Source of the DNA: a virus
Reading direction: 5' to 3' (one strand)
IMG/VR virus record: IMGVR_UViG_3300049893_001349
Span: 1-46,752 of that record
DNA: 46,752 nucleotides
The notes beneath the pieces are model-generated. The model was not told the DNA's origin. It was given only the letters and a program-made list of their open reading frames with translations, and did not search any database. The translations under genes were made by a program, and so were the position numbers. This document shows, piece after piece, positions 1-46,752 of this stretch. Position 1 is the first letter of the stretch; each line of letters begins with the position of its first letter.

Positions 1-13
1 GAAACTGCTTAAT

Positions 14-208
14 ATGGCTAAGAAAAAGGAAATAGGCTCGGATAATACTGAGCCTACTACCTTTGAGTATGAAAAGGTAGACGAAAAAGGGGTTTATAAA
101 ATTGAAATCCTAAAGGACGTGAACGGGCTTAAAGTCGGAGACATTAAAGAAGTGTCTGGAAGCGTAGCAAATGCCCTTGGTATTAAAGGTATCGCAAAAA
201 TTAAATGA
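14..208 (+). CDS. Small head-module protein, unknown function
   Basis: Protein of 64 residues lying directly downstream of the major capsid gene once the circle is closed (capsid stop at 46530-46532, this ATG at 14, equivalent to 46534). It is lysine and glutamate rich, with a short folded-looking C-terminal part (residues about 37-60: NGLKVGDIKEVSG followed by a small helix). It overlaps the next gene by ATGA. The position between capsid and connector genes fits a head-stabilising or head-completion factor, but I recognise no family. No cysteines, signal peptide or membrane segment. Confidence 0.75.
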   Translation: MAKKKEIGSDNTEPTTFEYEKVDEKGVYKIEILKDVNGLKVGDIKEVSGSVANALGIKGIAKIK

Positions 209-633
209 GAAAACTATTATTCATGGCCTTAGTGTTACTAGGTATCACAGCCAACGCTCAGACAATCGCTTTCACTACTTCAAACGGTCAAGCGACAGAC
301 ACAGTGACCAATACTGGAACTGATTACGCACAATTGTTAACGAATAACAAGTATGACCTTGTGACCATCACAGGTGTTTTTACTAAGATTTCGGGAACGT
401 TGGGCGGAACTGCAACATTGCAAGGTTCGAATGACGGCACGAACTTCGAAAGTGTCAACACGGGTGTAATGTGGAACGCTTCGGCTTCGGCGGCTTATAC
501 AGTTACCAATACCACAGGGGCTCAGGTTAATACGTGGCACTTGAAAGGAAGCCCGTTCAAATATTATAGAATATCTTGGACTGGAACGGGAACTATGGTA
601 GGATCGATTAAAGGGTACGCAACTCTAAGATAA
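205..633 (+). CDS. Exported-looking beta-rich protein in the head module
   Basis: Protein of 142 residues. Residues 1-19 look like a signal peptide: MRK, a hydrophobic core LLFMALVLLGI, then an ANAQ-T cleavage region typical of Bacteroidota. The rest is Thr/Gly/Ser/Asn-rich and beta-like (SGTLGGTATLQGSNDGTNFE, then YYRISWTGTGTMVGSIKGYATL), resembling small Ig-like or carbohydrate-binding decoration folds. It is coupled by ATGA to the preceding gene and followed 6 bases later by the connector gene. A signal peptide on a gene in a head operon is odd, because virion parts assemble in the cytoplasm. It may be a secreted factor or the N-terminus may be part of the fold. Confidence 0.8.
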   Translation: MRKLLFMALVLLGITANAQTIAFTTSNGQATDTVTNTGTDYAQLLTNNKYDLVTITGVFTKISGTLGGTATLQGSNDGTNFESVNTGVMWNASASAAYTVTNTTGAQVNTWHLKGSPFKYYRISWTGTGTMVGSIKGYATLR

Positions 634-639
634 TTTAAG

Positions 640-1131
640 ATGGGCTTGATTGTTGACAAAGCGGACTTTGTAGGTAAATACAACCTGACTAAAAGCATAA
701 CGGACAAGATTGACGCTTTCATTTCGCAATACGAAACGAAGCTAATTTATGAGCTGCTCGGCAAAGAGCTGGGTGATTTGTTCATTGCCGATTTGTCCAA
801 CCAAGCCCCTCAATCAGTTCGTTTCACGGATATTTTTGGATACTTGGAAGTTGAGATTTATTGTGAAGACGTTGTATCGGATGGTATCAAGGATATGTTG
901 TTAGGATTTATTTACACGTACTACAAACGTGACTATCCAATTCAGGATAGCATGGTAGGAAGTGTACAAAATGATTCCGAAACAGCTCAAAAGGTAAATC
1001 TTTCCTTTACTCTCAGACCTTACAATGACTCCGTGCGCTCACACAATGTCATCCAAACGTACATGAAACGGAATTATTCAACTTATCCAGAATTTAATGG
1101 TAAGGAAAAGAGATATGCTGGCTTGATATGA
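640..1131 (+). CDS. Putative head-tail connector (gp6-like adaptor)
   Basis: Protein of 163 residues, mainly helical in the N-terminal two thirds (DKIDAFISQYETKLIYELLGKELGDLF; IKDMLLGFIYTYYKRDYPIQ), as in HK97 gp6/SPP1 gp15-type adaptors, which form a ring under the portal. Identification is by helix pattern and by position, first of three small genes between capsid and tail protein. It overlaps the following gene by four bases (ATGA), which suggests translational coupling. Exact family not confirmed. Confidence 0.6.
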   Translation: MGLIVDKADFVGKYNLTKSITDKIDAFISQYETKLIYELLGKELGDLFIADLSNQAPQSVRFTDIFGYLEVEIYCEDVVSDGIKDMLLGFIYTYYKRDYPIQDSMVGSVQNDSETAQKVNLSFTLRPYNDSVRSHNVIQTYMKRNYSTYPEFNGKEKRYAGLI

Positions 1132-1817
1132 CAATCGAAACACCCGAAATAATTAGGTCGGTTATTGCCGACTTAAAGCCAAAACTAAAGGTAAAATCAG
1201 TAGTTGCAGATGGCGACTATTTTAAGGCTTTCGTTTGTAAGTCCTACTATTTGGCCAAAGGGGCTATTGTTGTTATTAACTCGGAAACCTACGAAGTAAA
1301 GGATGCCAAGTCAAACGATTACGTGATACTTGATAAAACTATTGCAGTAGGGGAATACGAACTCCCTGCGATGTATTACAAGCATGGAAGTATTTTACAG
1401 ACCAGTGCGGAGCTCCAAACGGTATCAAGTGACATGTACGCAATTACGCCAATGGCATATCTTAGACGACCAATACGAGAGGACTTTCAGCTTGGTGATT
1501 CTGCGATAGATAGAAATGCCGATATTACCATTTTCTTTTTGACGCAAGCTAATTTCAACGAATGGGAAACAGAGGAACATGACAGTAACGCCGTTGTCCC
1601 AATGCGAAATATGGCCTATGCGTTTATTGATTTGGTAAACAAAAAGCGTGATTTATTTACAGAGGTCAAAGAGTTTACTTTGGAAGACAGGATAAAATTC
1701 GGGGTGGTTTCTGATTTGGGAGTTCAAGATAAAGCGTATTTCAATATCATGCTTTCAGGGGTTCAGTTGGATATTAATTTAGGAATTAAGAAAAACGAAA
1801 ATTGTAATTGCAAATAA
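1128..1817 (+). CDS. Putative neck / tail-completion protein
   Basis: Protein of 229 residues starting inside the stop of the connector gene. Mixed alpha/beta; a beta-rich N-terminal part (VVADGDYFKAFVCKSYYLAKG, INSETYEVKDAKSNDYVIL) suggests a small barrel that might bind a ring partner. Located between the connector and the probable major tail protein, where head-closure and tail-terminator genes usually sit. Ends with KKNENCNCK, two cysteines near the C-terminus. Function inferred from order only. Confidence 0.5.
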   Translation: MTIETPEIIRSVIADLKPKLKVKSVVADGDYFKAFVCKSYYLAKGAIVVINSETYEVKDAKSNDYVILDKTIAVGEYELPAMYYKHGSILQTSAELQTVSSDMYAITPMAYLRRPIREDFQLGDSAIDRNADITIFFLTQANFNEWETEEHDSNAVVPMRNMAYAFIDLVNKKRDLFTEVKEFTLEDRIKFGVVSDLGVQDKAYFNIMLSGVQLDINLGIKKNENCNCK

Positions 1818-1819
1818 TT

Positions 1820-2740
1820 ATGAGTGAAATTTGTTCATGTGGGAGTGGCTTAGGGAACACAGGTGTTCCAGACTGCTACAAAAGTATCAAGGTTGCTACT
1901 GGCATCATTTTTGTCCCTACGTACAAAGCCGATGGAACAAGGGTGAAAATCGCAGCAGGCACAACGCTTGACGAAACGTACTTTACAGATGCTGTAAATG
2001 AAGCGGACAAACAAGACAGATGGTATCCAATGCAAGGAATTACCAACGTAACAAGCGAGCAAGGAGATCCAATCTATGATGAAGCGTCAAACGGTTCTAA
2101 GTCGTTTGTTCGTCAAGGTGTTAGACCTATGTCTTTCGAAGTTAGAACGGGTGGTTCTGTTTTGGTGAAACAAACCAACGCAGGAAAGTGTACGCTTACT
2201 TCGTTTTTCCTTATCGATGCCGAAAATAAACTTATAGGTTTAGATTTGACAGGAACGAATGAGTTTTTGTATCCAATTCCAGTTCAAAGGGAATCTTTGA
2301 ACGCAAAATACATCATGGCTACTGATTCGACAGTGGAAAAGGTGTCTATTGCGTTCGATTGGGATATGGCAGTATCAGACGGTCAGCTATCGTACATGGA
2401 TGTAGAAGACGACGTTATTTTAACCGACCTTAAAGGGTTACTAGATGTCAAGGCAACTTACTCAGGTATTTCTCAAACAGGCGTTACAATCACGTTGGAA
2501 GAAATATACGGCGGTGTAGGAAGTAAAAACAAAGTTTCGGGGCTTGTGTCTGGAGATTTTGTATTCTACAATGTTACCGATTCTTCGGCTGTTACAGCAT
2601 CTACGTTTACCGAGACTTCGGATGGTGTTTACGCTGTTACGTTCACTTCTCAAACAGTTGCGGATGTCATTCGAGTAACGCCAACCAAAAACCGTTACGA
2701 CTTTTCGGCGGTTGTTGCGAAAACGTTCACGATTGCATAA
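1820..2740 (+). CDS. Putative major tail tube protein
   Basis: I chose the ATG at 1820 (MSEICSCGSGLGNTG) over a TTG 12 bases upstream that would overlap the previous gene; this gives 306 residues. The protein is beta-rich, with an N-terminal Cys cluster (CSCGSG, and PDC soon after), a central tube-like domain, and a C-terminal domain of about 95 residues (ISQTGVTITLEEIYGGVGSKNK onward) that resembles an extra Ig-like domain on tail tube subunits. It is the last gene before a strong terminator, as expected for an abundant structural product. Tail tube is the best guess by position and size. Confidence 0.6.
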   Translation: MSEICSCGSGLGNTGVPDCYKSIKVATGIIFVPTYKADGTRVKIAAGTTLDETYFTDAVNEADKQDRWYPMQGITNVTSEQGDPIYDEASNGSKSFVRQGVRPMSFEVRTGGSVLVKQTNAGKCTLTSFFLIDAENKLIGLDLTGTNEFLYPIPVQRESLNAKYIMATDSTVEKVSIAFDWDMAVSDGQLSYMDVEDDVILTDLKGLLDVKATYSGISQTGVTITLEEIYGGVGSKNKVSGLVSGDFVFYNVTDSSAVTASTFTETSDGVYAVTFTSQTVADVIRVTPTKNRYDFSAVVAKTFTIA

Positions 2741-2762
2741 GTTGAATTGATCTAAAAAAGAG

Positions 2763-2791
2763 AAAGCCCTGTTTAATCGCAGGGCTTTTTT
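2763..2791 (+). terminator. Rho-independent terminator of the head operon
   Basis: Perfect 9-bp stem AAAGCCCTG / CAGGGCTTT with an 8-base loop, running into a T tract. It lies 22 bases after the stop of the probable tail tube gene and closes the packaging/head transcript. Confidence 0.9.
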
Positions 2792-2825
2792 GGAATTGCT
2801 TGAATATGCTCATTAGTAGCAAGTG

Positions 2826-3221
2826 CTACCATTCTGTATCAACACCAACTTGTATAAAGTCAACACTTTCCGAATAATATCCGTTACTTTCACCAAACCA
2901 ACGAATATCTACATAACCTTTTATCGTTGCTAATTTGTAAAATGTCCACGTACAAGAACCCCAATCGTTAGCTGTTTTTGTTTTTTGTTTATCTTCTTCT
3001 GAAGTTGGTTCATAGTTTGATATTTCTTCAGCTAATAAAATAGGTGTTCCAATCAAATCTTCTAAGTCACCGTTAATATCTTCGATGTGGACACTTTCAC
3101 AACAATCTTGGGCATGATACATTTTATATGTTGTACCATCATTAACAATGAAGATTATTGCATCCTCATTTTTTTCAATCTTTGTAAGTGTTTTGCCTAC
3201 TAAGTCTTTGATTTTTGCCAT
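2826..3221 (-). CDS. Reversed accessory protein (DUF7448-like)
   Basis: The only minus-strand gene within the structural block. I use the ATG at 3221 ([17 protein letters not shown]; 131 residues) rather than one 27 bases further upstream. The protein has a conserved-looking pattern: LVGKTLTKI, a [18 protein letters not shown] stretch, [12 protein letters not shown], then a [31 protein letters not shown]-terminal sheet. This resembles a small family found in many phages and recorded, as far as I recall, as DUF7448; role unknown. Placement between two operons with its own direction fits a moron. The region upstream on the minus strand has only a weak promoter-like CGTATTTG. Confidence 0.8.
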
Positions 3222-3323
3222 TGTATTTGTTTCGTTTTTTTTGTTCAAATACGACGCAATTTAATAAAAAAGTGTTACAAATCAATAGAATAAACACAAA
3301 TTAAATAAGACGCTTAAAATTCG

Positions 3324-3331
3324 TACATTTG
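3324..3331 (+). promoter_or_regulatory. Promoter -7 box TACATTTG for the tail operon
   Basis: Matches the Bacteroidota -7 consensus TAnnTTTG and restarts transcription after the terminator at 2763 and the reversed gene. The start codon of the next gene lies only 4 bases downstream, so the message would have almost no leader. No clear -33 TTG is seen. Confidence 0.55.
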
Positions 3332-3335
3332 TCAC

Positions 3336-3809
3336 ATGGGACGCTGGTTGAATAGCCTTTACAAGTTAGCCGAAAACGCACTGGAGCTGGATGAAGACGT
3401 TCTAGTCAAGTTCTATGTAATCGGACACGAAAAAGAAGTATTAGACTTAAACCGACTAGACCAGTTATACATACAAGGAGAGAACGCAGACGGGCGTATA
3501 ATTGGGGTGTATTCGGCTGTTACCGAGTACTTAACGCAAGGCCAAAGCTACACGTATGAAGGCGTAACTACGAGAAAGCTCGAAGGCCACAAGATGACGC
3601 TTTTCAACTCAGGTGATTTCTTCAAAACATTTGATATAAAATATGAAAACGACGGCTTTAGGATACTCGCAGACGACACAAAGGACGACACCCATTTACT
3701 CAATCGTTATCCAAAAATTATCGGCCTTTCGGACGAAAGCAAAGTCAAGCTTATCGAAATGCTTAAACCTTATTTACTTGCCTCTATTAGAAAGATACTT
3801 AGAAAGTAG
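3336..3809 (+). CDS. Putative tail assembly chaperone (gpG-like)
   Basis: Protein of 157 residues just upstream of the tape measure gene, the standard place for the tail chaperone pair. Its 3' end overlaps by about 170 bases a second open frame that continues to the tape measure start. This is the arrangement of lambda G/GT and the equivalents in most long-tailed phages, where a programmed frameshift makes a minor extended product. The C-terminus is hydrophobic and basic (KLIEMLKPYLLASIRKILRK). First gene after the promoter at 3324. Assignment is by position and architecture, not by sequence recognition. Confidence 0.7.
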   Translation: MGRWLNSLYKLAENALELDEDVLVKFYVIGHEKEVLDLNRLDQLYIQGENADGRIIGVYSAVTEYLTQGQSYTYEGVTTRKLEGHKMTLFNSGDFFKTFDIKYENDGFRILADDTKDDTHLLNRYPKIIGLSDESKVKLIEMLKPYLLASIRKILRK

Positions 3810-4236
3810 ATTTTGGTGCGATCCTGCCACAATGCCTTTGGGTGTGTATATTGAGTTTGTGGACACGAATGATTTTACACTACTTAGGAAAGGTAAACCT
3901 TGGTTTAAATTGGAGCAAAAAGCATGTGAGCTATTTGAGGATAGATTGGTAGAAATTACGGGATATTCGCCTGATTTCGTGGAAATGCTTAGGTGTCGCA
4001 TACGTATTTTGAGCCTACAACTAGAACAGGACAAGGAAGGTCGTAGGTTTAACGAAGCTCTTATAAACAAGGAAATTCAAGACTTGGAAATGATGCGTAA
4101 CAGGTCTGGAAAAAGCGATATTTACGAGACACTTGCAAGCGTTGAATCTACATTAGGGTATCAGTTGAACAAGCAAAAGACTACCGTAAAGGAATTCTAT
4201 AAAAACATTTCATATCTTAAAAAGGTTAAAAAGTAA
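3643..4236 (+). CDS. Second frame of the tail chaperone (gpT-like), probably made by frameshift
   Basis: This frame opens after an in-frame TAA at 3637-3639 and runs to 4236, overlapping the tape measure start (TAATG). It lies in the +1 frame relative to the upstream gene. The segment before the upstream stop (residues about 1-50, MKTTALGYSQTTQRTT) looks like out-of-frame translation; the part after 3810 (FWCDPATMPLGVYIEFVD onward) looks like real protein, ending in coiled coil and KKVKK. The likely product is therefore a fusion of about 299 residues (one base skipped) or 300 (two bases back), not an independent protein. No start signal is seen inside the overlap. Confidence 0.65.
   Translation: MKTTALGYSQTTQRTTPIYSIVIQKLSAFRTKAKSSLSKCLNLIYLPLLERYLESRFWCDPATMPLGVYIEFVDTNDFTLLRKGKPWFKLEQKACELFEDRLVEITGYSPDFVEMLRCRIRILSLQLEQDKEGRRFNEALINKEIQDLEMMRNRSGKSDIYETLASVESTLGYQLNKQKTTVKEFYKNISYLKKVKK
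3798..3810 (+). other. Candidate programmed frameshift site
   Basis: The end of the upstream chaperone frame reads CTT AGA AAG TAG. Slipping +1 from CTT to TTA keeps a leucine codon and enters the downstream frame (TTA GAA AGT AGA TTT TGG). The string CTT AGA resembles the +1 shift heptamer of yeast Ty1 (CUU AGG C), and the stop codon follows two codons later. A -2 shift, as reported for Mu-like phages, would reach the same frame. The exact slip point is inference; any site in 3640-3809 is possible. Confidence 0.4.
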
Positions 4237-7200
4237 TGGCCGAAAGCGATAAAATAAAGCACTCCGAACTGATAGAAAAGGACGTGTTTAAGCCTACGAT
4301 TGAGGAGGCTATGGAGTTAATTAAAGTTTTGGATGGCATTACCGAAGGACTTAAAAAGATGTCCGAGGCGGCCACAAAACAAGCAAAAAAGAAGTCAACC
4401 ATACTAAGCGATCCGAAGCAAATAAAAGAGGCTTCCAAGGCTATTGCAGAAGCTGAAAAAGCCCGTTTGCAGTATATAAATGCCGAAATAGCCGCAACAA
4501 AGTTAAGAGCTAAAATACAGGAAGAGGCTAACAAAAAAGAAAAGGCTCAGAAAATAGAGATGACCGCCCAACAAAAGGCACAAGCGGCGGTTAATGCTAA
4601 GATAGCGAAACAGGAGCAAGACGAGGCGAACGCAATGGCCATACTGAACGATGAACGTTTAGGAACTGAAGCGAAGTTGACCGCTCAGGCTACTTTGTTG
4701 AGAATCGAAAGGGCAAAACTGAAAGACACGGATGCCAACTACCAGAGCGAACTTGAAAGGATAAACAAGCTACTCGATGAAAACACGGCTAAGCAAAAGC
4801 AAAACGGAGACCAGTTAACGAAACAACGTTTAAACGTCGGAAACTATACCGAATCAGTTCGTGAGGCAATTGATTCAAGCGAACTACTGGGCGATTCATT
4901 CGCCAACATGGGACGTGAAAGTAAAATTGCTGTTGCTGGGCTGAATAAGATTTACGGTGCGCTAATCAAAACTAGAGATCAGTTTAAAGAGTCACAAAAC
5001 GCAGGCGGTAAGTTTAAATCCGTTTTTGGTGGTGCGGCTGCGATTGGCGTTACCGCTTTGGCAGCTGGATTTGGTGCGGCGTTGGCCACGTCTCGAAAGA
5101 TGCAAGTACAAGCTGAAATCTTTGGGCGTACTTTAATGGAAGGATTTGGCCTGTTTGTTTCGGCGTTTGGGAATTATTTCGAAAACAAACTAGTGCCAGA
5201 GTTTAAACTCTTCATCCTTAACATACAAAAAGGCTTTGCATCATTGCCCGAAGTATTAGGTGGTAGTGAGCAAAAGGTAAAGGATATTTCGGCCGAAATG
5301 GAAACTTTGAATAAAAAGTCGGCCGAGTATAAGAATCTGTTTACTGAAATGCCTGAAAAGCTGAAACAAACGGCCAAAGATGTAGAGGAAATAGTCAAGA
5401 TACAGCAAAAGTTGATTGACAAAACGCAAGTTTATAGTCTTCAAATATCAAAACTAAACGCTCAATCCGAAATACAAAACGAGATAGCAAACAGCGAAAC
5501 AATTGCGCTCGAAGACCAAAACGCCGCAAACACAAAAGCACTTTCTCTTACAACTCAAAGAATTTCAAAAGAGCTTGAACTTGCTAAATTGAAACAAAAT
5601 GCGGCTGTTAAGGAAGTAAGGCTGGCTTTGCGAAAAGAAGGAGTTAACGACCAAATAAGCAACAAGGAAATAAAAAATCTTTCATTCATTAATAAGCTAA
5701 AAGAAGAAAACAAAATAAGCACCGACGTTCAGCAAAAGATAGCGGACGCAAGTAATGAGGTGTTGGCAAAACGCAATGAGCTTACTATTTCAAGAATGAA
5801 AAGCGAGCAACTTGCGGCTAAGATTAGTCAAGACCAAGCGAATAGGGATTTGGATATTATTATTGACGGGTACGATGCTTTAAAAACGGTTAATGAAAAG
5901 AAAATTGCAGACGAAACACAGACATTCGAAAAAAGACGGGCTATTCTTGAGGAAACTAAACAACTAGGAGACAAAGCACTTGCAGACGAACAAGCCGTGT
6001 TTGAAAAAGAAACAAAGAAAAGGATTGATTTGCAGTCCTTGGTAGATGAAAAGGACGCAAAAGTTTTGGCGCAAAGAATTAAAGATTTGCATGTTTCTGA
6101 CAATATAGCAGGCCGTATTTTGGAAGCTGTTAAGGAGCGCAGACTGGCAGTTCAAGACCTTGCAGACGCTGAAAGGGAATTGGCTAAATTGGAACGTGAA
6201 AAGAACGAACGGATTAGACAAAGCAAAGCGGCAATTGAGATTCTCAGAGAGGATACTAAACTCCTAAGAATAGAACGTGAACAATCTAAAGAGGAAGCAA
6301 AACAAGGGGCGGCCGATTTGTTCCGTAAAAAGCGATTGATTGAGCTAACTAAAGAACAAGAGGAAGCTGAAAGAAACAGGCTTGATATTCAATTAAAATT
6401 AGACACGGCCGAGGCGAACAAGATAGTTGAGGCAGACGAAAGGGCGCAAAAGTTGCGTGAGATTCACGCCAAATACCATGCGGACGTAACCAAGATGGAA
6501 GAGGATGCTGCCTTAGAACGTGAACGCATTAACAAACAAGCCTTTGATTCAGCAGTAGACTACGCCACAAAAACGACAAACGCCGTGTTGTCTGAATTCG
6601 GGAACGAGATAGACCGCCGCCAAGAACTTGCACAAACTGCAAACCAAATCGAGCAAAACAGGATTCAGCGAAACATTGACCAGCAAAGAGCTTTGGCCGA
6701 AAGAGGTCTTTCGAACAACTTAGCCGCCGAGGAAGCGAGAATACAGAAGGCCGAACAATCAAGATTGGAAGCCGAAAAGAAAGCACAAGAGGAGCGGGAA
6801 ATTATACAGTGGACAGAAGCTTACGTGAACGCATTGAATGCAAGACTAAAACAACCTGGGATAAATCCAAACCTTGCGCCACTTGAGGCTTTGAAAGATG
6901 TAATGCTAGGTAAGGCAATAGGTAAGACGCTTGTCCAATTTGCGGCCGATGGTAATGACGACGTGCAAGGGCCTGGAACTACTACAAGCGATTCAATCCC
7001 GTTCATGCTTTCGAAGCACGAGGGAGTAGTGAAGGCTTCAGCAAACATGGAAAACAGAGGTGTAGTGTCTAGTCTGAATGATGACACTTTTAAGCAGAAG
7101 TATATCCCAATCGAAGAGGCTCAGAATATTGGGGGCACATCTTATGACATAATAAGCCTTAACGCTTTGGCAAAACAAAACGGAAAAATTGTTTCCTTAT

Positions 7201-7322
7201 TGGAAGACATCAAAGCGAAACCAGTTCAAATGGTTCATGTTGACAGTTTCGGAAATCTAATCGAGACGTTGCACGAGCAAGGGATGAAAAAAGTAATAAC
7301 CCACAAACGTAGGGCTCTATGA
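4236..7322 (+). CDS. Tape measure protein
   Basis: Protein of 1,028 residues, the longest in the genome. It is dominated by charged coiled coil (residues about 60-215 and 330-880, rich in A/E/K/Q/R heptads) with one hydrophobic stretch at about 265-310 (GGAAAIGVTALAAGFGAALATS, then GFGLFVSAFGNYFE). The C-terminal part (about 915-960, GTTTSDSIPFMLSKHEG and VVKASANMENRG) is the type of globular end seen in tape measures of Bacteroidota phages. Its length sets tail length, and the hydrophobic segment may enter the host membrane at injection. It overlaps both neighbours by 1-4 bases. Confidence 0.92.
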   Translation: MAESDKIKHSELIEKDVFKPTIEEAMELIKVLDGITEGLKKMSEAATKQAKKKSTILSDPKQIKEASKAIAEAEKARLQYINAEIAATKLRAKIQEEANKKEKAQKIEMTAQQKAQAAVNAKIAKQEQDEANAMAILNDERLGTEAKLTAQATLLRIERAKLKDTDANYQSELERINKLLDENTAKQKQNGDQLTKQRLNVGNYTESVREAIDSSELLGDSFANMGRESKIAVAGLNKIYGALIKTRDQFKESQNAGGKFKSVFGGAAAIGVTALAAGFGAALATSRKMQVQAEIFGRTLMEGFGLFVSAFGNYFENKLVPEFKLFILNIQKGFASLPEVLGGSEQKVKDISAEMETLNKKSAEYKNLFTEMPEKLKQTAKDVEEIVKIQQKLIDKTQVYSLQISKLNAQSEIQNEIANSETIALEDQNAANTKALSLTTQRISKELELAKLKQNAAVKEVRLALRKEGVNDQISNKEIKNLSFINKLKEENKISTDVQQKIADASNEVLAKRNELTISRMKSEQLAAKISQDQANRDLDIIIDGYDALKTVNEKKIADETQTFEKRRAILEETKQLGDKALADEQAVFEKETKKRIDLQSLVDEKDAKVLAQRIKDLHVSDNIAGRILEAVKERRLAVQDLADAERELAKLEREKNERIRQSKAAIEILREDTKLLRIEREQSKEEAKQGAADLFRKKRLIELTKEQEEAERNRLDIQLKLDTAEANKIVEADERAQKLREIHAKYHADVTKMEEDAALERERINKQAFDSAVDYATKTTNAVLSEFGNEIDRRQELAQTANQIEQNRIQRNIDQQRALAERGLSNNLAAEEARIQKAEQSRLEAEKKAQEEREIIQWTEAYVNALNARLKQPGINPNLAPLEALKDVMLGKAIGKTLVQFAADGNDDVQGPGTTTSDSIPFMLSKHEGVVKASANMENRGVVSSLNDDTFKQKYIPIEEAQNIGGTSYDIISLNALAKQNGKIVSLLEDIKAKPVQMVHVDSFGNLIETLHEQGMKKVITHKRRAL

Positions 7323-9196
7323 TAATGCGATTTTATATTGACGGCTTGGAAGTGTCTGAGCCGTTAAACTACCAAGAAATTCAGGTTCAGTTAAACAAGA
7401 GTGGTGACACGTTCACGAACGATGTGTCTATCACATCTTTGACTTGGGGTCTGGCAAACGGAACCAAAGCGAACGATCCGTATCTGTTAATAAAACGGGC
7501 TTTTGCGAGGGGCGTGAACGGTGGCGTTGGCGTAAGTGAAGGTTTGCCGTTGAGAATCGAACTGGACAACCAAAAGGGCACTACCTATGTTTTAATGGAT
7601 GGACTGATAGACCTTTGGGCAAGCGAATACAAACAAAGCCGTGTAACTACTCCGATAATCAAGAGACTGTCTTTGGATTGGCTAAACGACATTGCGCCTT
7701 CTGTTACGTTTGACTATTTAAGAGATCAGGGCTTTATAACAAACTCGAATTATCGGAAAGCGAAATATGTAGTCGAAAAATCAGACCAAACGATAGAAGT
7801 GTCCATCATGCTGATATCGCTCTTTACGGTTTCGTATCAGATTTATAAGGAAATTGAAGAATTGACTGGCTTGTATGCTGAACTAGGCGGTGTATTTACA
7901 ACAGCTCCAGCGATCATAAAATTGGTTGCAAAAATCGTCTTCCTTACATTTCTATTTGTTGCGTTGGCTGGGTTAATTAGTAACCTAATCAAGGCACTTT
8001 TGCAGAAAGTAAAGGCTCATTATGGAATGACATTCTTGGAACACTTCCAAGTAATCTGTAAGTATTTTGGGCTTGTGTTTAGGTCGTCTATTTTGGAAAG
8101 CTACCCTTGGAATTCGGTTGTATATTTGCCTGAAAAGTATGTGATACCCAGCACAGATTCAGGTTTTGTCCGTGTATTTGGGTTTTCGCCTGAAACAATG
8201 AACGAGACCACAGGTCACCATAAGGGAACCGTGGCCGATTTTGTCCAGTTGGCCAAAACTATTTTCAACGGAAAATTACTGATTCAAGATGGGGTGATGT
8301 ACTTTGAAAACGTAGACTTCCAACTTGGGAACGGAGTAATTCAGTTGCCAAACATAGAAGATATGGAGTTGACGTTCACGCTTAATAAGGACGAATATAA
8401 ATCTACGGTTATCTATTCATTTGCGACCGATTTTAACGACATAAACACCGTAAATGAATTCGAAGGAACGAGCGTGCAAATTACCCAAACTCCTAAAGCG
8501 ATAGCGGACAAAACGAGATTGGTCGGAAACGGGTTGCTTGAGATTCGCCCAAACGTGGCATTGGCGAAACGAAAACGAGATTTAAACCTGATTGAAAAGG
8601 TTATAGATAAACTGATTTCTACGGTCGAGAGCATTGTAAATACAGTAATTTCGCTGGTAAACGACGTGATAAATTTGGTAAATAGTGCAATTGCGGCTCT
8701 AAACAATATGATTAGAATCATGTCGGCGGTTGGAATCCCTATTTCATTTGAATTACCAAACATTCCAGCCGTTCCGAAATTATCACTTTCTAAGCCAAGT
8801 AAAAACAGGATTGGTATAATGAAAATGTCATCAGACACAGTAAGCGTTCCTAAGATTCTTATGGTTGATTCAGATGGCAAACTACATCCACAGAACGATG
8901 TATTTCTAAACGCCGACTTTATGTTTTCGGTATTCTACAAGAGTGCGCTGTTTGACCCGTCACAAAACAAGACAGCTCAAAGGAAACTTAGAAGTGTCGA
9001 GAAAATGCCGTTTTCGTTTGCAATGTACGAGCAAGCGTTGAAAGGGAATTCTATCGTAACGCCTTGGGGCACTAAAGGGGCATTTACTTCATTGACCTTT
9101 AATCCGTTCGAACAATCGGCAAATATCGAGTTTTACGAAAATTTCGTATATTCGCAGAACTTCACAACCACCAAAACAATACCCAATGGCAAATAA
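7319..9196 (+). CDS. Putative distal tail protein with hydrophobic segments
   Basis: Protein of 625 residues following the tape measure with ATGA overlap. An N-terminal beta domain (RFYIDGLEVSEPLNYQEIQV) resembles the start of distal tail or baseplate hub proteins. Two internal regions are strongly hydrophobic: residues about 195-230 (KIVFLTFLFVALAGLISNL) and about 425-475, an amphipathic V/I/L/N heptad run. A conserved-looking central region contains PDSG-like motifs (IPSTDSGFVRVFG). The order after the tape measure argues for a tail tip role; the hydrophobic inserts suggest contact with a membrane during DNA entry. No enzymatic motif found. Confidence 0.65.
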   Translation: MIMRFYIDGLEVSEPLNYQEIQVQLNKSGDTFTNDVSITSLTWGLANGTKANDPYLLIKRAFARGVNGGVGVSEGLPLRIELDNQKGTTYVLMDGLIDLWASEYKQSRVTTPIIKRLSLDWLNDIAPSVTFDYLRDQGFITNSNYRKAKYVVEKSDQTIEVSIMLISLFTVSYQIYKEIEELTGLYAELGGVFTTAPAIIKLVAKIVFLTFLFVALAGLISNLIKALLQKVKAHYGMTFLEHFQVICKYFGLVFRSSILESYPWNSVVYLPEKYVIPSTDSGFVRVFGFSPETMNETTGHHKGTVADFVQLAKTIFNGKLLIQDGVMYFENVDFQLGNGVIQLPNIEDMELTFTLNKDEYKSTVIYSFATDFNDINTVNEFEGTSVQITQTPKAIADKTRLVGNGLLEIRPNVALAKRKRDLNLIEKVIDKLISTVESIVNTVISLVNDVINLVNSAIAALNNMIRIMSAVGIPISFELPNIPAVPKLSLSKPSKNRIGIMKMSSDTVSVPKILMVDSDGKLHPQNDVFLNADFMFSVFYKSALFDPSQNKTAQRKLRSVEKMPFSFAMYEQALKGNSIVTPWGTKGAFTSLTFNPFEQSANIEFYENFVYSQNFTTTKTIPNGK

Positions 9197-9401
9197 TCTA
9201 AAACTAGAACTTGAAGGCTTGTTTTCTGAATTATCGAAGGTTGGAAATGTTATAGGTAGCGTTTTGTCACAAATTTCAGACGAAACCTATGAAAAAATGA
9301 GTGAGGAAGATAAAGCCAAACTAGACGAACAAGTGACCGAATTGCAAAAGGCGAAACAAAGACTTAGTTCTGAAATGTCAAAAATAAACCTCAATGCTTA
9401 G
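9186..9401 (+). CDS. Small coiled-coil protein of the tail operon
   Basis: Protein of 71 residues, acidic and almost entirely helical, with a likely two-helix hairpin (LKLELEGLFSELSKVGNVIGSVLSQI, then EEDKAKLDEQVTELQKAKQRLSSEMSKI). The start overlaps the 3' end of the preceding gene by 11 bases and the end overlaps the next gene by 8. Role unknown; size and position fit a tail-tip adaptor or assembly aid. Confidence 0.7.
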   Translation: MANNLKLELEGLFSELSKVGNVIGSVLSQISDETYEKMSEEDKAKLDEQVTELQKAKQRLSSEMSKINLNA

Positions 9402-11817
9402 TCTAAGAAGCGAAAAATACGAACTTCAAACAACTGGAGCGGCCGAAAAAACACAGTTACAATCTTGTATTGGTGAATTTGTTACCGTTAAGATTGGGGT
9501 TCGTGCGGAAAAGGTCTATACAAGTTCAAGCGAAAAGCGTATTAATATCGGATTAGACTTCGAAGACTACCCTAACACGTTGGATGTAACGGGGTTAATT
9601 CGTGCGAATGGCTTTTTTGATGGGTTGACTATTGGTGATGTTGTTTTAGTGGGAAACATATACACCCCAGCAGACCCATTGAGCGGAACATACACAATAA
9701 CCGAGATTATAGATAGTAACACGGCACGAACCACTGGCGTTTGGACTGGTAAAGTTTTGGAGTTTGACGGATTAATTAAAGGATATGTGGCGGCCGTAAC
9801 AGGATTAAGTAAGGCGTCTATAATCGTAGCACTAAATGAGAGTGGAGAAAATAGCTTGGTAACAGAGCAAAAATGTGAGTTTGCACACAATCAATATGAT
9901 GGGTTTTATTCGTTACCTTCAAATTCTATTCCTGCAATTGGCTCCGAATGGGTTACTGGTGGTACTATAATAATAGGCGATGGGCTTAACGATTCAGGAA
10001 CGGCACAATATTTTACCATTAAATCTGAATTTGTTGTACATCCTGTTTATTTGGCTGGTCAACTTTCGGATTTACAGAATCTTGTAAAGCCTTCATATTG
10101 GCCAAATCTCAAGTTGCAATTTTCATCCGAATTTGGAACTCGTGAAACAGGCTTAAAAGAGTCTTTTGCGCTATCTCCACGGGGTAGGTTCGGTTGGTTT
10201 AACGAAAAGTATGATGGTTCGGAGGCTAAGTATTCGTTTTCGAGCTATGCAATAAACGATGGAACTAGTATCGTGTCGAGATTTCAATATAACAAAACAA
10301 ACACTGTTACCTTTAACGTTGCGACAACCTCGGGAACGTTCGCAACTGGTAATTACGTGGCTGTTATTTGTGTTTGTCGTTTGGCCGACAGTGAGGCACT
10401 ATATCGAAATACAAAAAAGTCACTACTGGATAACTTTTGTTTTGAAAATAAACGGGTAGTCTTAGGCAATCCAGTTTCAAACGGGGCTAACTTTGGGACT
10501 TCGTTGCAATTTATCAAGAATGCGGAATTTCAATATGTTTCTGGGGTTTCCGCTACTATTACGCTACAAATAGAATTAGGCTCTTATAGAGAAGATAGAT
10601 TTCGTGAAATGGATACGCCAAATTATGCCATATGGGTAATTTTGGAGCGTATTGATGAACTGATTTCTGATAAATCATGTCTGCTTTTACAAGTTGACAA
10701 GTTTGAAGAACGTTTGGCAGAAGTTGACTTGTTTGATGCCGAAACGGTGTTTATTGAACACCCTTTCGAAACGTCGGACAAAGGAGAGGATTCTTTAGCC
10801 GCTTTTCCAACAGACGACCTAGTAGCAAACACTCTTTTGACGCTTGATTATACAGGTCGCGAAACAGATGAAATAAAAATAATTTCGGTTACGCCTTCGA
10901 TTCGTCTGGTTAAGACAGGAGAGGATGACATAATACTAGATGAATATACACTTTCATGCGAAAACTTTCCGTTGGTTGGCTCTAGTCCTGCAATTCAGGA
11001 TATTGCGACCGTGGTGACTCGTTCGTTCAAACTAAATCAAGGTGTTCGGACTGATTTGGTGTTTGGGCGTGATTATAATAACGATTCTGGAAGTATTAAA
11101 GCATGGGCTTTGAACTTCCCATTTATTGTTAGGCACGAATACTGGATTAAGCTATTGCTAGATACTATTCCAAGCGATTTGTTTGATGTTGCCGAACCAA
11201 ATAAGGGTATAAATGAGTTTTGGCATAGGTATCAGACTGTTTCAGGATGGTCACTAAACTACAATTTAAACATAGTTTTCGAACAAAAGGGCGAACGTGC
11301 CGAACAAAATATCTTAAAGCCGTTCACTACAAATAACTACGGTGCTAATTCAGATTGGTCTACAACTTCGATAAAGTCCTATGAAATAGGCGGTTCTACT
11401 GCAATAGAATCTGGCGGTATTAAATATGCGTACGGAACAAAAGATTTAGAAGTACGTGCAAGTATTACACATCTTGGGGCGGTTCACCCAGACCTTGCAG
11501 GAGTAGAAATGGTACTTTGGGCGGAAGTGTACGAAAATGGAAGCGTTGCAACAATTACGCAAGCATCAACAGTTTACGATATAATCTCGGATTCTTGGTT
11601 TAAACCTTTGGATGGATATACGAAAGCGAAAAAAGAAAAGAACGTTGACGTATACACGATTAGCGCAATTTTAGATAGTTCGAAATTGCCGAAAAATGGA
11701 AAGATTACTTTGTACGCAAGAATTTACGAAACAAGTTCAATACCTTTTACGGCACGTATAACTAATGATTTGATAATCAGAGATTTAATGGACGGCAATT
11801 ATAGAATCATACAATAA
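9394..11817 (+). CDS. Large tail tip / baseplate protein
   Basis: Protein of 807 residues, beta-rich along its whole length and without long coiled coils or membrane segments. Segments such as FSSEFGTRETGLKESFALSPRG and LILDEYTLSC-type strands suggest successive beta-sandwich modules. It lies between the distal tail gene and the fibre genes and overlaps its downstream neighbour at ATAATGG. Probably a central baseplate or tail hub protein that carries the fibres. I do not recognise a named family. Confidence 0.6.
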   Translation: MLSLRSEKYELQTTGAAEKTQLQSCIGEFVTVKIGVRAEKVYTSSSEKRINIGLDFEDYPNTLDVTGLIRANGFFDGLTIGDVVLVGNIYTPADPLSGTYTITEIIDSNTARTTGVWTGKVLEFDGLIKGYVAAVTGLSKASIIVALNESGENSLVTEQKCEFAHNQYDGFYSLPSNSIPAIGSEWVTGGTIIIGDGLNDSGTAQYFTIKSEFVVHPVYLAGQLSDLQNLVKPSYWPNLKLQFSSEFGTRETGLKESFALSPRGRFGWFNEKYDGSEAKYSFSSYAINDGTSIVSRFQYNKTNTVTFNVATTSGTFATGNYVAVICVCRLADSEALYRNTKKSLLDNFCFENKRVVLGNPVSNGANFGTSLQFIKNAEFQYVSGVSATITLQIELGSYREDRFREMDTPNYAIWVILERIDELISDKSCLLLQVDKFEERLAEVDLFDAETVFIEHPFETSDKGEDSLAAFPTDDLVANTLLTLDYTGRETDEIKIISVTPSIRLVKTGEDDIILDEYTLSCENFPLVGSSPAIQDIATVVTRSFKLNQGVRTDLVFGRDYNNDSGSIKAWALNFPFIVRHEYWIKLLLDTIPSDLFDVAEPNKGINEFWHRYQTVSGWSLNYNLNIVFEQKGERAEQNILKPFTTNNYGANSDWSTTSIKSYEIGGSTAIESGGIKYAYGTKDLEVRASITHLGAVHPDLAGVEMVLWAEVYENGSVATITQASTVYDIISDSWFKPLDGYTKAKKEKNVDVYTISAILDSSKLPKNGKITLYARIYETSSIPFTARITNDLIIRDLMDGNYRIIQ

Positions 11818-12728
11818 TGGCAGGGTATCGAATAATTGATTTGCCTGCGTATACAGGCTCGGAAACAGGAGAGGAAAGGCGCAAGAACCTGATTGAAATC
11901 GTAAAGAACCAAGGTACTTTCGGGAGCCCTGTGTATGGTACGGACGCTTCGGAACAAATAGACTTTGACGAATTAGGAGCGTCTTTGGTTGGCACTGGTT
12001 TGGTTCGAAGCGTTGAACACATTGCGCTAATTGTTACAGCTGGGATTTGGACTGGAGATACTTATTTCAACCAAGCGATTACATTAGCCGACCGTGGCAG
12101 GTACTTCAAGTTTGAATTTTTAAGTCGTGCAATTTCGCACTTTTGGGATCTTGGATTTATTTTACAACTACCTGTTTCGCCGCCAGATGGCTTTTGTTTT
12201 CTTGCTTCGTTTGATGGTATGACAGCCTCAAAAAATGATTTCGATGATTTTAGATTTTCGAATGGGTGTATTTACCTTTGCGTTTGGTCTGCGTCGGAAT
12301 CAAAATGGCTATTTTCTGTTTTCGCAAATCATACAGATGCAAGCATAAACCGTATCTATATCGGAAATGCAATAGGTGGCGTTCAGACTCAGAAACAGGT
12401 ATTTGATACAAATAATATTACATATTTGTACTACAATGGGCTATATCTCGGAGCGTTTAAAGTAATTTTACCGCCGATTGAATTTAACATTGGCAAAAAG
12501 GTACGTATAGCATTGGCAGAAGACTATACAAGTTCAAGTTACCAACTTGAGTTCGAAGGAGATGGAAGCGAAAAAGTATTGGGTTACGAATCGATAAATT
12601 ATAAGTGGCCGATTGGCGTTAAAAAGGGTAGTACGGTTTCTTTCGAAGCTATAAAAGGGTTTGACAAAGTTGGCGAACCAGTTCATAAAAACTATTGGCA
12701 GATATGCGAAGAAAAAATAATAATCTAG
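11817..12728 (+). CDS. Tail fibre or baseplate-associated protein
   Basis: Protein of 303 residues opening with MAGYRIIDLPAYTGSETGEER, a short N-terminal region of the kind used to dock fibres to a baseplate. The rest is aromatic-rich beta sequence (FKFEFLSRAISHFWDLGF; YLYYNGLYLGAFKVILPP) ending in a small barrel-like domain (VRIALAEDYTSSSYQLEFEG). The following glycosyltransferase gene starts inside its last 25 bases. Receptor binding or virion surface role is inferred from position. Confidence 0.55.
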   Translation: MAGYRIIDLPAYTGSETGEERRKNLIEIVKNQGTFGSPVYGTDASEQIDFDELGASLVGTGLVRSVEHIALIVTAGIWTGDTYFNQAITLADRGRYFKFEFLSRAISHFWDLGFILQLPVSPPDGFCFLASFDGMTASKNDFDDFRFSNGCIYLCVWSASESKWLFSVFANHTDASINRIYIGNAIGGVQTQKQVFDTNNITYLYYNGLYLGAFKVILPPIEFNIGKKVRIALAEDYTSSSYQLEFEGDGSEKVLGYESINYKWPIGVKKGSTVSFEAIKGFDKVGEPVHKNYWQICEEKIII

Positions 12729-13429
12729 CTTGTGTGCTTACTGCGTGTTGCAGGCCGAATGAGCTAAAGCGCACGATTGAGAGCCTAAAAGAACATCTTA
12801 ACCCATCGAAAATATACGTCTATTTTGATAGGTATTTCGATAAAGAATCTTTCAAAGGTCAAAACGAATCTATTGTAATAGCGAAAAATGAAGGTTGTAT
12901 TGTAAAGGTTTCTGAGGTTAACGACGGGACACAACTTGCTGTTAAAAAGGCTTTGCGGTGGGCATTTGAATCTGAAAATGAACTGTTTGTATTCGAAGAC
13001 GACATTCTTGCGACCAATGAAACCTATGAGTTTTGGACTGCTAACAAAAAGAAACTAAAGGACGACCTAATCATTAAATTTGGTCAGTTCTATTGGGGTT
13101 ATGCTTTCACAAAATCGACTTTCGAAAAACTAGACGGGTTTGATTTATCTAAGCAGGAAGATTCTTTCTACGAAGAAACAAAACATCTCGGTTTGTTCAA
13201 ACATGCTTTGGAGTTTCGTATGATTCGTGAAATATTGAAGCGCAAAATGAGCTATCCTTGGGACGATGGTTACGATCTTTGTACTAAGATTCTAGGAATC
13301 GACTTAATTATTCCAGAAAAACCAACAACTATACACATAGGCGAAAGTTCGACTAGGTTAAGAAACAACGAAGTAAAAAACATGCCTGAAACAGCGTTCT
13401 TAGTTGCAAGAAACGGTAAAATATTATGA
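12704..13429 (+). CDS. Glycosyltransferase (GT-A fold) inside the tail fibre operon
   Basis: I start at the ATG at 12704 (MRRKNNNLACVLTACCRPNE, 241 residues); a TTG nine bases upstream is also possible. The N-terminal strand-turn-helix (ACVLTACCRPNELKRTIESL) is the nucleotide-sugar entry of GT-A enzymes, and LFVFEDDILAT at residues about 94-104 supplies the acidic DxD-like metal site (EDD). Later YWGYAFTKSTFEKLDGFD and PWDDGYDL resemble acceptor-side regions of GT-A transferases of the GlcNAc-transferase I type. Overlap with the upstream gene and ATGA coupling to the next place it within the fibre operon, so it probably glycosylates a virion protein or a host surface sugar. Donor and acceptor unknown. 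Confidence 0.7.
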   Translation: MRRKNNNLACVLTACCRPNELKRTIESLKEHLNPSKIYVYFDRYFDKESFKGQNESIVIAKNEGCIVKVSEVNDGTQLAVKKALRWAFESENELFVFEDDILATNETYEFWTANKKKLKDDLIIKFGQFYWGYAFTKSTFEKLDGFDLSKQEDSFYEETKHLGLFKHALEFRMIREILKRKMSYPWDDGYDLCTKILGIDLIIPEKPTTIHIGESSTRLRNNEVKNMPETAFLVARNGKIL

Positions 13430-14265
13430 GCAAGAAAATTTATGCAACATATAGAAATAATTTCGAAGCGTCTGGGATTCCAATCGGTTCGGATGACGAA
13501 CGCCATGGCTACGGTGTTGGTTCGTTGTGGCTATATGACGGATACTTGTATAGGTGTACTGATGCCACCGCTTCAAATGCTGTTTGGGCTCGAGTAGAAT
13601 CCAAAGAATTATTCGAAACGATTACAGCAGGCGAAAATTTGGTTTACGGCGACTTGGTTTACTTAAAATCGGACGGGAAATACTGGAAATCTGACTACAC
13701 AACAAGCGCAACGTGTGCAACTGAATTAAGAATCGCTTACGATACAATTTCGGCCAATGCCACGGGACGTGCGTATATTTGTGGAGAGGTAGCAAGTTCT
13801 GGGCTTACGGTTGGCTCTCGTTACTACGTAGGGTCTTCTGGGGCGTTTTGCTTAGAAGCTAATATCCCAGACACGGAGGGTATAATTATTAGATACGTTG
13901 GAACGGCGAAAAGTTCAACATCTTTGTTGTTCTTCCCTGATTCGAACTATTATGAAACGACGCTTATAAGCGGTGGCAGTGGGGTTGGATACGGACGTTC
14001 AGTCAATACAGGTCAAAGCGGGTCAGTTTCGGCAGGAAGTACGGCATTAACAGACTATGTTTATATCTTCACGGGTGCTGGGACTTTGACGCTACCGACG
14101 GCAGTAGGAAACACAAATAGCTACACCGTAAAAAATAGACACACTTCGAACATAACAGTATCATTCACAGGTGGTCAAAATGCAGACGGTTCAACATCTA
14201 TTACGATAGTTCCTAATCAATCTTTAGACTTTATTTCAAACGGTTCAAATTACGTGATAATATGA
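13426..14265 (+). CDS. Tail fibre protein with C-terminal beta module
   Basis: Protein of 279 residues. The N-terminal half has a trimeric-fibre-like small domain (YGVGSLWLYDGYLYRCTDATASNAVW), as in fibre proteins that wrap a carbohydrate-binding stalk, then a barrel region (ENLVYGDLVYLKSDGKYWKS). The last 75 residues (YVYIFTGAGTLTLPTAVGNT through GGQNADGSTSITIVPNQSL and YVII) match a C-terminal module I know from many phage fibre proteins of unrelated hosts. Overlaps both neighbours by four bases. Confidence 0.7.
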   Translation: MSKKIYATYRNNFEASGIPIGSDDERHGYGVGSLWLYDGYLYRCTDATASNAVWARVESKELFETITAGENLVYGDLVYLKSDGKYWKSDYTTSATCATELRIAYDTISANATGRAYICGEVASSGLTVGSRYYVGSSGAFCLEANIPDTEGIIIRYVGTAKSSTSLLFFPDSNYYETTLISGGSGVGYGRSVNTGQSGSVSAGSTALTDYVYIFTGAGTLTLPTAVGNTNSYTVKNRHTSNITVSFTGGQNADGSTSITIVPNQSLDFISNGSNYVII

Positions 14266-15947
14266 GTTATACCCCACCAAACACAAACGGGCAGGCTTCG
14301 AGTGCTAATTCTAGTCCAGTTGTATTGTCTTCGGAGCAAGAAGCTAAAATTGATTTACTTGCAACCAAGGCAAAACAAGATTTATTACTTGCGGAGTTAC
14401 AAAACAAGGCAGATCTAGGAGAAACACAGCCAGTAAGTGTAAGTACATTACCATTGCCAACGGGCGCAAGTACATCCGCAAACCAGACAAACGGCACGCA
14501 AAAAACGCAGGTAGTAGATAGCGATGGTACAGCGGTAGATGTTTTTGAACTTGGAACCCAAGTGCAATCGACAGATAAAGGGCTTGTAGCTCATGCTGTT
14601 ATACACGGGAAAACAACTGCAGGCGGTGGCTCTTATGTAGATGTAAAGGTAAGCCCGTCGGGGGCGATGTCTACAGATGGGGTTATTAATGGCCTAACGG
14701 ACGGAGGCACTAGCAAACAAATAGGTTCAGATGAAAATGGGAATCTGAAAATAGCCATAGAGTCACCCAAAACCGCCTTTTCTGAAATATCGGTAGCTAA
14801 TCCACACCCAGTATCTCAGATTTCTTTCGAATACGGTGTTAATACGCAGATTATGACAACCTCCGTAACTGGGACTGGCACGGTTACAACAGCAAACAGC
14901 CTGTTGTCGGTAAGTACGGGCGCAAGTGCATCAAGTTCAGCGCAATTAATATCAAGACGTTACTTAAAATATAGGGCTGGGCAAGGTGCGCTAGGACGTG
15001 GAACTATGCTCTTTACGGCTGGCGTTGCCAACTCTAAGCAATATGCAGGGGTCGGAAATGCTTCTTTGACGGACGGCTTTTTCTTCGGGTATAACGGGAC
15101 GCAATTCGGGATTTTTCACATTAACAATGGTTCCGAAACGTTTACGGCACAGAGTTCGTGGAATGTAGACACCATGGACGGAAGCGCAAACATCAGTAAC
15201 CCAAGCGGTCAAAACCTTATCCCAACAAACGGCAATGTTTGGCAAATAAAATACCAGTATCTTGGATTTGGCTGTATTTACTTTTATGTCGAACACGCCG
15301 AAGATGGAGAGTTTGCGCTTGTTCATATAATCAAATACCCAAACTCAAACATAACTACAAGTTTGGCGAATCCATCTTTGAATTTAGTTTGGCGTGTCGT
15401 AAACACTTCAAACACATCAAACATCGTACTAAAAGCTGGTTCAGGGGCGTTGTTTTTAGAAGGGACTAGGCACTTTTTGGGGCCAAAAAACGGTATTGAC
15501 AACAATAAATCTAATATAACTACCCTAACAAATATCCTTACAATTAAAAACGCAACTACTTACAACACAGTAACTAATAGAGCGCAAGTAAGGATAAAAA
15601 CCATATCGGTAGCCTACGATGGTGGTAACGGAGTCGCTACATTGCAAGTTATTTTAGGGGCAACGTTGGGAGGCACGCCTAGCTACACAACAATAAACGG
15701 AACAACGGGAGACAATGGAGCGACAATAACAAACGGGCAAAGCGTCGTAAGTTACGACACGGCAGGTACTACAATAACGGGCGGAACTGTTATCTTTAAT
15801 CGAACATTAAGTCGTAATAATTCGGCGGACTTGGATTTGGAGAGTTTAGACATCTTTTGCAGTCCATCCGAAACGCTTACATTTGCGGTAAAAACAACAG
15901 CTGCAGGTGTTTGTTCCGTTGCTGTTAACTGGATTGAAGATTTATAA
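14262..15947 (+). CDS. Large tail fibre / virion surface protein
   Basis: Protein of 561 residues. Residues about 20-55 form a helical stalk (LSSEQEAKIDLLATKAKQDLLLAELQNKADLG), followed by low-complexity linkers and beta sandwich domains (AQLISRRYLKYRAGQGALGRGTMLF; IFHINNGSETFTAQSSWNVDTMDG). The stalk with QPVSVSTLPLPTGAS and SVANPHPVSQ is typical of a long phage structural protein family that carries host-recognition domains. Third gene in the fibre block, ATGA-coupled to the one before. Confidence 0.65.
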   Translation: MSYTPPNTNGQASSANSSPVVLSSEQEAKIDLLATKAKQDLLLAELQNKADLGETQPVSVSTLPLPTGASTSANQTNGTQKTQVVDSDGTAVDVFELGTQVQSTDKGLVAHAVIHGKTTAGGGSYVDVKVSPSGAMSTDGVINGLTDGGTSKQIGSDENGNLKIAIESPKTAFSEISVANPHPVSQISFEYGVNTQIMTTSVTGTGTVTTANSLLSVSTGASASSSAQLISRRYLKYRAGQGALGRGTMLFTAGVANSKQYAGVGNASLTDGFFFGYNGTQFGIFHINNGSETFTAQSSWNVDTMDGSANISNPSGQNLIPTNGNVWQIKYQYLGFGCIYFYVEHAEDGEFALVHIIKYPNSNITTSLANPSLNLVWRVVNTSNTSNIVLKAGSGALFLEGTRHFLGPKNGIDNNKSNITTLTNILTIKNATTYNTVTNRAQVRIKTISVAYDGGNGVATLQVILGATLGGTPSYTTINGTTGDNGATITNGQSVVSYDTAGTTITGGTVIFNRTLSRNNSADLDLESLDIFCSPSETLTFAVKTTAAGVCSVAVNWIEDL

Positions 15948-15950
15948 GAC

Positions 15951-16559
15951 ATGGCAAAGAAAGTAACAAAAATAAACGGGGTTGAGCTAAAGGGTGGTGG
16001 TTCTGGGAGTTCTACGACTGATTTGGCTGGAATTCCTACCAGCACATCAACCGCTTCGACACCCACGTTTTTTGATGGAAGTAAGAACTTGATTTCAATG
16101 ACCGCATCACTGTGGGGAACATTTTGGAATACATTTTCGGCAAAAAACACGCCTGTAGATGCGGATACGATTGAATTTGGAGATAGTGCAAGTAGTTTTG
16201 TTGGGGTTAAGACTACTTTTTTGAACCTTTGGGACAATTACTTTAAAGGAAAAGCGGATGCACTATATTCATCCTTAACCTACACAAATAACCAAGACAA
16301 AAAACTAAATTTCAAACTAAGTTTCAACGGTGTTCGAATAATTGAAGATTATTGGATTGATGCTGGTACAATATCAACAGTTACTCTATCAGCAGGTTTG
16401 TCCTTGCTTGAATACAGCATAGATAATCAAGCAAGTTTTCAGTCTACATATCCCGTTACGATTAATGCAGGGACTAGAGTTCACTGGAGATGTACTTATG
16501 CTTCCAATAGTTTTATTGGTTCGGCTAATCTAAAAGGATCTTTTACTAATACGATATAA
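15951..16559 (+). CDS. Small fibre-associated structural protein
   Basis: Protein of 202 residues. It opens with KVTKINGVELKGGGSGSSTT, a short strand plus glycine linker, then TDLAGIPTSTSTASTPTFFDG and a helical segment, and ends in a beta domain (LSAGLSLLEYSIDNQASFQSTYP). This start resembles a fibre attachment peptide. It sits three bases after the preceding fibre gene and five before the beta-helix gene. No enzymatic motif. Confidence 0.6.
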   Translation: MAKKVTKINGVELKGGGSGSSTTDLAGIPTSTSTASTPTFFDGSKNLISMTASLWGTFWNTFSAKNTPVDADTIEFGDSASSFVGVKTTFLNLWDNYFKGKADALYSSLTYTNNQDKKLNFKLSFNGVRIIEDYWIDAGTISTVTLSAGLSLLEYSIDNQASFQSTYPVTINAGTRVHWRCTYASNSFIGSANLKGSFTNTI

Positions 16560-16564
16560 GAAAC

Positions 16565-18241
16565 ATGGCAAACTGGAAAATAACAACAGGATATTCAATT
16601 GTTTATGAATATGTTCAAGGTGCGCCCACCTATGGGAGTGGTACGTTTACGATTGCGTCAACTGCAAATGAACAAACAGCACCTACATCAACTCTATATG
16701 TAGCAAAATGGGGTAATGATACTACTGGGAATGGTAGTAGGGATAGACCTTATTTAACAATAGCGAAGGCTTGTTTGGGGTCTACGTCTGGTAATAGGTT
16801 AATCGTAATTGGTACAGGTGTATATAGAGAATCTTGCAGCGTAGGTAACAATACAGGGGGTGTTATTTTTGTTGGAGATGGGAATGTGGTTATTGAAGGT
16901 ACAGGTCTTAGTAACTTACTATCTAATCTTCAAGGTGGTTACACATTTGACAACCTCACAATTCAGAATTTTCAAAACATTGGAGGTGGAGCGACACAAT
17001 ATACGGTTAAACTAACTAATTGTAGAATATTCAACTGTACAACCGTAGAAAACAGAAGTCTTTACAGTAAAAATAATGTTTTTGTAAATATTAATAGGTT
17101 ATTTGACAATACTGCTAACGGAATGACAAGTGCGCCAGCGTTTAGCAGGTATTTCATTAACAATACTTTTGTTAATATAAAAAACGTTGATTTTATACAA
17201 AACACTAATAGTAATTTCAGCTTAATATATAACGTTTTCAAGAATTGTAATATTCAATTTCGCACTGCTACAAACAGTGATTATTGTCTATATCATAACT
17301 GTAATTTCCGATTTAATGCGTCAGCAGGTACTCAACCAACAAGTTTACCCGAGGATTCTGGGAACACCTATGTTCCTTCTGGATGGATGTCAACAAGACC
17401 AACAACACCTTCTGCAATACAAGCTGGACAGGTAGCCGCAGGTTTTGGAGGTATTGGTTTTTCAAATAGTTTAGTTGCAGACCCATTGTTCAATAATGCT
17501 TCTATCTTCGATTTTACATTGCAAACAACATCACCAGCAAGAAACCTTGCTTATGAAGGTACATTCGTTGGAGCGAAAAGTATAGGTATGCCTCTTAAAT
17601 TCAGAACTACAGAAGCAAATGGTGATTGGAAAAATAGTTTAGCTACAAACCTTACTATAACAGACGATTCTGCTGTATTGACAACCGACAACACAGCATT
17701 AATTGAATCAAATGTAATTGATTTAGGTGTTGAAACTGTGCTAAGAGCTATAAGTATTCAACAAATTCTAGGTGACAGAAATGGGGAATGGGTAGATACA
17801 GACACGGATTTAGATTCTGTTACGACTGCTTCTGGGTCAAACTTATTAGTTGCAAATGCTTCCTATGTTGTAGAAGGGGGTACAGTCACTTACAATGGTA
17901 CATTGTATCAGATAGATCAAAAATTTGCAGTTGTAAGTGGTGTAACTGATTATACACCTACTGGTGGTGGTGTTGTTCGAAAGATAGTTGCAACACCAAA
18001 CCGAGTTTGTTATGAAATGAGGTTCAGTAATATTTCAAGTGCAGATGTAGCAAGTCAAACATATTTCAAATATGAAGATTTAGTTCAACCAACTGTCAAC
18101 AGAACTGGTAATGTTTCAACAGGAGCAATTACTAAAGGTAATGGAGATATAACGTTTGACAGAACAACAGCAAATGTTTTTATTGTTTCTGCAAGGTATA
18201 TTCAATTGAGATTAACGGTTCAAAATAACAATCTAAGATAA
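16565..18241 (+). CDS. Beta-helix tailspike-like protein (DUF1565-type)
   Basis: Protein of 558 residues. Residues about 40-90 (TLYVAKWGNDTTGNGSRDRP, YLTIAKA) are the entry to a right-handed parallel beta-helix of the DUF1565/pectate-lyase type. Short repeated Asn-rich turns follow (TFDNLTIQNFQNIGG, KLTNCRIFNC, NTFVNIKNVDF, IYNVFKNCNIQF). The C-terminal third has a beta module (EGGTVTYNGTLYQIDQKF) that recurs in the next gene. Such proteins bind or cut surface polysaccharide. The gene is more AT-rich and uses less CG than the upstream tail genes, so it may be a recent gain. Confidence 0.75.
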   Translation: MANWKITTGYSIVYEYVQGAPTYGSGTFTIASTANEQTAPTSTLYVAKWGNDTTGNGSRDRPYLTIAKACLGSTSGNRLIVIGTGVYRESCSVGNNTGGVIFVGDGNVVIEGTGLSNLLSNLQGGYTFDNLTIQNFQNIGGGATQYTVKLTNCRIFNCTTVENRSLYSKNNVFVNINRLFDNTANGMTSAPAFSRYFINNTFVNIKNVDFIQNTNSNFSLIYNVFKNCNIQFRTATNSDYCLYHNCNFRFNASAGTQPTSLPEDSGNTYVPSGWMSTRPTTPSAIQAGQVAAGFGGIGFSNSLVADPLFNNASIFDFTLQTTSPARNLAYEGTFVGAKSIGMPLKFRTTEANGDWKNSLATNLTITDDSAVLTTDNTALIESNVIDLGVETVLRAISIQQILGDRNGEWVDTDTDLDSVTTASGSNLLVANASYVVEGGTVTYNGTLYQIDQKFAVVSGVTDYTPTGGGVVRKIVATPNRVCYEMRFSNISSADVASQTYFKYEDLVQPTVNRTGNVSTGAITKGNGDITFDRTTANVFIVSARYIQLRLTVQNNNLR

Positions 18242-18242
18242 A

Positions 18243-18602
18243 ATGAAAGTTGCAGTAACATCTGGACAGATACAAAATGGTAGTGTATATGAAGTAACTG
18301 GAACTGGTTCAATTACTTATAATAGTATTGTGTATAATGTTGGTCAGACATTTACTGGTACAACTATTGCCACATTTACGACATCAGGAAGTCCAGTTGT
18401 TTATCAAGTTATTGTTATTCAAGAAGTTGCTGTTGAATTAAATATTAGAGGTAGTGATATTGTATATCCTGAACGAGTAAAAATACAAGGGGCAAGCATA
18501 GAAAAAACAGTCACAAATACGTTTTCAGATTCGGTAAAAGTACAAGGTGTTACCATTGAATTTGAAAGTTATGCAAGTGGGCAAATAATTTGGATTAATT
18601 AA
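18243..18602 (+). CDS. Small protein sharing a module with the tailspike
   Basis: Protein of 119 residues. Its first half (SGQIQNGSVYEVTGTGSITY, then NSIVYNVGQTFTG) repeats the pattern of the C-terminal module of the preceding beta-helix protein: a T/S-x-x-YN-x-x-Y-x-x-x-Q-x-F core. The second half carries two related strands (IQGASIEKTVTNTFSDSVKV and VQGVTIEFESY). Probably an accessory fibre domain or chaperone-like cap. It starts one base after the tailspike stop. Confidence 0.6.
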   Translation: MKVAVTSGQIQNGSVYEVTGTGSITYNSIVYNVGQTFTGTTIATFTTSGSPVVYQVIVIQEVAVELNIRGSDIVYPERVKIQGASIEKTVTNTFSDSVKVQGVTIEFESYASGQIIWIN

Positions 18603-18612
18603 ATAAAAAAAC

Positions 18613-19038
18613 ATGAGTGCAATAAGATTTGATTTACAGAGAAGTGGACATCTTGGTTTACCAGAAGATATAAGATGCAAAGGATTTTTGACAGAAATAG
18701 ATATAAAAACTGGTGAAATAATAGCAATATCTTTAATTTACTGTTTTGCTGTTACAGGTCTTGATGGTACTGTTCTGGAAGTATTGACCAAACCTAAGAG
18801 ATATACAAATGAAGATAAACGTACTATTCCTGATGGAAACGGGGGAATAGTTACACAACCTAAAACAATAGATGTTTTGGATGAAGAGGGTAATGTTGTT
18901 GGTCAAGAAATAATACAAGAACCTGTACTGATAGGGGTTGTTGAGTTTTTGAAGCAAACGATTGGTGATGCGTACATAATTCCTGATTTACAAGACACAT
19001 TAAATAAAATAGGTAATGAAATACTTACAATTTTATGA
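18613..19038 (+). CDS. Last gene of the tail fibre block, unknown
   Basis: Protein of 141 residues, opening with MSAIRFDLQRSGHLGLPEDI and containing TEIDIKTGEIIAISLIYCFA and a final helical stretch (GVVEFLKQTIGDAYIIPDLQDTLNKIGNEILTIL). It overlaps the next gene by ATGA. Base composition is like the tailspike gene, more AT-rich than the region before 16.3 kb, suggesting that 16.5-19.0 kb travelled together. Fibre assembly role by position only. Confidence 0.55.
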   Translation: MSAIRFDLQRSGHLGLPEDIRCKGFLTEIDIKTGEIIAISLIYCFAVTGLDGTVLEVLTKPKRYTNEDKRTIPDGNGGIVTQPKTIDVLDEEGNVVGQEIIQEPVLIGVVEFLKQTIGDAYIIPDLQDTLNKIGNEILTIL

Positions 19039-19514
19039 TACGTGCGTTTTTCGTTAAAACTCGATTCAATTGGAAAGATTGGCGGTCTTATGTGGCCGCC
19101 GTTAACCGTTTTTTTCAGCGGTTTTGGGGTAATCATTGCGGCCTTATGATCTTGACTAAAGGTACTTGGTACGTATCCGAATATGAAAGCGACTACGCAC
19201 TAACCGAGTTGACCGAATGGAGAAACAAGAATTTAGGACGCTACGAAGATTACGAGACGCTTGATATTTCGGAATTGTGTGATTATAATTGGGTTTTGGA
19301 ACGTGTTTTGAACTCCAGAAAAGAGTTTAAAGGGTATGATTACTTGATGTGGCTCAACTATTTCTTTATCTGCTTGAGGCTTCCTTTTCGTATACCGAAT
19401 AATCCGAAACGGGAAACTTGCTCAGAATGGTTGTGGTATCTATTAACCAAGTGTAAGACCAACGAAAAAATGCCAAAAAACATTTACCTTTACATAAAAT
19501 TCAAAACAGAATGA
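19035..19514 (+). CDS. Permuted papain-like (NlpC/P60, YiiX-type) peptidase or amidase
   Basis: Protein of 159 residues. The order His first, Cys second (NHCGLMILTKG at residues about 34-44; ETCSEWLWYLLTKC at about 132-145) is that of circularly permuted NlpC/P60 proteins, in which C-S-E carries the catalytic cysteine and H-x-G-L the histidine. The gene opens the lysis block, directly before a small two-helix membrane protein, so cleavage of a peptide or acyl bond in the cell wall is likely. It could instead be a lipid-directed or tail-associated hydrolase. The four-base overlaps on both sides mark an operon. Confidence 0.6.
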   Translation: MIRAFFVKTRFNWKDWRSYVAAVNRFFQRFWGNHCGLMILTKGTWYVSEYESDYALTELTEWRNKNLGRYEDYETLDISELCDYNWVLERVLNSRKEFKGYDYLMWLNYFFICLRLPFRIPNNPKRETCSEWLWYLLTKCKTNEKMPKNIYLYIKFKTE

Positions 19515-19744
19515 ATAAGAACATTAATCCAAAATACAACCCACGAACGACCTATACAGGGGTGTTGTTCCTATCAATAGCCCTTGGGCTGTTTATTGCG
19601 CCTATGTTTCTCGAGTTAAAGGCCGAAATTCACGAATCTGTAAAATGGATTTTCTTGACGCTTGGGGCTGGCTTGTATCTTGCACCCGATACTATTTTAG
19701 ATGTTTTTGATGGGTTTCTTCGTAGAAAGTCCGAAAATATGTAA
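19511..19744 (+). CDS. Small membrane protein, candidate holin
   Basis: Protein of 77 residues with two hydrophobic segments (TGVLFLSIALGLFIAPMFL at about 16-34, and WIFLTLGAGLYLAPDTIL at about 46-63) and a charged C-terminus (RRKSENM). Size, two membrane spans, basic tail, and position between two probable wall-active enzymes fit a holin. Not proven; holins share little sequence. Confidence 0.55.
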   Translation: MNKNINPKYNPRTTYTGVLFLSIALGLFIAPMFLELKAEIHESVKWIFLTLGAGLYLAPDTILDVFDGFLRRKSENM

Positions 19745-19752
19745 AATTGTAA

Positions 19753-20052
19753 ATGCAAGTGAATCTCTTAGAAGTAGGTTGGGAAATAGTCAAGTACATT
19801 GCGGGAATTCTTGCAACGGTTGGACTATTTGTACTCAAGTCATACCACGAAGATTCTAAGGTTTTAAAGGAAGAGGCTCAAAAGAATGCCTTGTTAATGC
19901 AAAAGATGGCAATGTCTTTAGAAGAAATGGCCAAGGAAACAGCTAGAATGAACAGGCATGTTGAGCAACTAATGGAGAAACAGAACTTTTTAGATAGAGA
20001 AATAAGTCGACTTAGTACCGAATTGGCACTAATTAAAAATATGAGACAATGA
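19753..20052 (+). CDS. Membrane-anchored coiled-coil protein of the lysis block
   Basis: Protein of 99 residues with one N-terminal membrane segment (IVKYIAGILATVGLFVLKSY) and a long coiled coil (residues about 32-95, KVLKEEAQKNALLMQKMAMS, rich in M/E/A). The shape resembles XhlA-type lysis accessory proteins or an inner-membrane spanin arm. It is coupled to the lysozyme by ATGA. Function inferred from neighbours. Confidence 0.55.
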   Translation: MQVNLLEVGWEIVKYIAGILATVGLFVLKSYHEDSKVLKEEAQKNALLMQKMAMSLEEMAKETARMNRHVEQLMEKQNFLDREISRLSTELALIKNMRQ

Positions 20053-20528
20053 CAGCAGACATACAAGGGGAGCATTTTATTCAGAATTACGAACAATGTA
20101 AACTAAAGCCTTATATTTGCCCATCTGGAAAGCCAACAATAGGGTGGGGAAATACTTTCTACCCAAACGGAAAACTTGTAACAATGCAAGATAAGCCCAT
20201 AACACAGGCCGAAGCGGATGACATTTTTATAAAGGTTTTGGCTAAGTTTGAAAAAGAGGTTACTAGTTTGCTTGGTAATGTTAAATTGCCACAGCACAGA
20301 TTTAATGCATTGCTTTCGTTTGCTTATAACTGTGGAGTCGAAAACCTGAAAAAATCAACATTGCTAAAAAAAGTATTAGTAAATCAAGACGACCTAACTA
20401 TTTGGGGAGAATTTTTAAAATGGGACAAATCAAACGGAGTTCCATCATTAGGTCTTAAACGAAGAAGAAAAGCCGAGGCTCATTTATATTTCAAAAACGA
20501 GGTGAATTATTACGAGACGCTAAAATAA
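20049..20528 (+). CDS. Endolysin, GH24 lysozyme (muramidase)
   Basis: Protein of 159 residues. The catalytic triad E15-(8)-C24-(5)-T30 is visible in the N-terminal part (YEQCKLKPYICPSGKP, then TIGWG); Cys in place of Asp is found in many phage lysozymes of this family. The downstream helical domain (HRFNALLSFAYNCGVENLKKST; LGLKRRRKAEAHLY) also fits. Cleaves the glycan backbone of peptidoglycan at the end of the infection cycle. No signal peptide, so release depends on the membrane protein(s) upstream. Confidence 0.92.
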   Translation: MTADIQGEHFIQNYEQCKLKPYICPSGKPTIGWGNTFYPNGKLVTMQDKPITQAEADDIFIKVLAKFEKEVTSLLGNVKLPQHRFNALLSFAYNCGVENLKKSTLLKKVLVNQDDLTIWGEFLKWDKSNGVPSLGLKRRRKAEAHLYFKNEVNYYETLK

Positions 20529-20532
20529 AAAA

Positions 20533-20552
20533 GTGCTAGTATTAACTAGCAC
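20533..20552 (-). terminator. Terminator of the minus-strand operon
   Basis: Perfect hairpin GTGCTAGT-ATTA-ACTAGCAC, followed on the minus strand by a T run (TTTTTTATTTTA). It begins right after the stop of the minus-strand HTH-like gene. On the plus strand the stem is preceded by A and not followed by T, so it mainly stops minus-strand transcripts converging on the lysis operon. Confidence 0.8.
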
Positions 20553-20780
20553 CTAATCATTGTCAATAATAAACTTGACTCCAAACAAAACCACTTTTTG
20601 ACGACATTTTTTAGCCCCATTATAACTCAAATCATTTGCTTTCGCATAGTCAGAAATTGTTTTAAGGTTCAAAAATCCGCCTAAAAGTTTAATAATTTGA
20701 ACCATGGAATCATTTGATAACTCGCCATTTTGAGCCGATTCACCTATTTTATTGAGTGTATTTTTCTCAAAATCAGTCAT
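20553..20780 (-). CDS. Small HTH-like protein
   Basis: I start at the ATG at 20780 (MTDFEKNTLNKIGE, 75 residues) rather than a TTG 15 bases upstream. The C-terminal half (LNLKTISDYAKANDLSYNGA, then KKCRQ) has the pattern of a helix-turn-helix, and the run to the end (VVLFGVKFIIDND) resembles small DNA-binding proteins common in flavobacterial phages and plasmids. It is the last gene of a minus-strand operon that the cassette array now separates from its upstream neighbour at 24519. Regulatory role inferred. Confidence 0.7.
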   Translation of the reverse strand: MTDFEKNTLNKIGESAQNGELSNDSMVQIIKLLGGFLNLKTISDYAKANDLSYNGAKKCRQKVVLFGVKFIIDND

Positions 20781-20819
20781 TTGTATGTGGTTCAAAATAG
20801 TGAACTACTGAAACACTTC

Positions 20820-20828
20820 GTTGTGTGC
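20820..20828 (+). other. Left recombination boundary of the cassette array (half-site)
   Basis: The sequence G-TTGTGTGC matches, as its reverse complement, the R'' box GCACACAAC at 21097-21105 of the first attC. This is expected for the joint between a non-attC acceptor (attI or secondary site) and the 5' end of the first cassette. The 60-120 bases to the left contain no paired stem-loop half, so this is not a complete attC. Confidence 0.65.
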
Positions 20829-20832
20829 AATA

Positions 20833-21087
20833 CTACCAACAATTCCAATCAACGATTCCTTTCCCATCTTTTGAAACGGAAATATAGTTTGGACATAATG
20901 AATTGATACTTTCTTCTTTTTCTGCATTTACATCTAAGTTGTAAATTTCATCAGCATTTCCTCCTATGGATGCGTAAATTTGTTCACCATCTTCTGTTTC
21001 CCCAGTAAAACTGAACGAGTACTTATAATAACCATTAAATTTTAATTTTACATTTCCGTACTTTTCTTTAATTTGTTCTAAATTCAT
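20833..21087 (-). CDS. Cassette 1 protein, unknown
   Basis: I start at the ATG at 21087 (MNLEQIKEKYGNVKLKFNG, 84 residues); the longer frame includes 11 residues that lie inside the attC. The protein is acidic, beta-rich, and ends in GKGIVDWNCW. The stop lies 12 bases from the cassette joint and the start 10 bases from the attC, so the gene fills the cassette as expected for integron cassettes. No known family recognised. Confidence 0.7.
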   Translation of the reverse strand: MNLEQIKEKYGNVKLKFNGYYKYSFSFTGETEDGEQIYASIGGNADEIYNLDVNAEKEESINSLCPNYISVSKDGKGIVDWNCW

Positions 21088-21096
21088 AACCGTACT

Positions 21097-21226
21097 GCAC
21101 ACAACACTGTATAAAATCAAGTGGGGTTATGTGCTTATTTTGACCACTTCGGCTATTTAATTTGTGCAAGTTGAAACGTGTTTGCCGTTCAATCCCCACC
21201 TGCTTTTATACTTTTACGTTAGGTGC
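21097..21226 (+). repeat. attC site A
   Basis: R'' box GCACACAAC (21097-21105), arm GTATAAAATCAAGTGGGG, loop of about 68 bases, returning arm CCCCACCTGCTTTTATAC and R' box GTTAGGTGC at 21218-21226. The arms pair over 14 of 18 positions (GTATAAAA and GTGGGG perfect). Spacers between box and arm differ (ACT on the left; TTTTAC on the right), the usual asymmetry of attC sites. Confidence 0.8.
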
Positions 21227-21230
21227 AATG

Positions 21231-21446
21231 CTATGATAACAACGCACCACACTTAATAATGTCATCAACCATTTTTTCGTTACCTTTTTCATCAGTAATT
21301 TTATTAAGTTGATAATGTCTTGCACTTCTAATCGCATCTGCTGTTAAAAGAAAAAATGCTTGAAGAAATCCGTTACAATTAACTTCTAATTGATAGGTGT
21401 GTCCTTCTGCACTTTTGAAAAATCCTGTGTATTTATAAGTTCTCAT
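21231..21446 (-). CDS. Cassette 2 protein, unknown
   Basis: Protein of 71 residues beginning MRTYKYTGFFKSAEGHTYQL, then EVNCNGFLQAFFLLTADAIRS. A beta-hairpin followed by a helix is likely. Stop 5 bases from attC A, start 27 bases from attC B. No promoter box is obvious at its start, so transcription probably comes from upstream on the minus strand. Family not recognised. Confidence 0.7.
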   Translation of the reverse strand: MRTYKYTGFFKSAEGHTYQLEVNCNGFLQAFFLLTADAIRSARHYQLNKITDEKGNEKMVDDIIKCGALLS

Positions 21447-21472
21447 TTCTATTTAAATTTGTGAGAAGCACT

Positions 21473-21567
21473 GCACCTAACAGCAAGTAAGCAATAGTGC
21501 AGAAACATTCTCGGTTAATAATTTATTTATCGTAAGCACCATCGCTTACTTGCAAACCGTTAGGTGC
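21473..21567 (+). repeat. attC site B
   Basis: R'' GCACCTAAC (21473-21481) and R' GTTAGGTGC (21559-21567) are perfect complements of each other. The arm GCAAGTAAGC on the left pairs perfectly with GCTTACTTGC on the right. The left spacer is one base (A) and the right one five (AAACC). Confidence 0.85.
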
Positions 21568-21604
21568 AAGGTTGAAATCTAAACAATGAAAATAAACTAA
21601 TATC

Positions 21605-22291
21605 ATGTTTGAAGCTATTACACATATAATCAAACTATTTACTGACAACACAATAAAGTGGACTATAAAATCCGCTACGTTTATTATCATTGTTTTGGGA
21701 CTTTGGTTCATAAATAACACATTTAATTTCCTTCATTCTTTCAGGACTAATAACAAACTTGAGCAATTAGAACGCATAGGGCAACTATTGAGAGACTCAA
21801 CACTAACACAGTCCCAAAGACAAAATCTAATGACAGATAGACAGAATATCTTTGACCATAAAACAGTATTAGATTACTTTTCGTCTTTTTGTGACTCTTT
21901 ACTAAGCCATATTTCTTTTACAAAACGAACAAGCTCATACATACAAAATACTATTATCACAACTTCAATAAACTCTTTAACTACATCTTCCATATCTTTT
22001 AAAAATTACTGGTTACATTTTATATTTAGTAATACATTTCTATTGTTATTAATGCTCGCAACACCATTTTTAGTATACAAAGAGCCAAATTCAAGTTTTA
22101 AAATAAAAACTGTCTCTATTCTTATTATTTGGGTGATGGTTTTTACAGCATGTTGGACAATGGCTTATTTACTTAATTTCATTCCTGTTATTTATAACAG
22201 ACCTTGGATTAATTACATTGTTGACTTTATAATATCTACAACTTTTTGGATTGTTTTGGTTATTCTTTTGAATAATAATTTAAAACGATGA
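21605..22291 (+). CDS. Cassette 3 integral membrane protein
   Basis: Protein of 228 residues and the only cassette gene on the plus strand. About four membrane segments are visible: residues about 17-39 (TIKSATFIIIVLGLWFINNT), 139-153 (FIFSNTFLLLLMLATPFL), 164-188 (TVSILIIWVMVFTACWTMAYLL) and 203-224 (IVDFIISTTFWIVLVILL). Between the first and second lies a soluble helical stretch. The start is 45 bases from the cassette joint and the stop 14 bases from attC C, the classic cassette layout in the plus direction. Very AT-rich compared with phage genes. A superinfection-exclusion or defence role is possible but not shown. Confidence 0.75.
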   Translation: MFEAITHIIKLFTDNTIKWTIKSATFIIIVLGLWFINNTFNFLHSFRTNNKLEQLERIGQLLRDSTLTQSQRQNLMTDRQNIFDHKTVLDYFSSFCDSLLSHISFTKRTSSYIQNTIITTSINSLTTSSISFKNYWLHFIFSNTFLLLLMLATPFLVYKEPNSSFKIKTVSILIIWVMVFTACWTMAYLLNFIPVIYNRPWINYIVDFIISTTFWIVLVILLNNNLKR

Positions 22292-22305
22292 CTATAAATA
22301 ACCCT

Positions 22306-22443
22306 GCACCTAACACCGCATTCCAGCATTTTCGGGCGGTGTGTTTTTTGGGTTCTGCACTCGCATCTCAGTTCTTTCCATAGGGGCGATACTTGTCGCT
22401 TTTGAACTCCGAAAATTGCTTAAATGCAGTGCCGTTAGCGGTC
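22306..22443 (+). repeat. attC site C
   Basis: R'' GCACCTAAC (22306-22314), the complement of the cassette 3 start TTAGGTGC. Left arm GCATTCCAGCATTTTCGG pairs with CCGAAAATTGCTTAAATGC on the right, with small bulges. R' is GTTAGCGGTC (22434-22443). The stop codon of the next minus-strand gene lies in this R' box. Confidence 0.8.
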
Positions 22444-22690
22444 AGGCTAAAAAAGACCCAACCTCGATTACACTAAATGGGACTTCTTCATATACCGAAT
22501 ATAATCCATCAAAATCTTTAGGATAGTCATTTGACATTTGCCATTCATGTTCAGCTTCTTTTGCTTCTTCATTGTCGCAAAATTCAACCATACCTTTTTT
22601 TACAGCTTCGTATTCATTTTCAGCCGATACCTGAAAAAGTTTTAAGTTATTTTCAAACATTGAAAGAATACCTACTACGTAATTTTTCAT
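22442..22690 (-). CDS. Cassette 4 protein, unknown
   Basis: Protein of 82 residues, acidic, MKNYVVGILSMFENNLKLFQ, followed by a helical EYEAVKKGMVEFCDNEEAKE segment and EEVPFSVIEVGSFLA. The fold suggests a small ferredoxin-like or split-barrel protein; many cassette genes of Bacteroidota look like this. Its TGA stop lies within the R' box of attC C, so the reading frame ends exactly at the cassette joint. Start 46 bases from attC D. Confidence 0.7.
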   Translation of the reverse strand: MKNYVVGILSMFENNLKLFQVSAENEYEAVKKGMVEFCDNEEAKEAEHEWQMSNDYPKDFDGLYSVYEEVPFSVIEVGSFLA

Positions 22691-22735
22691 AATAATAATT
22701 TATTGTTTTGGTCTTCTAAAAGCGGAGAAGCCCGA

Positions 22736-22828
22736 ACCGCTAACACTATGTTTCAGATATGGGCGATACTTTACTGGTATTACAAATATTCCTGATAGCC
22801 CACATCAGAAACATTTACGTTATGCGAA
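22736..22828 (+). repeat. attC site D
   Basis: R'' ACCGCTAAC (ends 22744), complementary to the start of cassette 4 (TTAGCGGT). The arm ATGTTTCAGATATGGGC pairs with GCCCACATCAGAAACAT. R' is GTTATGCGAA (22819-22828), the same core (GTTATGC) as in the Vibrio repeat (VCR) family. Confidence 0.85.
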
Positions 22829-22829
22829 A

Positions 22830-22997
22830 CTATAAACGGTCGAACTGCCATGCTTTTTCGCCTGTTGGCAAGTCAATTGGAAACGTAGGATTAAGATAGT
22901 TTCTAGGCTTCAATCCACGATCAAGCAAAGCTTTTTTTAGGACGGAGTACAAATGCGTTGGTACTCCGTTCTTTGTTATTACAATGTTCTTAGCCAT
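22830..22997 (-). CDS. Cassette 5 second small protein
   Basis: A 55-residue protein, MAKNIVITKNGVPTHLYSVL, then KKALLDRGLKPRNYLN and ending GEKAWQFDRL. Its ATG lies inside the last codons of the upstream cassette 5 gene (8-base overlap), so the two are translationally coupled. The stop is one base from the R' box of attC D. Family not recognised. Confidence 0.65.
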   Translation of the reverse strand: MAKNIVITKNGVPTHLYSVLKKALLDRGLKPRNYLNPTFPIDLPTGEKAWQFDRL

Positions 22998-23199
22998 TAA
23001 TTTTTACATTGAATAAATTTCTCATAACACCTAAATCGAAATTTATTTCTAATCCTTCTTTTATGGATTCGAAAATCTCTGGGTTATTTTGTTTATAAAT
23101 TGAGTAAACAAAATCCATTCCATTATACTTGAAAGAAACTCTTTTTTCAAATTGAGTAGATTTCTCAATTGTAGCGATTGTGTTTGTGTGATTTGTCAT
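22990..23199 (-). CDS. Cassette 5 first small protein
   Basis: I use the ATG at 23199 (MTNHTNTIATIEKSTQFEKR, 69 residues); the longer frame starts with TTG inside the promoter. A beta-hairpin (KRVSFKYNGMDFVYSIYKQ) and a helix precede the C-terminus NLFNVKING. It has its own promoter, unlike most cassettes. Cassette 5 thus carries a two-gene minus-strand operon. Together with the 55-residue partner it could be a toxin-antitoxin-like pair, but I see no family evidence. Confidence 0.6.
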   Translation of the reverse strand: MTNHTNTIATIEKSTQFEKRVSFKYNGMDFVYSIYKQNNPEIFESIKEGLEINFDLGVMRNLFNVKING

Positions 23200-23241
23200 T
23201 GTTTTTTTTTGTTCAATCTTAGCTTCGTTGCTTTCGATATT

Positions 23242-23249
23242 CAAATATA
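23242..23249 (-). promoter_or_regulatory. Minus-strand promoter in cassette 5 (TATATTTG)
   Basis: On the minus strand the sequence CGTATATTTGAA matches the -7 consensus TAnnTTTG. It gives a leader of about 40 bases to the ATG at 23199. The upstream 90 bases are extremely AT-rich. No clear -33 TTG. Confidence 0.6.
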
Positions 23250-23330
23250 CGTACTTATTTTAGATTTAGATACATATTATTGTATTTATTTTTAAAATAA
23301 GTACAATTTAGAACGATTAAAAATAGTGTT

Positions 23331-23386
23331 CGCATAACACCGTATTCACGCCACAAGCGGACGTGAATACTTTAAGCGTTAGCTGC
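23331..23386 (+). repeat. attC site E (short)
   Basis: Only 56 bases. R'' CGCATAAC (23331-23338) with preceding TT complements the start of cassette 5 (TTATGCGAA) over nine bases. Arm GTATTCACG pairs perfectly with CGTGAATAC. Loop is CCACAAGCGGA. R' GTTAGCTGC at 23378-23386. Confidence 0.85.
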
Positions 23387-23400
23387 AATGCCAGTGACCG

Positions 23401-24096
23401 CTAAAACAACCGAAGTTGTGATTTAAAGTCATTAAAACGCTTTTCTTGTTTCTCATAATATTCTTGGTCTATTTCAAAACCTACAAAGTTGAACCCGCCT
23501 TTATACGCTGCAATCCTACTGCTTCCACTTCCTAAATGTGTATCTAAAATCAAATCGCCTTGCTCCGCAAAATTCTTTAAAAGCCATTCATATAAATAAA
23601 CAGGCTTCTGCGTTGGGTGTATTCTTACATCATCTGCCCCAACTATTCGCTTCTTAAATATCTTTGCAGGGCTTTTAAATGAAGTCCACGCAATTTCACA
23701 CATTGCCATACTAAACGCTTCTGGTTGCACCTTATCCCACACAATAAAGCAAGGCGTTGGCTCAAGGTGTTTAATCATATAATTCGCCCCCCACACAATT
23801 TGATTTTTAGATACCCTCACAAGTTCAGCGAAATAATCCTCGTTTGGTATTTCATTATCGCCTCCAGCAAATGATTTATACTTGTTTTTATCTCCTCGTT
23901 TTTCGCTGCCCTTGTGTCCCATAGCCATATTAATTCCATAAGGCGGATCAACTACAGCCAAATCGAAGTATTTATCTGGGTACTCTTTCATGCCTTGAAT
24001 ACAATCCATCATGTACACCTCGGACGAAAAAGTACAGCCACTAACACTGTGCTTTTGCAAAAGTGGCGTTTCTTGGTTTATGCTAGTTTTATTCAT
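23401..24096 (-). CDS. Cassette 6 DNA methyltransferase (N4/N6, beta-type order)
   Basis: Frame of 231 residues. Motif IV DPPYG at residues 50-54 comes before the SAM-binding motif I (DTHLGSGSS, 185-193), with HPTQKP at 160-165 and GFEIDQEYYE after it; this order is that of beta-class amino-methyltransferases (N6-adenine or N4-cytosine). No restriction nuclease is adjacent, so it is an orphan enzyme likely to protect phage DNA. The first 28 residues are encoded by attC F (KHSVSG corresponds to its R'' box), so the true start could be the ATG at 24012 (MMDCIQGM); families of this type usually have a few residues before that point, which favours the long form. Stop is 15 bases from attC E. Confidence 0.85.
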   Translation of the reverse strand: MNKTSINQETPLLQKHSVSGCTFSSEVYMMDCIQGMKEYPDKYFDLAVVDPPYGINMAMGHKGSEKRGDKNKYKSFAGGDNEIPNEDYFAELVRVSKNQIVWGANYMIKHLEPTPCFIVWDKVQPEAFSMAMCEIAWTSFKSPAKIFKKRIVGADDVRIHPTQKPVYLYEWLLKNFAEQGDLILDTHLGSGSSRIAAYKGGFNFVGFEIDQEYYEKQEKRFNDFKSQLRLF

Positions 24097-24173
24097 GTTA
24101 TTTCAGTTTCTTGCGGTGGATACTCTCGGCTTCCTTCATGCCACTTTTTCAGAAGCACTTAGCGTTAGCTGGC
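24037..24173 (+). repeat. attC site F
   Basis: R'' GCCACTAAC (24037-24045), arm GTGCTTTTGCAAAAGTGGC, loop, returning arm GCCACTTTTTCAGAAGCAC and R' GTTAGCTGGC (24164-24173). The arms pair over most of 19 positions. Its R'' is only partly complementary to the cassette 6 start (TTAGCTGC), so this box has drifted. Confidence 0.8.
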
Positions 24174-24428
24174 ATTGTATTCGACCACCTTACCAACTAA
24201 GTGTCGATGTGGATATTTTTGCACCGCATTTTTTATGGCCTTTTCAGCTAAAGCTTGCGTTCTGAACTGCTTTGCATTTACCTTTAATAAGGTTCGCCCA
24301 GGGTCTCCTTTCCAATTGGCTAAATAAAAAGGCTCGTTTCCATTCTCGAACATTGCGAGAAAACAACGACCCGCTAACACTGTATTTGATAAATCAGGGT
24401 CGGTACTGGTGTTGGATTCTGTCTTCAT
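24165..24428 (-). CDS. Cassette 7 small protein
   Basis: Frame of 87 residues. The TAA stop is formed by the TTA of the R' box of attC F, exactly at the cassette joint. Residues 1-25 lie mostly in attC G (SNTVLAG is its R'' region); an ATG at 24353 (MFENGNEPFYLANWKGDPGR, 62 residues) is the alternative start and agrees better with the conserved-looking part. That part (LLKVNAKQFRTQALAEKAIK) resembles small proteins with a beta strand plus an amphipathic helix that occur in Bacteroidota cassettes. Function unknown. Confidence 0.65.
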   Translation of the reverse strand: MKTESNTSTDPDLSNTVLAGRCFLAMFENGNEPFYLANWKGDPGRTLLKVNAKQFRTQALAEKAIKNAVQKYPHRHLVGKVVEYNAS

Positions 24429-24503
24429 TTTAGTATAGGTTTTTACGGTTGATGGGTTCGGCTTCGTGCATCCCCTGTTTTTTCAAATACTTTACCGTTA
24501 GCA
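24371..24503 (+). repeat. attC site G (right end of array)
   Basis: R'' CCGCTAAC (24371-24378), arm GTATTTGATAAATCAGGG pairing with CCCCTGTTTTTTCAAATAC, R' CCGTTAGCAAA with G at 24497. The last TT and following bases belong to the phage target. Site G is a complete attC, as expected for the end of a plus-oriented array. Confidence 0.8.
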
Positions 24504-24518
24504 AAAATTTAAAATACA

Positions 24519-24917
24519 TTAGGCAGTTGGATGTTGGTAAAGTAATTCAAAACACTCGGCCAATGCAGAGATATTTGTATCTCCGACTGCGCAATACGAG
24601 CAAACATCTCCATGCTTGTCTACCTGAACGAAAGCCGTACGATCTTTTTTTACAAAATTCAAAATTCCTATGTCCTTTTTTATAGAGAATACCTCATGTC
24701 CAATTTTGATAGATTCAAATATCCTGCTAGCAGGCTCAAAGCCTTTGATAGCATCTATGTAGCTTTCGATTAAAGGAGAAATCTCGTCTATTTCTTCTAA
24801 TTCGCTTTCTTCCTCATTATCCATGAACGAGTCAAGATGCCTATTTAATTCTCCGTCTAGGTAGCGTTGGCATTCGCTATCGAAGTTAGATTCTGTGATT
24901 CCAGTTGGTGTTAACAT
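24519..24917 (-). CDS. Acidic protein, first gene of the minus-strand operon
   Basis: Protein of 132 residues, strongly acidic in the middle (DNEEESELEEIDEISPLIES) with a C-terminal globular part (TAFVQVDKHGDVCSYCAVGD) that has a CxxC. It follows a strong minus-strand promoter and the AACAAAGCAATG leader. The cassette array lies directly downstream, so the promoter of this gene should also transcribe the minus-strand cassette genes. Family unknown. Confidence 0.75.
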   Translation of the reverse strand: MLTPTGITESNFDSECQRYLDGELNRHLDSFMDNEEESELEEIDEISPLIESYIDAIKGFEPASRIFESIKIGHEVFSIKKDIGILNFVKKDRTAFVQVDKHGDVCSYCAVGDTNISALAECFELLYQHPTA

Positions 24918-24941
24918 TGCTTTGTTGTTTTATTTCTAATA

Positions 24942-24949
24942 CAAAAGTA
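24942..24949 (-). promoter_or_regulatory. Minus-strand promoter TACTTTTG
   Basis: On the minus strand TTTG, a spacer of about 19, then TACTTTTG precede the leader AACAACAAAGCAATG of the gene at 24917. It is divergent from the promoter at 24990 and is the most likely driver of the minus-strand operon and of the inserted cassettes. Confidence 0.75.
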
Positions 24950-24989
24950 TTAAAAATAGTCTAGTTTTCAAAGTGTCTTGCATTTTTTT

Positions 24990-24997
24990 TATCTTTG
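24990..24997 (+). promoter_or_regulatory. Promoter -7 box TATCTTTG
   Basis: Bacteroidota-type -7 box about 17 bases before the ATG at 25015; the leader is A-rich. The T-rich stretch upstream has no clean TTG at -33. It is divergent from the minus promoter at 24942. Confidence 0.55.
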
Positions 24998-25014
24998 ATT
25001 ATAGAAAAAAAACT

Positions 25015-25461
25015 ATGAACTGGAAATCGTTTGCAATCGCTTTTGTTTTGGTTTTAATTGCGTTTTTGTGGCTTGAAAAATGCGTGACAACCAAGGGCAA
25101 AACGACTATGAAAATAGTTCACAAGGAAAAAACAGAGGTAAAAACTCGAAAGGACACCTCGGAAACTAAGACAACGCCAAAGGTCTTTAAGTCAAAAAAA
25201 ACGAAGGCCAAAATAATTCTGGACACGATCAAAACAAAGGGAGTTGAGGTGCTTATATCGGATTCTTTAGTAAACGATACCATTTTGTTTAGATATTCCC
25301 GAATAATAAAATCGGACTCAACAATAATAAAAACCATATCGGACACTGTTTATATTACTAGAGTTGATACTGTATTCGTTAAGGCAAAAAAAACATTCTG
25401 GATAGGGTTTGGCCTTGGGTATCTCTCTGGCTTGGGAACAGCCAAAGTGCTTTCTAAATAA
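25015..25461 (+). CDS. Membrane-anchored protein (148 residues)
   Basis: I start at the ATG at 25015 (MNWKSFAIAFVLVLIAFLWL). An N-terminal membrane segment (5-22) is followed by a long basic and Thr/Lys-rich stretch (KEKTEVKTRKDTSETKTTPK), beta-like repeats with TVYITRVDTVFV, and a short hydrophobic Gly-rich C-terminal segment (WIGFGLGYLSGLG). The arrangement, an anchor plus extended periplasmic region plus second hydrophobic end, could connect two membranes like a spanin. Single gene with its own promoter and terminator. Function not established. Confidence 0.7.
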   Translation: MNWKSFAIAFVLVLIAFLWLEKCVTTKGKTTMKIVHKEKTEVKTRKDTSETKTTPKVFKSKKTKAKIILDTIKTKGVEVLISDSLVNDTILFRYSRIIKSDSTIIKTISDTVYITRVDTVFVKAKKTFWIGFGLGYLSGLGTAKVLSK

Positions 25462-25466
25462 AGAAA

Positions 25467-25492
25467 AAGGGGGTTAAACCCCTTCTTTTTTT
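25467..25492 (+). terminator. Terminator after the 25015 gene
   Basis: Stem AAGGGG-GTTAAA-CCCCTT followed by C and seven T. It overlaps the stop codon of the convergent 35-residue zinc protein on the minus strand; on that strand the stem is followed by CTTTTTCTTTA, so it may work in both directions. Confidence 0.85.
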
Positions 25493-25581
25493 GGATCCTT
25501 CTTACAAACTGGACATTTGCAGTTTTTCAGGTCTTTTTCGGCCAAAAATAGGCCACATGGTTCGCAGATGTATTTTTTCAT
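25474..25581 (-). CDS. Miniature zinc-ribbon protein (35 residues)
   Basis: Reads MKKYICEPCGLFLAEKDLKN, then CKCPVCKKDPKKEGV. Two CxxC knuckles (C6, C9 and C23, C26, with C21 nearby) suit one zinc ion, as in rubredoxin-like ribbons. Its ATG overlaps the stop of the HNH gene (ATGA), so it is translated as the last gene of that operon. It is shorter than usual gene-calling limits. Could assist the HNH nuclease or bind nucleic acid. Confidence 0.7.
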   Translation of the reverse strand: MKKYICEPCGLFLAEKDLKNCKCPVCKKDPKKEGV

Positions 25582-25943
25582 TTTCTTGGATTAAAGCCGT
25601 GTTCTTTGTCGTGACACGCAAAGCACAGTAGTTTTATGTTTGTTTTATCACACCTCAACTCTGGGTGCGCTCCTTTAGTTTTGATGTGGTGAAAGTTTCG
25701 GATGTGATACTTTTCAATTCGAATCCCGCAATGTTCGCAAATTCTAGGACGCTCATCCCAAATTTCTTTAAACGTTTGATATTCAGCGTTTTTCCTTGCA
25801 ACAGACGAATGTTCTTTGGGTATCAAACCCTTTTCTTTCGCCCTTTCCAAACGCCTGTTTTTTGCACATTTCTGGCATAATCCAGAATCGTTAACAGGCG
25901 CAAGTTTTTGGCAAGAAAGGCAGAGTTTAATTTTCTGTCTCAT
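25578..25943 (-). CDS. HNH endonuclease
   Basis: Protein of 121 residues. The N-terminus carries a zinc ribbon (CLSCQKLAPVNDSGLCQKC) and the C-terminus the HNH core: CEHCG, NFHHIKTKGAHPELRCD, NIKLLCFACHDKEHG. The HH of NFHHI and the final CHDKEH supply the metal and catalytic residues. It may act in homing, packaging-associated nicking or host DNA breakdown; here it lies with SSB in an early operon, not beside the terminase. ATGA overlaps with both SSB upstream and the zinc peptide downstream. Confidence 0.85.
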   Translation of the reverse strand: MRQKIKLCLSCQKLAPVNDSGLCQKCAKNRRLERAKEKGLIPKEHSSVARKNAEYQTFKEIWDERPRICEHCGIRIEKYHIRNFHHIKTKGAHPELRCDKTNIKLLCFACHDKEHGFNPRK

Positions 25944-26311
25944 TTGTATTCTTGTCTTGGTGGTTTTTCGTCTTGAGATTCTTCTTGTTTCGGAGTCAAG
26001 TTTTTAACAACTTCGGCACGTATTTTTGTTGCGTACACGTCTATGCCTTCCTTTTGATACTTGTCTGTTTTTATTTGCCCTTCGACGTAAACCAAATAGC
26101 CTTTCTTAATGTAATCGGCCACGAATTTCGCTGTTTGGCCCCAAACTTCTACGTTGTGCCATTCGGTTTGTTCGACTTTGTTCCCGTTTTTGTCTTTGTA
26201 GGATTCTGATGTTGCAAGGGAAAAGTTGCATACTTTTTTATCCCCTACATGCTTTATTTCTGGTTGTCTACCAATCCGACCAGCCAAAATTACTTTGTTT
26301 ATAGATGCCAT
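25940..26311 (-). CDS. ssb: Single-stranded DNA-binding protein
   Basis: Protein of 123 residues with a clear OB-fold: MASINKVILAGRIGRQPEIK, VCNFSLATSESYKDKNG, TEWHNVEVWGQTAKFVADYI, GYLVYVEGQIKTDKYQKEGI. The C-terminal tail is charged but lacks the acidic DDDIPF tip of bacterial SSB, so partner recruitment may differ. Binds ssDNA in replication and in RecT-mediated recombination. Confidence 0.95.
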   Translation of the reverse strand: MASINKVILAGRIGRQPEIKHVGDKKVCNFSLATSESYKDKNGNKVEQTEWHNVEVWGQTAKFVADYIKKGYLVYVEGQIKTDKYQKEGIDVYATKIRAEVVKNLTPKQEESQDEKPPRQEYK

Positions 26312-26313
26312 TT

Positions 26314-26553
26314 TTACCGTGTTAAAATTAATGCGCTTGCTAATGCAACCGTTGACGCAAGAAAAACAGTCATTAAGAAGAAATAAACAGCCCTTTCACG
26401 CCTCGAGTATTCTAGTTCATCTCGGCTGATTGCCTTTACTACCTGTGTGTTAAGATTAGCCTTTATTGCTGTATCTTTCATTTTTTCGAAATCGCCTTTG
26501 TTTTTTTCGATTTCTTGCGCTACGTCTTGTAGGATTTTGTCTGTTATGTCCAT
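26314..26553 (-). CDS. Small protein with C-terminal membrane anchor
   Basis: Protein of 79 residues: helical, charged N-terminal domain (ITDKILQDVAQEIEKNKGDF) and one C-terminal membrane segment (VYFFLMTVFLASTVALASAL). Tail-anchored topology. It is located between SSB and another tail-anchored protein of similar plan, which suggests a duplicated or cooperating pair. Function unknown. Confidence 0.7.
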   Translation of the reverse strand: MDITDKILQDVAQEIEKNKGDFEKMKDTAIKANLNTQVVKAISRDELEYSRRERAVYFFLMTVFLASTVALASALILTR

Positions 26554-26554
26554 T

Positions 26555-26782
26555 TTATTTATTAATTATTAGTATTGTTGACATTATTAGTCCAACTAAA
26601 CACATTCCTAGTAAAAAACAAAGTTGGGTTATTTTTGCTTTTAGATGTTTGTTTTCATAAAGTAAATTAACATTTTCTTTATGAAAGGAAGATATTATAT
26701 TGTCTAATAAATCCGATCTTTTATCCAAAGTTTCAAATAGTTTTTTAACTATCTCTTCCGTTCTATCTTCCATATTACACAT
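26555..26782 (-). CDS. Small protein with C-terminal membrane anchor
   Basis: Protein of 75 residues with a helical N-terminus (EEIVKKLFETLDKRSDLLDN) and a single C-terminal membrane segment (LCFLLGMCLVGLIMSTILII). The first ATG overlaps the preceding gene by 8 bases; a second ATG (MEDRTEE) three codons later, just after that stop, is equally likely. Same topology as the next gene in the operon. Confidence 0.65.
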   Translation of the reverse strand: MCNMEDRTEEIVKKLFETLDKRSDLLDNIISSFHKENVNLLYENKHLKAKITQLCFLLGMCLVGLIMSTILIINK

Positions 26783-27008
26783 TTCTAGGAAACCCGAAAA
26801 CTAAGTCTTGATTAATTCCGTTTTGCTCACAAATCTTACTTGCGTTCAAAACATGTTCGCATCCTTGTTTAAAGCCTGTGCAAGTAGCAGTAAATGGGAT
26901 GCTTTTTAATGCTTCATCCGAAACGCGGATTAGCACTTCGGCCGATTTTGTCCAGTTGGCTTGGATTCGGTTTGCTTGAATCCAAGATAAAAATTTACTC
27001 TCTTTCAT
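26775..27008 (-). CDS. Small soluble early protein
   Basis: Protein of 77 residues, MKESKFLSWIQANRIQANWT, then KSAEVLIRVSDEALKSIPFT and a C-terminus with three cysteines (TCTGFKQGCEHVLNASKICE). It overlaps its neighbours by 14 and 8 bases in a tight minus-strand operon. I recognise no family. Confidence 0.65.
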   Translation of the reverse strand: MKESKFLSWIQANRIQANWTKSAEVLIRVSDEALKSIPFTATCTGFKQGCEHVLNASKICEQNGINQDLVFGFPRNV

Positions 27009-27696
27009 ACTTTTTTGCGTTCAATTTAGCATAACCTTTATCTATAAATAAATGTGAAAGCTGATCTAAACGGGTCTGAATTACAATCTCTTCCTTCCCT
27101 GTTATTCGCTTTAAGTTCGTGTATATAATGCGCTCAAGAGCCTTCATGTCATTCGCTATACCGCTATAACGGATGAAAAACCGCTCAAATTTGTCTAGTG
27201 TATATGCCATGCCATATTTCCGAAACTTCTCTAAAGTTGGCTTAAGCGGGTCGAAATGCTTGCGAACCAAATTATAAGAAGACCAAACCGCCGAACCGGC
27301 ACACTCTATTTGCAAAAGGCACTGAAGCTCTGGAGTATTAAAAGAAATAGCCGTATTTTCCTTGGTCATTGGTAGCTTTTCAAACGCAGCCCAAAGAGCT
27401 CTGGCCGACTCGAAAGTAATACCTTCTACATCCCTAGTTTCAGAAGTTTCGGCACTAAGAAACGAAAGTATGTCTCTATATTTAAGCAATATCTGTTTAG
27501 ACTTATATCTTTCATTTTTATCAAATGCCTCGTTTTCGCTAAAATCTATAAGTGCATTGTACATTATAACACTTGCGAAATAAGCGGCAGAAAGTGCCCC
27601 CTCGGCCATGTTTATTTGTTTGTCAATGTCTTCTGGTTGCATAGTAAGAGACACCCTTCTTTGCGTGCTCCCTAAAATAAATTTTGGTCTTTCCAT
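26995..27696 (-). CDS. Helical early protein, unknown
   Basis: Protein of 233 residues, first gene of the minus-strand operon after a promoter. Almost all helical, with several aromatic-rich amphipathic segments (LRSAYFASVIMYNALIDF-like region at about 35-52, VWSSYNLVRKHFDPLKPTLE near 140-160, MAYTLDKFERFFIRYSGIAN). No catalytic motif stands out. It might be a phage early takeover or structural scaffold protein; family not known to me. Confidence 0.65.
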   Translation of the reverse strand: MERPKFILGSTQRRVSLTMQPEDIDKQINMAEGALSAAYFASVIMYNALIDFSENEAFDKNERYKSKQILLKYRDILSFLSAETSETRDVEGITFESARALWAAFEKLPMTKENTAISFNTPELQCLLQIECAGSAVWSSYNLVRKHFDPLKPTLEKFRKYGMAYTLDKFERFFIRYSGIANDMKALERIIYTNLKRITGKEEIVIQTRLDQLSHLFIDKGYAKLNAKKYERE

Positions 27697-27715
27697 GTTC
27701 TTATTGTTATGAGTA

Positions 27716-27723
27716 TAAAAGTA
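27716..27723 (-). promoter_or_regulatory. Minus-strand promoter TACTTTTA
   Basis: On the minus strand TTTG, about 20 bases, then TACTTTTA, differing from consensus only in the last base. It sits about 20 bases before the ATG at 27696 and is divergent from the promoter at 27812. Confidence 0.6.
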
Positions 27724-27811
27724 ATACTATTTTATTACAATCAAACAATTTTGGCTAAAAAAATATTAAAAAAATATTAAAGCATTCTTTTTGAATATAG
27801 TAAAATAGTAA

Positions 27812-27819
27812 TAATTTTG
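27812..27819 (+). promoter_or_regulatory. Promoter TTG-N18-TAATTTTG
   Basis: TTG at 27791-27793, 18-base spacer, then TAATTTTG: a full match to the Bacteroidota consensus. The leader reads ATAATAAACAAAGCGATG, the same A-rich AACAAAGC form seen at several other starts in the genome. Confidence 0.8.
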
Positions 27820-27838
27820 TAGCATAATAAACAAAGCG

Positions 27839-28228
27839 ATGAATAAAGTGAACTTACAGCGAATGGCCGACCATATAAGGACCGTTTCGCAGGATCAATT
27901 CGACATGGATTACTATCGGATGTTTGAAGACGAAACATCTGCTGAGTGTAACTCGGTCGGGTGCGTTATTGGGCATTGTACAATATTAGATGTAGATAAT
28001 TTGGTTCGTTACAATGACGGGACAATCGACTTCGGCACTTGGTCTGAGAATTTTACTGGACTTAAAATTACATCAAGCGAATGGACTTGGTGTTTTTCGT
28101 CATTGTGGGCTGATGTTGATAATACTCCATGCGGGGCGGCGTCTCGGATAGAATATCTTATTGCGTGCGGGTCGGTTCCTGCTAATTGGCTTCTTCAAAT
28201 GGATGGAACGGAGGGATTATGCTACTAA
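27839..28228 (+). CDS. Early protein with CNSVGCVIGH motif
   Basis: Protein of 129 residues. The motif TSAECNSVGCVIGHCTILD with a final WLLQMDGTEGLCY is familiar from small phage and plasmid proteins of unknown role. The cysteine/histidine spacing (C-x4-C-x3-HC) hints at metal binding. First gene of a plus-strand early operon of four genes. Confidence 0.7.
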   Translation: MNKVNLQRMADHIRTVSQDQFDMDYYRMFEDETSAECNSVGCVIGHCTILDVDNLVRYNDGTIDFGTWSENFTGLKITSSEWTWCFSSLWADVDNTPCGAASRIEYLIACGSVPANWLLQMDGTEGLCY

Positions 28229-28986
28229 CATACGAAGAACTTAACGCCTTCCTTTCAGAAAGGGGTGCGATCACGCTTTTCGGGCTATGTGAGGAAGCGT
28301 ACGGAGACAGGGCAAGATATTGTTATCGGCGAATAACCGAACACGGAGCCTTGTGGAAACACGAAGAACAAATGAGAAAAACTATGGAAAAGTACGGGTT
28401 TGGTTTGTCTCAAGACACCGAAAAAGCCTGTATTTCGGTGGAAGACCTTAAAACGTTTTTGTCCGAAAGGCCGACGCTAAAAACGACATTAGTATCCTTG
28501 GAAACAGGCAAAGGCAAATCTTACATCAAGTCGATTTTGGAGAAAGACCGAATATCAAGGGATGCAAGCCAAAGGCTTGTAAAACATTTGTGCAAATATG
28601 GCTTTGTGATAACACAAAAAAACAGAGACCTATACCGAAAAATATTTGAAATGAAACAGACAAATTTAGAAATTCTGTCACCGTACATGACTTTGGCCAA
28701 AAAACATGGGATTACGTCTAAATCAATTGCATTTGCATCGGATCTAAGCGAAGACACTGTTTTAAAGCAACTTAGAGGTATTAACCCTTTAACGGACTCG
28801 AATCTTAAAAAGATTACAGACTATTTATGTTCAGGGTTTGCTGAATTTTCTGATCAGGCAATGATCGATCACTACGGCATAAACGCAGTAAGGAGAGCAA
28901 AAAAAACAAAAGAGGCTGAGCGTGAAATGTATTCAAATTTTAGCGAAATTGTAAAAAACGAATTCTTAAAATTAAGAGATGAGTAA
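28219..28986 (+). CDS. Repeated HTH-like DNA-binding protein
   Basis: I start at the ATG at 28219 (MLLTYEELNAFLSERGAITL, 255 residues) instead of a longer frame into the preceding gene. The sequence appears to hold three related helical units: ERGAITLFGLCEEAYGDRAR...KYGF, ERPTLKTTLVSLETGKGKSY...KYGF, KKHGITSKSIAFASDLSEDT...YLCS. Each looks like a helix-turn-helix followed by a capping helix. A DNA-binding regulator or replication factor is the likely role; unproven. Confidence 0.65.
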   Translation: MLLTYEELNAFLSERGAITLFGLCEEAYGDRARYCYRRITEHGALWKHEEQMRKTMEKYGFGLSQDTEKACISVEDLKTFLSERPTLKTTLVSLETGKGKSYIKSILEKDRISRDASQRLVKHLCKYGFVITQKNRDLYRKIFEMKQTNLEILSPYMTLAKKHGITSKSIAFASDLSEDTVLKQLRGINPLTDSNLKKITDYLCSGFAEFSDQAMIDHYGINAVRRAKKTKEAEREMYSNFSEIVKNEFLKLRDE

Positions 28987-29173
28987 TAAACTAGTATATT
29001 CTGACGCAATAGAAAAAGCGTTCGAGTACATTGCAACTGTTTCGAAACGTAACGCTGACAGTATGAGACGTGGGGGGAAGATCACTAGGAAGTTTTTGAA
29101 AGAAGTTTCCGAAAAATTTGGCGTGCAAGCGAGCACAATAGTAAGGATAGGTAGTTATATCGTAACCGAATGA
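28979..29173 (+). CDS. Small HTH-like protein
   Basis: Protein of 64 residues with KITRKFLKEVSEKFGVQAST, then IVRIGSYIV, a likely helix-turn-helix. Overlaps the preceding gene by 8 bases and the resolvase gene by ATGA. Probably DNA binding, acting with its neighbours. Confidence 0.65.
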   Translation: MSNKLVYSDAIEKAFEYIATVSKRNADSMRRGGKITRKFLKEVSEKFGVQASTIVRIGSYIVTE

Positions 29174-29646
29174 AGGTAATTGCGATTGATTGCGGAATCC
29201 ATAACGGACTAGCCGTGTTTTGCACCGACAAACAGGAGTTTGAAACGGTTCGTACTTACCAACTTTGGGAGCTTTTCGTGATACTGGACTACGTTTGCAA
29301 GATGAACGAAGGGAACTATTCTATGTATGTCGAAAATCCCAATACATACGTACCGTTCGGCAATGCGAAAAAACAAAACGCAAAACGCCAAGGGGCTGGA
29401 GCTGTCAAACAGACGTATAAGCACATTACGGAGTTTTTGGAATCTAAAGGCTTTGATTATAAGGCTGTTACAGTAAGAAGAAACCTAAAACGGATTTATA
29501 AATTCAAAGGATCAAAGCCATCCGCCTTGGAATTTGAAACGATTACAGGTTACATTGGCAGAACAAACGAACATAACCGAGATGCCGGGATAATAGCTTG
29601 GCATTATAGTAATAATAAATTCATAATCAAAATAATACAAAAATGA
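29170..29646 (+). CDS. RuvC-like Holliday junction resolvase
   Basis: Protein of 158 residues with the RNase H-like fold signature of RuvC family enzymes: first strand VIAIDCGIHNGLAVF (D7), second acidic residue in YVENPN (E55), helix RQGAGAVKQTYKHITEFLE, and terminal H135 with D138 in HNRDAGIIA. These supply a D-E-(H/D)-D metal site. It resolves branched DNA formed in RecT-mediated replication, before packaging. Translated with ATGA overlap from the HTH gene. Confidence 0.85.
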   Translation: MKVIAIDCGIHNGLAVFCTDKQEFETVRTYQLWELFVILDYVCKMNEGNYSMYVENPNTYVPFGNAKKQNAKRQGAGAVKQTYKHITEFLESKGFDYKAVTVRRNLKRIYKFKGSKPSALEFETITGYIGRTNEHNRDAGIIAWHYSNNKFIIKIIQK

Positions 29647-29699
29647 CTATTTAAAATCGTTTAAGTTTTATCCAAGAAAAATTAATAAAAATAGAGACT

Positions 29700-29894
29700 T
29701 TGCTACTTTCACAAAAGAAAGTGCTAACACTTGATGAAGTATCAGACTATACAGGGCTTTCAAAAAGTTTTTTATATAAACTTACATGTAAAAATGAGAT
29801 TCCGTGCTATAAACCCTTAGGGAAGCATATTTATTTTAACAAAGAAGAGATAGATTCTTGGTTACTACAAAATAAAAGTTTAATATCAAGTTAA
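29700..29894 (+). CDS. Excisionase-type HTH protein (HTH_17)
   Basis: Protein of 64 residues. KVLTLDEVSDYTGLSKSFLY, then KLTCKNEIPCYKPLGKHIYF and NKEEIDSWLL follow the winged-helix pattern of the excisionase-like MerR-type domain, common in Bacteroidota mobile elements. The only possible starts are TTG at 29700 or GTG at 29721, and the TTG lies inside a promoter-like string (TTAATAAAAATAGAGACTTTG), so GTG may be the real start of a shorter protein. No integrase is present, so it is more likely a regulator. Confidence 0.7.
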   Translation: MLLSQKKVLTLDEVSDYTGLSKSFLYKLTCKNEIPCYKPLGKHIYFNKEEIDSWLLQNKSLISS

Positions 29895-29917
29895 TAAACT
29901 TCAATAAATACAAAAGC

Positions 29918-29945
29918 AAAAAGCACCCGTTAAAAGGTGCTTTTT
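29918..29945 (+). terminator. Terminator after the HTH_17 gene
   Basis: Stem AAAAAGCACC / GGTGCTTTTT with loop CGTTAAAA and further T. The stop codon of the minus-strand RHH protein lies in the loop, so the hairpin also ends that gene. Confidence 0.85.
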
Positions 29946-30091
29946 ATTTTTTCAGAAACCATTTTTTTAATTTCGAGTGCCAAAGACTCTGGAACCCGAA
30001 AGGCTATCGTACAAGTCTTTTCGCCGTATTTAAGTTTTGCCCCTGAGCCTTTCCGTTGGCCACCGTGGTTAGATTGTTTTGTAGAACCCAT
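29930..30091 (-). CDS. Small ribbon-helix-helix-like protein (53 residues)
   Basis: MGSTKQSNHGGQRKGSGAKL, then KYGEKTCTIAFRVPESLALE and IKKMVSEKI: a basic N-terminal arm, then a beta strand (TCTIAFRVP) and helix (ESLALEIKKMV) as in ribbon-helix-helix proteins. It overlaps the upstream gene by 23 bases and its stop is inside the terminator hairpin. A likely DNA-binding repressor, possibly of the operators at 30805-30892. Missed by standard length limits. Confidence 0.7.
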   Translation of the reverse strand: MGSTKQSNHGGQRKGSGAKLKYGEKTCTIAFRVPESLALEIKKMVSEKIKSTF

Positions 30092-30638
30092 TTTCTTGTG
30101 AAATTGTGATTTCGGTTTTGGTGTAAGGATATCGTCTCTTTACTTCGTTTTTGATTTGCATTTGATTATCAAAAGAGTCAAAAATAGACCCGACAAATTT
30201 CCCTGTATACTTGTTTCGGATGGTTACTTTAACAGGAAGTTTTTTTGAGATATTTCTCAGTTGTGTTTGTTTGTACTTTTTCATTGCTTTATTGTTTAAG
30301 CCCCTGTTACGGGGCTGGTTAAATTGGTTTCTTTCAAAAATCTCTAAATCTTCATTAAATATTTCCTCAATTTCTTTTTTGAGATCTTCTATTCTGTTAT
30401 AATCAACATCTGACACAAAAGCGTTGCCTTCTTCCCAAATTTGCAAATCAATACCGTATTTGCTAATTGAATATTTAGAAAATAAATCATGTATTTTTTG
30501 AACATTTTCAGTCCAAAACCCATCCGAACCGTTTTCGCCAGCCCAATTTGCATCATAATCTTCTTGTGTAAGAAGAAATGAAATGCTTACAGTTGCGTTG
30601 CCATTTTTGTTTGATACTACTAAATCTGAAGTTGCCAT
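30069..30638 (-). CDS. Early protein, unknown
   Basis: I start at the ATG at 30638 (MATSDLVVSNKNGNATVSIS, 189 residues), which follows a textbook promoter and an AAACAATAAAACAATG leader. Contains WAGENGSDGFWTENVQKIHD, an acidic middle (EDLKKEIEEIFNEDLEIFER) and a basic segment (MKKYKQTQLRNISKKLPVKV). It forms an operon with the RHH-like gene. Family not recognised; nucleic-acid or protein binding is possible. Confidence 0.7.
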   Translation of the reverse strand: MATSDLVVSNKNGNATVSISFLLTQEDYDANWAGENGSDGFWTENVQKIHDLFSKYSISKYGIDLQIWEEGNAFVSDVDYNRIEDLKKEIEEIFNEDLEIFERNQFNQPRNRGLNNKAMKKYKQTQLRNISKKLPVKVTIRNKYTGKFVGSIFDSFDNQMQIKNEVKRRYPYTKTEITISQENGFYKTI

Positions 30639-30677
30639 TGTTTTATTGTTTAAGTGTCTGCTTCGTTGCTGACAGTA

Positions 30678-30685
30678 CAAAGGTA
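30678..30685 (-). promoter_or_regulatory. Strong minus-strand promoter TACCTTTG
   Basis: On the minus strand TTTG, about 20 bases, then TACCTTTG, full consensus. The operator-like repeats lie about 120-210 bases upstream of it. Drives the two minus-strand genes down to 29930. Confidence 0.8.
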
Positions 30686-30699
30686 CGAATAGTTTTTGA

Positions 30700-31350
30700 T
30701 TCTGCAAACCATTTCAAGATTATTTGGCAAAAAAAACAAATCAAAAAAGAAATTAGAAAACAAATCTTGTAACTATTTGAATATCAGAATTCTAATTACC
30801 TTTCAACTGTTCGGAAATATCGAACAGTTAATCAAATAACCATCAAATGACCATCAAATGAAAAGTTAGTTGTTCGACATTTCCGAATAACTTGAAATCA
30901 ATATCTTAACATCAAACTATTTTGTCAATCACTTTTTTGATTTTTTGATTGGCTACATTCCGACATTGATGTAGGAGACATATCACTCTAATCATTGGTG
31001 TAGAGTGTAGAGTGTAGAGTGACTGATACATTTTAAATGTACTAGTAGAGTATTAAAACATATAATTCATGTACACCTATAATATATTTTATATAATACA
31101 TATTGAGCGTGTGTAAATTCTATATAATTTACACTGTACCAGTTGATGCATTAATTTTTTTATGAATTTATTTTAATGGCTTGACCGTGCCATTGTAACT
31201 GATTGATTTAAAATCAGTCAGTTATAAAAACAAGGATTCTTGTTTTTATAAAAATAGAAAATTCTAGTTTTATAAACTTGGTAAAATAAAACACAAAAAC
31301 AGTTTGCAAATATGGTTTTGTTTTGTAGTTTAGTATTCAAAATATATAAA
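30700..31350. other. Palindrome- and repeat-rich intergenic region, candidate origin or control region
   Basis: About 650 bases without a credible gene. Contents: paired TTCG-N7-CGAA inverted repeats (30805-30829, 30868-30892); direct repeat ACCATCAAATG twice (30839-30860); GTGTAGA three times in tandem (30998-31018); GTGTAAATT-N6-AATTTACAC (31111-31134); a 14-bp imperfect palindrome (31196-31224); and a perfect 12-bp hairpin TATAAAAACAAG-GATT-CTTGTTTTTATA (31223-31250). The AT-rich stretch at 31050-31160 suits DNA opening. Divergent genes lie on both sides. Confidence 0.65.
30805..30892. promoter_or_regulatory. Paired operator-like inverted repeats
   Basis: Copy 1: AACTGTTCG-GAAATAT-CGAACAGTT (9 bp, perfect). 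Copy 2: AGTTGTTCG-ACATTTC-CGAATAACT (one wobble), 63 bases further. Both have the core TTCG-N7-CGAA with the same 7-base spacer. This is the form of a dimeric repressor site, placed between divergent early transcription units. Confidence 0.7.
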
Positions 31351-32145
31351 ATGAAAGCCAAACCAACTCTACACATTCAAAACGAGGTGCATACTAACAC
31401 CGTTAATGTTGCTGAAAATTTAGAAATAAGACATGTCAATTTATTGAGAACTGTAAAAAGGCTTATTAGGAATGGCATGGAAGATTGTTTCTTTGAAAAG
31501 TTTTTTACAAACAAGCAAGGCAGAACTTACCCGATGTACGAAATGACAACAAAGGGATATGTAGCATTAGAGACTATCTATTTAATGTCAGATAGTTGCG
31601 ACAGAGTTGATTGCGAATTAAACAAACTTGCAAAAGAAAATGATGTTGTATATTTTATTACAAATAACAATGGCAGTGTTAAGATTGGTTACACAAGTGC
31701 TATAAGAACAAGATTGAGCGCAATTCAACTAGCGTGTGATACTTATTGCGAAATAATAGCAACTATTAAAGGTGGCAAAGAGCTTGAGAAACAAGCTCAT
31801 GAGTTTTTTAAAGAAAAAAGACTTAGCGGAGAGTGGTTTAGTATAGACGACGAGGATATATGCGACTTTGTATTTCAATTCAAATTGAAGGCAAATATAA
31901 GATATTACGAAACAATTAGAGGGATATTGTATGATTTATGGAATGATTCAGACGAAAGTGAAGAGCCTAATTTTGATGACATTTATAAAGTAAATACAAA
32001 AGAAGCGATGACGAAAGTTTTGATGGTCATAAAATACGGTATGGAGCAAAAGATGCACTACAAGGACATTTATCATTACGCTAAAGAAGAAGTAAACAAG
32101 CTTGCGGATGTGTTGATTTTCACGCCTAAAAAAATCAGAAAGTGA
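31351..32145 (+). CDS. Rha-like domain fused to MUG113/T5orf172 GIY-YIG-type nuclease domain
   Basis: I start at the ATG at 31351 (MKAKPTLHIQNEVHTNTVNV, 264 residues). Residues about 15-80 (LEIRHVNLLRTVKRLI, FEKFFTNKQGRTYPMYEMTT, KGYVALETIYLM) are the phage Rha-type regulator domain. Residues about 90-165 (VVYFITNNNGSVKIGYTSAI, RTRLSAIQLACDTYCEIIAT, EKQAHEFFKEKRLSGEWFSI) match the MUG113/T5orf172 branch of GIY-YIG nucleases. The C-terminal third is helical. The fusion suggests a regulator with nuclease activity at the start of the replication operon. It follows the repeat-rich region. Confidence 0.7.
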   Translation: MKAKPTLHIQNEVHTNTVNVAENLEIRHVNLLRTVKRLIRNGMEDCFFEKFFTNKQGRTYPMYEMTTKGYVALETIYLMSDSCDRVDCELNKLAKENDVVYFITNNNGSVKIGYTSAIRTRLSAIQLACDTYCEIIATIKGGKELEKQAHEFFKEKRLSGEWFSIDDEDICDFVFQFKLKANIRYYETIRGILYDLWNDSDESEEPNFDDIYKVNTKEAMTKVLMVIKYGMEQKMHYKDIYHYAKEEVNKLADVLIFTPKKIRK

Positions 32146-32870
32146 GCCGTAAAGCGTTCAACTTTTTTCGTTCATATTATGATGTAGCGAAAGAAATTCC
32201 TGAAAAATATAGAGGCAAATTTCTAATGGCCGTGTGCGATTATGAATTTTCTGGAATTATTCCAGATTTTTCAGATTCTCCAAAGGTATTAAAACTAGCT
32301 TGGGTTAGTATTTTTCATTCACTAGAAAAACAGCTAAGTGGTTATAATTCAGCCACTTCACTACCTACACCCCAAGAGGGTAGTATTGAGGGCTCTTTAA
32401 AGGGGTCTACCAAGGAATCCACTAAGCAAGAAAAAGAAGAAGTAAAAGAAAAAGAACAATTAGAAAGTAAAAGTAAAAGAGAAAAGAAACCAAAGGCCGA
32501 AACTAGCGTTTCGTACACCTCTTTTGGAGAGGGAGAAAATATAAAAATTGAATCTGATAAAATTCAGGACATTGATTTGTTTTTCGAATTCGATGAAGTT
32601 TTGAGAGATGCCTGCATCACGCTTCTTGATGACTGGCTTCAAACGAATAAAAAAGGTAACAAAGGAGACAAGGAATGTAAAGGGATAACCTCGTTTAAAG
32701 CATATTGCCGTAGATGGGTAAAAAAGACCGTTTTAAAAGAATTTCAAGAACAAGGAAGGACTAATACTGGTCTAAAGGTAATAACGCCACAAACGCAAGG
32801 AAAACAGCCAGAAAAGGAAGGTTTCTTTTCGAAGGCTTCTAAGATTGATTTGTTTGCATGGGACAAATAA
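32142..32870 (+). CDS. Putative replication initiator-like protein (DUF6291-type N-terminus)
   Basis: Protein of 242 residues starting with GTG that overlaps the preceding TGA. The N-terminus (RKAFNFFRSYYDVAKEIPEK, GKFLMAVCDYEFSGIIPDF) resembles the short helical domain found at the start of many Bacteroidota phage replication proteins (DUF6291). A very charged linker follows (KGSTKESTKQEKEEVKEKEQ), then a helical C-terminal domain (FDEVLRDACITLLDDWLQTN). It precedes the recombination genes. No helicase motifs, so it may be a loader or initiator. Confidence 0.65.
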   Translation: MSRKAFNFFRSYYDVAKEIPEKYRGKFLMAVCDYEFSGIIPDFSDSPKVLKLAWVSIFHSLEKQLSGYNSATSLPTPQEGSIEGSLKGSTKESTKQEKEEVKEKEQLESKSKREKKPKAETSVSYTSFGEGENIKIESDKIQDIDLFFEFDEVLRDACITLLDDWLQTNKKGNKGDKECKGITSFKAYCRRWVKKTVLKEFQEQGRTNTGLKVITPQTQGKQPEKEGFFSKASKIDLFAWDK

Positions 32871-32898
32871 AAGCGAAATTCATAAATAAGTATAAACT

Positions 32899-33705
32899 AT
32901 GATTAGAGACGAGATAAGGCACGCTTTAGAATCGTGCAACGGTGTTAGGATTTGCCACATGGTTCAGCAAGGGCAAAAAGAACAAATAAAGCAAGAAATA
33001 GGCAAAGGAGTAACGTTTTATTGTGCGGCCAAAGGGTTCAATATGGACTCCAGAAAGGACGAGCTTAACGCCGTGACAATGGCCATATTTACGAGTCTAC
33101 GTACTGCTTTCGCTGGTTTGGCAATTGGAGAAATTAGCTTGATTTTCGACTACGCTCTGGGCGGTTCTCTTCCAAGTTGCGATAAGTATGTAATGACAGC
33201 TGATGCGTTTACAATCCCCGCAAAGGCTTACTACACCTCAAAACTACGGAAAGAAGTAACGGCCGATCTTCCAATAAGAAACGCCCTTCCAGAATATAAA
33301 AAACCTTTGGATGAAAACTTATCTGAGTCCGAAAAGCAGGCTAAAGGCAGGGAGTTTGCTCTTGAATTATATCGAAAGATGTACAATGCCTATTATTACA
33401 ACAAACATAAATCCGAAATAGCTGAGTTTGAATTCGGATCGCTTGTTTACGATAATTTGAAACGGGTAGGTAAAGTTGCAGTAACCAAAGAACACCTTGA
33501 ACAAGCCGCTGAATACGTAAACATGGAATTTAGGCAAACAAGGAATCCAGATCTCAAGCCAATCACAAAGATTGTCGAAGAAATGATGTTAAAAGGCATA
33601 GAGCAAATAAAAACGACATTCCTACGCAAAGAAGCCGAACGCCTATGTTTAAAAGAATATTTTGAAGAATTAATAAAAAAAGACAAGGCCAAAGCTTGTA
33701 AATAA
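32899..33705 (+). CDS. Protein of the recombination/replication operon, unknown
   Basis: Protein of 268 residues between the initiator-like gene and RecT. Mostly helical, with C18-x-C sites (CNGVRICHMVQQG), GGSLPSCDKYVMTADAFT in the middle, and a charged C-terminus (FEELIKKDKAKACK). The position suggests an ssDNA- or replication-associated factor. I recognise no family; it seems frequent in Bacteroidota phages with recT nearby. Confidence 0.6.
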   Translation: MIRDEIRHALESCNGVRICHMVQQGQKEQIKQEIGKGVTFYCAAKGFNMDSRKDELNAVTMAIFTSLRTAFAGLAIGEISLIFDYALGGSLPSCDKYVMTADAFTIPAKAYYTSKLRKEVTADLPIRNALPEYKKPLDENLSESEKQAKGREFALELYRKMYNAYYYNKHKSEIAEFEFGSLVYDNLKRVGKVAVTKEHLEQAAEYVNMEFRQTRNPDLKPITKIVEEMMLKGIEQIKTTFLRKEAERLCLKEYFEELIKKDKAKACK

Positions 33706-33716
33706 TAAAAAAGTAT

Positions 33717-33724
33717 TAAATTTG
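33717..33724 (+). promoter_or_regulatory. Promoter TTG-N18-TAAATTTG before recT
   Basis: TTG at 33696-33698, spacer TAAATAATAAAAAAGTAT, then TAAATTTG. Leader ends in AACAACAAAGCAATG, identical to that before 24917. The AATAAAAAAGTAT spacer recurs in four other promoters of this genome. Confidence 0.85.
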
Positions 33725-33746
33725 TATCGAATTAAACAACAAAGCA

Positions 33747-34598
33747 ATGAGCAACTTAACAACAAAACAGATTTTCGACCGACCAGACATTAAGTCGAAG
33801 ATTAGCGAGGTAATGAACACTAACAGCACGGCGTTTATTACAACTGTATTGCAAATAGTAAACTCAAACGATCTTCTGAAGGATGCAGACCCGTTAAGCG
33901 TTTACAATGCTGCCATGATTTCGGCAACGTTGAACCTTAACATTAACCCAAATTTCGGTTACGCCTATATTGTGCCTTACAAGGGGAAAGCTCAATTTCA
34001 GATGGGATGGAGAGGGTATGTCCAATTGGCACTACGAACCAACCAATACAAGGAAATCGGAGTGAAAGAAGTATTCCAAGGCCAATACATAGAAGACGAC
34101 TCCATAAGAGGCTTTAGGTTTTCTTGGAGCGCAAAAACATCCGATGTAGTAATCGGTTATGTAGCTTGGTTTTCGCTTCTTAACGGATTTGAGCAAGTTA
34201 TTTACATGCCAAAGGATAAAGCACATGCGCACGGGAAAAAGTACTCACAAACGTTTAAAAATGGTCGAGGACTATGGGTAGATGACTTTGATTCTATGGC
34301 AAAGAAGACAGTTTTAAAACATTTGTTGCAAAAATATGGCATTTTGTCTACGGAAATGGAAAAGGCTATTGTTACCGACCAAGCAGTAATTAAGAATTAC
34401 GAAACACAAGAGCTTGAGTATGTTGACAATGAAGTAACTCACGAAAGTCCAGAAGAAAAGAAAATCAGACTTTCAGAACTATTCGAAAGCTTAGAAGACA
34501 AGCTAACTGATCCAGAAAAACAAGCAATCAGAAAAACGATTTCTGAAAGTATTGTTTCGGAGTACGACAAAACAATTAACTACCTAAAAACTAAGTAA
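33747..34598 (+). CDS. recT: RecT single-strand annealing recombinase
   Basis: Protein of 283 residues. The hallmark block LNLNINPNFGYAYIVPYKGK, AQFQMGWRGYVQLALRTNQY (residues about 64-105) is the RecT signature. KTVLKHLLQKYGILSTEMEK at about 190-210 also agrees with the family. Anneals complementary single strands exposed by the exonuclease next door, which supports replication through concatemers. Has its own promoter. Confidence 0.95.
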   Translation: MSNLTTKQIFDRPDIKSKISEVMNTNSTAFITTVLQIVNSNDLLKDADPLSVYNAAMISATLNLNINPNFGYAYIVPYKGKAQFQMGWRGYVQLALRTNQYKEIGVKEVFQGQYIEDDSIRGFRFSWSAKTSDVVIGYVAWFSLLNGFEQVIYMPKDKAHAHGKKYSQTFKNGRGLWVDDFDSMAKKTVLKHLLQKYGILSTEMEKAIVTDQAVIKNYETQELEYVDNEVTHESPEEKKIRLSELFESLEDKLTDPEKQAIRKTISESIVSEYDKTINYLKTK

Positions 34599-35381
34599 AT
34601 GGTGAGTGAAACAGTAATACAAAGGTTCGGGCGGGTAACTTGCTCGAACTTTCACAAAATAATCGGAGAGGGTAAAGGAAGGCCATTTTCTGCGCCTGCA
34701 TACACATACTTTGAAGAACTAGCAATGGAGAGGGTAATTAAAGAACCGATTGAAAAGGATTCGTCAAACTCAAATTTTGCGTGGGGTCGAGTGTGCGAGC
34801 TTTACGTAAACGACAAATACCTATTCGGATGGGAGTTCTTACACGACGTAAGCAAGTTGCACCCGTCCGGACACTATTCAGGCCGTCCGGATGTAACAAA
34901 GGACGACGAAATAACAGGGGATATAAAGTGTCCAGTGACTTCAAAATCGTTTATTTCGCAGCTCCAGTGCATAGTTGTAATGAACAAAAAAGGAGACGTT
35001 GGCCGTGAAATGTTTAAGGAAAGGCACGCCGATTATTACTGGCAAATCGTTTCAGGAGCTGAGCTTAGAGGCCACAAAAAAGGCGCTTTGATACTTTTTA
35101 TGCCAACTAATGGATTGATACCAGATATAATCGATTACATTACGAACCTAGACGAATCTAAATTTAAAAGCCCAGATGAGTATTTGCAAATGAAAAACGA
35201 CACGTACGGAATATCAATTGCAAATCACAACCGCCTTTCTAGTTGTAGTTTGGGCGGGATTTATTTTGGGTATTTCGATATTCCAGAAGAAGACTTAGAG
35301 ACCGTAAGGTTTAGAGCTAAGTTGGCAGATGCGGAAATTGAAAGGCGTGCGGAAATAATAAAAGAAAATTTATCAATATGA
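34599..35381 (+). CDS. YqaJ/lambda-type exonuclease
   Basis: Protein of 260 residues. The nuclease core shows HYSGRPDVTKDDEITGDIKC, giving the D...(D/E)xK metal site (RPDV, then GDIKCP) and a helical segment (YYWQIVSGAELRGHKKGALI) with the family's conserved QxxxG-type region. N-terminus RFGRVTCSNFHKIIGEGKGR also fits YqaJ exonucleases. Resects dsDNA 5'-3' to feed RecT; the two genes are adjacent and touch. Confidence 0.9.
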   Translation: MVSETVIQRFGRVTCSNFHKIIGEGKGRPFSAPAYTYFEELAMERVIKEPIEKDSSNSNFAWGRVCELYVNDKYLFGWEFLHDVSKLHPSGHYSGRPDVTKDDEITGDIKCPVTSKSFISQLQCIVVMNKKGDVGREMFKERHADYYWQIVSGAELRGHKKGALILFMPTNGLIPDIIDYITNLDESKFKSPDEYLQMKNDTYGISIANHNRLSSCSLGGIYFGYFDIPEEDLETVRFRAKLADAEIERRAEIIKENLSI

Positions 35382-35611
35382 CAGCGCAAGAAGCAAAAGC
35401 AAAGGCAAGTGAAAATGTACTAAAAAAATTCGATTTTCAACTTGGCGAGATACTTAAATCAATTGAGGCATGTGCTAATAAAGGGGAGTTTCATTGTAAT
35501 TATTATGAAAATATTAATCCAAATGTAAAAGAAACGCTTAGAAATTTAGGTTATGTCGTTAAATCAGAATCGTTCAGAAACGAAGAACTAACTACAATAA
35601 GTTGGGCTTAA
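35378..35611 (+). CDS. Small protein after the exonuclease
   Basis: Protein of 77 residues, ATGA-coupled to the exonuclease. Helical first half (LKKFDFQLGEILKSIEACAN), then a beta part (YVVKSESFRNEELTTISWA). A possible accessory factor of the RecT/exonuclease pair. Family unknown. Confidence 0.65.
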   Translation: MTAQEAKAKASENVLKKFDFQLGEILKSIEACANKGEFHCNYYENINPNVKETLRNLGYVVKSESFRNEELTTISWA

Positions 35612-35634
35612 TTTGTAGTATAATAAAAAAGCAT

Positions 35635-35642
35635 TATATTTG
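35635..35642 (+). promoter_or_regulatory. Promoter TTG-N19-TATATTTG, leaderless
   Basis: TTG at 35613-35615, 19-base spacer containing TAATAAAAAAGC, then TATATTTG. The start codon at 35646 is three bases after the box, so the transcript would start at or near the ATG. Confidence 0.8.
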
Positions 35643-35645
35643 AAC

Positions 35646-35888
35646 ATGACTCAAGCGCAAGTAAGACATATCATTTCGTTATTGCCTCATTGGAATATAT
35701 CGGCCATGTGTGAACTGGCTGGTATTTCTAAACCAACAATGTACAATATCCTGAAAATCGACAACTATAAAGTAACCGACCGACAAGCGGAAAGGCTAAA
35801 AAAGGTTTTTGCAAGGGATTCCGTAGCAAGGAAATATATGATCGATAACAACTTGATTCAAGATGACACCTCCATGATTTGGGATTAA
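35646..35888 (+). CDS. HTH regulator
   Basis: ATG at 35646 (MTQAQVRHIISLLPHWNISA, 80 residues); the TTG two codons upstream lies in the promoter box. MCELAGISKPTMYNILKIDN is a clear helix-turn-helix followed by KVTDRQAERLKKVFARDS. A single-gene unit with its own promoter and terminator, probably a leaderless transcript. Likely regulator. Confidence 0.75.
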   Translation: MTQAQVRHIISLLPHWNISAMCELAGISKPTMYNILKIDNYKVTDRQAERLKKVFARDSVARKYMIDNNLIQDDTSMIWD

Positions 35889-35921
35889 TCTGCTTTGTTC
35901 TTTATTGTTTAAGTACTAAAA

Positions 35922-35953
35922 AGTCTGTTTCTCATAGAGACAGATTTTTTTTT
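35922..35953 (+). terminator. Terminator after the 35646 gene
   Basis: Imperfect stem CTGTTTCTC-ATA-GAGACAG with a two-base bulge followed by ATTTTTTTTT. Adequate for a Rho-independent terminator. Confidence 0.7.
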
Positions 35954-36005
35954 GAATAAAAAGTAACGAAAAACTATTAAGACAGTATAATTAATAAAAA
36001 AGTAT

Positions 36006-36013
36006 TATCTTTA
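36006..36013 (+). promoter_or_regulatory. Promoter TATCTTTA
   Basis: Preceded by ATTAATAAAAAAGTAT, the same spacer as other promoters of the phage. The last base differs from TTTG. Leader ends in AAACAATAAAGAAATG. Confidence 0.65.
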
Positions 36014-36034
36014 CACCAACAAAACAATAAAGAA

Positions 36035-36268
36035 ATGAAACAGGTATTTATCGCAGTTGTCGGAGTGCCAAATGCTCAGCAATTGCACAACCCAAGATTG
36101 AAAGCTACATATCACAATGGTTTTGTAGTTTTTGAAGGTCTTATAAGTCTCATAGAATTCGAAATTATAGCCTTAGCACTCCGTGGAATAAAGGCTTTCG
36201 TATTCTGGGATGTGTCGCAAAGCATCAAGGATTTAACTATAAAAACGTGCCAAAAATTAGCAAAATGA
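36035..36268 (+). CDS. Small protein of an orphan-gene operon
   Basis: Protein of 77 residues, QVFIAVVGVPNAQQLHNPRL, with a central strand/helix (VVFEGLISLIEFEIIALALR). It is the first of five overlapping small genes (to 37272). Family unknown. Confidence 0.65.
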   Translation: MKQVFIAVVGVPNAQQLHNPRLKATYHNGFVVFEGLISLIEFEIIALALRGIKAFVFWDVSQSIKDLTIKTCQKLAK

Positions 36269-36411
36269 ACGGAACCAAGATTCTTATAATGGCCGTTTTG
36301 GTTGGATGGTTGTTTAGTACAGGTTACCTTATAGCCTCTGTAATTGTCTGTTTTTTCGTGGCCATGGTTGCAATTTTTAATGAAGAAAGAAAACTAAACC
36401 GAAAGTATTGA
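36265..36411 (+). CDS. Small membrane protein (48 residues)
   Basis: MNGTKILIMAVLVGWLFSTG, then YLIASVIVCFFVAMVAIFNE and a basic tail ERKLNRKY. Two hydrophobic segments of about 15-18 residues. The ATG overlaps the previous stop (ATGA) and its TGA overlaps the next ATG (TGATG), so it is part of a coupled series. Below usual length cut-offs. Confidence 0.65.
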   Translation: MNGTKILIMAVLVGWLFSTGYLIASVIVCFFVAMVAIFNEERKLNRKY

Positions 36412-36752
36412 TGAGCGCAATTGAATTTATAAAGGAAGCTACAAAGTACAAACCTCTCGATTTAGAGGGGCTTTGTGAGGCCATGAACTCGCAAGAGTAC
36501 ATAGAGTTAAAAAATAACGAATACGTCAAGTTTTGCGAAGGGTTGTATGGCCAAAAAGGAGTCAAGCCTGAATTGGCAGTTCTTGAATATACTAAAGATG
36601 GCCGAATTAATGGCGACAAAATTGAGTTCTCGAAAGCGCAAAAGAAAACAGTTAGTTTCGCAGAATTTACACATGGGTTATGTATTGAACCAGAATGTGT
36701 AAGGATTGCTTGGGTGAAGGTGGCTGTTTATAAGAAACATTTCAAGTTATGA
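36411..36752 (+). CDS. Small protein, unknown
   Basis: Starts at the ATG at 36411 (MSAIEFIKEATKYKPLDLEG, 113 residues) rather than the TTG before it. Helical N-terminus with ELKNNEYVKFCEGLYGQKGV and a beta C-terminus. Overlaps both neighbours. Family unknown. Confidence 0.65.
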   Translation: MSAIEFIKEATKYKPLDLEGLCEAMNSQEYIELKNNEYVKFCEGLYGQKGVKPELAVLEYTKDGRINGDKIEFSKAQKKTVSFAEFTHGLCIEPECVRIAWVKVAVYKKHFKL

Positions 36753-37033
36753 AACGACTGATTAAAATAGCACTTATGTTCTTGCTTAGAGCTGTGCTGT
36801 GGTTGTTGTGTAATTTGGTATCTAGAAAAATGAGCCACGAACTAGAACAAAAGCGTGAAAAGGCCAAAAAAGCATTAAAAGAAGCCTTTGGAGACGTTTT
36901 TAATTACTCTGACAATAGTTTGTTTGTTTTTCATAATAAACGTATTGTACGCTATTATTTCACAACGGAAACATACCAAGGGGCGGGGTTGAAAGGCAAA
37001 GGGATCGAAAATTTAATAAAAAGAAGCAAATGA
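36749..37033 (+). CDS. Small N-terminally anchored protein
   Basis: Protein of 94 residues. One membrane segment near the N-terminus (IKIALMFLLRAVLWLLCNLV), then a charged helix (QKREKAKKALKEAFGDVF) and a strand region. ATGA overlap on both ends. Unknown role. Confidence 0.65.
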   Translation: MKRLIKIALMFLLRAVLWLLCNLVSRKMSHELEQKREKAKKALKEAFGDVFNYSDNSLFVFHNKRIVRYYFTTETYQGAGLKGKGIENLIKRSK

Positions 37034-37272
37034 GAACATACGCAACAATGGATGAACTTGGAATGAATTACTGGTTTATCAATGAAGAAAAATCTATCAA
37101 GTTAGATGTTATGTCCGAGGGGCAAAGGTTAGGAATCGTTGAGAAAAGCTATCTTGATAAGATAAAAAACGAGCCAGAAGATTCTAAAATGGAGTGTATA
37201 GAATCTTTCAAAGACTTCATAAAGGCACTTCCAGACGAACTAAAAGACATTGCAAGGGATGTTTTGAAATAA
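37030..37272 (+). CDS. Small acidic protein
   Basis: Protein of 80 residues, MRTYATMDELGMNYWFINEE, helical at the C-terminus (FKDFIKALPDELKDIARDVL). Last gene of the small-gene operon before a long noncoding stretch. Family unknown. Confidence 0.6.
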   Translation: MRTYATMDELGMNYWFINEEKSIKLDVMSEGQRLGIVEKSYLDKIKNEPEDSKMECIESFKDFIKALPDELKDIARDVLK

Positions 37273-37787
37273 TTTAGCAAAAAGTTTGAAAAGTAAAAAC
37301 TTCATGTTAGTTTTGCTTCATCAAAAGTGCTTCGGTATCCTCCAGTCTCCTTGTTTAGCCACTAGTAAGAAAGGTAACGTTGCTACAAGTGCTTTTAAAG
37401 AACTTAAACACTTCACGCCTGCCATTTCGCCCCCTGCGTTAGTTGACTCAGAATGAGGGTAGCGGGATGGTAAGGAGGGAGTGAAAAAAGACATAAAATA
37501 CTGTTCCGAGCGGTATGAAGATAAAAAGGAGTAAAACCCTTTCAGCTTAGGAGAAATCCAAAATAAGCCCAAGATGCTCGGAACATTTTGGGCTTTGCTG
37601 TTTTTATGCCCACTAAGCGATTAGAAACTAAACTTTGGTACAAATCCATTGGAACGAGCAAAAGCCTCTTAGAAGGCGCAAAACATAGTTTTCTGAGGGG
37701 CTTTTTCTTTTTCTGTTTTGTTTTCTTACGCTTCTTTTCTTTTGTGTTTTTCTTTTGGTTCAGTGTTGAATTTAAACAACTAAAAAT
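37273..37787 (+). ncRNA. Possible structured RNA / attenuator region
   Basis: About 515 bases with no convincing gene and with GC-richer blocks than the surrounding phage DNA (37420-37480, CGCCCCCTGCG and GGTAGCGGGATGG). Two mutually exclusive pairings: TGTTCCGAGC (37502-37511) with GCTCGGAACA (37576-37585), 10 bp perfect; and AAGCCCAA (37565-37572) with TTGGGCTT (37588-37595). The 3' arm of the first pairing lies in the loop of the second, like an antiterminator/terminator switch. A second terminator follows at 37661. It may be a small RNA, or a leader that controls 37788 onward. Confidence 0.45.
37661..37717 (+). terminator. Terminator with long stem
   Basis: AAAGCCTCTTAGAA pairs along 14 positions with TTCTGAGGGGCTTT (two G-T wobbles), loop of 16 bases, followed by TTCTTTTTC. 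It closes the structured region. The 70 bases after it are very T-rich on the plus strand. Confidence 0.7.
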
Positions 37788-37970
37788 ATGGAATGGCAAA
37801 ACAAGGTTATAACAAAAGACGGGCAAACAGTAATAGTCTCGGAGCGAAAAATCGAAGTCGGAGACGTTGTGTGCGAAAGGCTTACAGATGGTAGGTTTGA
37901 GCTATTTGCAATAAACAACCAAAACGACATAGACACTGAGAATCAAAGAGTTGTGAAAGAAATTTTATAA
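37788..37970 (+). CDS. Small protein, unknown
   Basis: Protein of 60 residues, MEWQNKVITKDGQTVIVSER, a compact beta fold (KIEVGDVVCERLTDGRFELF). Its leader TAAACAACTAAAAATATG is A-rich as in other genes. A second small gene follows one base after its stop. Confidence 0.65.
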   Translation: MEWQNKVITKDGQTVIVSERKIEVGDVVCERLTDGRFELFAINNQNDIDTENQRVVKEIL

Positions 37971-37971
37971 C

Positions 37972-38250
37972 ATGGCAAAGCAACTAAACATCGAAATAAA
38001 CAAGTGCGCTGAATGTCCTTATTGCTTATACGATAGTGCATTTGAAGAATACTTTTGTAAAAAATTAACATGGGTATTTATCGAAAATAGAGACGAAGTG
38101 CATCCACTTTGCCCGCTTGAAGAAAAACAAACTTTATTCACCGAAAGCGAACTATCCAAAGCATGGGACGAAGGATATCACGCAAAAGTAGACGAGATCA
38201 AAGGCGAACGTTCTGTAAAATTCAGCGAGTTTCTTGAAAGACTAAAATAA
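37972..38250 (+). CDS. Cys-rich small protein, probable zinc binding
   Basis: Protein of 92 residues. The N-terminal part holds C12, C15, C18 (KCAECPYCLYDSAFEEYFCK) with C29 and C48 (HPLCPL), a zinc-ribbon-like pattern known from small phage proteins. The C-terminus is helical (ESELSKAWDEGYHAKVDEIK). One base after the previous stop. Confidence 0.7.
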   Translation: MAKQLNIEINKCAECPYCLYDSAFEEYFCKKLTWVFIENRDEVHPLCPLEEKQTLFTESELSKAWDEGYHAKVDEIKGERSVKFSEFLERLK

Positions 38251-38275
38251 AAGTTTGTAATTAATAAAAAAGTAC

Positions 38276-38283
38276 TAACTTTG
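38276..38283 (+). promoter_or_regulatory. Promoter TTG-N18-TAACTTTG
   Basis: TTG at 38255-38257, spacer TAATTAATAAAAAAGTAC, then TAACTTTG. It drives the tRNA-like region and the gene at 38536. Confidence 0.8.
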
Positions 38284-38387
38284 TAGTAATAAAACAATAA
38301 GACTCAAATAGTTAAACTGGCGCATCCTATATGGAATGGCAAAAGAGTACAAGTAATTAAACAATGAAATAGACCTCACAGAAGAAA

Positions 38388-38518
38388 TGTCATGTGGCGG
38401 AACTGGAAGACGCTAAAAAAGATAAAGGTATAGATTAGACAAGGTTGAGGAGCTAATGTTCCAATATGGACTAGGACAATATTACTATACTGTACAGGTT
38501 CGAATCCTGTCATGACAA
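38388..38518 (+). tRNA. Degenerate tRNA-Leu-like gene
   Basis: A 7-bp acceptor stem pairs TGTCATG (38388-38394) with CATGACA (38511-38517), discriminator A. A T arm ACAGG-TTCGAAT-CCTGT precedes it. A three-bp class II D stem GCG-GAACTGGAAGA-CGC with the G18G19 pair resembles tRNA-Leu. Between D and T arms there are about 81 bases, where about 50 are expected, and no proper anticodon stem-loop. It may be a decayed phage tRNA, one with an insertion, or a remodelled RNA. Confidence 0.5.
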
Positions 38519-38535
38519 CTAAACAATAAAACAAA

Positions 38536-39012
38536 ATGAAATTAGAATTAAAACACATCGCTCCTTATTTGCCTTATAAGCTAAAATTTCATCAAGGATG
38601 GAGCTTTGAAAGAGGTATTGAAATAACTCTTATTGAATTAGATATACATGGTATGGCTAATTTTAGCAATCTTAATGGGTTATGGGATGTTCGTGACTTA
38701 CGACCAATACTAAGACCTCTTTCAGACCTAACAAAAGAAATTGAAGTAAATGGAGAAAAGTTTGTACCTATTGATGATTTATCTAAAGAATTTTTATGTC
38801 CATTTTATAAGTTTGGGGAACATGAAACTGGATGGGTTGGGTTTGTTGATACTTCATTTGGAAGTACTAAAAATAACATGCCTATTTACATGGATAACGA
38901 AATAATGGGAGAATGTCCTTGTTTTATTTATCAAAAGTTAATTGAATGGAATTTCGATGTTTTTGGACTTATTGACGCAGGTTTGGCTATTGATATTAAT
39001 ACGCTAAAATAA
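38536..39012 (+). CDS. Conserved-looking phage protein, unknown
   Basis: Protein of 158 residues. The start MKLELKHIAPYLPYKLKFHQ and the segment LNGLWDVRDLRPILRPLSDL are a pattern I know from several Bacteroidota phage and prophage hypothetical proteins. It overlaps no neighbour; leader AAACAATAAAACAAAATG. Role unknown. Confidence 0.75.
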   Translation: MKLELKHIAPYLPYKLKFHQGWSFERGIEITLIELDIHGMANFSNLNGLWDVRDLRPILRPLSDLTKEIEVNGEKFVPIDDLSKEFLCPFYKFGEHETGWVGFVDTSFGSTKNNMPIYMDNEIMGECPCFIYQKLIEWNFDVFGLIDAGLAIDINTLK

Positions 39013-39028
39013 AAAATGAAGAACGTGT

Positions 39029-39169
39029 ATGCTTGACTACACAAAAGGCTCAATAATGCTATTTCTTGCGCTTGTGGCGTGTTGCTATTGGTATGACTGG
39101 CGTCTTGCTTTGATAGTTTACCTTGGGTCTAGTGGAACGGCCTACATAATAAAAAGCTGGAAAAGTTAG
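39029..39169 (+). CDS. Small membrane protein (46 residues)
   Basis: MLDYTKGSIMLFLALVACCY, then WYDWRLALIVYLGSSGTAYI and IKSWKS: two short hydrophobic segments. An upstream six-codon frame (MKNVYA) overlaps its start and may couple its translation. Missed by length limits. Confidence 0.5.
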   Translation: MLDYTKGSIMLFLALVACCYWYDWRLALIVYLGSSGTAYIIKSWKS

Positions 39170-39189
39170 CTTTGTTAACAAAAAAGTAT

Positions 39190-39197
39190 TAATATTG
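39190..39197 (+). promoter_or_regulatory. Promoter TAATATTG
   Basis: Preceded by TTTGTTAACAAAAAAGTAT, the recurring upstream element. One base off consensus (TAnnATTG). Leader AAAAAACAAAGTTTATG for the gene at 39218. Confidence 0.65.
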
Positions 39198-39217
39198 TGC
39201 GCTAAAAAACAAAGTTT

Positions 39218-39385
39218 ATGAAAAACATCTCAGTAATTTGTGCAATCGCATTGTTTTTATTTACAGCCTATCACTCGTTTCAGGAATGGCGTATTAGTTA
39301 CTACTCGGACAACATTATGATGGTAACGTTTACCGCCTGCCTTGCAATCGCATGTGTCATATTTGCATGCAGAAAGCAGTTTTAA
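39218..39385 (+). CDS. Small membrane protein (55 residues)
   Basis: MKNISVICAIALFLFTAYHS, FQEWRISYYSDNIMMVTFTA, CLAIACVIFACRKQF: one N-terminal and one C-terminal membrane span. It lies directly before the 39386 membrane protein (stop and start adjoin), so the two may work together. Confidence 0.65.
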   Translation: MKNISVICAIALFLFTAYHSFQEWRISYYSDNIMMVTFTACLAIACVIFACRKQF

Positions 39386-39838
39386 ATGGCTTGGTTTATA
39401 GTAATCAATCTAGTAACGGTGGCCTTTTGCGCTATGTTTAAGGCCGCTAAAGATGTTATTTCGCACAAGTTTGATATATCCATTTGGAGAAACAAACAAA
39501 CGCTATTTTACGACCCTAAATACTCGTGGCAAAACAAGTATAAGGATTACCCAAAAGACAAAAGAGAGTTATTTTGGGGTTCTACTAGGTGGTTTGTTTG
39601 GATTACTGACGCTTGGCATTTCTTCGATATGGTTAAATTGAGTAACTGGCAGCTACTTAGTTTGATGAACATGATTCTAGTTTGGCAAAACATAATCGAC
39701 TTGAACAAGAACGGATATGTTACTGCATTGGTCCTGATACTATACATTCCACTAGTCAAGATTTGGCACGGTATAGTATTTGAGTACTATTACAAAAATG
39801 TATTTATAGACGAAAAGTATAAGGATAAACAACATTAA
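39386..39838 (+). CDS. Membrane protein with DUF-like central motif
   Basis: Protein of 150 residues. N-terminal membrane segment (WFIVINLVTVAFCAMFKAA), a motif of aromatic and basic residues (WRNKQTLFYDPKYSWQNKYK, then FWGSTRWFVWITDAWHFFDM) and a second hydrophobic region (VTALVLILYIPLVKIWHGIV). Similar proteins occur in many Bacteroidota phages; function unknown. Confidence 0.75.
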   Translation: MAWFIVINLVTVAFCAMFKAAKDVISHKFDISIWRNKQTLFYDPKYSWQNKYKDYPKDKRELFWGSTRWFVWITDAWHFFDMVKLSNWQLLSLMNMILVWQNIIDLNKNGYVTALVLILYIPLVKIWHGIVFEYYYKNVFIDEKYKDKQH

Positions 39839-39849
39839 CAAAAAAATCG

Positions 39850-39857
39850 TAAATTCG
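39850..39857 (+). promoter_or_regulatory. Putative late promoter TAAATTCG
   Basis: TTAACAAAAAAATCG then TAAATTCG, one base off consensus, 13 bases before the first gene of the packaging operon at 39871. Weak but well placed. Confidence 0.5.
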
Positions 39858-39870
39858 CTCAAAAAAGAGC

Positions 39871-40791
39871 ATGAACGGGCAATGTATACGCCAACACTTC
39901 ACGATAGCAGCGGCAAAGACCGAAACAGTAGATAGTGTTATCTCCCCAATTGACACACAACAATGCTGTTATCAGTTAGGCGTATATGCCTCGACATTAA
40001 GCACAGATGAACTCAAAAACGACAAGTCTAGCTTCATTTTCTTCTTTTCTCAGTTATATTCTGGGGTAAGTCTAACCTTACAGAAATCAGTAAACGGAAC
40101 ATATACCGACCTAACTAGCCTTAACAGTAACACATACGGAACTTTTAAGGCTTTCGGCTTTTTCACAAACAAATTCAGCGAAAAGGCAATAGGATATCAA
40201 CTAAACTGGAGAAATATCCTCTTAATCCACGAAACAGGCGACTATCGTGTAAAATGCACCGCAACCCATGCAATAGACGGTGCGCAAACGTTCTACTCCT
40301 TCGAATACTGCCTAAACGAGTTTTACGAACACCTAGCAGACAACTCAATCCGCTTTGAATGGAAACAAAACGGACAAATCGGAGACGTAGCAAACGACGC
40401 AAAACAAAACGACTACGGATCACTAGACTGGTATTGTCAACTAAGACTAGCAAACGCTTTTATCGGATTTCCTAGTGCAACATTCGAAACCGAATACGTA
40501 CGATACCAGACAGGTCAACAGGTCAAAATATCTGACGGACAAAATGAAGAAATAACCTGCACCATCCAGAACACACCGGCGGAAATATTGCGATACGTTC
40601 AAGTAAATATGCTAATGGGTGACGAAATCCAAGCTACAAACTACGATAGTCGTAACCCTCACAGCTTTGTAAAAAAACGAATACACAAGTCGGGAGACTT
40701 TAAACCACGTTGGGACAGATACAGCAAGAATGGAAGCGTTGATTTGACGTTCATTCCTGAATTCAACAACCAAAAACATAAACGGGAATAA
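39871..40791 (+). CDS. Structural-module protein upstream of terminase
   Basis: Protein of 306 residues, aromatic- and cysteine-containing (CIRQHFTIAAAKTETVDSVI; FKAFGFFTNKFSEKAIGYQL; SIRFEWKQNGQIGDVAND), beta-rich, ending in a basic tail (FNNQKHKRE). First gene of the packaging block. The DNA of this gene is unusually rich in A and C and poor in T on the plus strand compared with its neighbours. Could be a virion protein or a packaging-associated factor. Confidence 0.55.
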   Translation: MNGQCIRQHFTIAAAKTETVDSVISPIDTQQCCYQLGVYASTLSTDELKNDKSSFIFFFSQLYSGVSLTLQKSVNGTYTDLTSLNSNTYGTFKAFGFFTNKFSEKAIGYQLNWRNILLIHETGDYRVKCTATHAIDGAQTFYSFEYCLNEFYEHLADNSIRFEWKQNGQIGDVANDAKQNDYGSLDWYCQLRLANAFIGFPSATFETEYVRYQTGQQVKISDGQNEEITCTIQNTPAEILRYVQVNMLMGDEIQATNYDSRNPHSFVKKRIHKSGDFKPRWDRYSKNGSVDLTFIPEFNNQKHKRE

Positions 40792-40793
40792 CT

Positions 40794-41273
40794 ATGGGAG
40801 CGCCTAAAGGAAATAACTACTGGCAATTCAGAGGTAAACACGGAACAAACTTTTCATATACTCCAGAAGATTTATGGAACGAAGCCGTTAAATATTTTGA
40901 ATGGATTAGTGAAAAGACTTGGATAAAAAAGGAAGCCATTAAGTCTGGAGACATGGCAGGGACATTAATTGATATACCGACTAGCACGCCAATGTCCGTG
41001 GAATCATTCTGTCTTTTTGCTGATATATCAACACAAACATTCAGAAATTACGAAAGTAATGAGAGTTCGTATAAAGATTTTTTTGAAGTCTCAACACGTA
41101 TACGCCAAATTATAGAATCACAGCAGTTTGAAGGGGCTACTGTAGGGGCTTATAACCCTAACATAATAGCTCGTAAACTTGGATTAGTAGATAAGTCCGA
41201 AAACTCAACTAAAAACGAAGTAACGATGGTTTGGAAAGAAACCAAAAATTACAACAATGGAGCTAACAATTAA
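40794..41273 (+). CDS. Small terminase subunit
   Basis: Protein of 159 residues. TPEDLWNEAVKYFEWISEKT and MSVESFCLFADISTQTFRNY (a helix-turn-helix near residues 65-90) match small terminase proteins of phages of Bacteroidota; GAYNPNIIARKLGLVDKSE is the typical oligomerisation/C-terminal part. Recognises viral DNA and feeds it to the large subunit. Overlaps terL by 17 bases. Confidence 0.88.
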   Translation: MGAPKGNNYWQFRGKHGTNFSYTPEDLWNEAVKYFEWISEKTWIKKEAIKSGDMAGTLIDIPTSTPMSVESFCLFADISTQTFRNYESNESSYKDFFEVSTRIRQIIESQQFEGATVGAYNPNIIARKLGLVDKSENSTKNEVTMVWKETKNYNNGANN

Positions 41274-42540
41274 ACAAACCATTGCACTAGATTACGCCGA
41301 AGACAAAGTGACCTCTGAAATTATATTTGGGGGCGCTGCTGGCGGTGGTAAATCTGCATTGGGTTGTTATTGGGTGTTAAAGAATTGTTTCAAATACGCT
41401 GGATCACGTTGGTTAATAGGCCGTGCAAAGCTCAAAACGTTGAAAGAAACGACGTTGAACACGTTTTTTGAGATTTGTAAAATACAGGGAATAAGTGCCG
41501 ATATGTACGTGTACAATCAGCAAAGCGGAACGATTCGATTTAACAACGGTAGCGAGATACTGCTGAAAGACCTGTTTTATTACCCATCAGACCCAAATTT
41601 TGATGAACTAGGTTCTTTGGAAATAACAGGGGCGTTTATTGATGAAATAAACCAAATAACCGAAAAGGCCAAACAAATAGTAATGAGCCGTATACGTTAT
41701 AAGCTCGATTGGTTCGGCCTAATTCCTAAACTATTTGGATCCTGCAACCCTGCAAAGAACTGGGTTTATACCCAATTCTACGAACCATACAAGAAAGGCA
41801 CATTAATAGAAAGACGAAAGTTTGTTCAAGCGTTAGCCACTGACAATCCACATCTTTCAGCGCACTATATCGAAAACTTAAAAATGCTTGATGAACCAAG
41901 CAAGCAAAGGCTTCTTTATGGTAACTGGGATTATGATGACAATATAGACGCTTTGATTGATTTTGATTCAACAAACGACTACTTTACGAATGAACACGTA
42001 AAACCGACAGGAAGGAAGTGCATAACAGCCGATATTGCACGTAAAGGCCGTGATACTACGGTTGTAAGGGTATGGGATGGATTTGTAGTAATAGAAAGGC
42101 GTTCACTTAAAGTGTCATTGGTAAATGAATCTGTGTATTTGATTCGTTCTTTGGCTACAAAATACTCAATACCAATGAGTTCGGTTGTAGTTGATGAAGA
42201 CGGCGTGGGAGGTGGTGTACGTGATTACCTTCGATGCTATGGATTTGTGAATAATTCTAAGCCAATAGGCCGAACGAATTATACAAATCTTAAATCACAA
42301 TGTAGTTTTATTATGGCCAATCTAATCAAGGAAAAGAAAGTATATGAGGTTTGTACATCCGAGGACATTAAAGCAAGGGTTCGCCGTGAACTTGGTGCCG
42401 TTAGACAGGCAAACATAGACAATGACGGCAAAGTAGGAATACGAAGCAAAGAAGATATGAAAAATGAACTAGGATCCTCTCCCGACGAATGGGATTCGAT
42501 TATGATGCGAGCGTTCTTTGAACTAGGACAACGATACTAA
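41257..42540 (+). CDS. Large terminase subunit
   Basis: Protein of 427 residues. Walker A GGAAGGGKSA at residues 25-34, Walker B GAFIDE at about 125-130, and coupling residues in GSCNPAKNW at about 160-175. The C-terminal RNase H-like nuclease shows CITADIARKGRDTTVV (D at about 258), VVVDEDGVGGGVRD (about 310) and DEWDSIMMR near the end. ATPase motor plus headful or site-specific nuclease of DNA packaging. Confidence 0.96.
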   Translation: MELTIKQTIALDYAEDKVTSEIIFGGAAGGGKSALGCYWVLKNCFKYAGSRWLIGRAKLKTLKETTLNTFFEICKIQGISADMYVYNQQSGTIRFNNGSEILLKDLFYYPSDPNFDELGSLEITGAFIDEINQITEKAKQIVMSRIRYKLDWFGLIPKLFGSCNPAKNWVYTQFYEPYKKGTLIERRKFVQALATDNPHLSAHYIENLKMLDEPSKQRLLYGNWDYDDNIDALIDFDSTNDYFTNEHVKPTGRKCITADIARKGRDTTVVRVWDGFVVIERRSLKVSLVNESVYLIRSLATKYSIPMSSVVVDEDGVGGGVRDYLRCYGFVNNSKPIGRTNYTNLKSQCSFIMANLIKEKKVYEVCTSEDIKARVRRELGAVRQANIDNDGKVGIRSKEDMKNELGSSPDEWDSIMMRAFFELGQRY

Positions 42541-42626
42541 ATTGCACTATTCTACTGAATCTTGACTACAACCCCGTGTTTATTCTTTAAAACATTGTAT
42601 TATTCTAATAATACCGATAAATAAAC

Positions 42627-42634
42627 TAAATTTG
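42627..42634 (+). promoter_or_regulatory. Promoter TAAATTTG before the portal gene
   Basis: A full -7 match, about 23 bases before the ATG at 42658. A TTG lies further upstream than usual (42596). Suggests separate expression of portal and head genes after a 117-base gap behind the terminase. Confidence 0.65.
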
Positions 42635-42657
42635 TACCTTTGCAAAAAACATTTGGC

Positions 42658-43911
42658 ATGTCAACTAAGCAAATAGAACTGGCTAAAACCAACAAAAATA
42701 TTTCAATACTCGACAGGGTTAAGTCTTTCTTTGGGATGTCCATGCCTTACATTGGAGACGAAACAGAATCGTACGGCACATGGCAAACAATGATTTCGAG
42801 CCACTCATTTAACCGAGTGAATAATGCAACATTGACTGAGCTGTATTACTGTCAAAATCCAGTTGTATTTTCTATTGTGACCCAAATCATAAACGCCTCT
42901 AAGAACATTAAGCTAGTGCCGTATCGTAACGGAAAGCCGTACAAATCGGGAGTTTTAAACTTGGATTCAGAACGAGCTTTGTTTAATCTTTGCACCACTG
43001 GAACGGTAGTGTTTTGGAAACGTCCAGTAATCGGGTTTGGGTATGACTTGGAGGTAATTGATACTGTTAACTTAACTGAGACCTTTGTAAATGGAGTATT
43101 TGAGTACCGTTACCAAGAACGGATGAAGCAAATAAAGATTGCCGAAAGCGAATTGATTTTCATTCGAATGTTCGAAAATCCAGCGCAAAACACAAACTTT
43201 GGGCTTTCGCCGTTAATGGCTGCAATCATGCCGAACGAGTCCCTTCGAGAAATGTACCGATGCGATACTTCTTTGCTAAAAAACAAAGGAGGGGATATTG
43301 CGATTTCGAACGGAACAGACCAGCCAATGATAGGAGAAGAAGACTCTTTTGATATTGCACTGCAAAAGAAAATAGCAGGCTCTAGGAAATATGGCAAAGC
43401 CGTAGTGACAGAGGCCAAAATCGAAGTACACCAACTTGGGCGAACTGCAAAGGAATTGGCACTTTGGGACGGGTACAAAGTTAAGATTCGAGATATTTGT
43501 AACGTGTACGCTTTCCCGCCTCCTTTAGCTGGAGACCCAGACAGTGTTCAATACTCAAGCACTTTGGTTGCGGAACGTTGTTTGTTTACAAATTGTACGA
43601 TGCCATTGCTTTCTAGGATATTTAATAACAAGCAACTAGAGGCTGAGCTAGGATATACAGTGTACCTAGACAGTTCGGACGTAGAAGCCTTGCAAGAATC
43701 ACAGAAAGAAAAGGCAGATAAAGCGGCGGTGAACATGAATGCCGTACTTACGCTTAATAGTTCGGTTCAGAGCGGACAAATCACTAAGGATATTGCTGTA
43801 ATGATTCTAGTAAACGAATTCGGATACGACGAACAAGAGGCTCAGTCTTTAATCAAAGAACCAAGTCAGCAAAACAACGTACAAACGCAAGAAACTCAAA
43901 ATATTGCGTAG
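42658..43911 (+). CDS. Portal protein
   Basis: I use the ATG at 42658 (MSTKQIELAKTNKNISILDR, 417 residues), not a TTG 18 bases upstream. HK97-type portal features: LTELYYCQNPVVFSIVTQII near residues 55-75, a VNLTETFVNGVFEYRYQE clip region, LSPLMAAIMPNESLREMYRC near 185, FPPPLAGDPDSVQYSSTLVA near 295, and a C-terminal basic/acidic tail. Forms the dodecameric head vertex for DNA entry. Confidence 0.93.
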   Translation: MSTKQIELAKTNKNISILDRVKSFFGMSMPYIGDETESYGTWQTMISSHSFNRVNNATLTELYYCQNPVVFSIVTQIINASKNIKLVPYRNGKPYKSGVLNLDSERALFNLCTTGTVVFWKRPVIGFGYDLEVIDTVNLTETFVNGVFEYRYQERMKQIKIAESELIFIRMFENPAQNTNFGLSPLMAAIMPNESLREMYRCDTSLLKNKGGDIAISNGTDQPMIGEEDSFDIALQKKIAGSRKYGKAVVTEAKIEVHQLGRTAKELALWDGYKVKIRDICNVYAFPPPLAGDPDSVQYSSTLVAERCLFTNCTMPLLSRIFNNKQLEAELGYTVYLDSSDVEALQESQKEKADKAAVNMNAVLTLNSSVQSGQITKDIAVMILVNEFGYDEQEAQSLIKEPSQQNNVQTQETQNIA

Positions 43912-43944
43912 TTTCGAATTTTATTTACAACAAACAATTATATT

Positions 43945-44154
43945 ATGTGTGATTTCATTGCAAGGATTATAGACGAAAAAATCCAACTTGACAAAAAGAT
44001 TGCTAAATTAGAGGCATTCACAACAAGCGACGCTTTTAACGGAATTGACAATGTTCAAAGAGGATTATTGAGAATTCAATTAAATGCTATGGCTACTTAT
44101 AGCCAAGTTTTGGGTGAAAGATTATGTGTACTTTCGACACATACAAGCATCTAG
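43945..44154 (+). CDS. Small coiled-coil protein
   Basis: Protein of 69 residues, MCDFIARIIDEKIQLDKKIA, KLEAFTTSDAFNGIDNVQRG, helical throughout. Resembles small phage proteins that pair with host or phage structural factors. Sits between portal and prohead protease. Function unknown. Confidence 0.7.
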   Translation: MCDFIARIIDEKIQLDKKIAKLEAFTTSDAFNGIDNVQRGLLRIQLNAMATYSQVLGERLCVLSTHTSI

Positions 44155-44168
44155 TAAATAACACCAGT

Positions 44169-44198
44169 TATAAAATGGTCAATAAAGGCCATTTTATA
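44169..44198 (+). terminator. Perfect hairpin in the portal-protease gap
   Basis: TATAAAATGG-N10-CCATTTTATA, a perfect 10-bp stem, not followed by a strong T run. May be a weak terminator, an RNA stabiliser or an operator just ahead of the promoter at 44227. Confidence 0.5.
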
Positions 44199-44226
44199 GT
44201 ATTATTGTGTAGCATTTGAAATTTAC

Positions 44227-44234
44227 TATATTTG
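44227..44234 (+). promoter_or_regulatory. Promoter TTG-N19-TATATTTG
   Basis: TTG at 44205-44207, 19-base spacer, then TATATTTG, a full consensus. It gives a leader of about 34 bases to the small Cys-rich gene and likely drives protease and capsid. Confidence 0.85.
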
Positions 44235-44273
44235 TGCAAATAATTCTTTGTCGGATAGAAACCGACCAGAAAT

Positions 44274-44417
44274 ATGGACAAAAATACTCAAGAGGCTATC
44301 CAAAAAGCCTGTGATAATTGCAAAGATTGCGACTGTAAGACAGTTGACAAAGAATCTTTAGCCCGCTCACTAGAGCAAAAAAAAGCATCCATTCACGCTA
44401 AAATGGTTACGAAATGA
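44274..44417 (+). CDS. Small Cys-rich protein (47 residues)
   Basis: MDKNTQEAIQKACDNCKDCD, CKTVDKESLARSLEQKKASI, HAKMVTK: C13, C16, C19 and C21 in one short block suggest a metal site, followed by a basic helix. ATGA overlap with the protease. Possibly a small scaffold or regulator. Below the usual length limits. Confidence 0.7.
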   Translation: MDKNTQEAIQKACDNCKDCDCKTVDKESLARSLEQKKASIHAKMVTK

Positions 44418-45268
44418 GCGTGAAACTGGAAGATTTTGCCACAAAACAAGAATTATTCGCATACTTAGCCACAAACGAAAAGCGTTTGACGGCCGAAAAG
44501 CGTTTTAAGCCAACCAAAAAATATGTCGACTTTGGAACGGTTAGCGATACACCGACTAAGACCGCAACTACTAAGGCGGACGGGCAACCTTTACAAGTTT
44601 CTGAAAGCGAAGAGGATTCAATCGAGCGCACGATTATCGGCAATACATTCGGGTGGTGTGATTCTCAAATGGATGTCCTATTTTCAGGATGTGCCACAAA
44701 ATCAATCAAGGAAAACGGAGCAAAAGGAAAAGACCTAATCTATCATTTGCAAGATCACGAAACTTGCATGGAAGACAGGGTAGGGTACTTGGGCGACATT
44801 TACGAACGGGAGTTTTCGCTTACTGACTTAGGATTAAACATGGCAGGGACAACAAAGTGCCTTGTATTTGACACGTCCGTAAAGAAATACCTAAATGAAT
44901 CGCTTTACTACCAATACCGAGACGGCAAAGTAAAACAACACTCGATTGGATTGCAGTATGTAAAGATTTTCATGTGTATAAACGACCCGAATCAAGGGGA
45001 GTTCTTTACAAACTGGAACAAATATTTCCAAGATGTAATCAACAAAGATACAGTACTAGCCTCGGGATATTTCTGGGCTGTTACCGAAATCAAACTGTTT
45101 GAGGTTTCGAGCGTCCTTTGGGGATCAAACGGACTCACAAACACATTAGAACCAGAACAAAAGAACTCAGAGCCGGCACAAAAAGCCACTCAGAATATAA
45201 GCCAGCCGACTGTTGAGGTCACTGACGTAGTTGTCACAGACAAAATAAAAAATCTAAAATTCTTTTAA
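44414..45268 (+). CDS. Prohead protease (HK97-type, U35/S78-like)
   Basis: Protein of 284 residues with a proline/threonine-rich N-terminal linker. The protease core shows FGWCDSQMDVLFSGCATKSI (the substrate loop), a YHLQDHET segment, HSIGLQYVKIFMC (catalytic His with Ser) and EVSSVLWGSNG near residue 225, all in the family order. A C-terminal tail (EPEQKNSEPAQKATQ) may be cleaved. Removes the delta domain of the capsid protein during maturation. Gene precedes the capsid as usual. Confidence 0.88.
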   Translation: MSVKLEDFATKQELFAYLATNEKRLTAEKRFKPTKKYVDFGTVSDTPTKTATTKADGQPLQVSESEEDSIERTIIGNTFGWCDSQMDVLFSGCATKSIKENGAKGKDLIYHLQDHETCMEDRVGYLGDIYEREFSLTDLGLNMAGTTKCLVFDTSVKKYLNESLYYQYRDGKVKQHSIGLQYVKIFMCINDPNQGEFFTNWNKYFQDVINKDTVLASGYFWAVTEIKLFEVSSVLWGSNGLTNTLEPEQKNSEPAQKATQNISQPTVEVTDVVVTDKIKNLKFF

Positions 45269-45272
45269 ACCA

Positions 45273-46532
45273 ATGACAGAAGAGGAAAAATTGGCCGCTA
45301 TTTCCGAGATGGGAAAGCAAGCCGCCGAAAAGGCAAAGGAAGTTACTGCGCAAGTAACTAAGAAATTGGAAGACCTTGAAAAAGGCATAATTTCAAAAGC
45401 AGACTTCGAAGCGTTTAAGTCTGAACAAGAAACTGAACTTTCAAAATTGAGAGATGCTATGAAGGAACAAGGCAGAGAACTTGGAACTTTGAAAGCAACT
45501 GAAAAACCACAATCAAACAACATGACACTTGAAGGAGCACTATTCAAGGCATTTGAGCCATTGAAAGAACAACTTGCCGAAATCCACAAAAACGGTGGTA
45601 AGCAAAAGGACTCTATTCACGTAGAGGTAACAAAGGCCGCTATTGATATGGGTACTGATAACACAATCGGAAGCGGTTCGACTCAGTATACTTTAACTCA
45701 AAACACTGGAGTTATTTCTCCAATCCGTAGACGTGCTGAAAAGTATTTGGCAGCTGTTTCGACTGGTTCAATTTCTGGTAGCCGTGCGCTATGGGTCGAA
45801 GAAACAGACGAACAAGGAACTCCAATTTTCATTGGTGAAGGTGACGGAAAAACTAAGATTTCGTCTAAATGGATTGAAAAAACTGCTGAGGTTCGCAAGA
45901 TTGCCGTTTATGGCAAAGTAACATCTGAAATGATGGCCGATTTACCTCAGTTGATTTCTTACATCCAAAACTCTTTAATCAAGAGGGTGTCCGTTAAGAC
46001 TGAATCGGAGCTTTTGACAGGTGACAATGTAGGCGATAACTTGAACGGAGCTAAAACCTTAGCAACTGCTTTCAGTGCTGGAGCTAATGCAAACGCAATT
46101 GATGAAGCGAACGAGTTTGATGTTTTGGATGCAATTGCCTTGCAAGTAGAAGTTGCGAATGGTTCTGCAAATGCCGTATTCATTCACCCTGCGACATGGG
46201 CTAAAATGAAGTCTTTGAAAGATTTGAACGGTGCGCCAATTTGGAAAAACTACCTAATGCCAAACGGTGAAGTTGTTTATTCCGGAATGCAGATTATCAC
46301 AACTACGGCTGTAACAGCTGGCGAGTTTATCGGCGGAGATATGACAGTTCTGAATGTTCTATTCAAAGAGCAGTTGAACATCCAAATCGGTCTTGATGGT
46401 AACGACTTTACAAACAACAAGAAAACTATTCTTGTTGAGCAAAGATTGGTTCAATATGCGTCTGCAAACGATACGCCTTGTATCGTGAAAGGTGACTTTG
46501 CAACTGCTAAAACAGCCTTAGAAACTGCTTAA
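45273..46532 (+). CDS. Major capsid protein (HK97 fold)
   Basis: Protein of 419 residues. Residues 1-100 form a charged coiled coil (AKEVTAQVTKKLEDLEKGII; LRDAMKEQGRELGTLKATEK), the delta domain used as scaffold. The rest is the HK97 fold, with VISPIRRRAEKYLAAVSTGS, WVEETDEQGTPIFIGEGDGK (E-loop region), VYGKVTSEMMADLPQLISYI (spine helix) and the A-domain end VLNVLFKEQLNIQIGLDGND. The stop joins the next gene at the circle closure (46534 = 14). Confidence 0.95.
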   Translation: MTEEEKLAAISEMGKQAAEKAKEVTAQVTKKLEDLEKGIISKADFEAFKSEQETELSKLRDAMKEQGRELGTLKATEKPQSNNMTLEGALFKAFEPLKEQLAEIHKNGGKQKDSIHVEVTKAAIDMGTDNTIGSGSTQYTLTQNTGVISPIRRRAEKYLAAVSTGSISGSRALWVEETDEQGTPIFIGEGDGKTKISSKWIEKTAEVRKIAVYGKVTSEMMADLPQLISYIQNSLIKRVSVKTESELLTGDNVGDNLNGAKTLATAFSAGANANAIDEANEFDVLDAIALQVEVANGSANAVFIHPATWAKMKSLKDLNGAPIWKNYLMPNGEVVYSGMQIITTTAVTAGEFIGGDMTVLNVLFKEQLNIQIGLDGNDFTNNKKTILVEQRLVQYASANDTPCIVKGDFATAKTALETA

Positions 46533-46752
46533 TATGGCTAAGAAAAAGGAAATAGGCTCGGATAATACTGAGCCTACTACCTTTGAGTATGAAAAGGTAG
46601 ACGAAAAAGGGGTTTATAAAATTGAAATCCTAAAGGACTGGAACGGGAACTATGGTAGGATCGATTAAAGGGTACGCAACTCTAAGATAATTTAAGATGG
46701 GCTTGATTGTTGACAAAGCGGACTTTGTAGGTAAATACAACCTGACTAAAAG
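46521..46752. repeat. Right copy of terminal redundancy with a 463-base deletion
   Basis: 46521-46638 equals 1-118 and 46639-46752 equals 582-695. The joint is at the four-base repeat GGAC shared by 115-118 and 578-581. The missing segment holds most of the exported-looking gene at 205-633 and the end of the 14-208 gene. Overlap with 1 proves circularity; the deletion is either a real minority variant or an assembly error. Confidence 0.9.
46534..46668 (+). pseudogene. Truncated copy of the 14-208 gene
   Basis: The deletion shifts the frame after residue 35 of the small head protein (ILKD) and gives W N G N Y G R I D before a stop, 44 residues in all. It is not a separate gene but a product of the variant junction. 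Confidence 0.8.

Follow-up and report, generated by a model that had tools for sequence, protein, structure and literature searches.

The window, by which we mean the whole stretch of 46,752 bases analyzed here, is a virus contig (G000) that carries genes for a terminase, a portal protein, a major head protein, tail proteins, an endolysin, SSB, a RecT-type protein, and a Holliday junction resolvase. It also contains an array of genes and palindromic sites, flanked by the end of the late genes that bears the endolysin and by leftward genes; the features of this array are listed below. The scores are those of R1, a covariance model that was built from 41 aligned chromosomal sites alone, all of them bacterial, with none taken from the window or from any phage.

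20820-20828, + strand: opening box GTTGTGTGC, the right half of a site or an entry point; pairs exactly with the left box of site 1
20833-21120, - strand: cassette 1 gene, 95 aa, unknown, no confident family (cassette about 20821-21218)
21097-21226, + strand: attC-like site 1, core 21103-21220; 57.2 bits, E 6.3e-12; hairpin on the - strand
21231-21446, - strand: cassette 2 gene, 71 aa, unknown (cassette about 21219-21559)
21473-21567, + strand: attC-like site 2, core 21479-21561; 46.9 bits, E 2.1e-9; - strand fold z -7.2
21605-22291, + strand: cassette 3 gene, 228 aa, no family match (cassette about 21560-22434)
22306-22442, + strand: attC-like site 3, core 22312-22436; 31.4 bits, E 1.4e-5
22442-22690, - strand: cassette 4 gene, 82 aa, unknown (cassette about 22435-22819)
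22736-22827, + strand: attC-like site 4, core 22742-22821; 31.5 bits, E 1.3e-5
22830-22997, - strand: cassette 5 second small gene, 55 aa, unknown (cassette about 22820-23378)
22990-23244, - strand: cassette 5 first small gene, 84 aa, unknown (same cassette)
23330-23386, + strand: attC-like site 5, with the shortest loop, core 23336-23380; 25.7 bits, E 3.4e-4
23401-24096, - strand: cassette 6 gene, DNA N6/N4 methyltransferase, PF01555 E 2e-16, phrog_67 E 7e-39 (cassette about 23379-24164)
24037-24172, + strand: attC-like site 6, core 24043-24166; 26.8 bits, E 1.8e-4
24165-24428, - strand: cassette 7 gene, 87 aa, unknown, start inside the loop of site 7 (cassette about 24165-24497)
24370-24505, + strand: attC-like site 7, core 24376-24499; 36.4 bits, E 8e-7

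The seven palindromes that a sequence-only reading of this DNA had picked out all lie where it placed them, and an AAC...GTT core was located in each. The top R1 matches in the record were exactly these seven, all on the + strand (E 6e-12 to 3e-4), and the next-best match had an E value of 0.62; the failure in a site model that would have refuted the earlier reading thus did not occur, and all seven sites are real. The eighth half-box that it had implied at the opening of the array (GTTGTGTGC, at 20820) is also present, and is preceded by C, as are the right halves of attC sites, whereas attI-like boxes have A at this position. Regarding the rule RYYYAAC...GTTRRRY for the R'' and R' boxes, AAC and GTT occur in 7/7 sites and the variable bases fit loosely, by which the rule is met. 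Folding of the bottom strand, which had been proposed as a check, gave a - strand hairpin in all seven, and the - strand fold was more stable than the + strand fold in 5/5 sites compared, in agreement with the recombining bottom strand of attC.

The window sites do not show the two extrahelical bases in the R''/L'' arm that mark the proteobacterial type. Instead of the left-arm bulges that were seen in canonical attC sites, they have conserved mismatches near +8 and +17 and, occasionally, one additional base in the opposite arm. A scan of the window at the Rfam gathering threshold returned no match. The first structural scan, which demanded box pairing inside one site, missed sites 4 and 5, the internal box mismatch of which is expected of cassettes. 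A structural scan for AAC, arm, loop, arm, and GTT found 125 sites in 87 loci versus 4.0 per dinucleotide shuffle; it is no general attC finder because proteobacterial attC sites were detected poorly, owing to their two bulges.

The claim that the first bases of each cassette are complementary to its own R'' box was borne out by a comparison, over six variable box bases, of the right box before each cassette with the left box at its end. The observed matches amounted to 39/42 bases, a value reached by 2 of 5040 permutations, whereas the left and right boxes inside one site matched at 23/42. The values for cassettes 1 to 7 were 6, 6, 6, 6, 6, 4, and 5 of 6, such that closure was imperfect in 2/7 (cassettes 6 and 7), and two of the boxes entering this test are identical to each other. 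A search of the record with PF00589 was empty, consistent with the earlier statement that the genome has no tyrosine recombinase. Taken together, the R1 sites, the matching cassette ends, and the lack of a PF00589 match support the proposal of an integron-type cassette array without an integrase; the definition of a CALIN (at least two attC sites and no integrase in the element) is satisfied, and the segment at 20820-24505 is a CALIN, an attC cluster without an integrase, of a phage.

Regarding the cargo, the product of cassette 3 is probably a membrane protein as judged by eye, its gene is the only cassette gene in the window to run in the same direction as the sites, and a search for a viral relative of this protein found none. 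The cassette 2 protein has an 88% identical relative on another virus contig (L288), where the gene adjoins a site with different arms. The start codon of the methyltransferase of cassette 6 lies inside the loop of site 6, and this protein has relatives in many phage cassettes.

The array is not fixed in this kind of phage, since no site was found in the 16.5 kb surrounding a 63% identical endolysin in a related contig (L040). On the contig of a relative identified by its capsid (L011:1265-1400), a single strong R1 site was observed (92.9 bits). Elsewhere in the window, a protein encoded at 31312-32145 has antirepressor/Rha-like and endonuclease-like matches, a hint of temperate ancestry although the record contains no integrase.

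The bases common to chromosomal and phage sites are the A after AAC, T(+9), A(+17), and the C before GTT (approximately 93-98% each). AACA, T(+9), A(+17), and CGTT are invariant in the 41 aligned chromosomal sites, the arms of which covary (0.433 versus 0.124 +/- 0.012), and occur in 7/7, 6/7, 6/7, and 7/7 window sites, respectively, such that the window sites were observed to belong to the R1 family. At an E value of 0.01, R1 had no match in the 12 XerC/D, 7 random, or canonical-integron loci searched; at 1e-5 in whole genomes, it matched 63/118 Bacteroidota and 0/94 Gammaproteobacteria. This family of sites is very common in Bacteroidota and seems to have remained unrecognized.

In six site-bearing Bacteroidota genomes, no canonical IntI was found; their tyrosine recombinases match the IntI model on both flanks of the patch. 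We picked 20 loci of such patch-less recombinases regardless of sites, and observed sites within the surrounding 15-kb stretches in 17/20 (16/20 when only full-length sites were counted), versus 0/12 XerC/D loci (Fisher 2e-6) and 0/7 random stretches. A further control locus (L230) has R1 sites nearby; the recombinase encoded there is IntI-like, 316 aa long, and occurs several times in its genome (G126), and it may represent another enzyme type belonging to the system. Flavobacteriales arrays are located 3' of the recombinase gene; at L179 (5904-9520), contrary to the other loci, the array is 5' of its recombinase (296 aa). The closing box of the first cassette is located 34-124 bp after the recombinase stop in 11/17 loci, mostly in the context TATAnAnnAGTT, a motif that follows 16/28 recombinases versus 3.9% of background windows. 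We read this box as a putative attI site, and the chromosomal loci, having a recombinase that adjoins an array together with this box, fulfill the definition of a complete integron. The locus G054:C1:114818-145041 in Flavobacteriales is superintegron-like: its array exceeds 30 kb, has its listed sites on one strand, and runs toward a patch-less recombinase at 146875. Speaking against a role of such enzymes in phage arrays, the patch-less recombinases in the two Flavobacterium genomes with arrays that were examined (G001 and G003) have no adjoining sites.

The patch-less proteins lack two IntI blocks (31 and 10 alignment columns) in 29/29 cases and most of them have an N-terminal extension of approximately 62 residues. 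In the match to IntI4 (2a3v), residues 181-242 are skipped, and the best full-length relatives with a solved structure are XerA/XerC-like (4a8e, E 3e-42). The four patch-less proteins that were scored whole did not reach the TIGR02249 cut-off (182-216 bits versus 265). Therefore, the patch-less recombinase is no IntI by the accepted definition, and on sequence grounds it looks like a sister type. Its position between XerA and IntI is unsettled because the recombinase tree includes no more than three rows of canonical IntI and was flagged for long branches. The patch has been regarded as indispensable to IntI (Messier and Roy, 2001, as cited in PMC9668308), and surveys use it to define IntI (PMC2426708, PMC9668308).

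Genes in chromosomal arrays run along the sites in 27 cases, against them in 3, and mixed in 2 (summed over loci), whereas those in phage arrays, the window included, run against the sites in 39 cases and along them in 3; in most loci, these counts rest on the longest ORFs and not on annotation. Owing to this opposite orientation, phage cassettes resemble a separate pool. The methyltransferase cassettes of phages have their start codon inside the hairpin loop. An attempt to read array polarity from bulged bases, in the manner of proteobacterial attC, was contradicted by the breakpoints, which were preferred.

A search with the cassette 6 methyltransferase pointed to Flavobacterium phages. The complete genomes of the cultured phages hemulen6-1, stinky9-1, and filifjonk9-1 contain 14, 12, and 13 sites, respectively, with none in shuffles, and between sites there are one or few genes, many of which encode methyltransferases. 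Since the phage loci were fetched via the methyltransferase, their gene content is biased. R1 matches these arrays as well as the sites of Polaribacter phage P12002L, and box closure also holds in phage and chromosomal arrays. Cassette-wise presence and absence among related phages, the lack of which would have counted against the earlier reading, was observed: hemulen6-1 and stinky9-1 are more than 99.9% identical in the compared array regions outside 1181 bp, which correspond to two whole cassettes absent from stinky9-1, with the junction at a CGTT box. In 17 of the 25 virus contigs that carry a common methyltransferase cassette, this cassette keeps its site and gene nearly constant while its neighbors change and its outer box varies by contig; because site and gene stay together and the outer box differs, the exchange point is on the outer side of the hairpin. 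Hybrid sites, with one arm of the common methyltransferase cassette and the other from a different site, were seen in three contigs (L053, L067, and L072), suggesting that exchange may also occur inside the hairpin. On a 17-kb contig binned with a Chitinophagaceae MAG (L092, 1453-14052), nine sites form two opposed arrays with phage-type gene orientation; this contig may be a phage or a plasmid.

An explanation that we consider unlikely, but which survives better than the other alternatives, is that the sites are relics and that the homologous recombination of the phage swaps modules between short conserved borders, for which no site-specific enzyme is needed. The genome has a RecT-type annealing protein (33747-34598) and a Holliday junction resolvase (29170-29646), hybrid arms exist, and the difference between hemulen6-1 and stinky9-1 could also have arisen in this manner because its junction lies in a short repeat. 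Homologous recombination leaves unexplained the matching cassette ends (at least 5/6 matches in 46/54 phage pairs), the compensatory changes in the arms, and the fact that the same sites are linked to both an attI-like box and a recombinase.

It is very doubtful that the cassettes were moved by a canonical, patch-bearing IntI of another bacterium. One site of P12002L was recombined by IntI1 in E. coli (PMC9892861); however, a canonical IntI above the cut-off was found in 0/198 Flavobacteriales versus 88/229 Gammaproteobacteria genomes, mostly as one unbroken match in the latter, and R1 sites are lacking from the 94 gammaproteobacterial genomes. The reading of the palindromes as transcription terminators or mRNA hairpins between genes, which draws on their intergenic position and on the fact that the best-folding - strand is the sense strand of most genes, was rejected as scarcely credible: start codons lie inside loops, boxes match between neighboring sites and not inside one site, and the AACA, T, A, and CGTT bases are invariant. 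A chimeric assembly joining integron DNA of the host to a phage contig, conceivable only insofar as the record is a metagenome assembly, was dismissed because similar arrays are present in cultured, sequenced phages and the gene orientation relative to the sites is of the phage and not the chromosomal type.

As the best explanation of the whole, to which we assign a probability of roughly 0.75, we regard the locus as a seven-cassette integron array of a tailed flavobacterial phage, dependent on a patch-less integrase of the host and carrying anti-restriction cargo; the host was not identified and no recombination was observed. Each cassette consists of one gene (two in cassette 5) and a hairpin-forming attC-type site of the Bacteroidota family. 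The data establish the structure of the sites and the family to which they belong, the ends of the cassettes, their presence or absence as units, and the chromosomal linkage of sites to the recombinase. We infer that the - strand is the one used: once folded, it would be cleaved within the right-hand box between AA and C (between G and TT on the + strand), and a cut at this point would allow the cassette to leave or enter as a circle and the two box halves to pair. The enzyme would most likely come from the host, and its action on phage sites is an inference; the candidate is the patch-less IntI-like tyrosine recombinase that adjoins similar sites in Flavobacteriales chromosomes. The benefit is likewise inferred, in that phages may retain cassettes for their cargo, chiefly orphan methyltransferases that would guard phage DNA from host restriction, and cassette genes turned against their sites may, as a guess, be read by the leftward transcription of the phage.

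It also appears fairly probable that Bacteroidota have their own integron lineage, with a recombinase that lacks the IntI patch and was overlooked by surveys demanding it, and that flavobacterial phages hold a separate cassette pool with genes inverted relative to the sites, which serves as a swappable anti-restriction kit. The case for this lineage rests on linkage and structure and not on activity. Integrons have been described as nearly absent from Bacteroidota, and IntegronFinder 2.0 listed one complete integron in Bacteroidetes, in Salinibacter ruber (PMC9024848). If the family works, integron-type sites are present in approximately half of Bacteroidota genomes, one lineage can do without the patch that has been considered essential to integrase activity, and the cassettes of Bacteroidota have a second reservoir, and possibly a vehicle, in phages. 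It would also provide a mechanism for the methyltransferase differences that accompany host range among near-identical Flavobacterium phages.

The presumption that attC clusters are rare in phages did not hold: Qi et al. (2023, PMC9892861) described 17 phage CALINs, including that of P12002L with the site recombined by IntI1, and among flavobacterial phages such clusters are not rare. Phage CALINs are thus already known, whereas the chromosomal Bacteroidota sites with a patch-less integron-like enzyme were found described nowhere within the literature searched; no paper on integrons with attC in Flavobacteriia was found in this search, which excluded subscription papers and preprints. The CALINs of Qi et al. 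(2023) resemble the window in being attC clusters without an integrase, in virulent phages, with methyltransferase cargo, and the sites of P12002L belong to the same R1 family. They differ in that the window has more sites (7) and the Flavobacterium phages 12-14; moreover, the main text of that paper does not name Flavobacterium phages, and the paper links no Bacteroidota recombinase to the sites, and reports a divergent orientation, whereas the flavobacterial phage arrays described here are systematically inverted. In Muminvirus-type Flavobacterium phages, in which the same arrays were found in our analysis, variable methyltransferases and host-range effects have been reported without mention of integrons or cassettes (Nilsson et al., 2020, PMC7077304). 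Those without one methyltransferase plated 1000-10000 times worse on one host (PMC7077304), and the identity of this gene with that of a deleted cassette has not been established.

Among full-length proteins of solved structure, the patch-less enzyme is closest to XerA and archaeal XerC-like recombinases, the known substrates of which are double-stranded dif-like sites and not cassette hairpins. With Vibrio-type superintegrons, the chromosomal loci share long co-directional arrays, sites of approximately 124 bp, one recombinase, an attI-like entry, and matching cassette ends. In contrast to these superintegrons, the Bacteroidota recombinase lacks the patch and has the N-terminal extension of approximately 62 aa, the array lies at the 3' end of the recombinase gene and none was found in Gammaproteobacteria, and the sites have conserved mismatches in place of two bulged bases in the left arm. 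The sites are thus not of the well-studied proteobacterial type, but constitute a Bacteroidota family that has invariant bases of its own and is linked to a patch-less integrase.

Follow-up and report, generated by a model that had tools for sequence, protein, structure and literature searches.

We propose that a noncoding block of phage DNA encodes a leader RNA with its own promoter, which probably acts as a self-terminating attenuator whose 5′ hairpin is locked to the terminator through a kissing loop. Complementary loop pairs of this kind recur in the leaders of Flavobacteria phages, suggesting a family of RNA switches that has not been described. The structure is strongly supported; its function we infer from sequence.

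A predicted leader RNA with complementary hairpin loops

The window (the whole stretch analyzed, 46,752 nucleotides) comes from a 46.7-kb virus sequence. We assign it to a Flavobacteriia-type phage because its terminase is nearest to those of Cellulophaga phage phi10:1 (54.6%) and Flavobacterium phage 11b (53.1%). The block of interest (37273–37720) is flanked on one side by small genes that follow a recT-containing operon and on the other by the packaging genes. It opens with a promoter of the Bacteroidetes type, for which the consensus is TTG / TAnnTTTG; eight such sites are present on the plus strand of the window, compared with a mean of 1.6 in shuffles. The RNA is predicted to start near 37320. 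Near-identical promoter cassettes (TTGTA..TAATAAAAAAG.A.TA..TTTG) also precede several operons, at 33696, 35613, and 38255. On the plus strand, the block folds better than its dinucleotide shuffles (z = −3.0; 0/100), while the minus strand does not (z = −0.13). The features of the block and the genes that follow it are listed in Table 1.

Table 1. Predicted features of the leader block and the two genes behind it, in window coordinates.
Feature	Position	Strand	Sequence or remark
Promoter, Bacteroidetes-type	37286–37315	+	TTG-N19-TAGTTTTG; very start of the noncoding stretch
P1, upstream hairpin	37323–37396	+	AAAAGTGCTT...AAGTGCTTTT; fold
P2, long upstream hairpin	37409–37485	+	Fold
H1, hairpin	37498–37516	+	ATACTG(UUCCGAG)CGGTAT; 7-nt loop at 37504–37510, complementary to the terminator loop
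H2, weak middle hairpin	37524–37543	+	AAAGG...CCTTT; fold
H3, terminator T1	37565–37606	+	AAGCCCAAGATG(CUCGGAA)CATTTTGGGCTT and T-rich tail; terminator scan, fold
T2, second terminator	37659–37712	+	18-bp stem, T-rich 3′ side; −24.4 kcal/mol
First gene 3′ of the terminators	37788–37970	+	60 aa, no assigned function
Second gene	37972–38250	+	92 aa, no assigned function; next promoter after it at 38255

An initial annotation of this DNA had described a block richer in GC than the surrounding DNA, closed by a strong terminator and containing two pairings that cannot form together. There are in fact two terminators. The GC content is unremarkable (0.40 versus 0.379 for the whole window; 33% of 448-nt windows are equally rich). 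Both pairings exist: TGTTCCGAGC (37502–37511) is complementary to GCTCGGAACA (37576–37585) at 10 of 10 positions, and AAGCCCAA/TTGGGCTT forms part of the 12-bp stem of T1 (37565–37576 with 37584–37595). Their supposed incompatibility does not hold, however. The H1 loop, UUCCGAG, is exactly complementary to the T1 loop, CUCGGAA (37577–37583; 7/7 nt), and because the two 7-nt loops match perfectly, both stems and the loop-loop helix are compatible. H1 and T1 can thus form a kissing loop with both stems closed.

Energy calculations indicate what such a complex would cost. The T1 hairpin (37565–37595) has a stem probability of ~0.99 in the fold ensemble. H1 alone favors an 8-bp stem with a 3-nt loop over the form with the 7-nt loop (−4.8 versus −2.7 kcal/mol), and the kiss, with an energy of about −9 kcal/mol when computed as a plain duplex, would have to compensate for opening the 7-nt loop. 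A kissing-loop statistic on minimum-energy folds missed the window pair, since H1 has only a 3-nt loop in that fold. A further complementarity, between part of the T2 loop (GCAAAAC) and GTTTTGC at 37310, was dismissed, as 37310 lies within the promoter box and before the predicted RNA start.

The bare 10-nt inverted repeat is at chance level, occurring in 468 of 2000 shuffles of the block (23%), as it might if an ordinary terminator stood beside a coincidental repeat. Two hairpins with complementary loops of at least 7 nt, the second of them a terminator, arise in 2 of 2000 shuffles.

Searches for known matches to the block gave little. Against Rfam (4227 families), the window and the tested relatives stay below the gathering threshold, and permissive thresholds return nothing credible; BLAST of the block against phages and plasmids is equally empty of credible matches. 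A P2-derived pattern, TAGTTGACTCAGAATGAGGGTAG, has no matches. We found no ligand-binding domain and no Rfam aptamer match; P1 and P2, which are not seen in the relatives, have no counterparts for comparison. Used as bait, the protein at 37972 recovers only L002/L003, where the block is missing, and the protein at 37030 recovers none. Readings of the block as a tRNA, a retron, a repeat template, or a toxin-antitoxin system were rejected: ARAGORN finds no tRNA, no reverse transcriptase was noticed by eye among the open reading frames, and the neighbors scanned against PHROGs include no toxin-like family.

L003 is 96% identical to the window over 39005–43742 and unrelated upstream of 37769. The block is therefore likely to be replaceable, and its absence from this close relative fits module exchange, which stops short of the mobile RNA that had been suggested. 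The junction itself is sharp (window 37769 / L003 422), with ~90 to 96% identity downstream. A tRNA-Leu–like remnant is present at 38388–38516 of the window, with the acceptor GTCATG/CATGAC, D- and T-arms that appear intact, and a longer insert in place of the middle. ARAGORN reports no tRNA there, and it does report a tRNA-Leu (anticodon aag) at the near-identical place in L003 (1041–1128).

Loop pairs in related phage leaders

A first relative is L052, the single match in a scan of 2.9 million viral contigs for both 10-mers. Its loops are the same and its stems differ: TGATTG and CAATTA enclose UUCCGAG, and AAACCCTAATTG and CAGTTAGGGTTT enclose CUCGGAA, followed by a T-rich stretch. As in the window, the two stems comprise 6 and 12 pairs. 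A comparison by eye shows double-sided changes in 6 of the 18 stem pairs and single-sided changes in 2, and none is broken. The covariation that the initial annotation had proposed to look for in relatives is thus present. In L052, a promoter box stands at the family-typical distance before H1, and a further box precedes the next gene. In looser control scans, both stems are found in none of ~135 other loci that carry both 9-mers, among the matches listed from viral and bacterial contigs; the bacterial loci with exact loops among these listed matches all resembled chance.

Members with other loop sequences were found in several ways. A descriptor scan that required complementary loops but no fixed sequence was run over phage loci fetched via a neighboring gene. 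It found GCAUCAC/GUGAUGC in L004 and L008, CCAUCAC/GUGAUGG in L013, CCUUCAC/GUGAAGG in L031, and GCACUAC/GUAGUGC in L046. These five align well and have complete kissing pairs, 4 of 7 changed on both sides, in members that were preselected by complementarity. A covariance model (R1) was built from core members with the kissing pairs left out. It found L018 (62 bits; CCACUAC/GUAGUGG) independently of loop complementarity, and it weakly matched Cellulophaga phage Nekkels_1, which has 6 to 7 nt of loop complementarity. In 295 genomes of the class of G002, R1 returned generic terminators only, without kissing. The syntenic intergenic region of Cellulophaga phi10:1, located by synteny and not by loop complementarity, contains GUACGAC/GUCGUAC.

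BLAST with the phi10:1 region, matching a downstream motif only and thus again independent of the loops, led to Baltic Flavobacterium phages whose leaders have an 8-nt pair; about 46 records of these phages match that leader. Among close relatives, there are three alleles, GUGAGACG/CGUCUCAC, GUGAGAAG/CUUCUCAC, and GUGGAACG/CGUUCCAC, each of which keeps 8 of 8 pairs. The alleles sit in DNA that is 85 to 93% identical, with 3 of 8 kissing pairs altered on both sides and 100% kept. Between the filifjonk and snusmum types, substitutions are more frequent in the loops (4/16) than elsewhere (5/85; P = 0.03), an excess that is only suggestive, being a single allelic comparison.

We also searched 59 sequences for TAnnTTT[G/A] boxes with a hairpin and a terminator behind them and took all such candidates (n = 194). 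Loop complementarity of at least 7 nt is present in 23 of these candidates, compared with a mean of 3.35 and a maximum of 10 when loops were re-paired between candidates (200 trials); block shuffles gave 0 and 2. Chance probably explains a few of these 23, such as L020, L040, and the minus-strand cases in L023 and L190. Further members include Flavobacterium phage 11b (L051), Polaribacter phage P12002L (L191), where the leader precedes a primosomal gene, and L007, L014, L033, L034, L041 (10 nt), and L045; some are uncultured contigs. L046 has a second leader, the two kissing leaders lying 3.4 kb apart (6380–6480 and 9742–9845), and the first of them carries the filifjonk9-1 loop pair with its halves swapped between H1 and terminator. 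Against a coincidental repeat stand the covarying stems of L052, the compensatory alleles in cultured phages, and this excess over re-paired controls. We regard coincidence as very unlikely indeed, and for the family as a whole it is already contradicted.

Where loop boundaries were inspected in the relatives, the complementary stretch is confined to the loops and leaves the stems out, as expected if the kissing complex and the terminator exist side by side rather than if an antiterminator took the terminator's place. The initial annotation had envisaged the latter, a classical attenuator or riboswitch with mutually exclusive helices, in which TGTTCCGAGC/GCTCGGAACA would prevent the terminator stem from forming. 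The window gives this idea some room: its complementarity spans 10 nt, including the pairs that close the two loops, and forcing this helix costs only 3.2 kcal/mol relative to the best fold. Nonetheless, a pseudoknot-free ensemble assigns the long helix a probability of ~0.01, the loops are just large enough to kiss, and there is no aptamer-like conserved core. We thus consider such a switch quite unlikely. The attenuator-like part of the earlier proposal, a regulatory RNA with a promoter, structured leader, terminator, and gene, agrees with what we find.

The window departs from the rest of the family in several ways. It has an H1 and a terminator hairpin with loops complementary over at least 7 nt, and a next gene with no promoter box between T1 and its ATG. 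However, no box lies 9 to 14 nt before H1, the promoter being ~180 nt upstream instead of about 12; P1 and P2 intervene, and a second terminator follows. The two small downstream genes are not replication genes, and the distance from T1 to the ATG at 37788 (~180 nt, with no TAnnTTTG box in the box search) exceeds that in relatives. R1 does not report H1-H3 of the window, only the T2 region at E = 4.3, and it scores L052 at only 27.1 bits (E = 0.14). As promoter distance, R1, and downstream genes differ, membership rests on architecture and on L052. We favor regarding the window as an atypical, long member of the family or, together with L052, as a near cousin.

Leader layout and possible modes of action

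Typical members have a promoter box, TAnnTTT[G/A], 9 to 14 nt before H1 and a terminator ~75 to 130 nt later. A middle hairpin is present in relatives too, judging the alignment by eye. The next ATG usually follows 6 to 53 nt past the terminator. Nearly all members, L052 excepted, have no box in between, in a search that covers boxes of the TAnnTTTG type; the genes that follow could use a different kind of promoter. Where a downstream gene was identified in the relatives, it mostly belongs to an operon for a primase, a helicase, or another protein of DNA metabolism: DUF3987/Prim-Pol primases follow the leaders of L004 and L013, a BT4734-like protein that of L031, a ResIII helicase that of L008, and a helicase-methylase that of L046. 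Toprim primase/helicases stand behind the phi10:1 and filifjonk9-1 leaders, and helicases behind those of mumin and snusmum.

Other conserved elements occur in the 5′ untranslated regions of these phages. A small hairpin with the motif AATTTAATAGTT..CGGTAATCTTAAAACCG lies between terminator and ATG in Cellulophaga and Flavobacterium phages (L190:10339–10379, L225:2975–3016, and L046 at about 6520–6560); crAss-like and Bacteroides phage records also matched. In L010 (4041–4140) and L036 (2279–2370), another conserved hairpin, of the form stem-AAGGAAGTA..TTTACAGCA-stem, lies between a promoter and the first gene.

The promoter, the terminator, and the closely following gene without a box of its own make an attenuator role the most likely one. 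RNA made from the leader promoter would form the early hairpin H1 and then the intrinsic-terminator hairpin H3. Seven to eight bases of the H1 loop would pair with the H3 loop and so tie the 5′ portion of the RNA to the terminator. The downstream genes would then be expressed only by terminator read-through. How readily the terminator forms, or how firmly it is held, would be set by the kissing pair, until a factor from phage or host, or a copy of the RNA acting in trans, intervenes. Transcription, termination in the cell, control of the downstream genes, and the direction of the effect are all points that we infer.

The same architecture could instead yield an independent small RNA, a stable, terminated, end-locked product that acts on host or phage RNAs or on a protein, with the downstream genes transcribed otherwise. 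Its own box, compact size, strong terminator, and ends joined by the kiss are all compatible with this, as is the further promoter box before the next gene in L052. Yet a next ATG within ~50 nt, with no box between in nearly all members, is odd for a free-standing gene, and no conserved unpaired, seed-like segment is evident in the alignments. An independent small RNA is thus possible, if doubtful.

The loops might also work between molecules. Terminated leaders would accumulate during infection and pair with leaders still being transcribed, from the phage itself or from one that co-infects the cell, so that the expression of replication genes is tuned or stopped, and the loop would serve as a phage-specific identity tag. 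The loops differ between near-identical phages yet remain self-complementary, and the halves are swapped in L046; both fit such pairing and neither proves it. We hold this to be unlikely. Should it be true, the tag would resemble a plasmid incompatibility RNA. The ColE1 RNA I/RNA II and CopA/CopT systems have complementary loops of ~7 nt whose sequence diverges while pairing is kept. Their partners come from opposite strands, however, whereas both loops here lie in one transcript.

Known systems and significance

Returning to the attenuator, both halves of the idea have precedents: control of the kind seen in phage P4 and loop docking of the kind seen in the cobalamin riboswitch and in other riboswitches. 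In P4, premature termination induced by the CI RNA controls replication genes, as described with reference to the original P4 studies (PMC4825925). The seqA-seqC leader of P4 likewise precedes replication genes and ties short RNA-RNA pairing to premature termination. P4 relies on an antisense RNA that is processed and has two target segments, whereas in the present leader the 5′ hairpin pairs with the terminator hairpin of the same molecule. We found no homology between the P4 CI-RNA leader and the phage leader described here. In the cobalamin riboswitch, the L5-L13 contact lets a leader loop kiss the loop of a downstream expression-platform hairpin, thereby controlling the gene (PMC10907184). 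The present leader differs in that it has no aptamer or ligand, an H1 of 4 to 8 bp, an intrinsic terminator as partner, and a freely variable kissing sequence.

Other phage RNAs share single features with this leader. IsrK of prophage Gifsy-1 also derives a short terminated RNA and a read-through phage-gene mRNA from one promoter, but it has another structure and host group and acts in trans on translation of the long form; the passages on IsrK mention no loop pairing of a 5′ hairpin with the terminator (PMC4825925). The phage RNAs ROOL and GOLLD, which often lie close to tRNA genes, also have kissing loops that are conserved (PMC12286853); in the window, the tRNA-like remnant lies 0.8 kb downstream. 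Unlike the leader, these are large, many-helix RNAs represented in Rfam. Attenuator-like phage leader RNAs are thus a known kind, and the kissing-terminator form appears to be new, with a strong structural and a weaker functional case. We found no description of such a leader in the open literature.

If confirmed, the leaders would constitute an undescribed RNA family in Flavobacteriia phages, mostly placed before the replication operon, in a group where little is known of phage regulation. Cultured hosts, together with phages that carry natural compensatory alleles, make the role of the kissing loop directly testable. The family may also yield a simple RNA part, in which a terminator is addressed through a short loop pair whose sequence can be changed at will.
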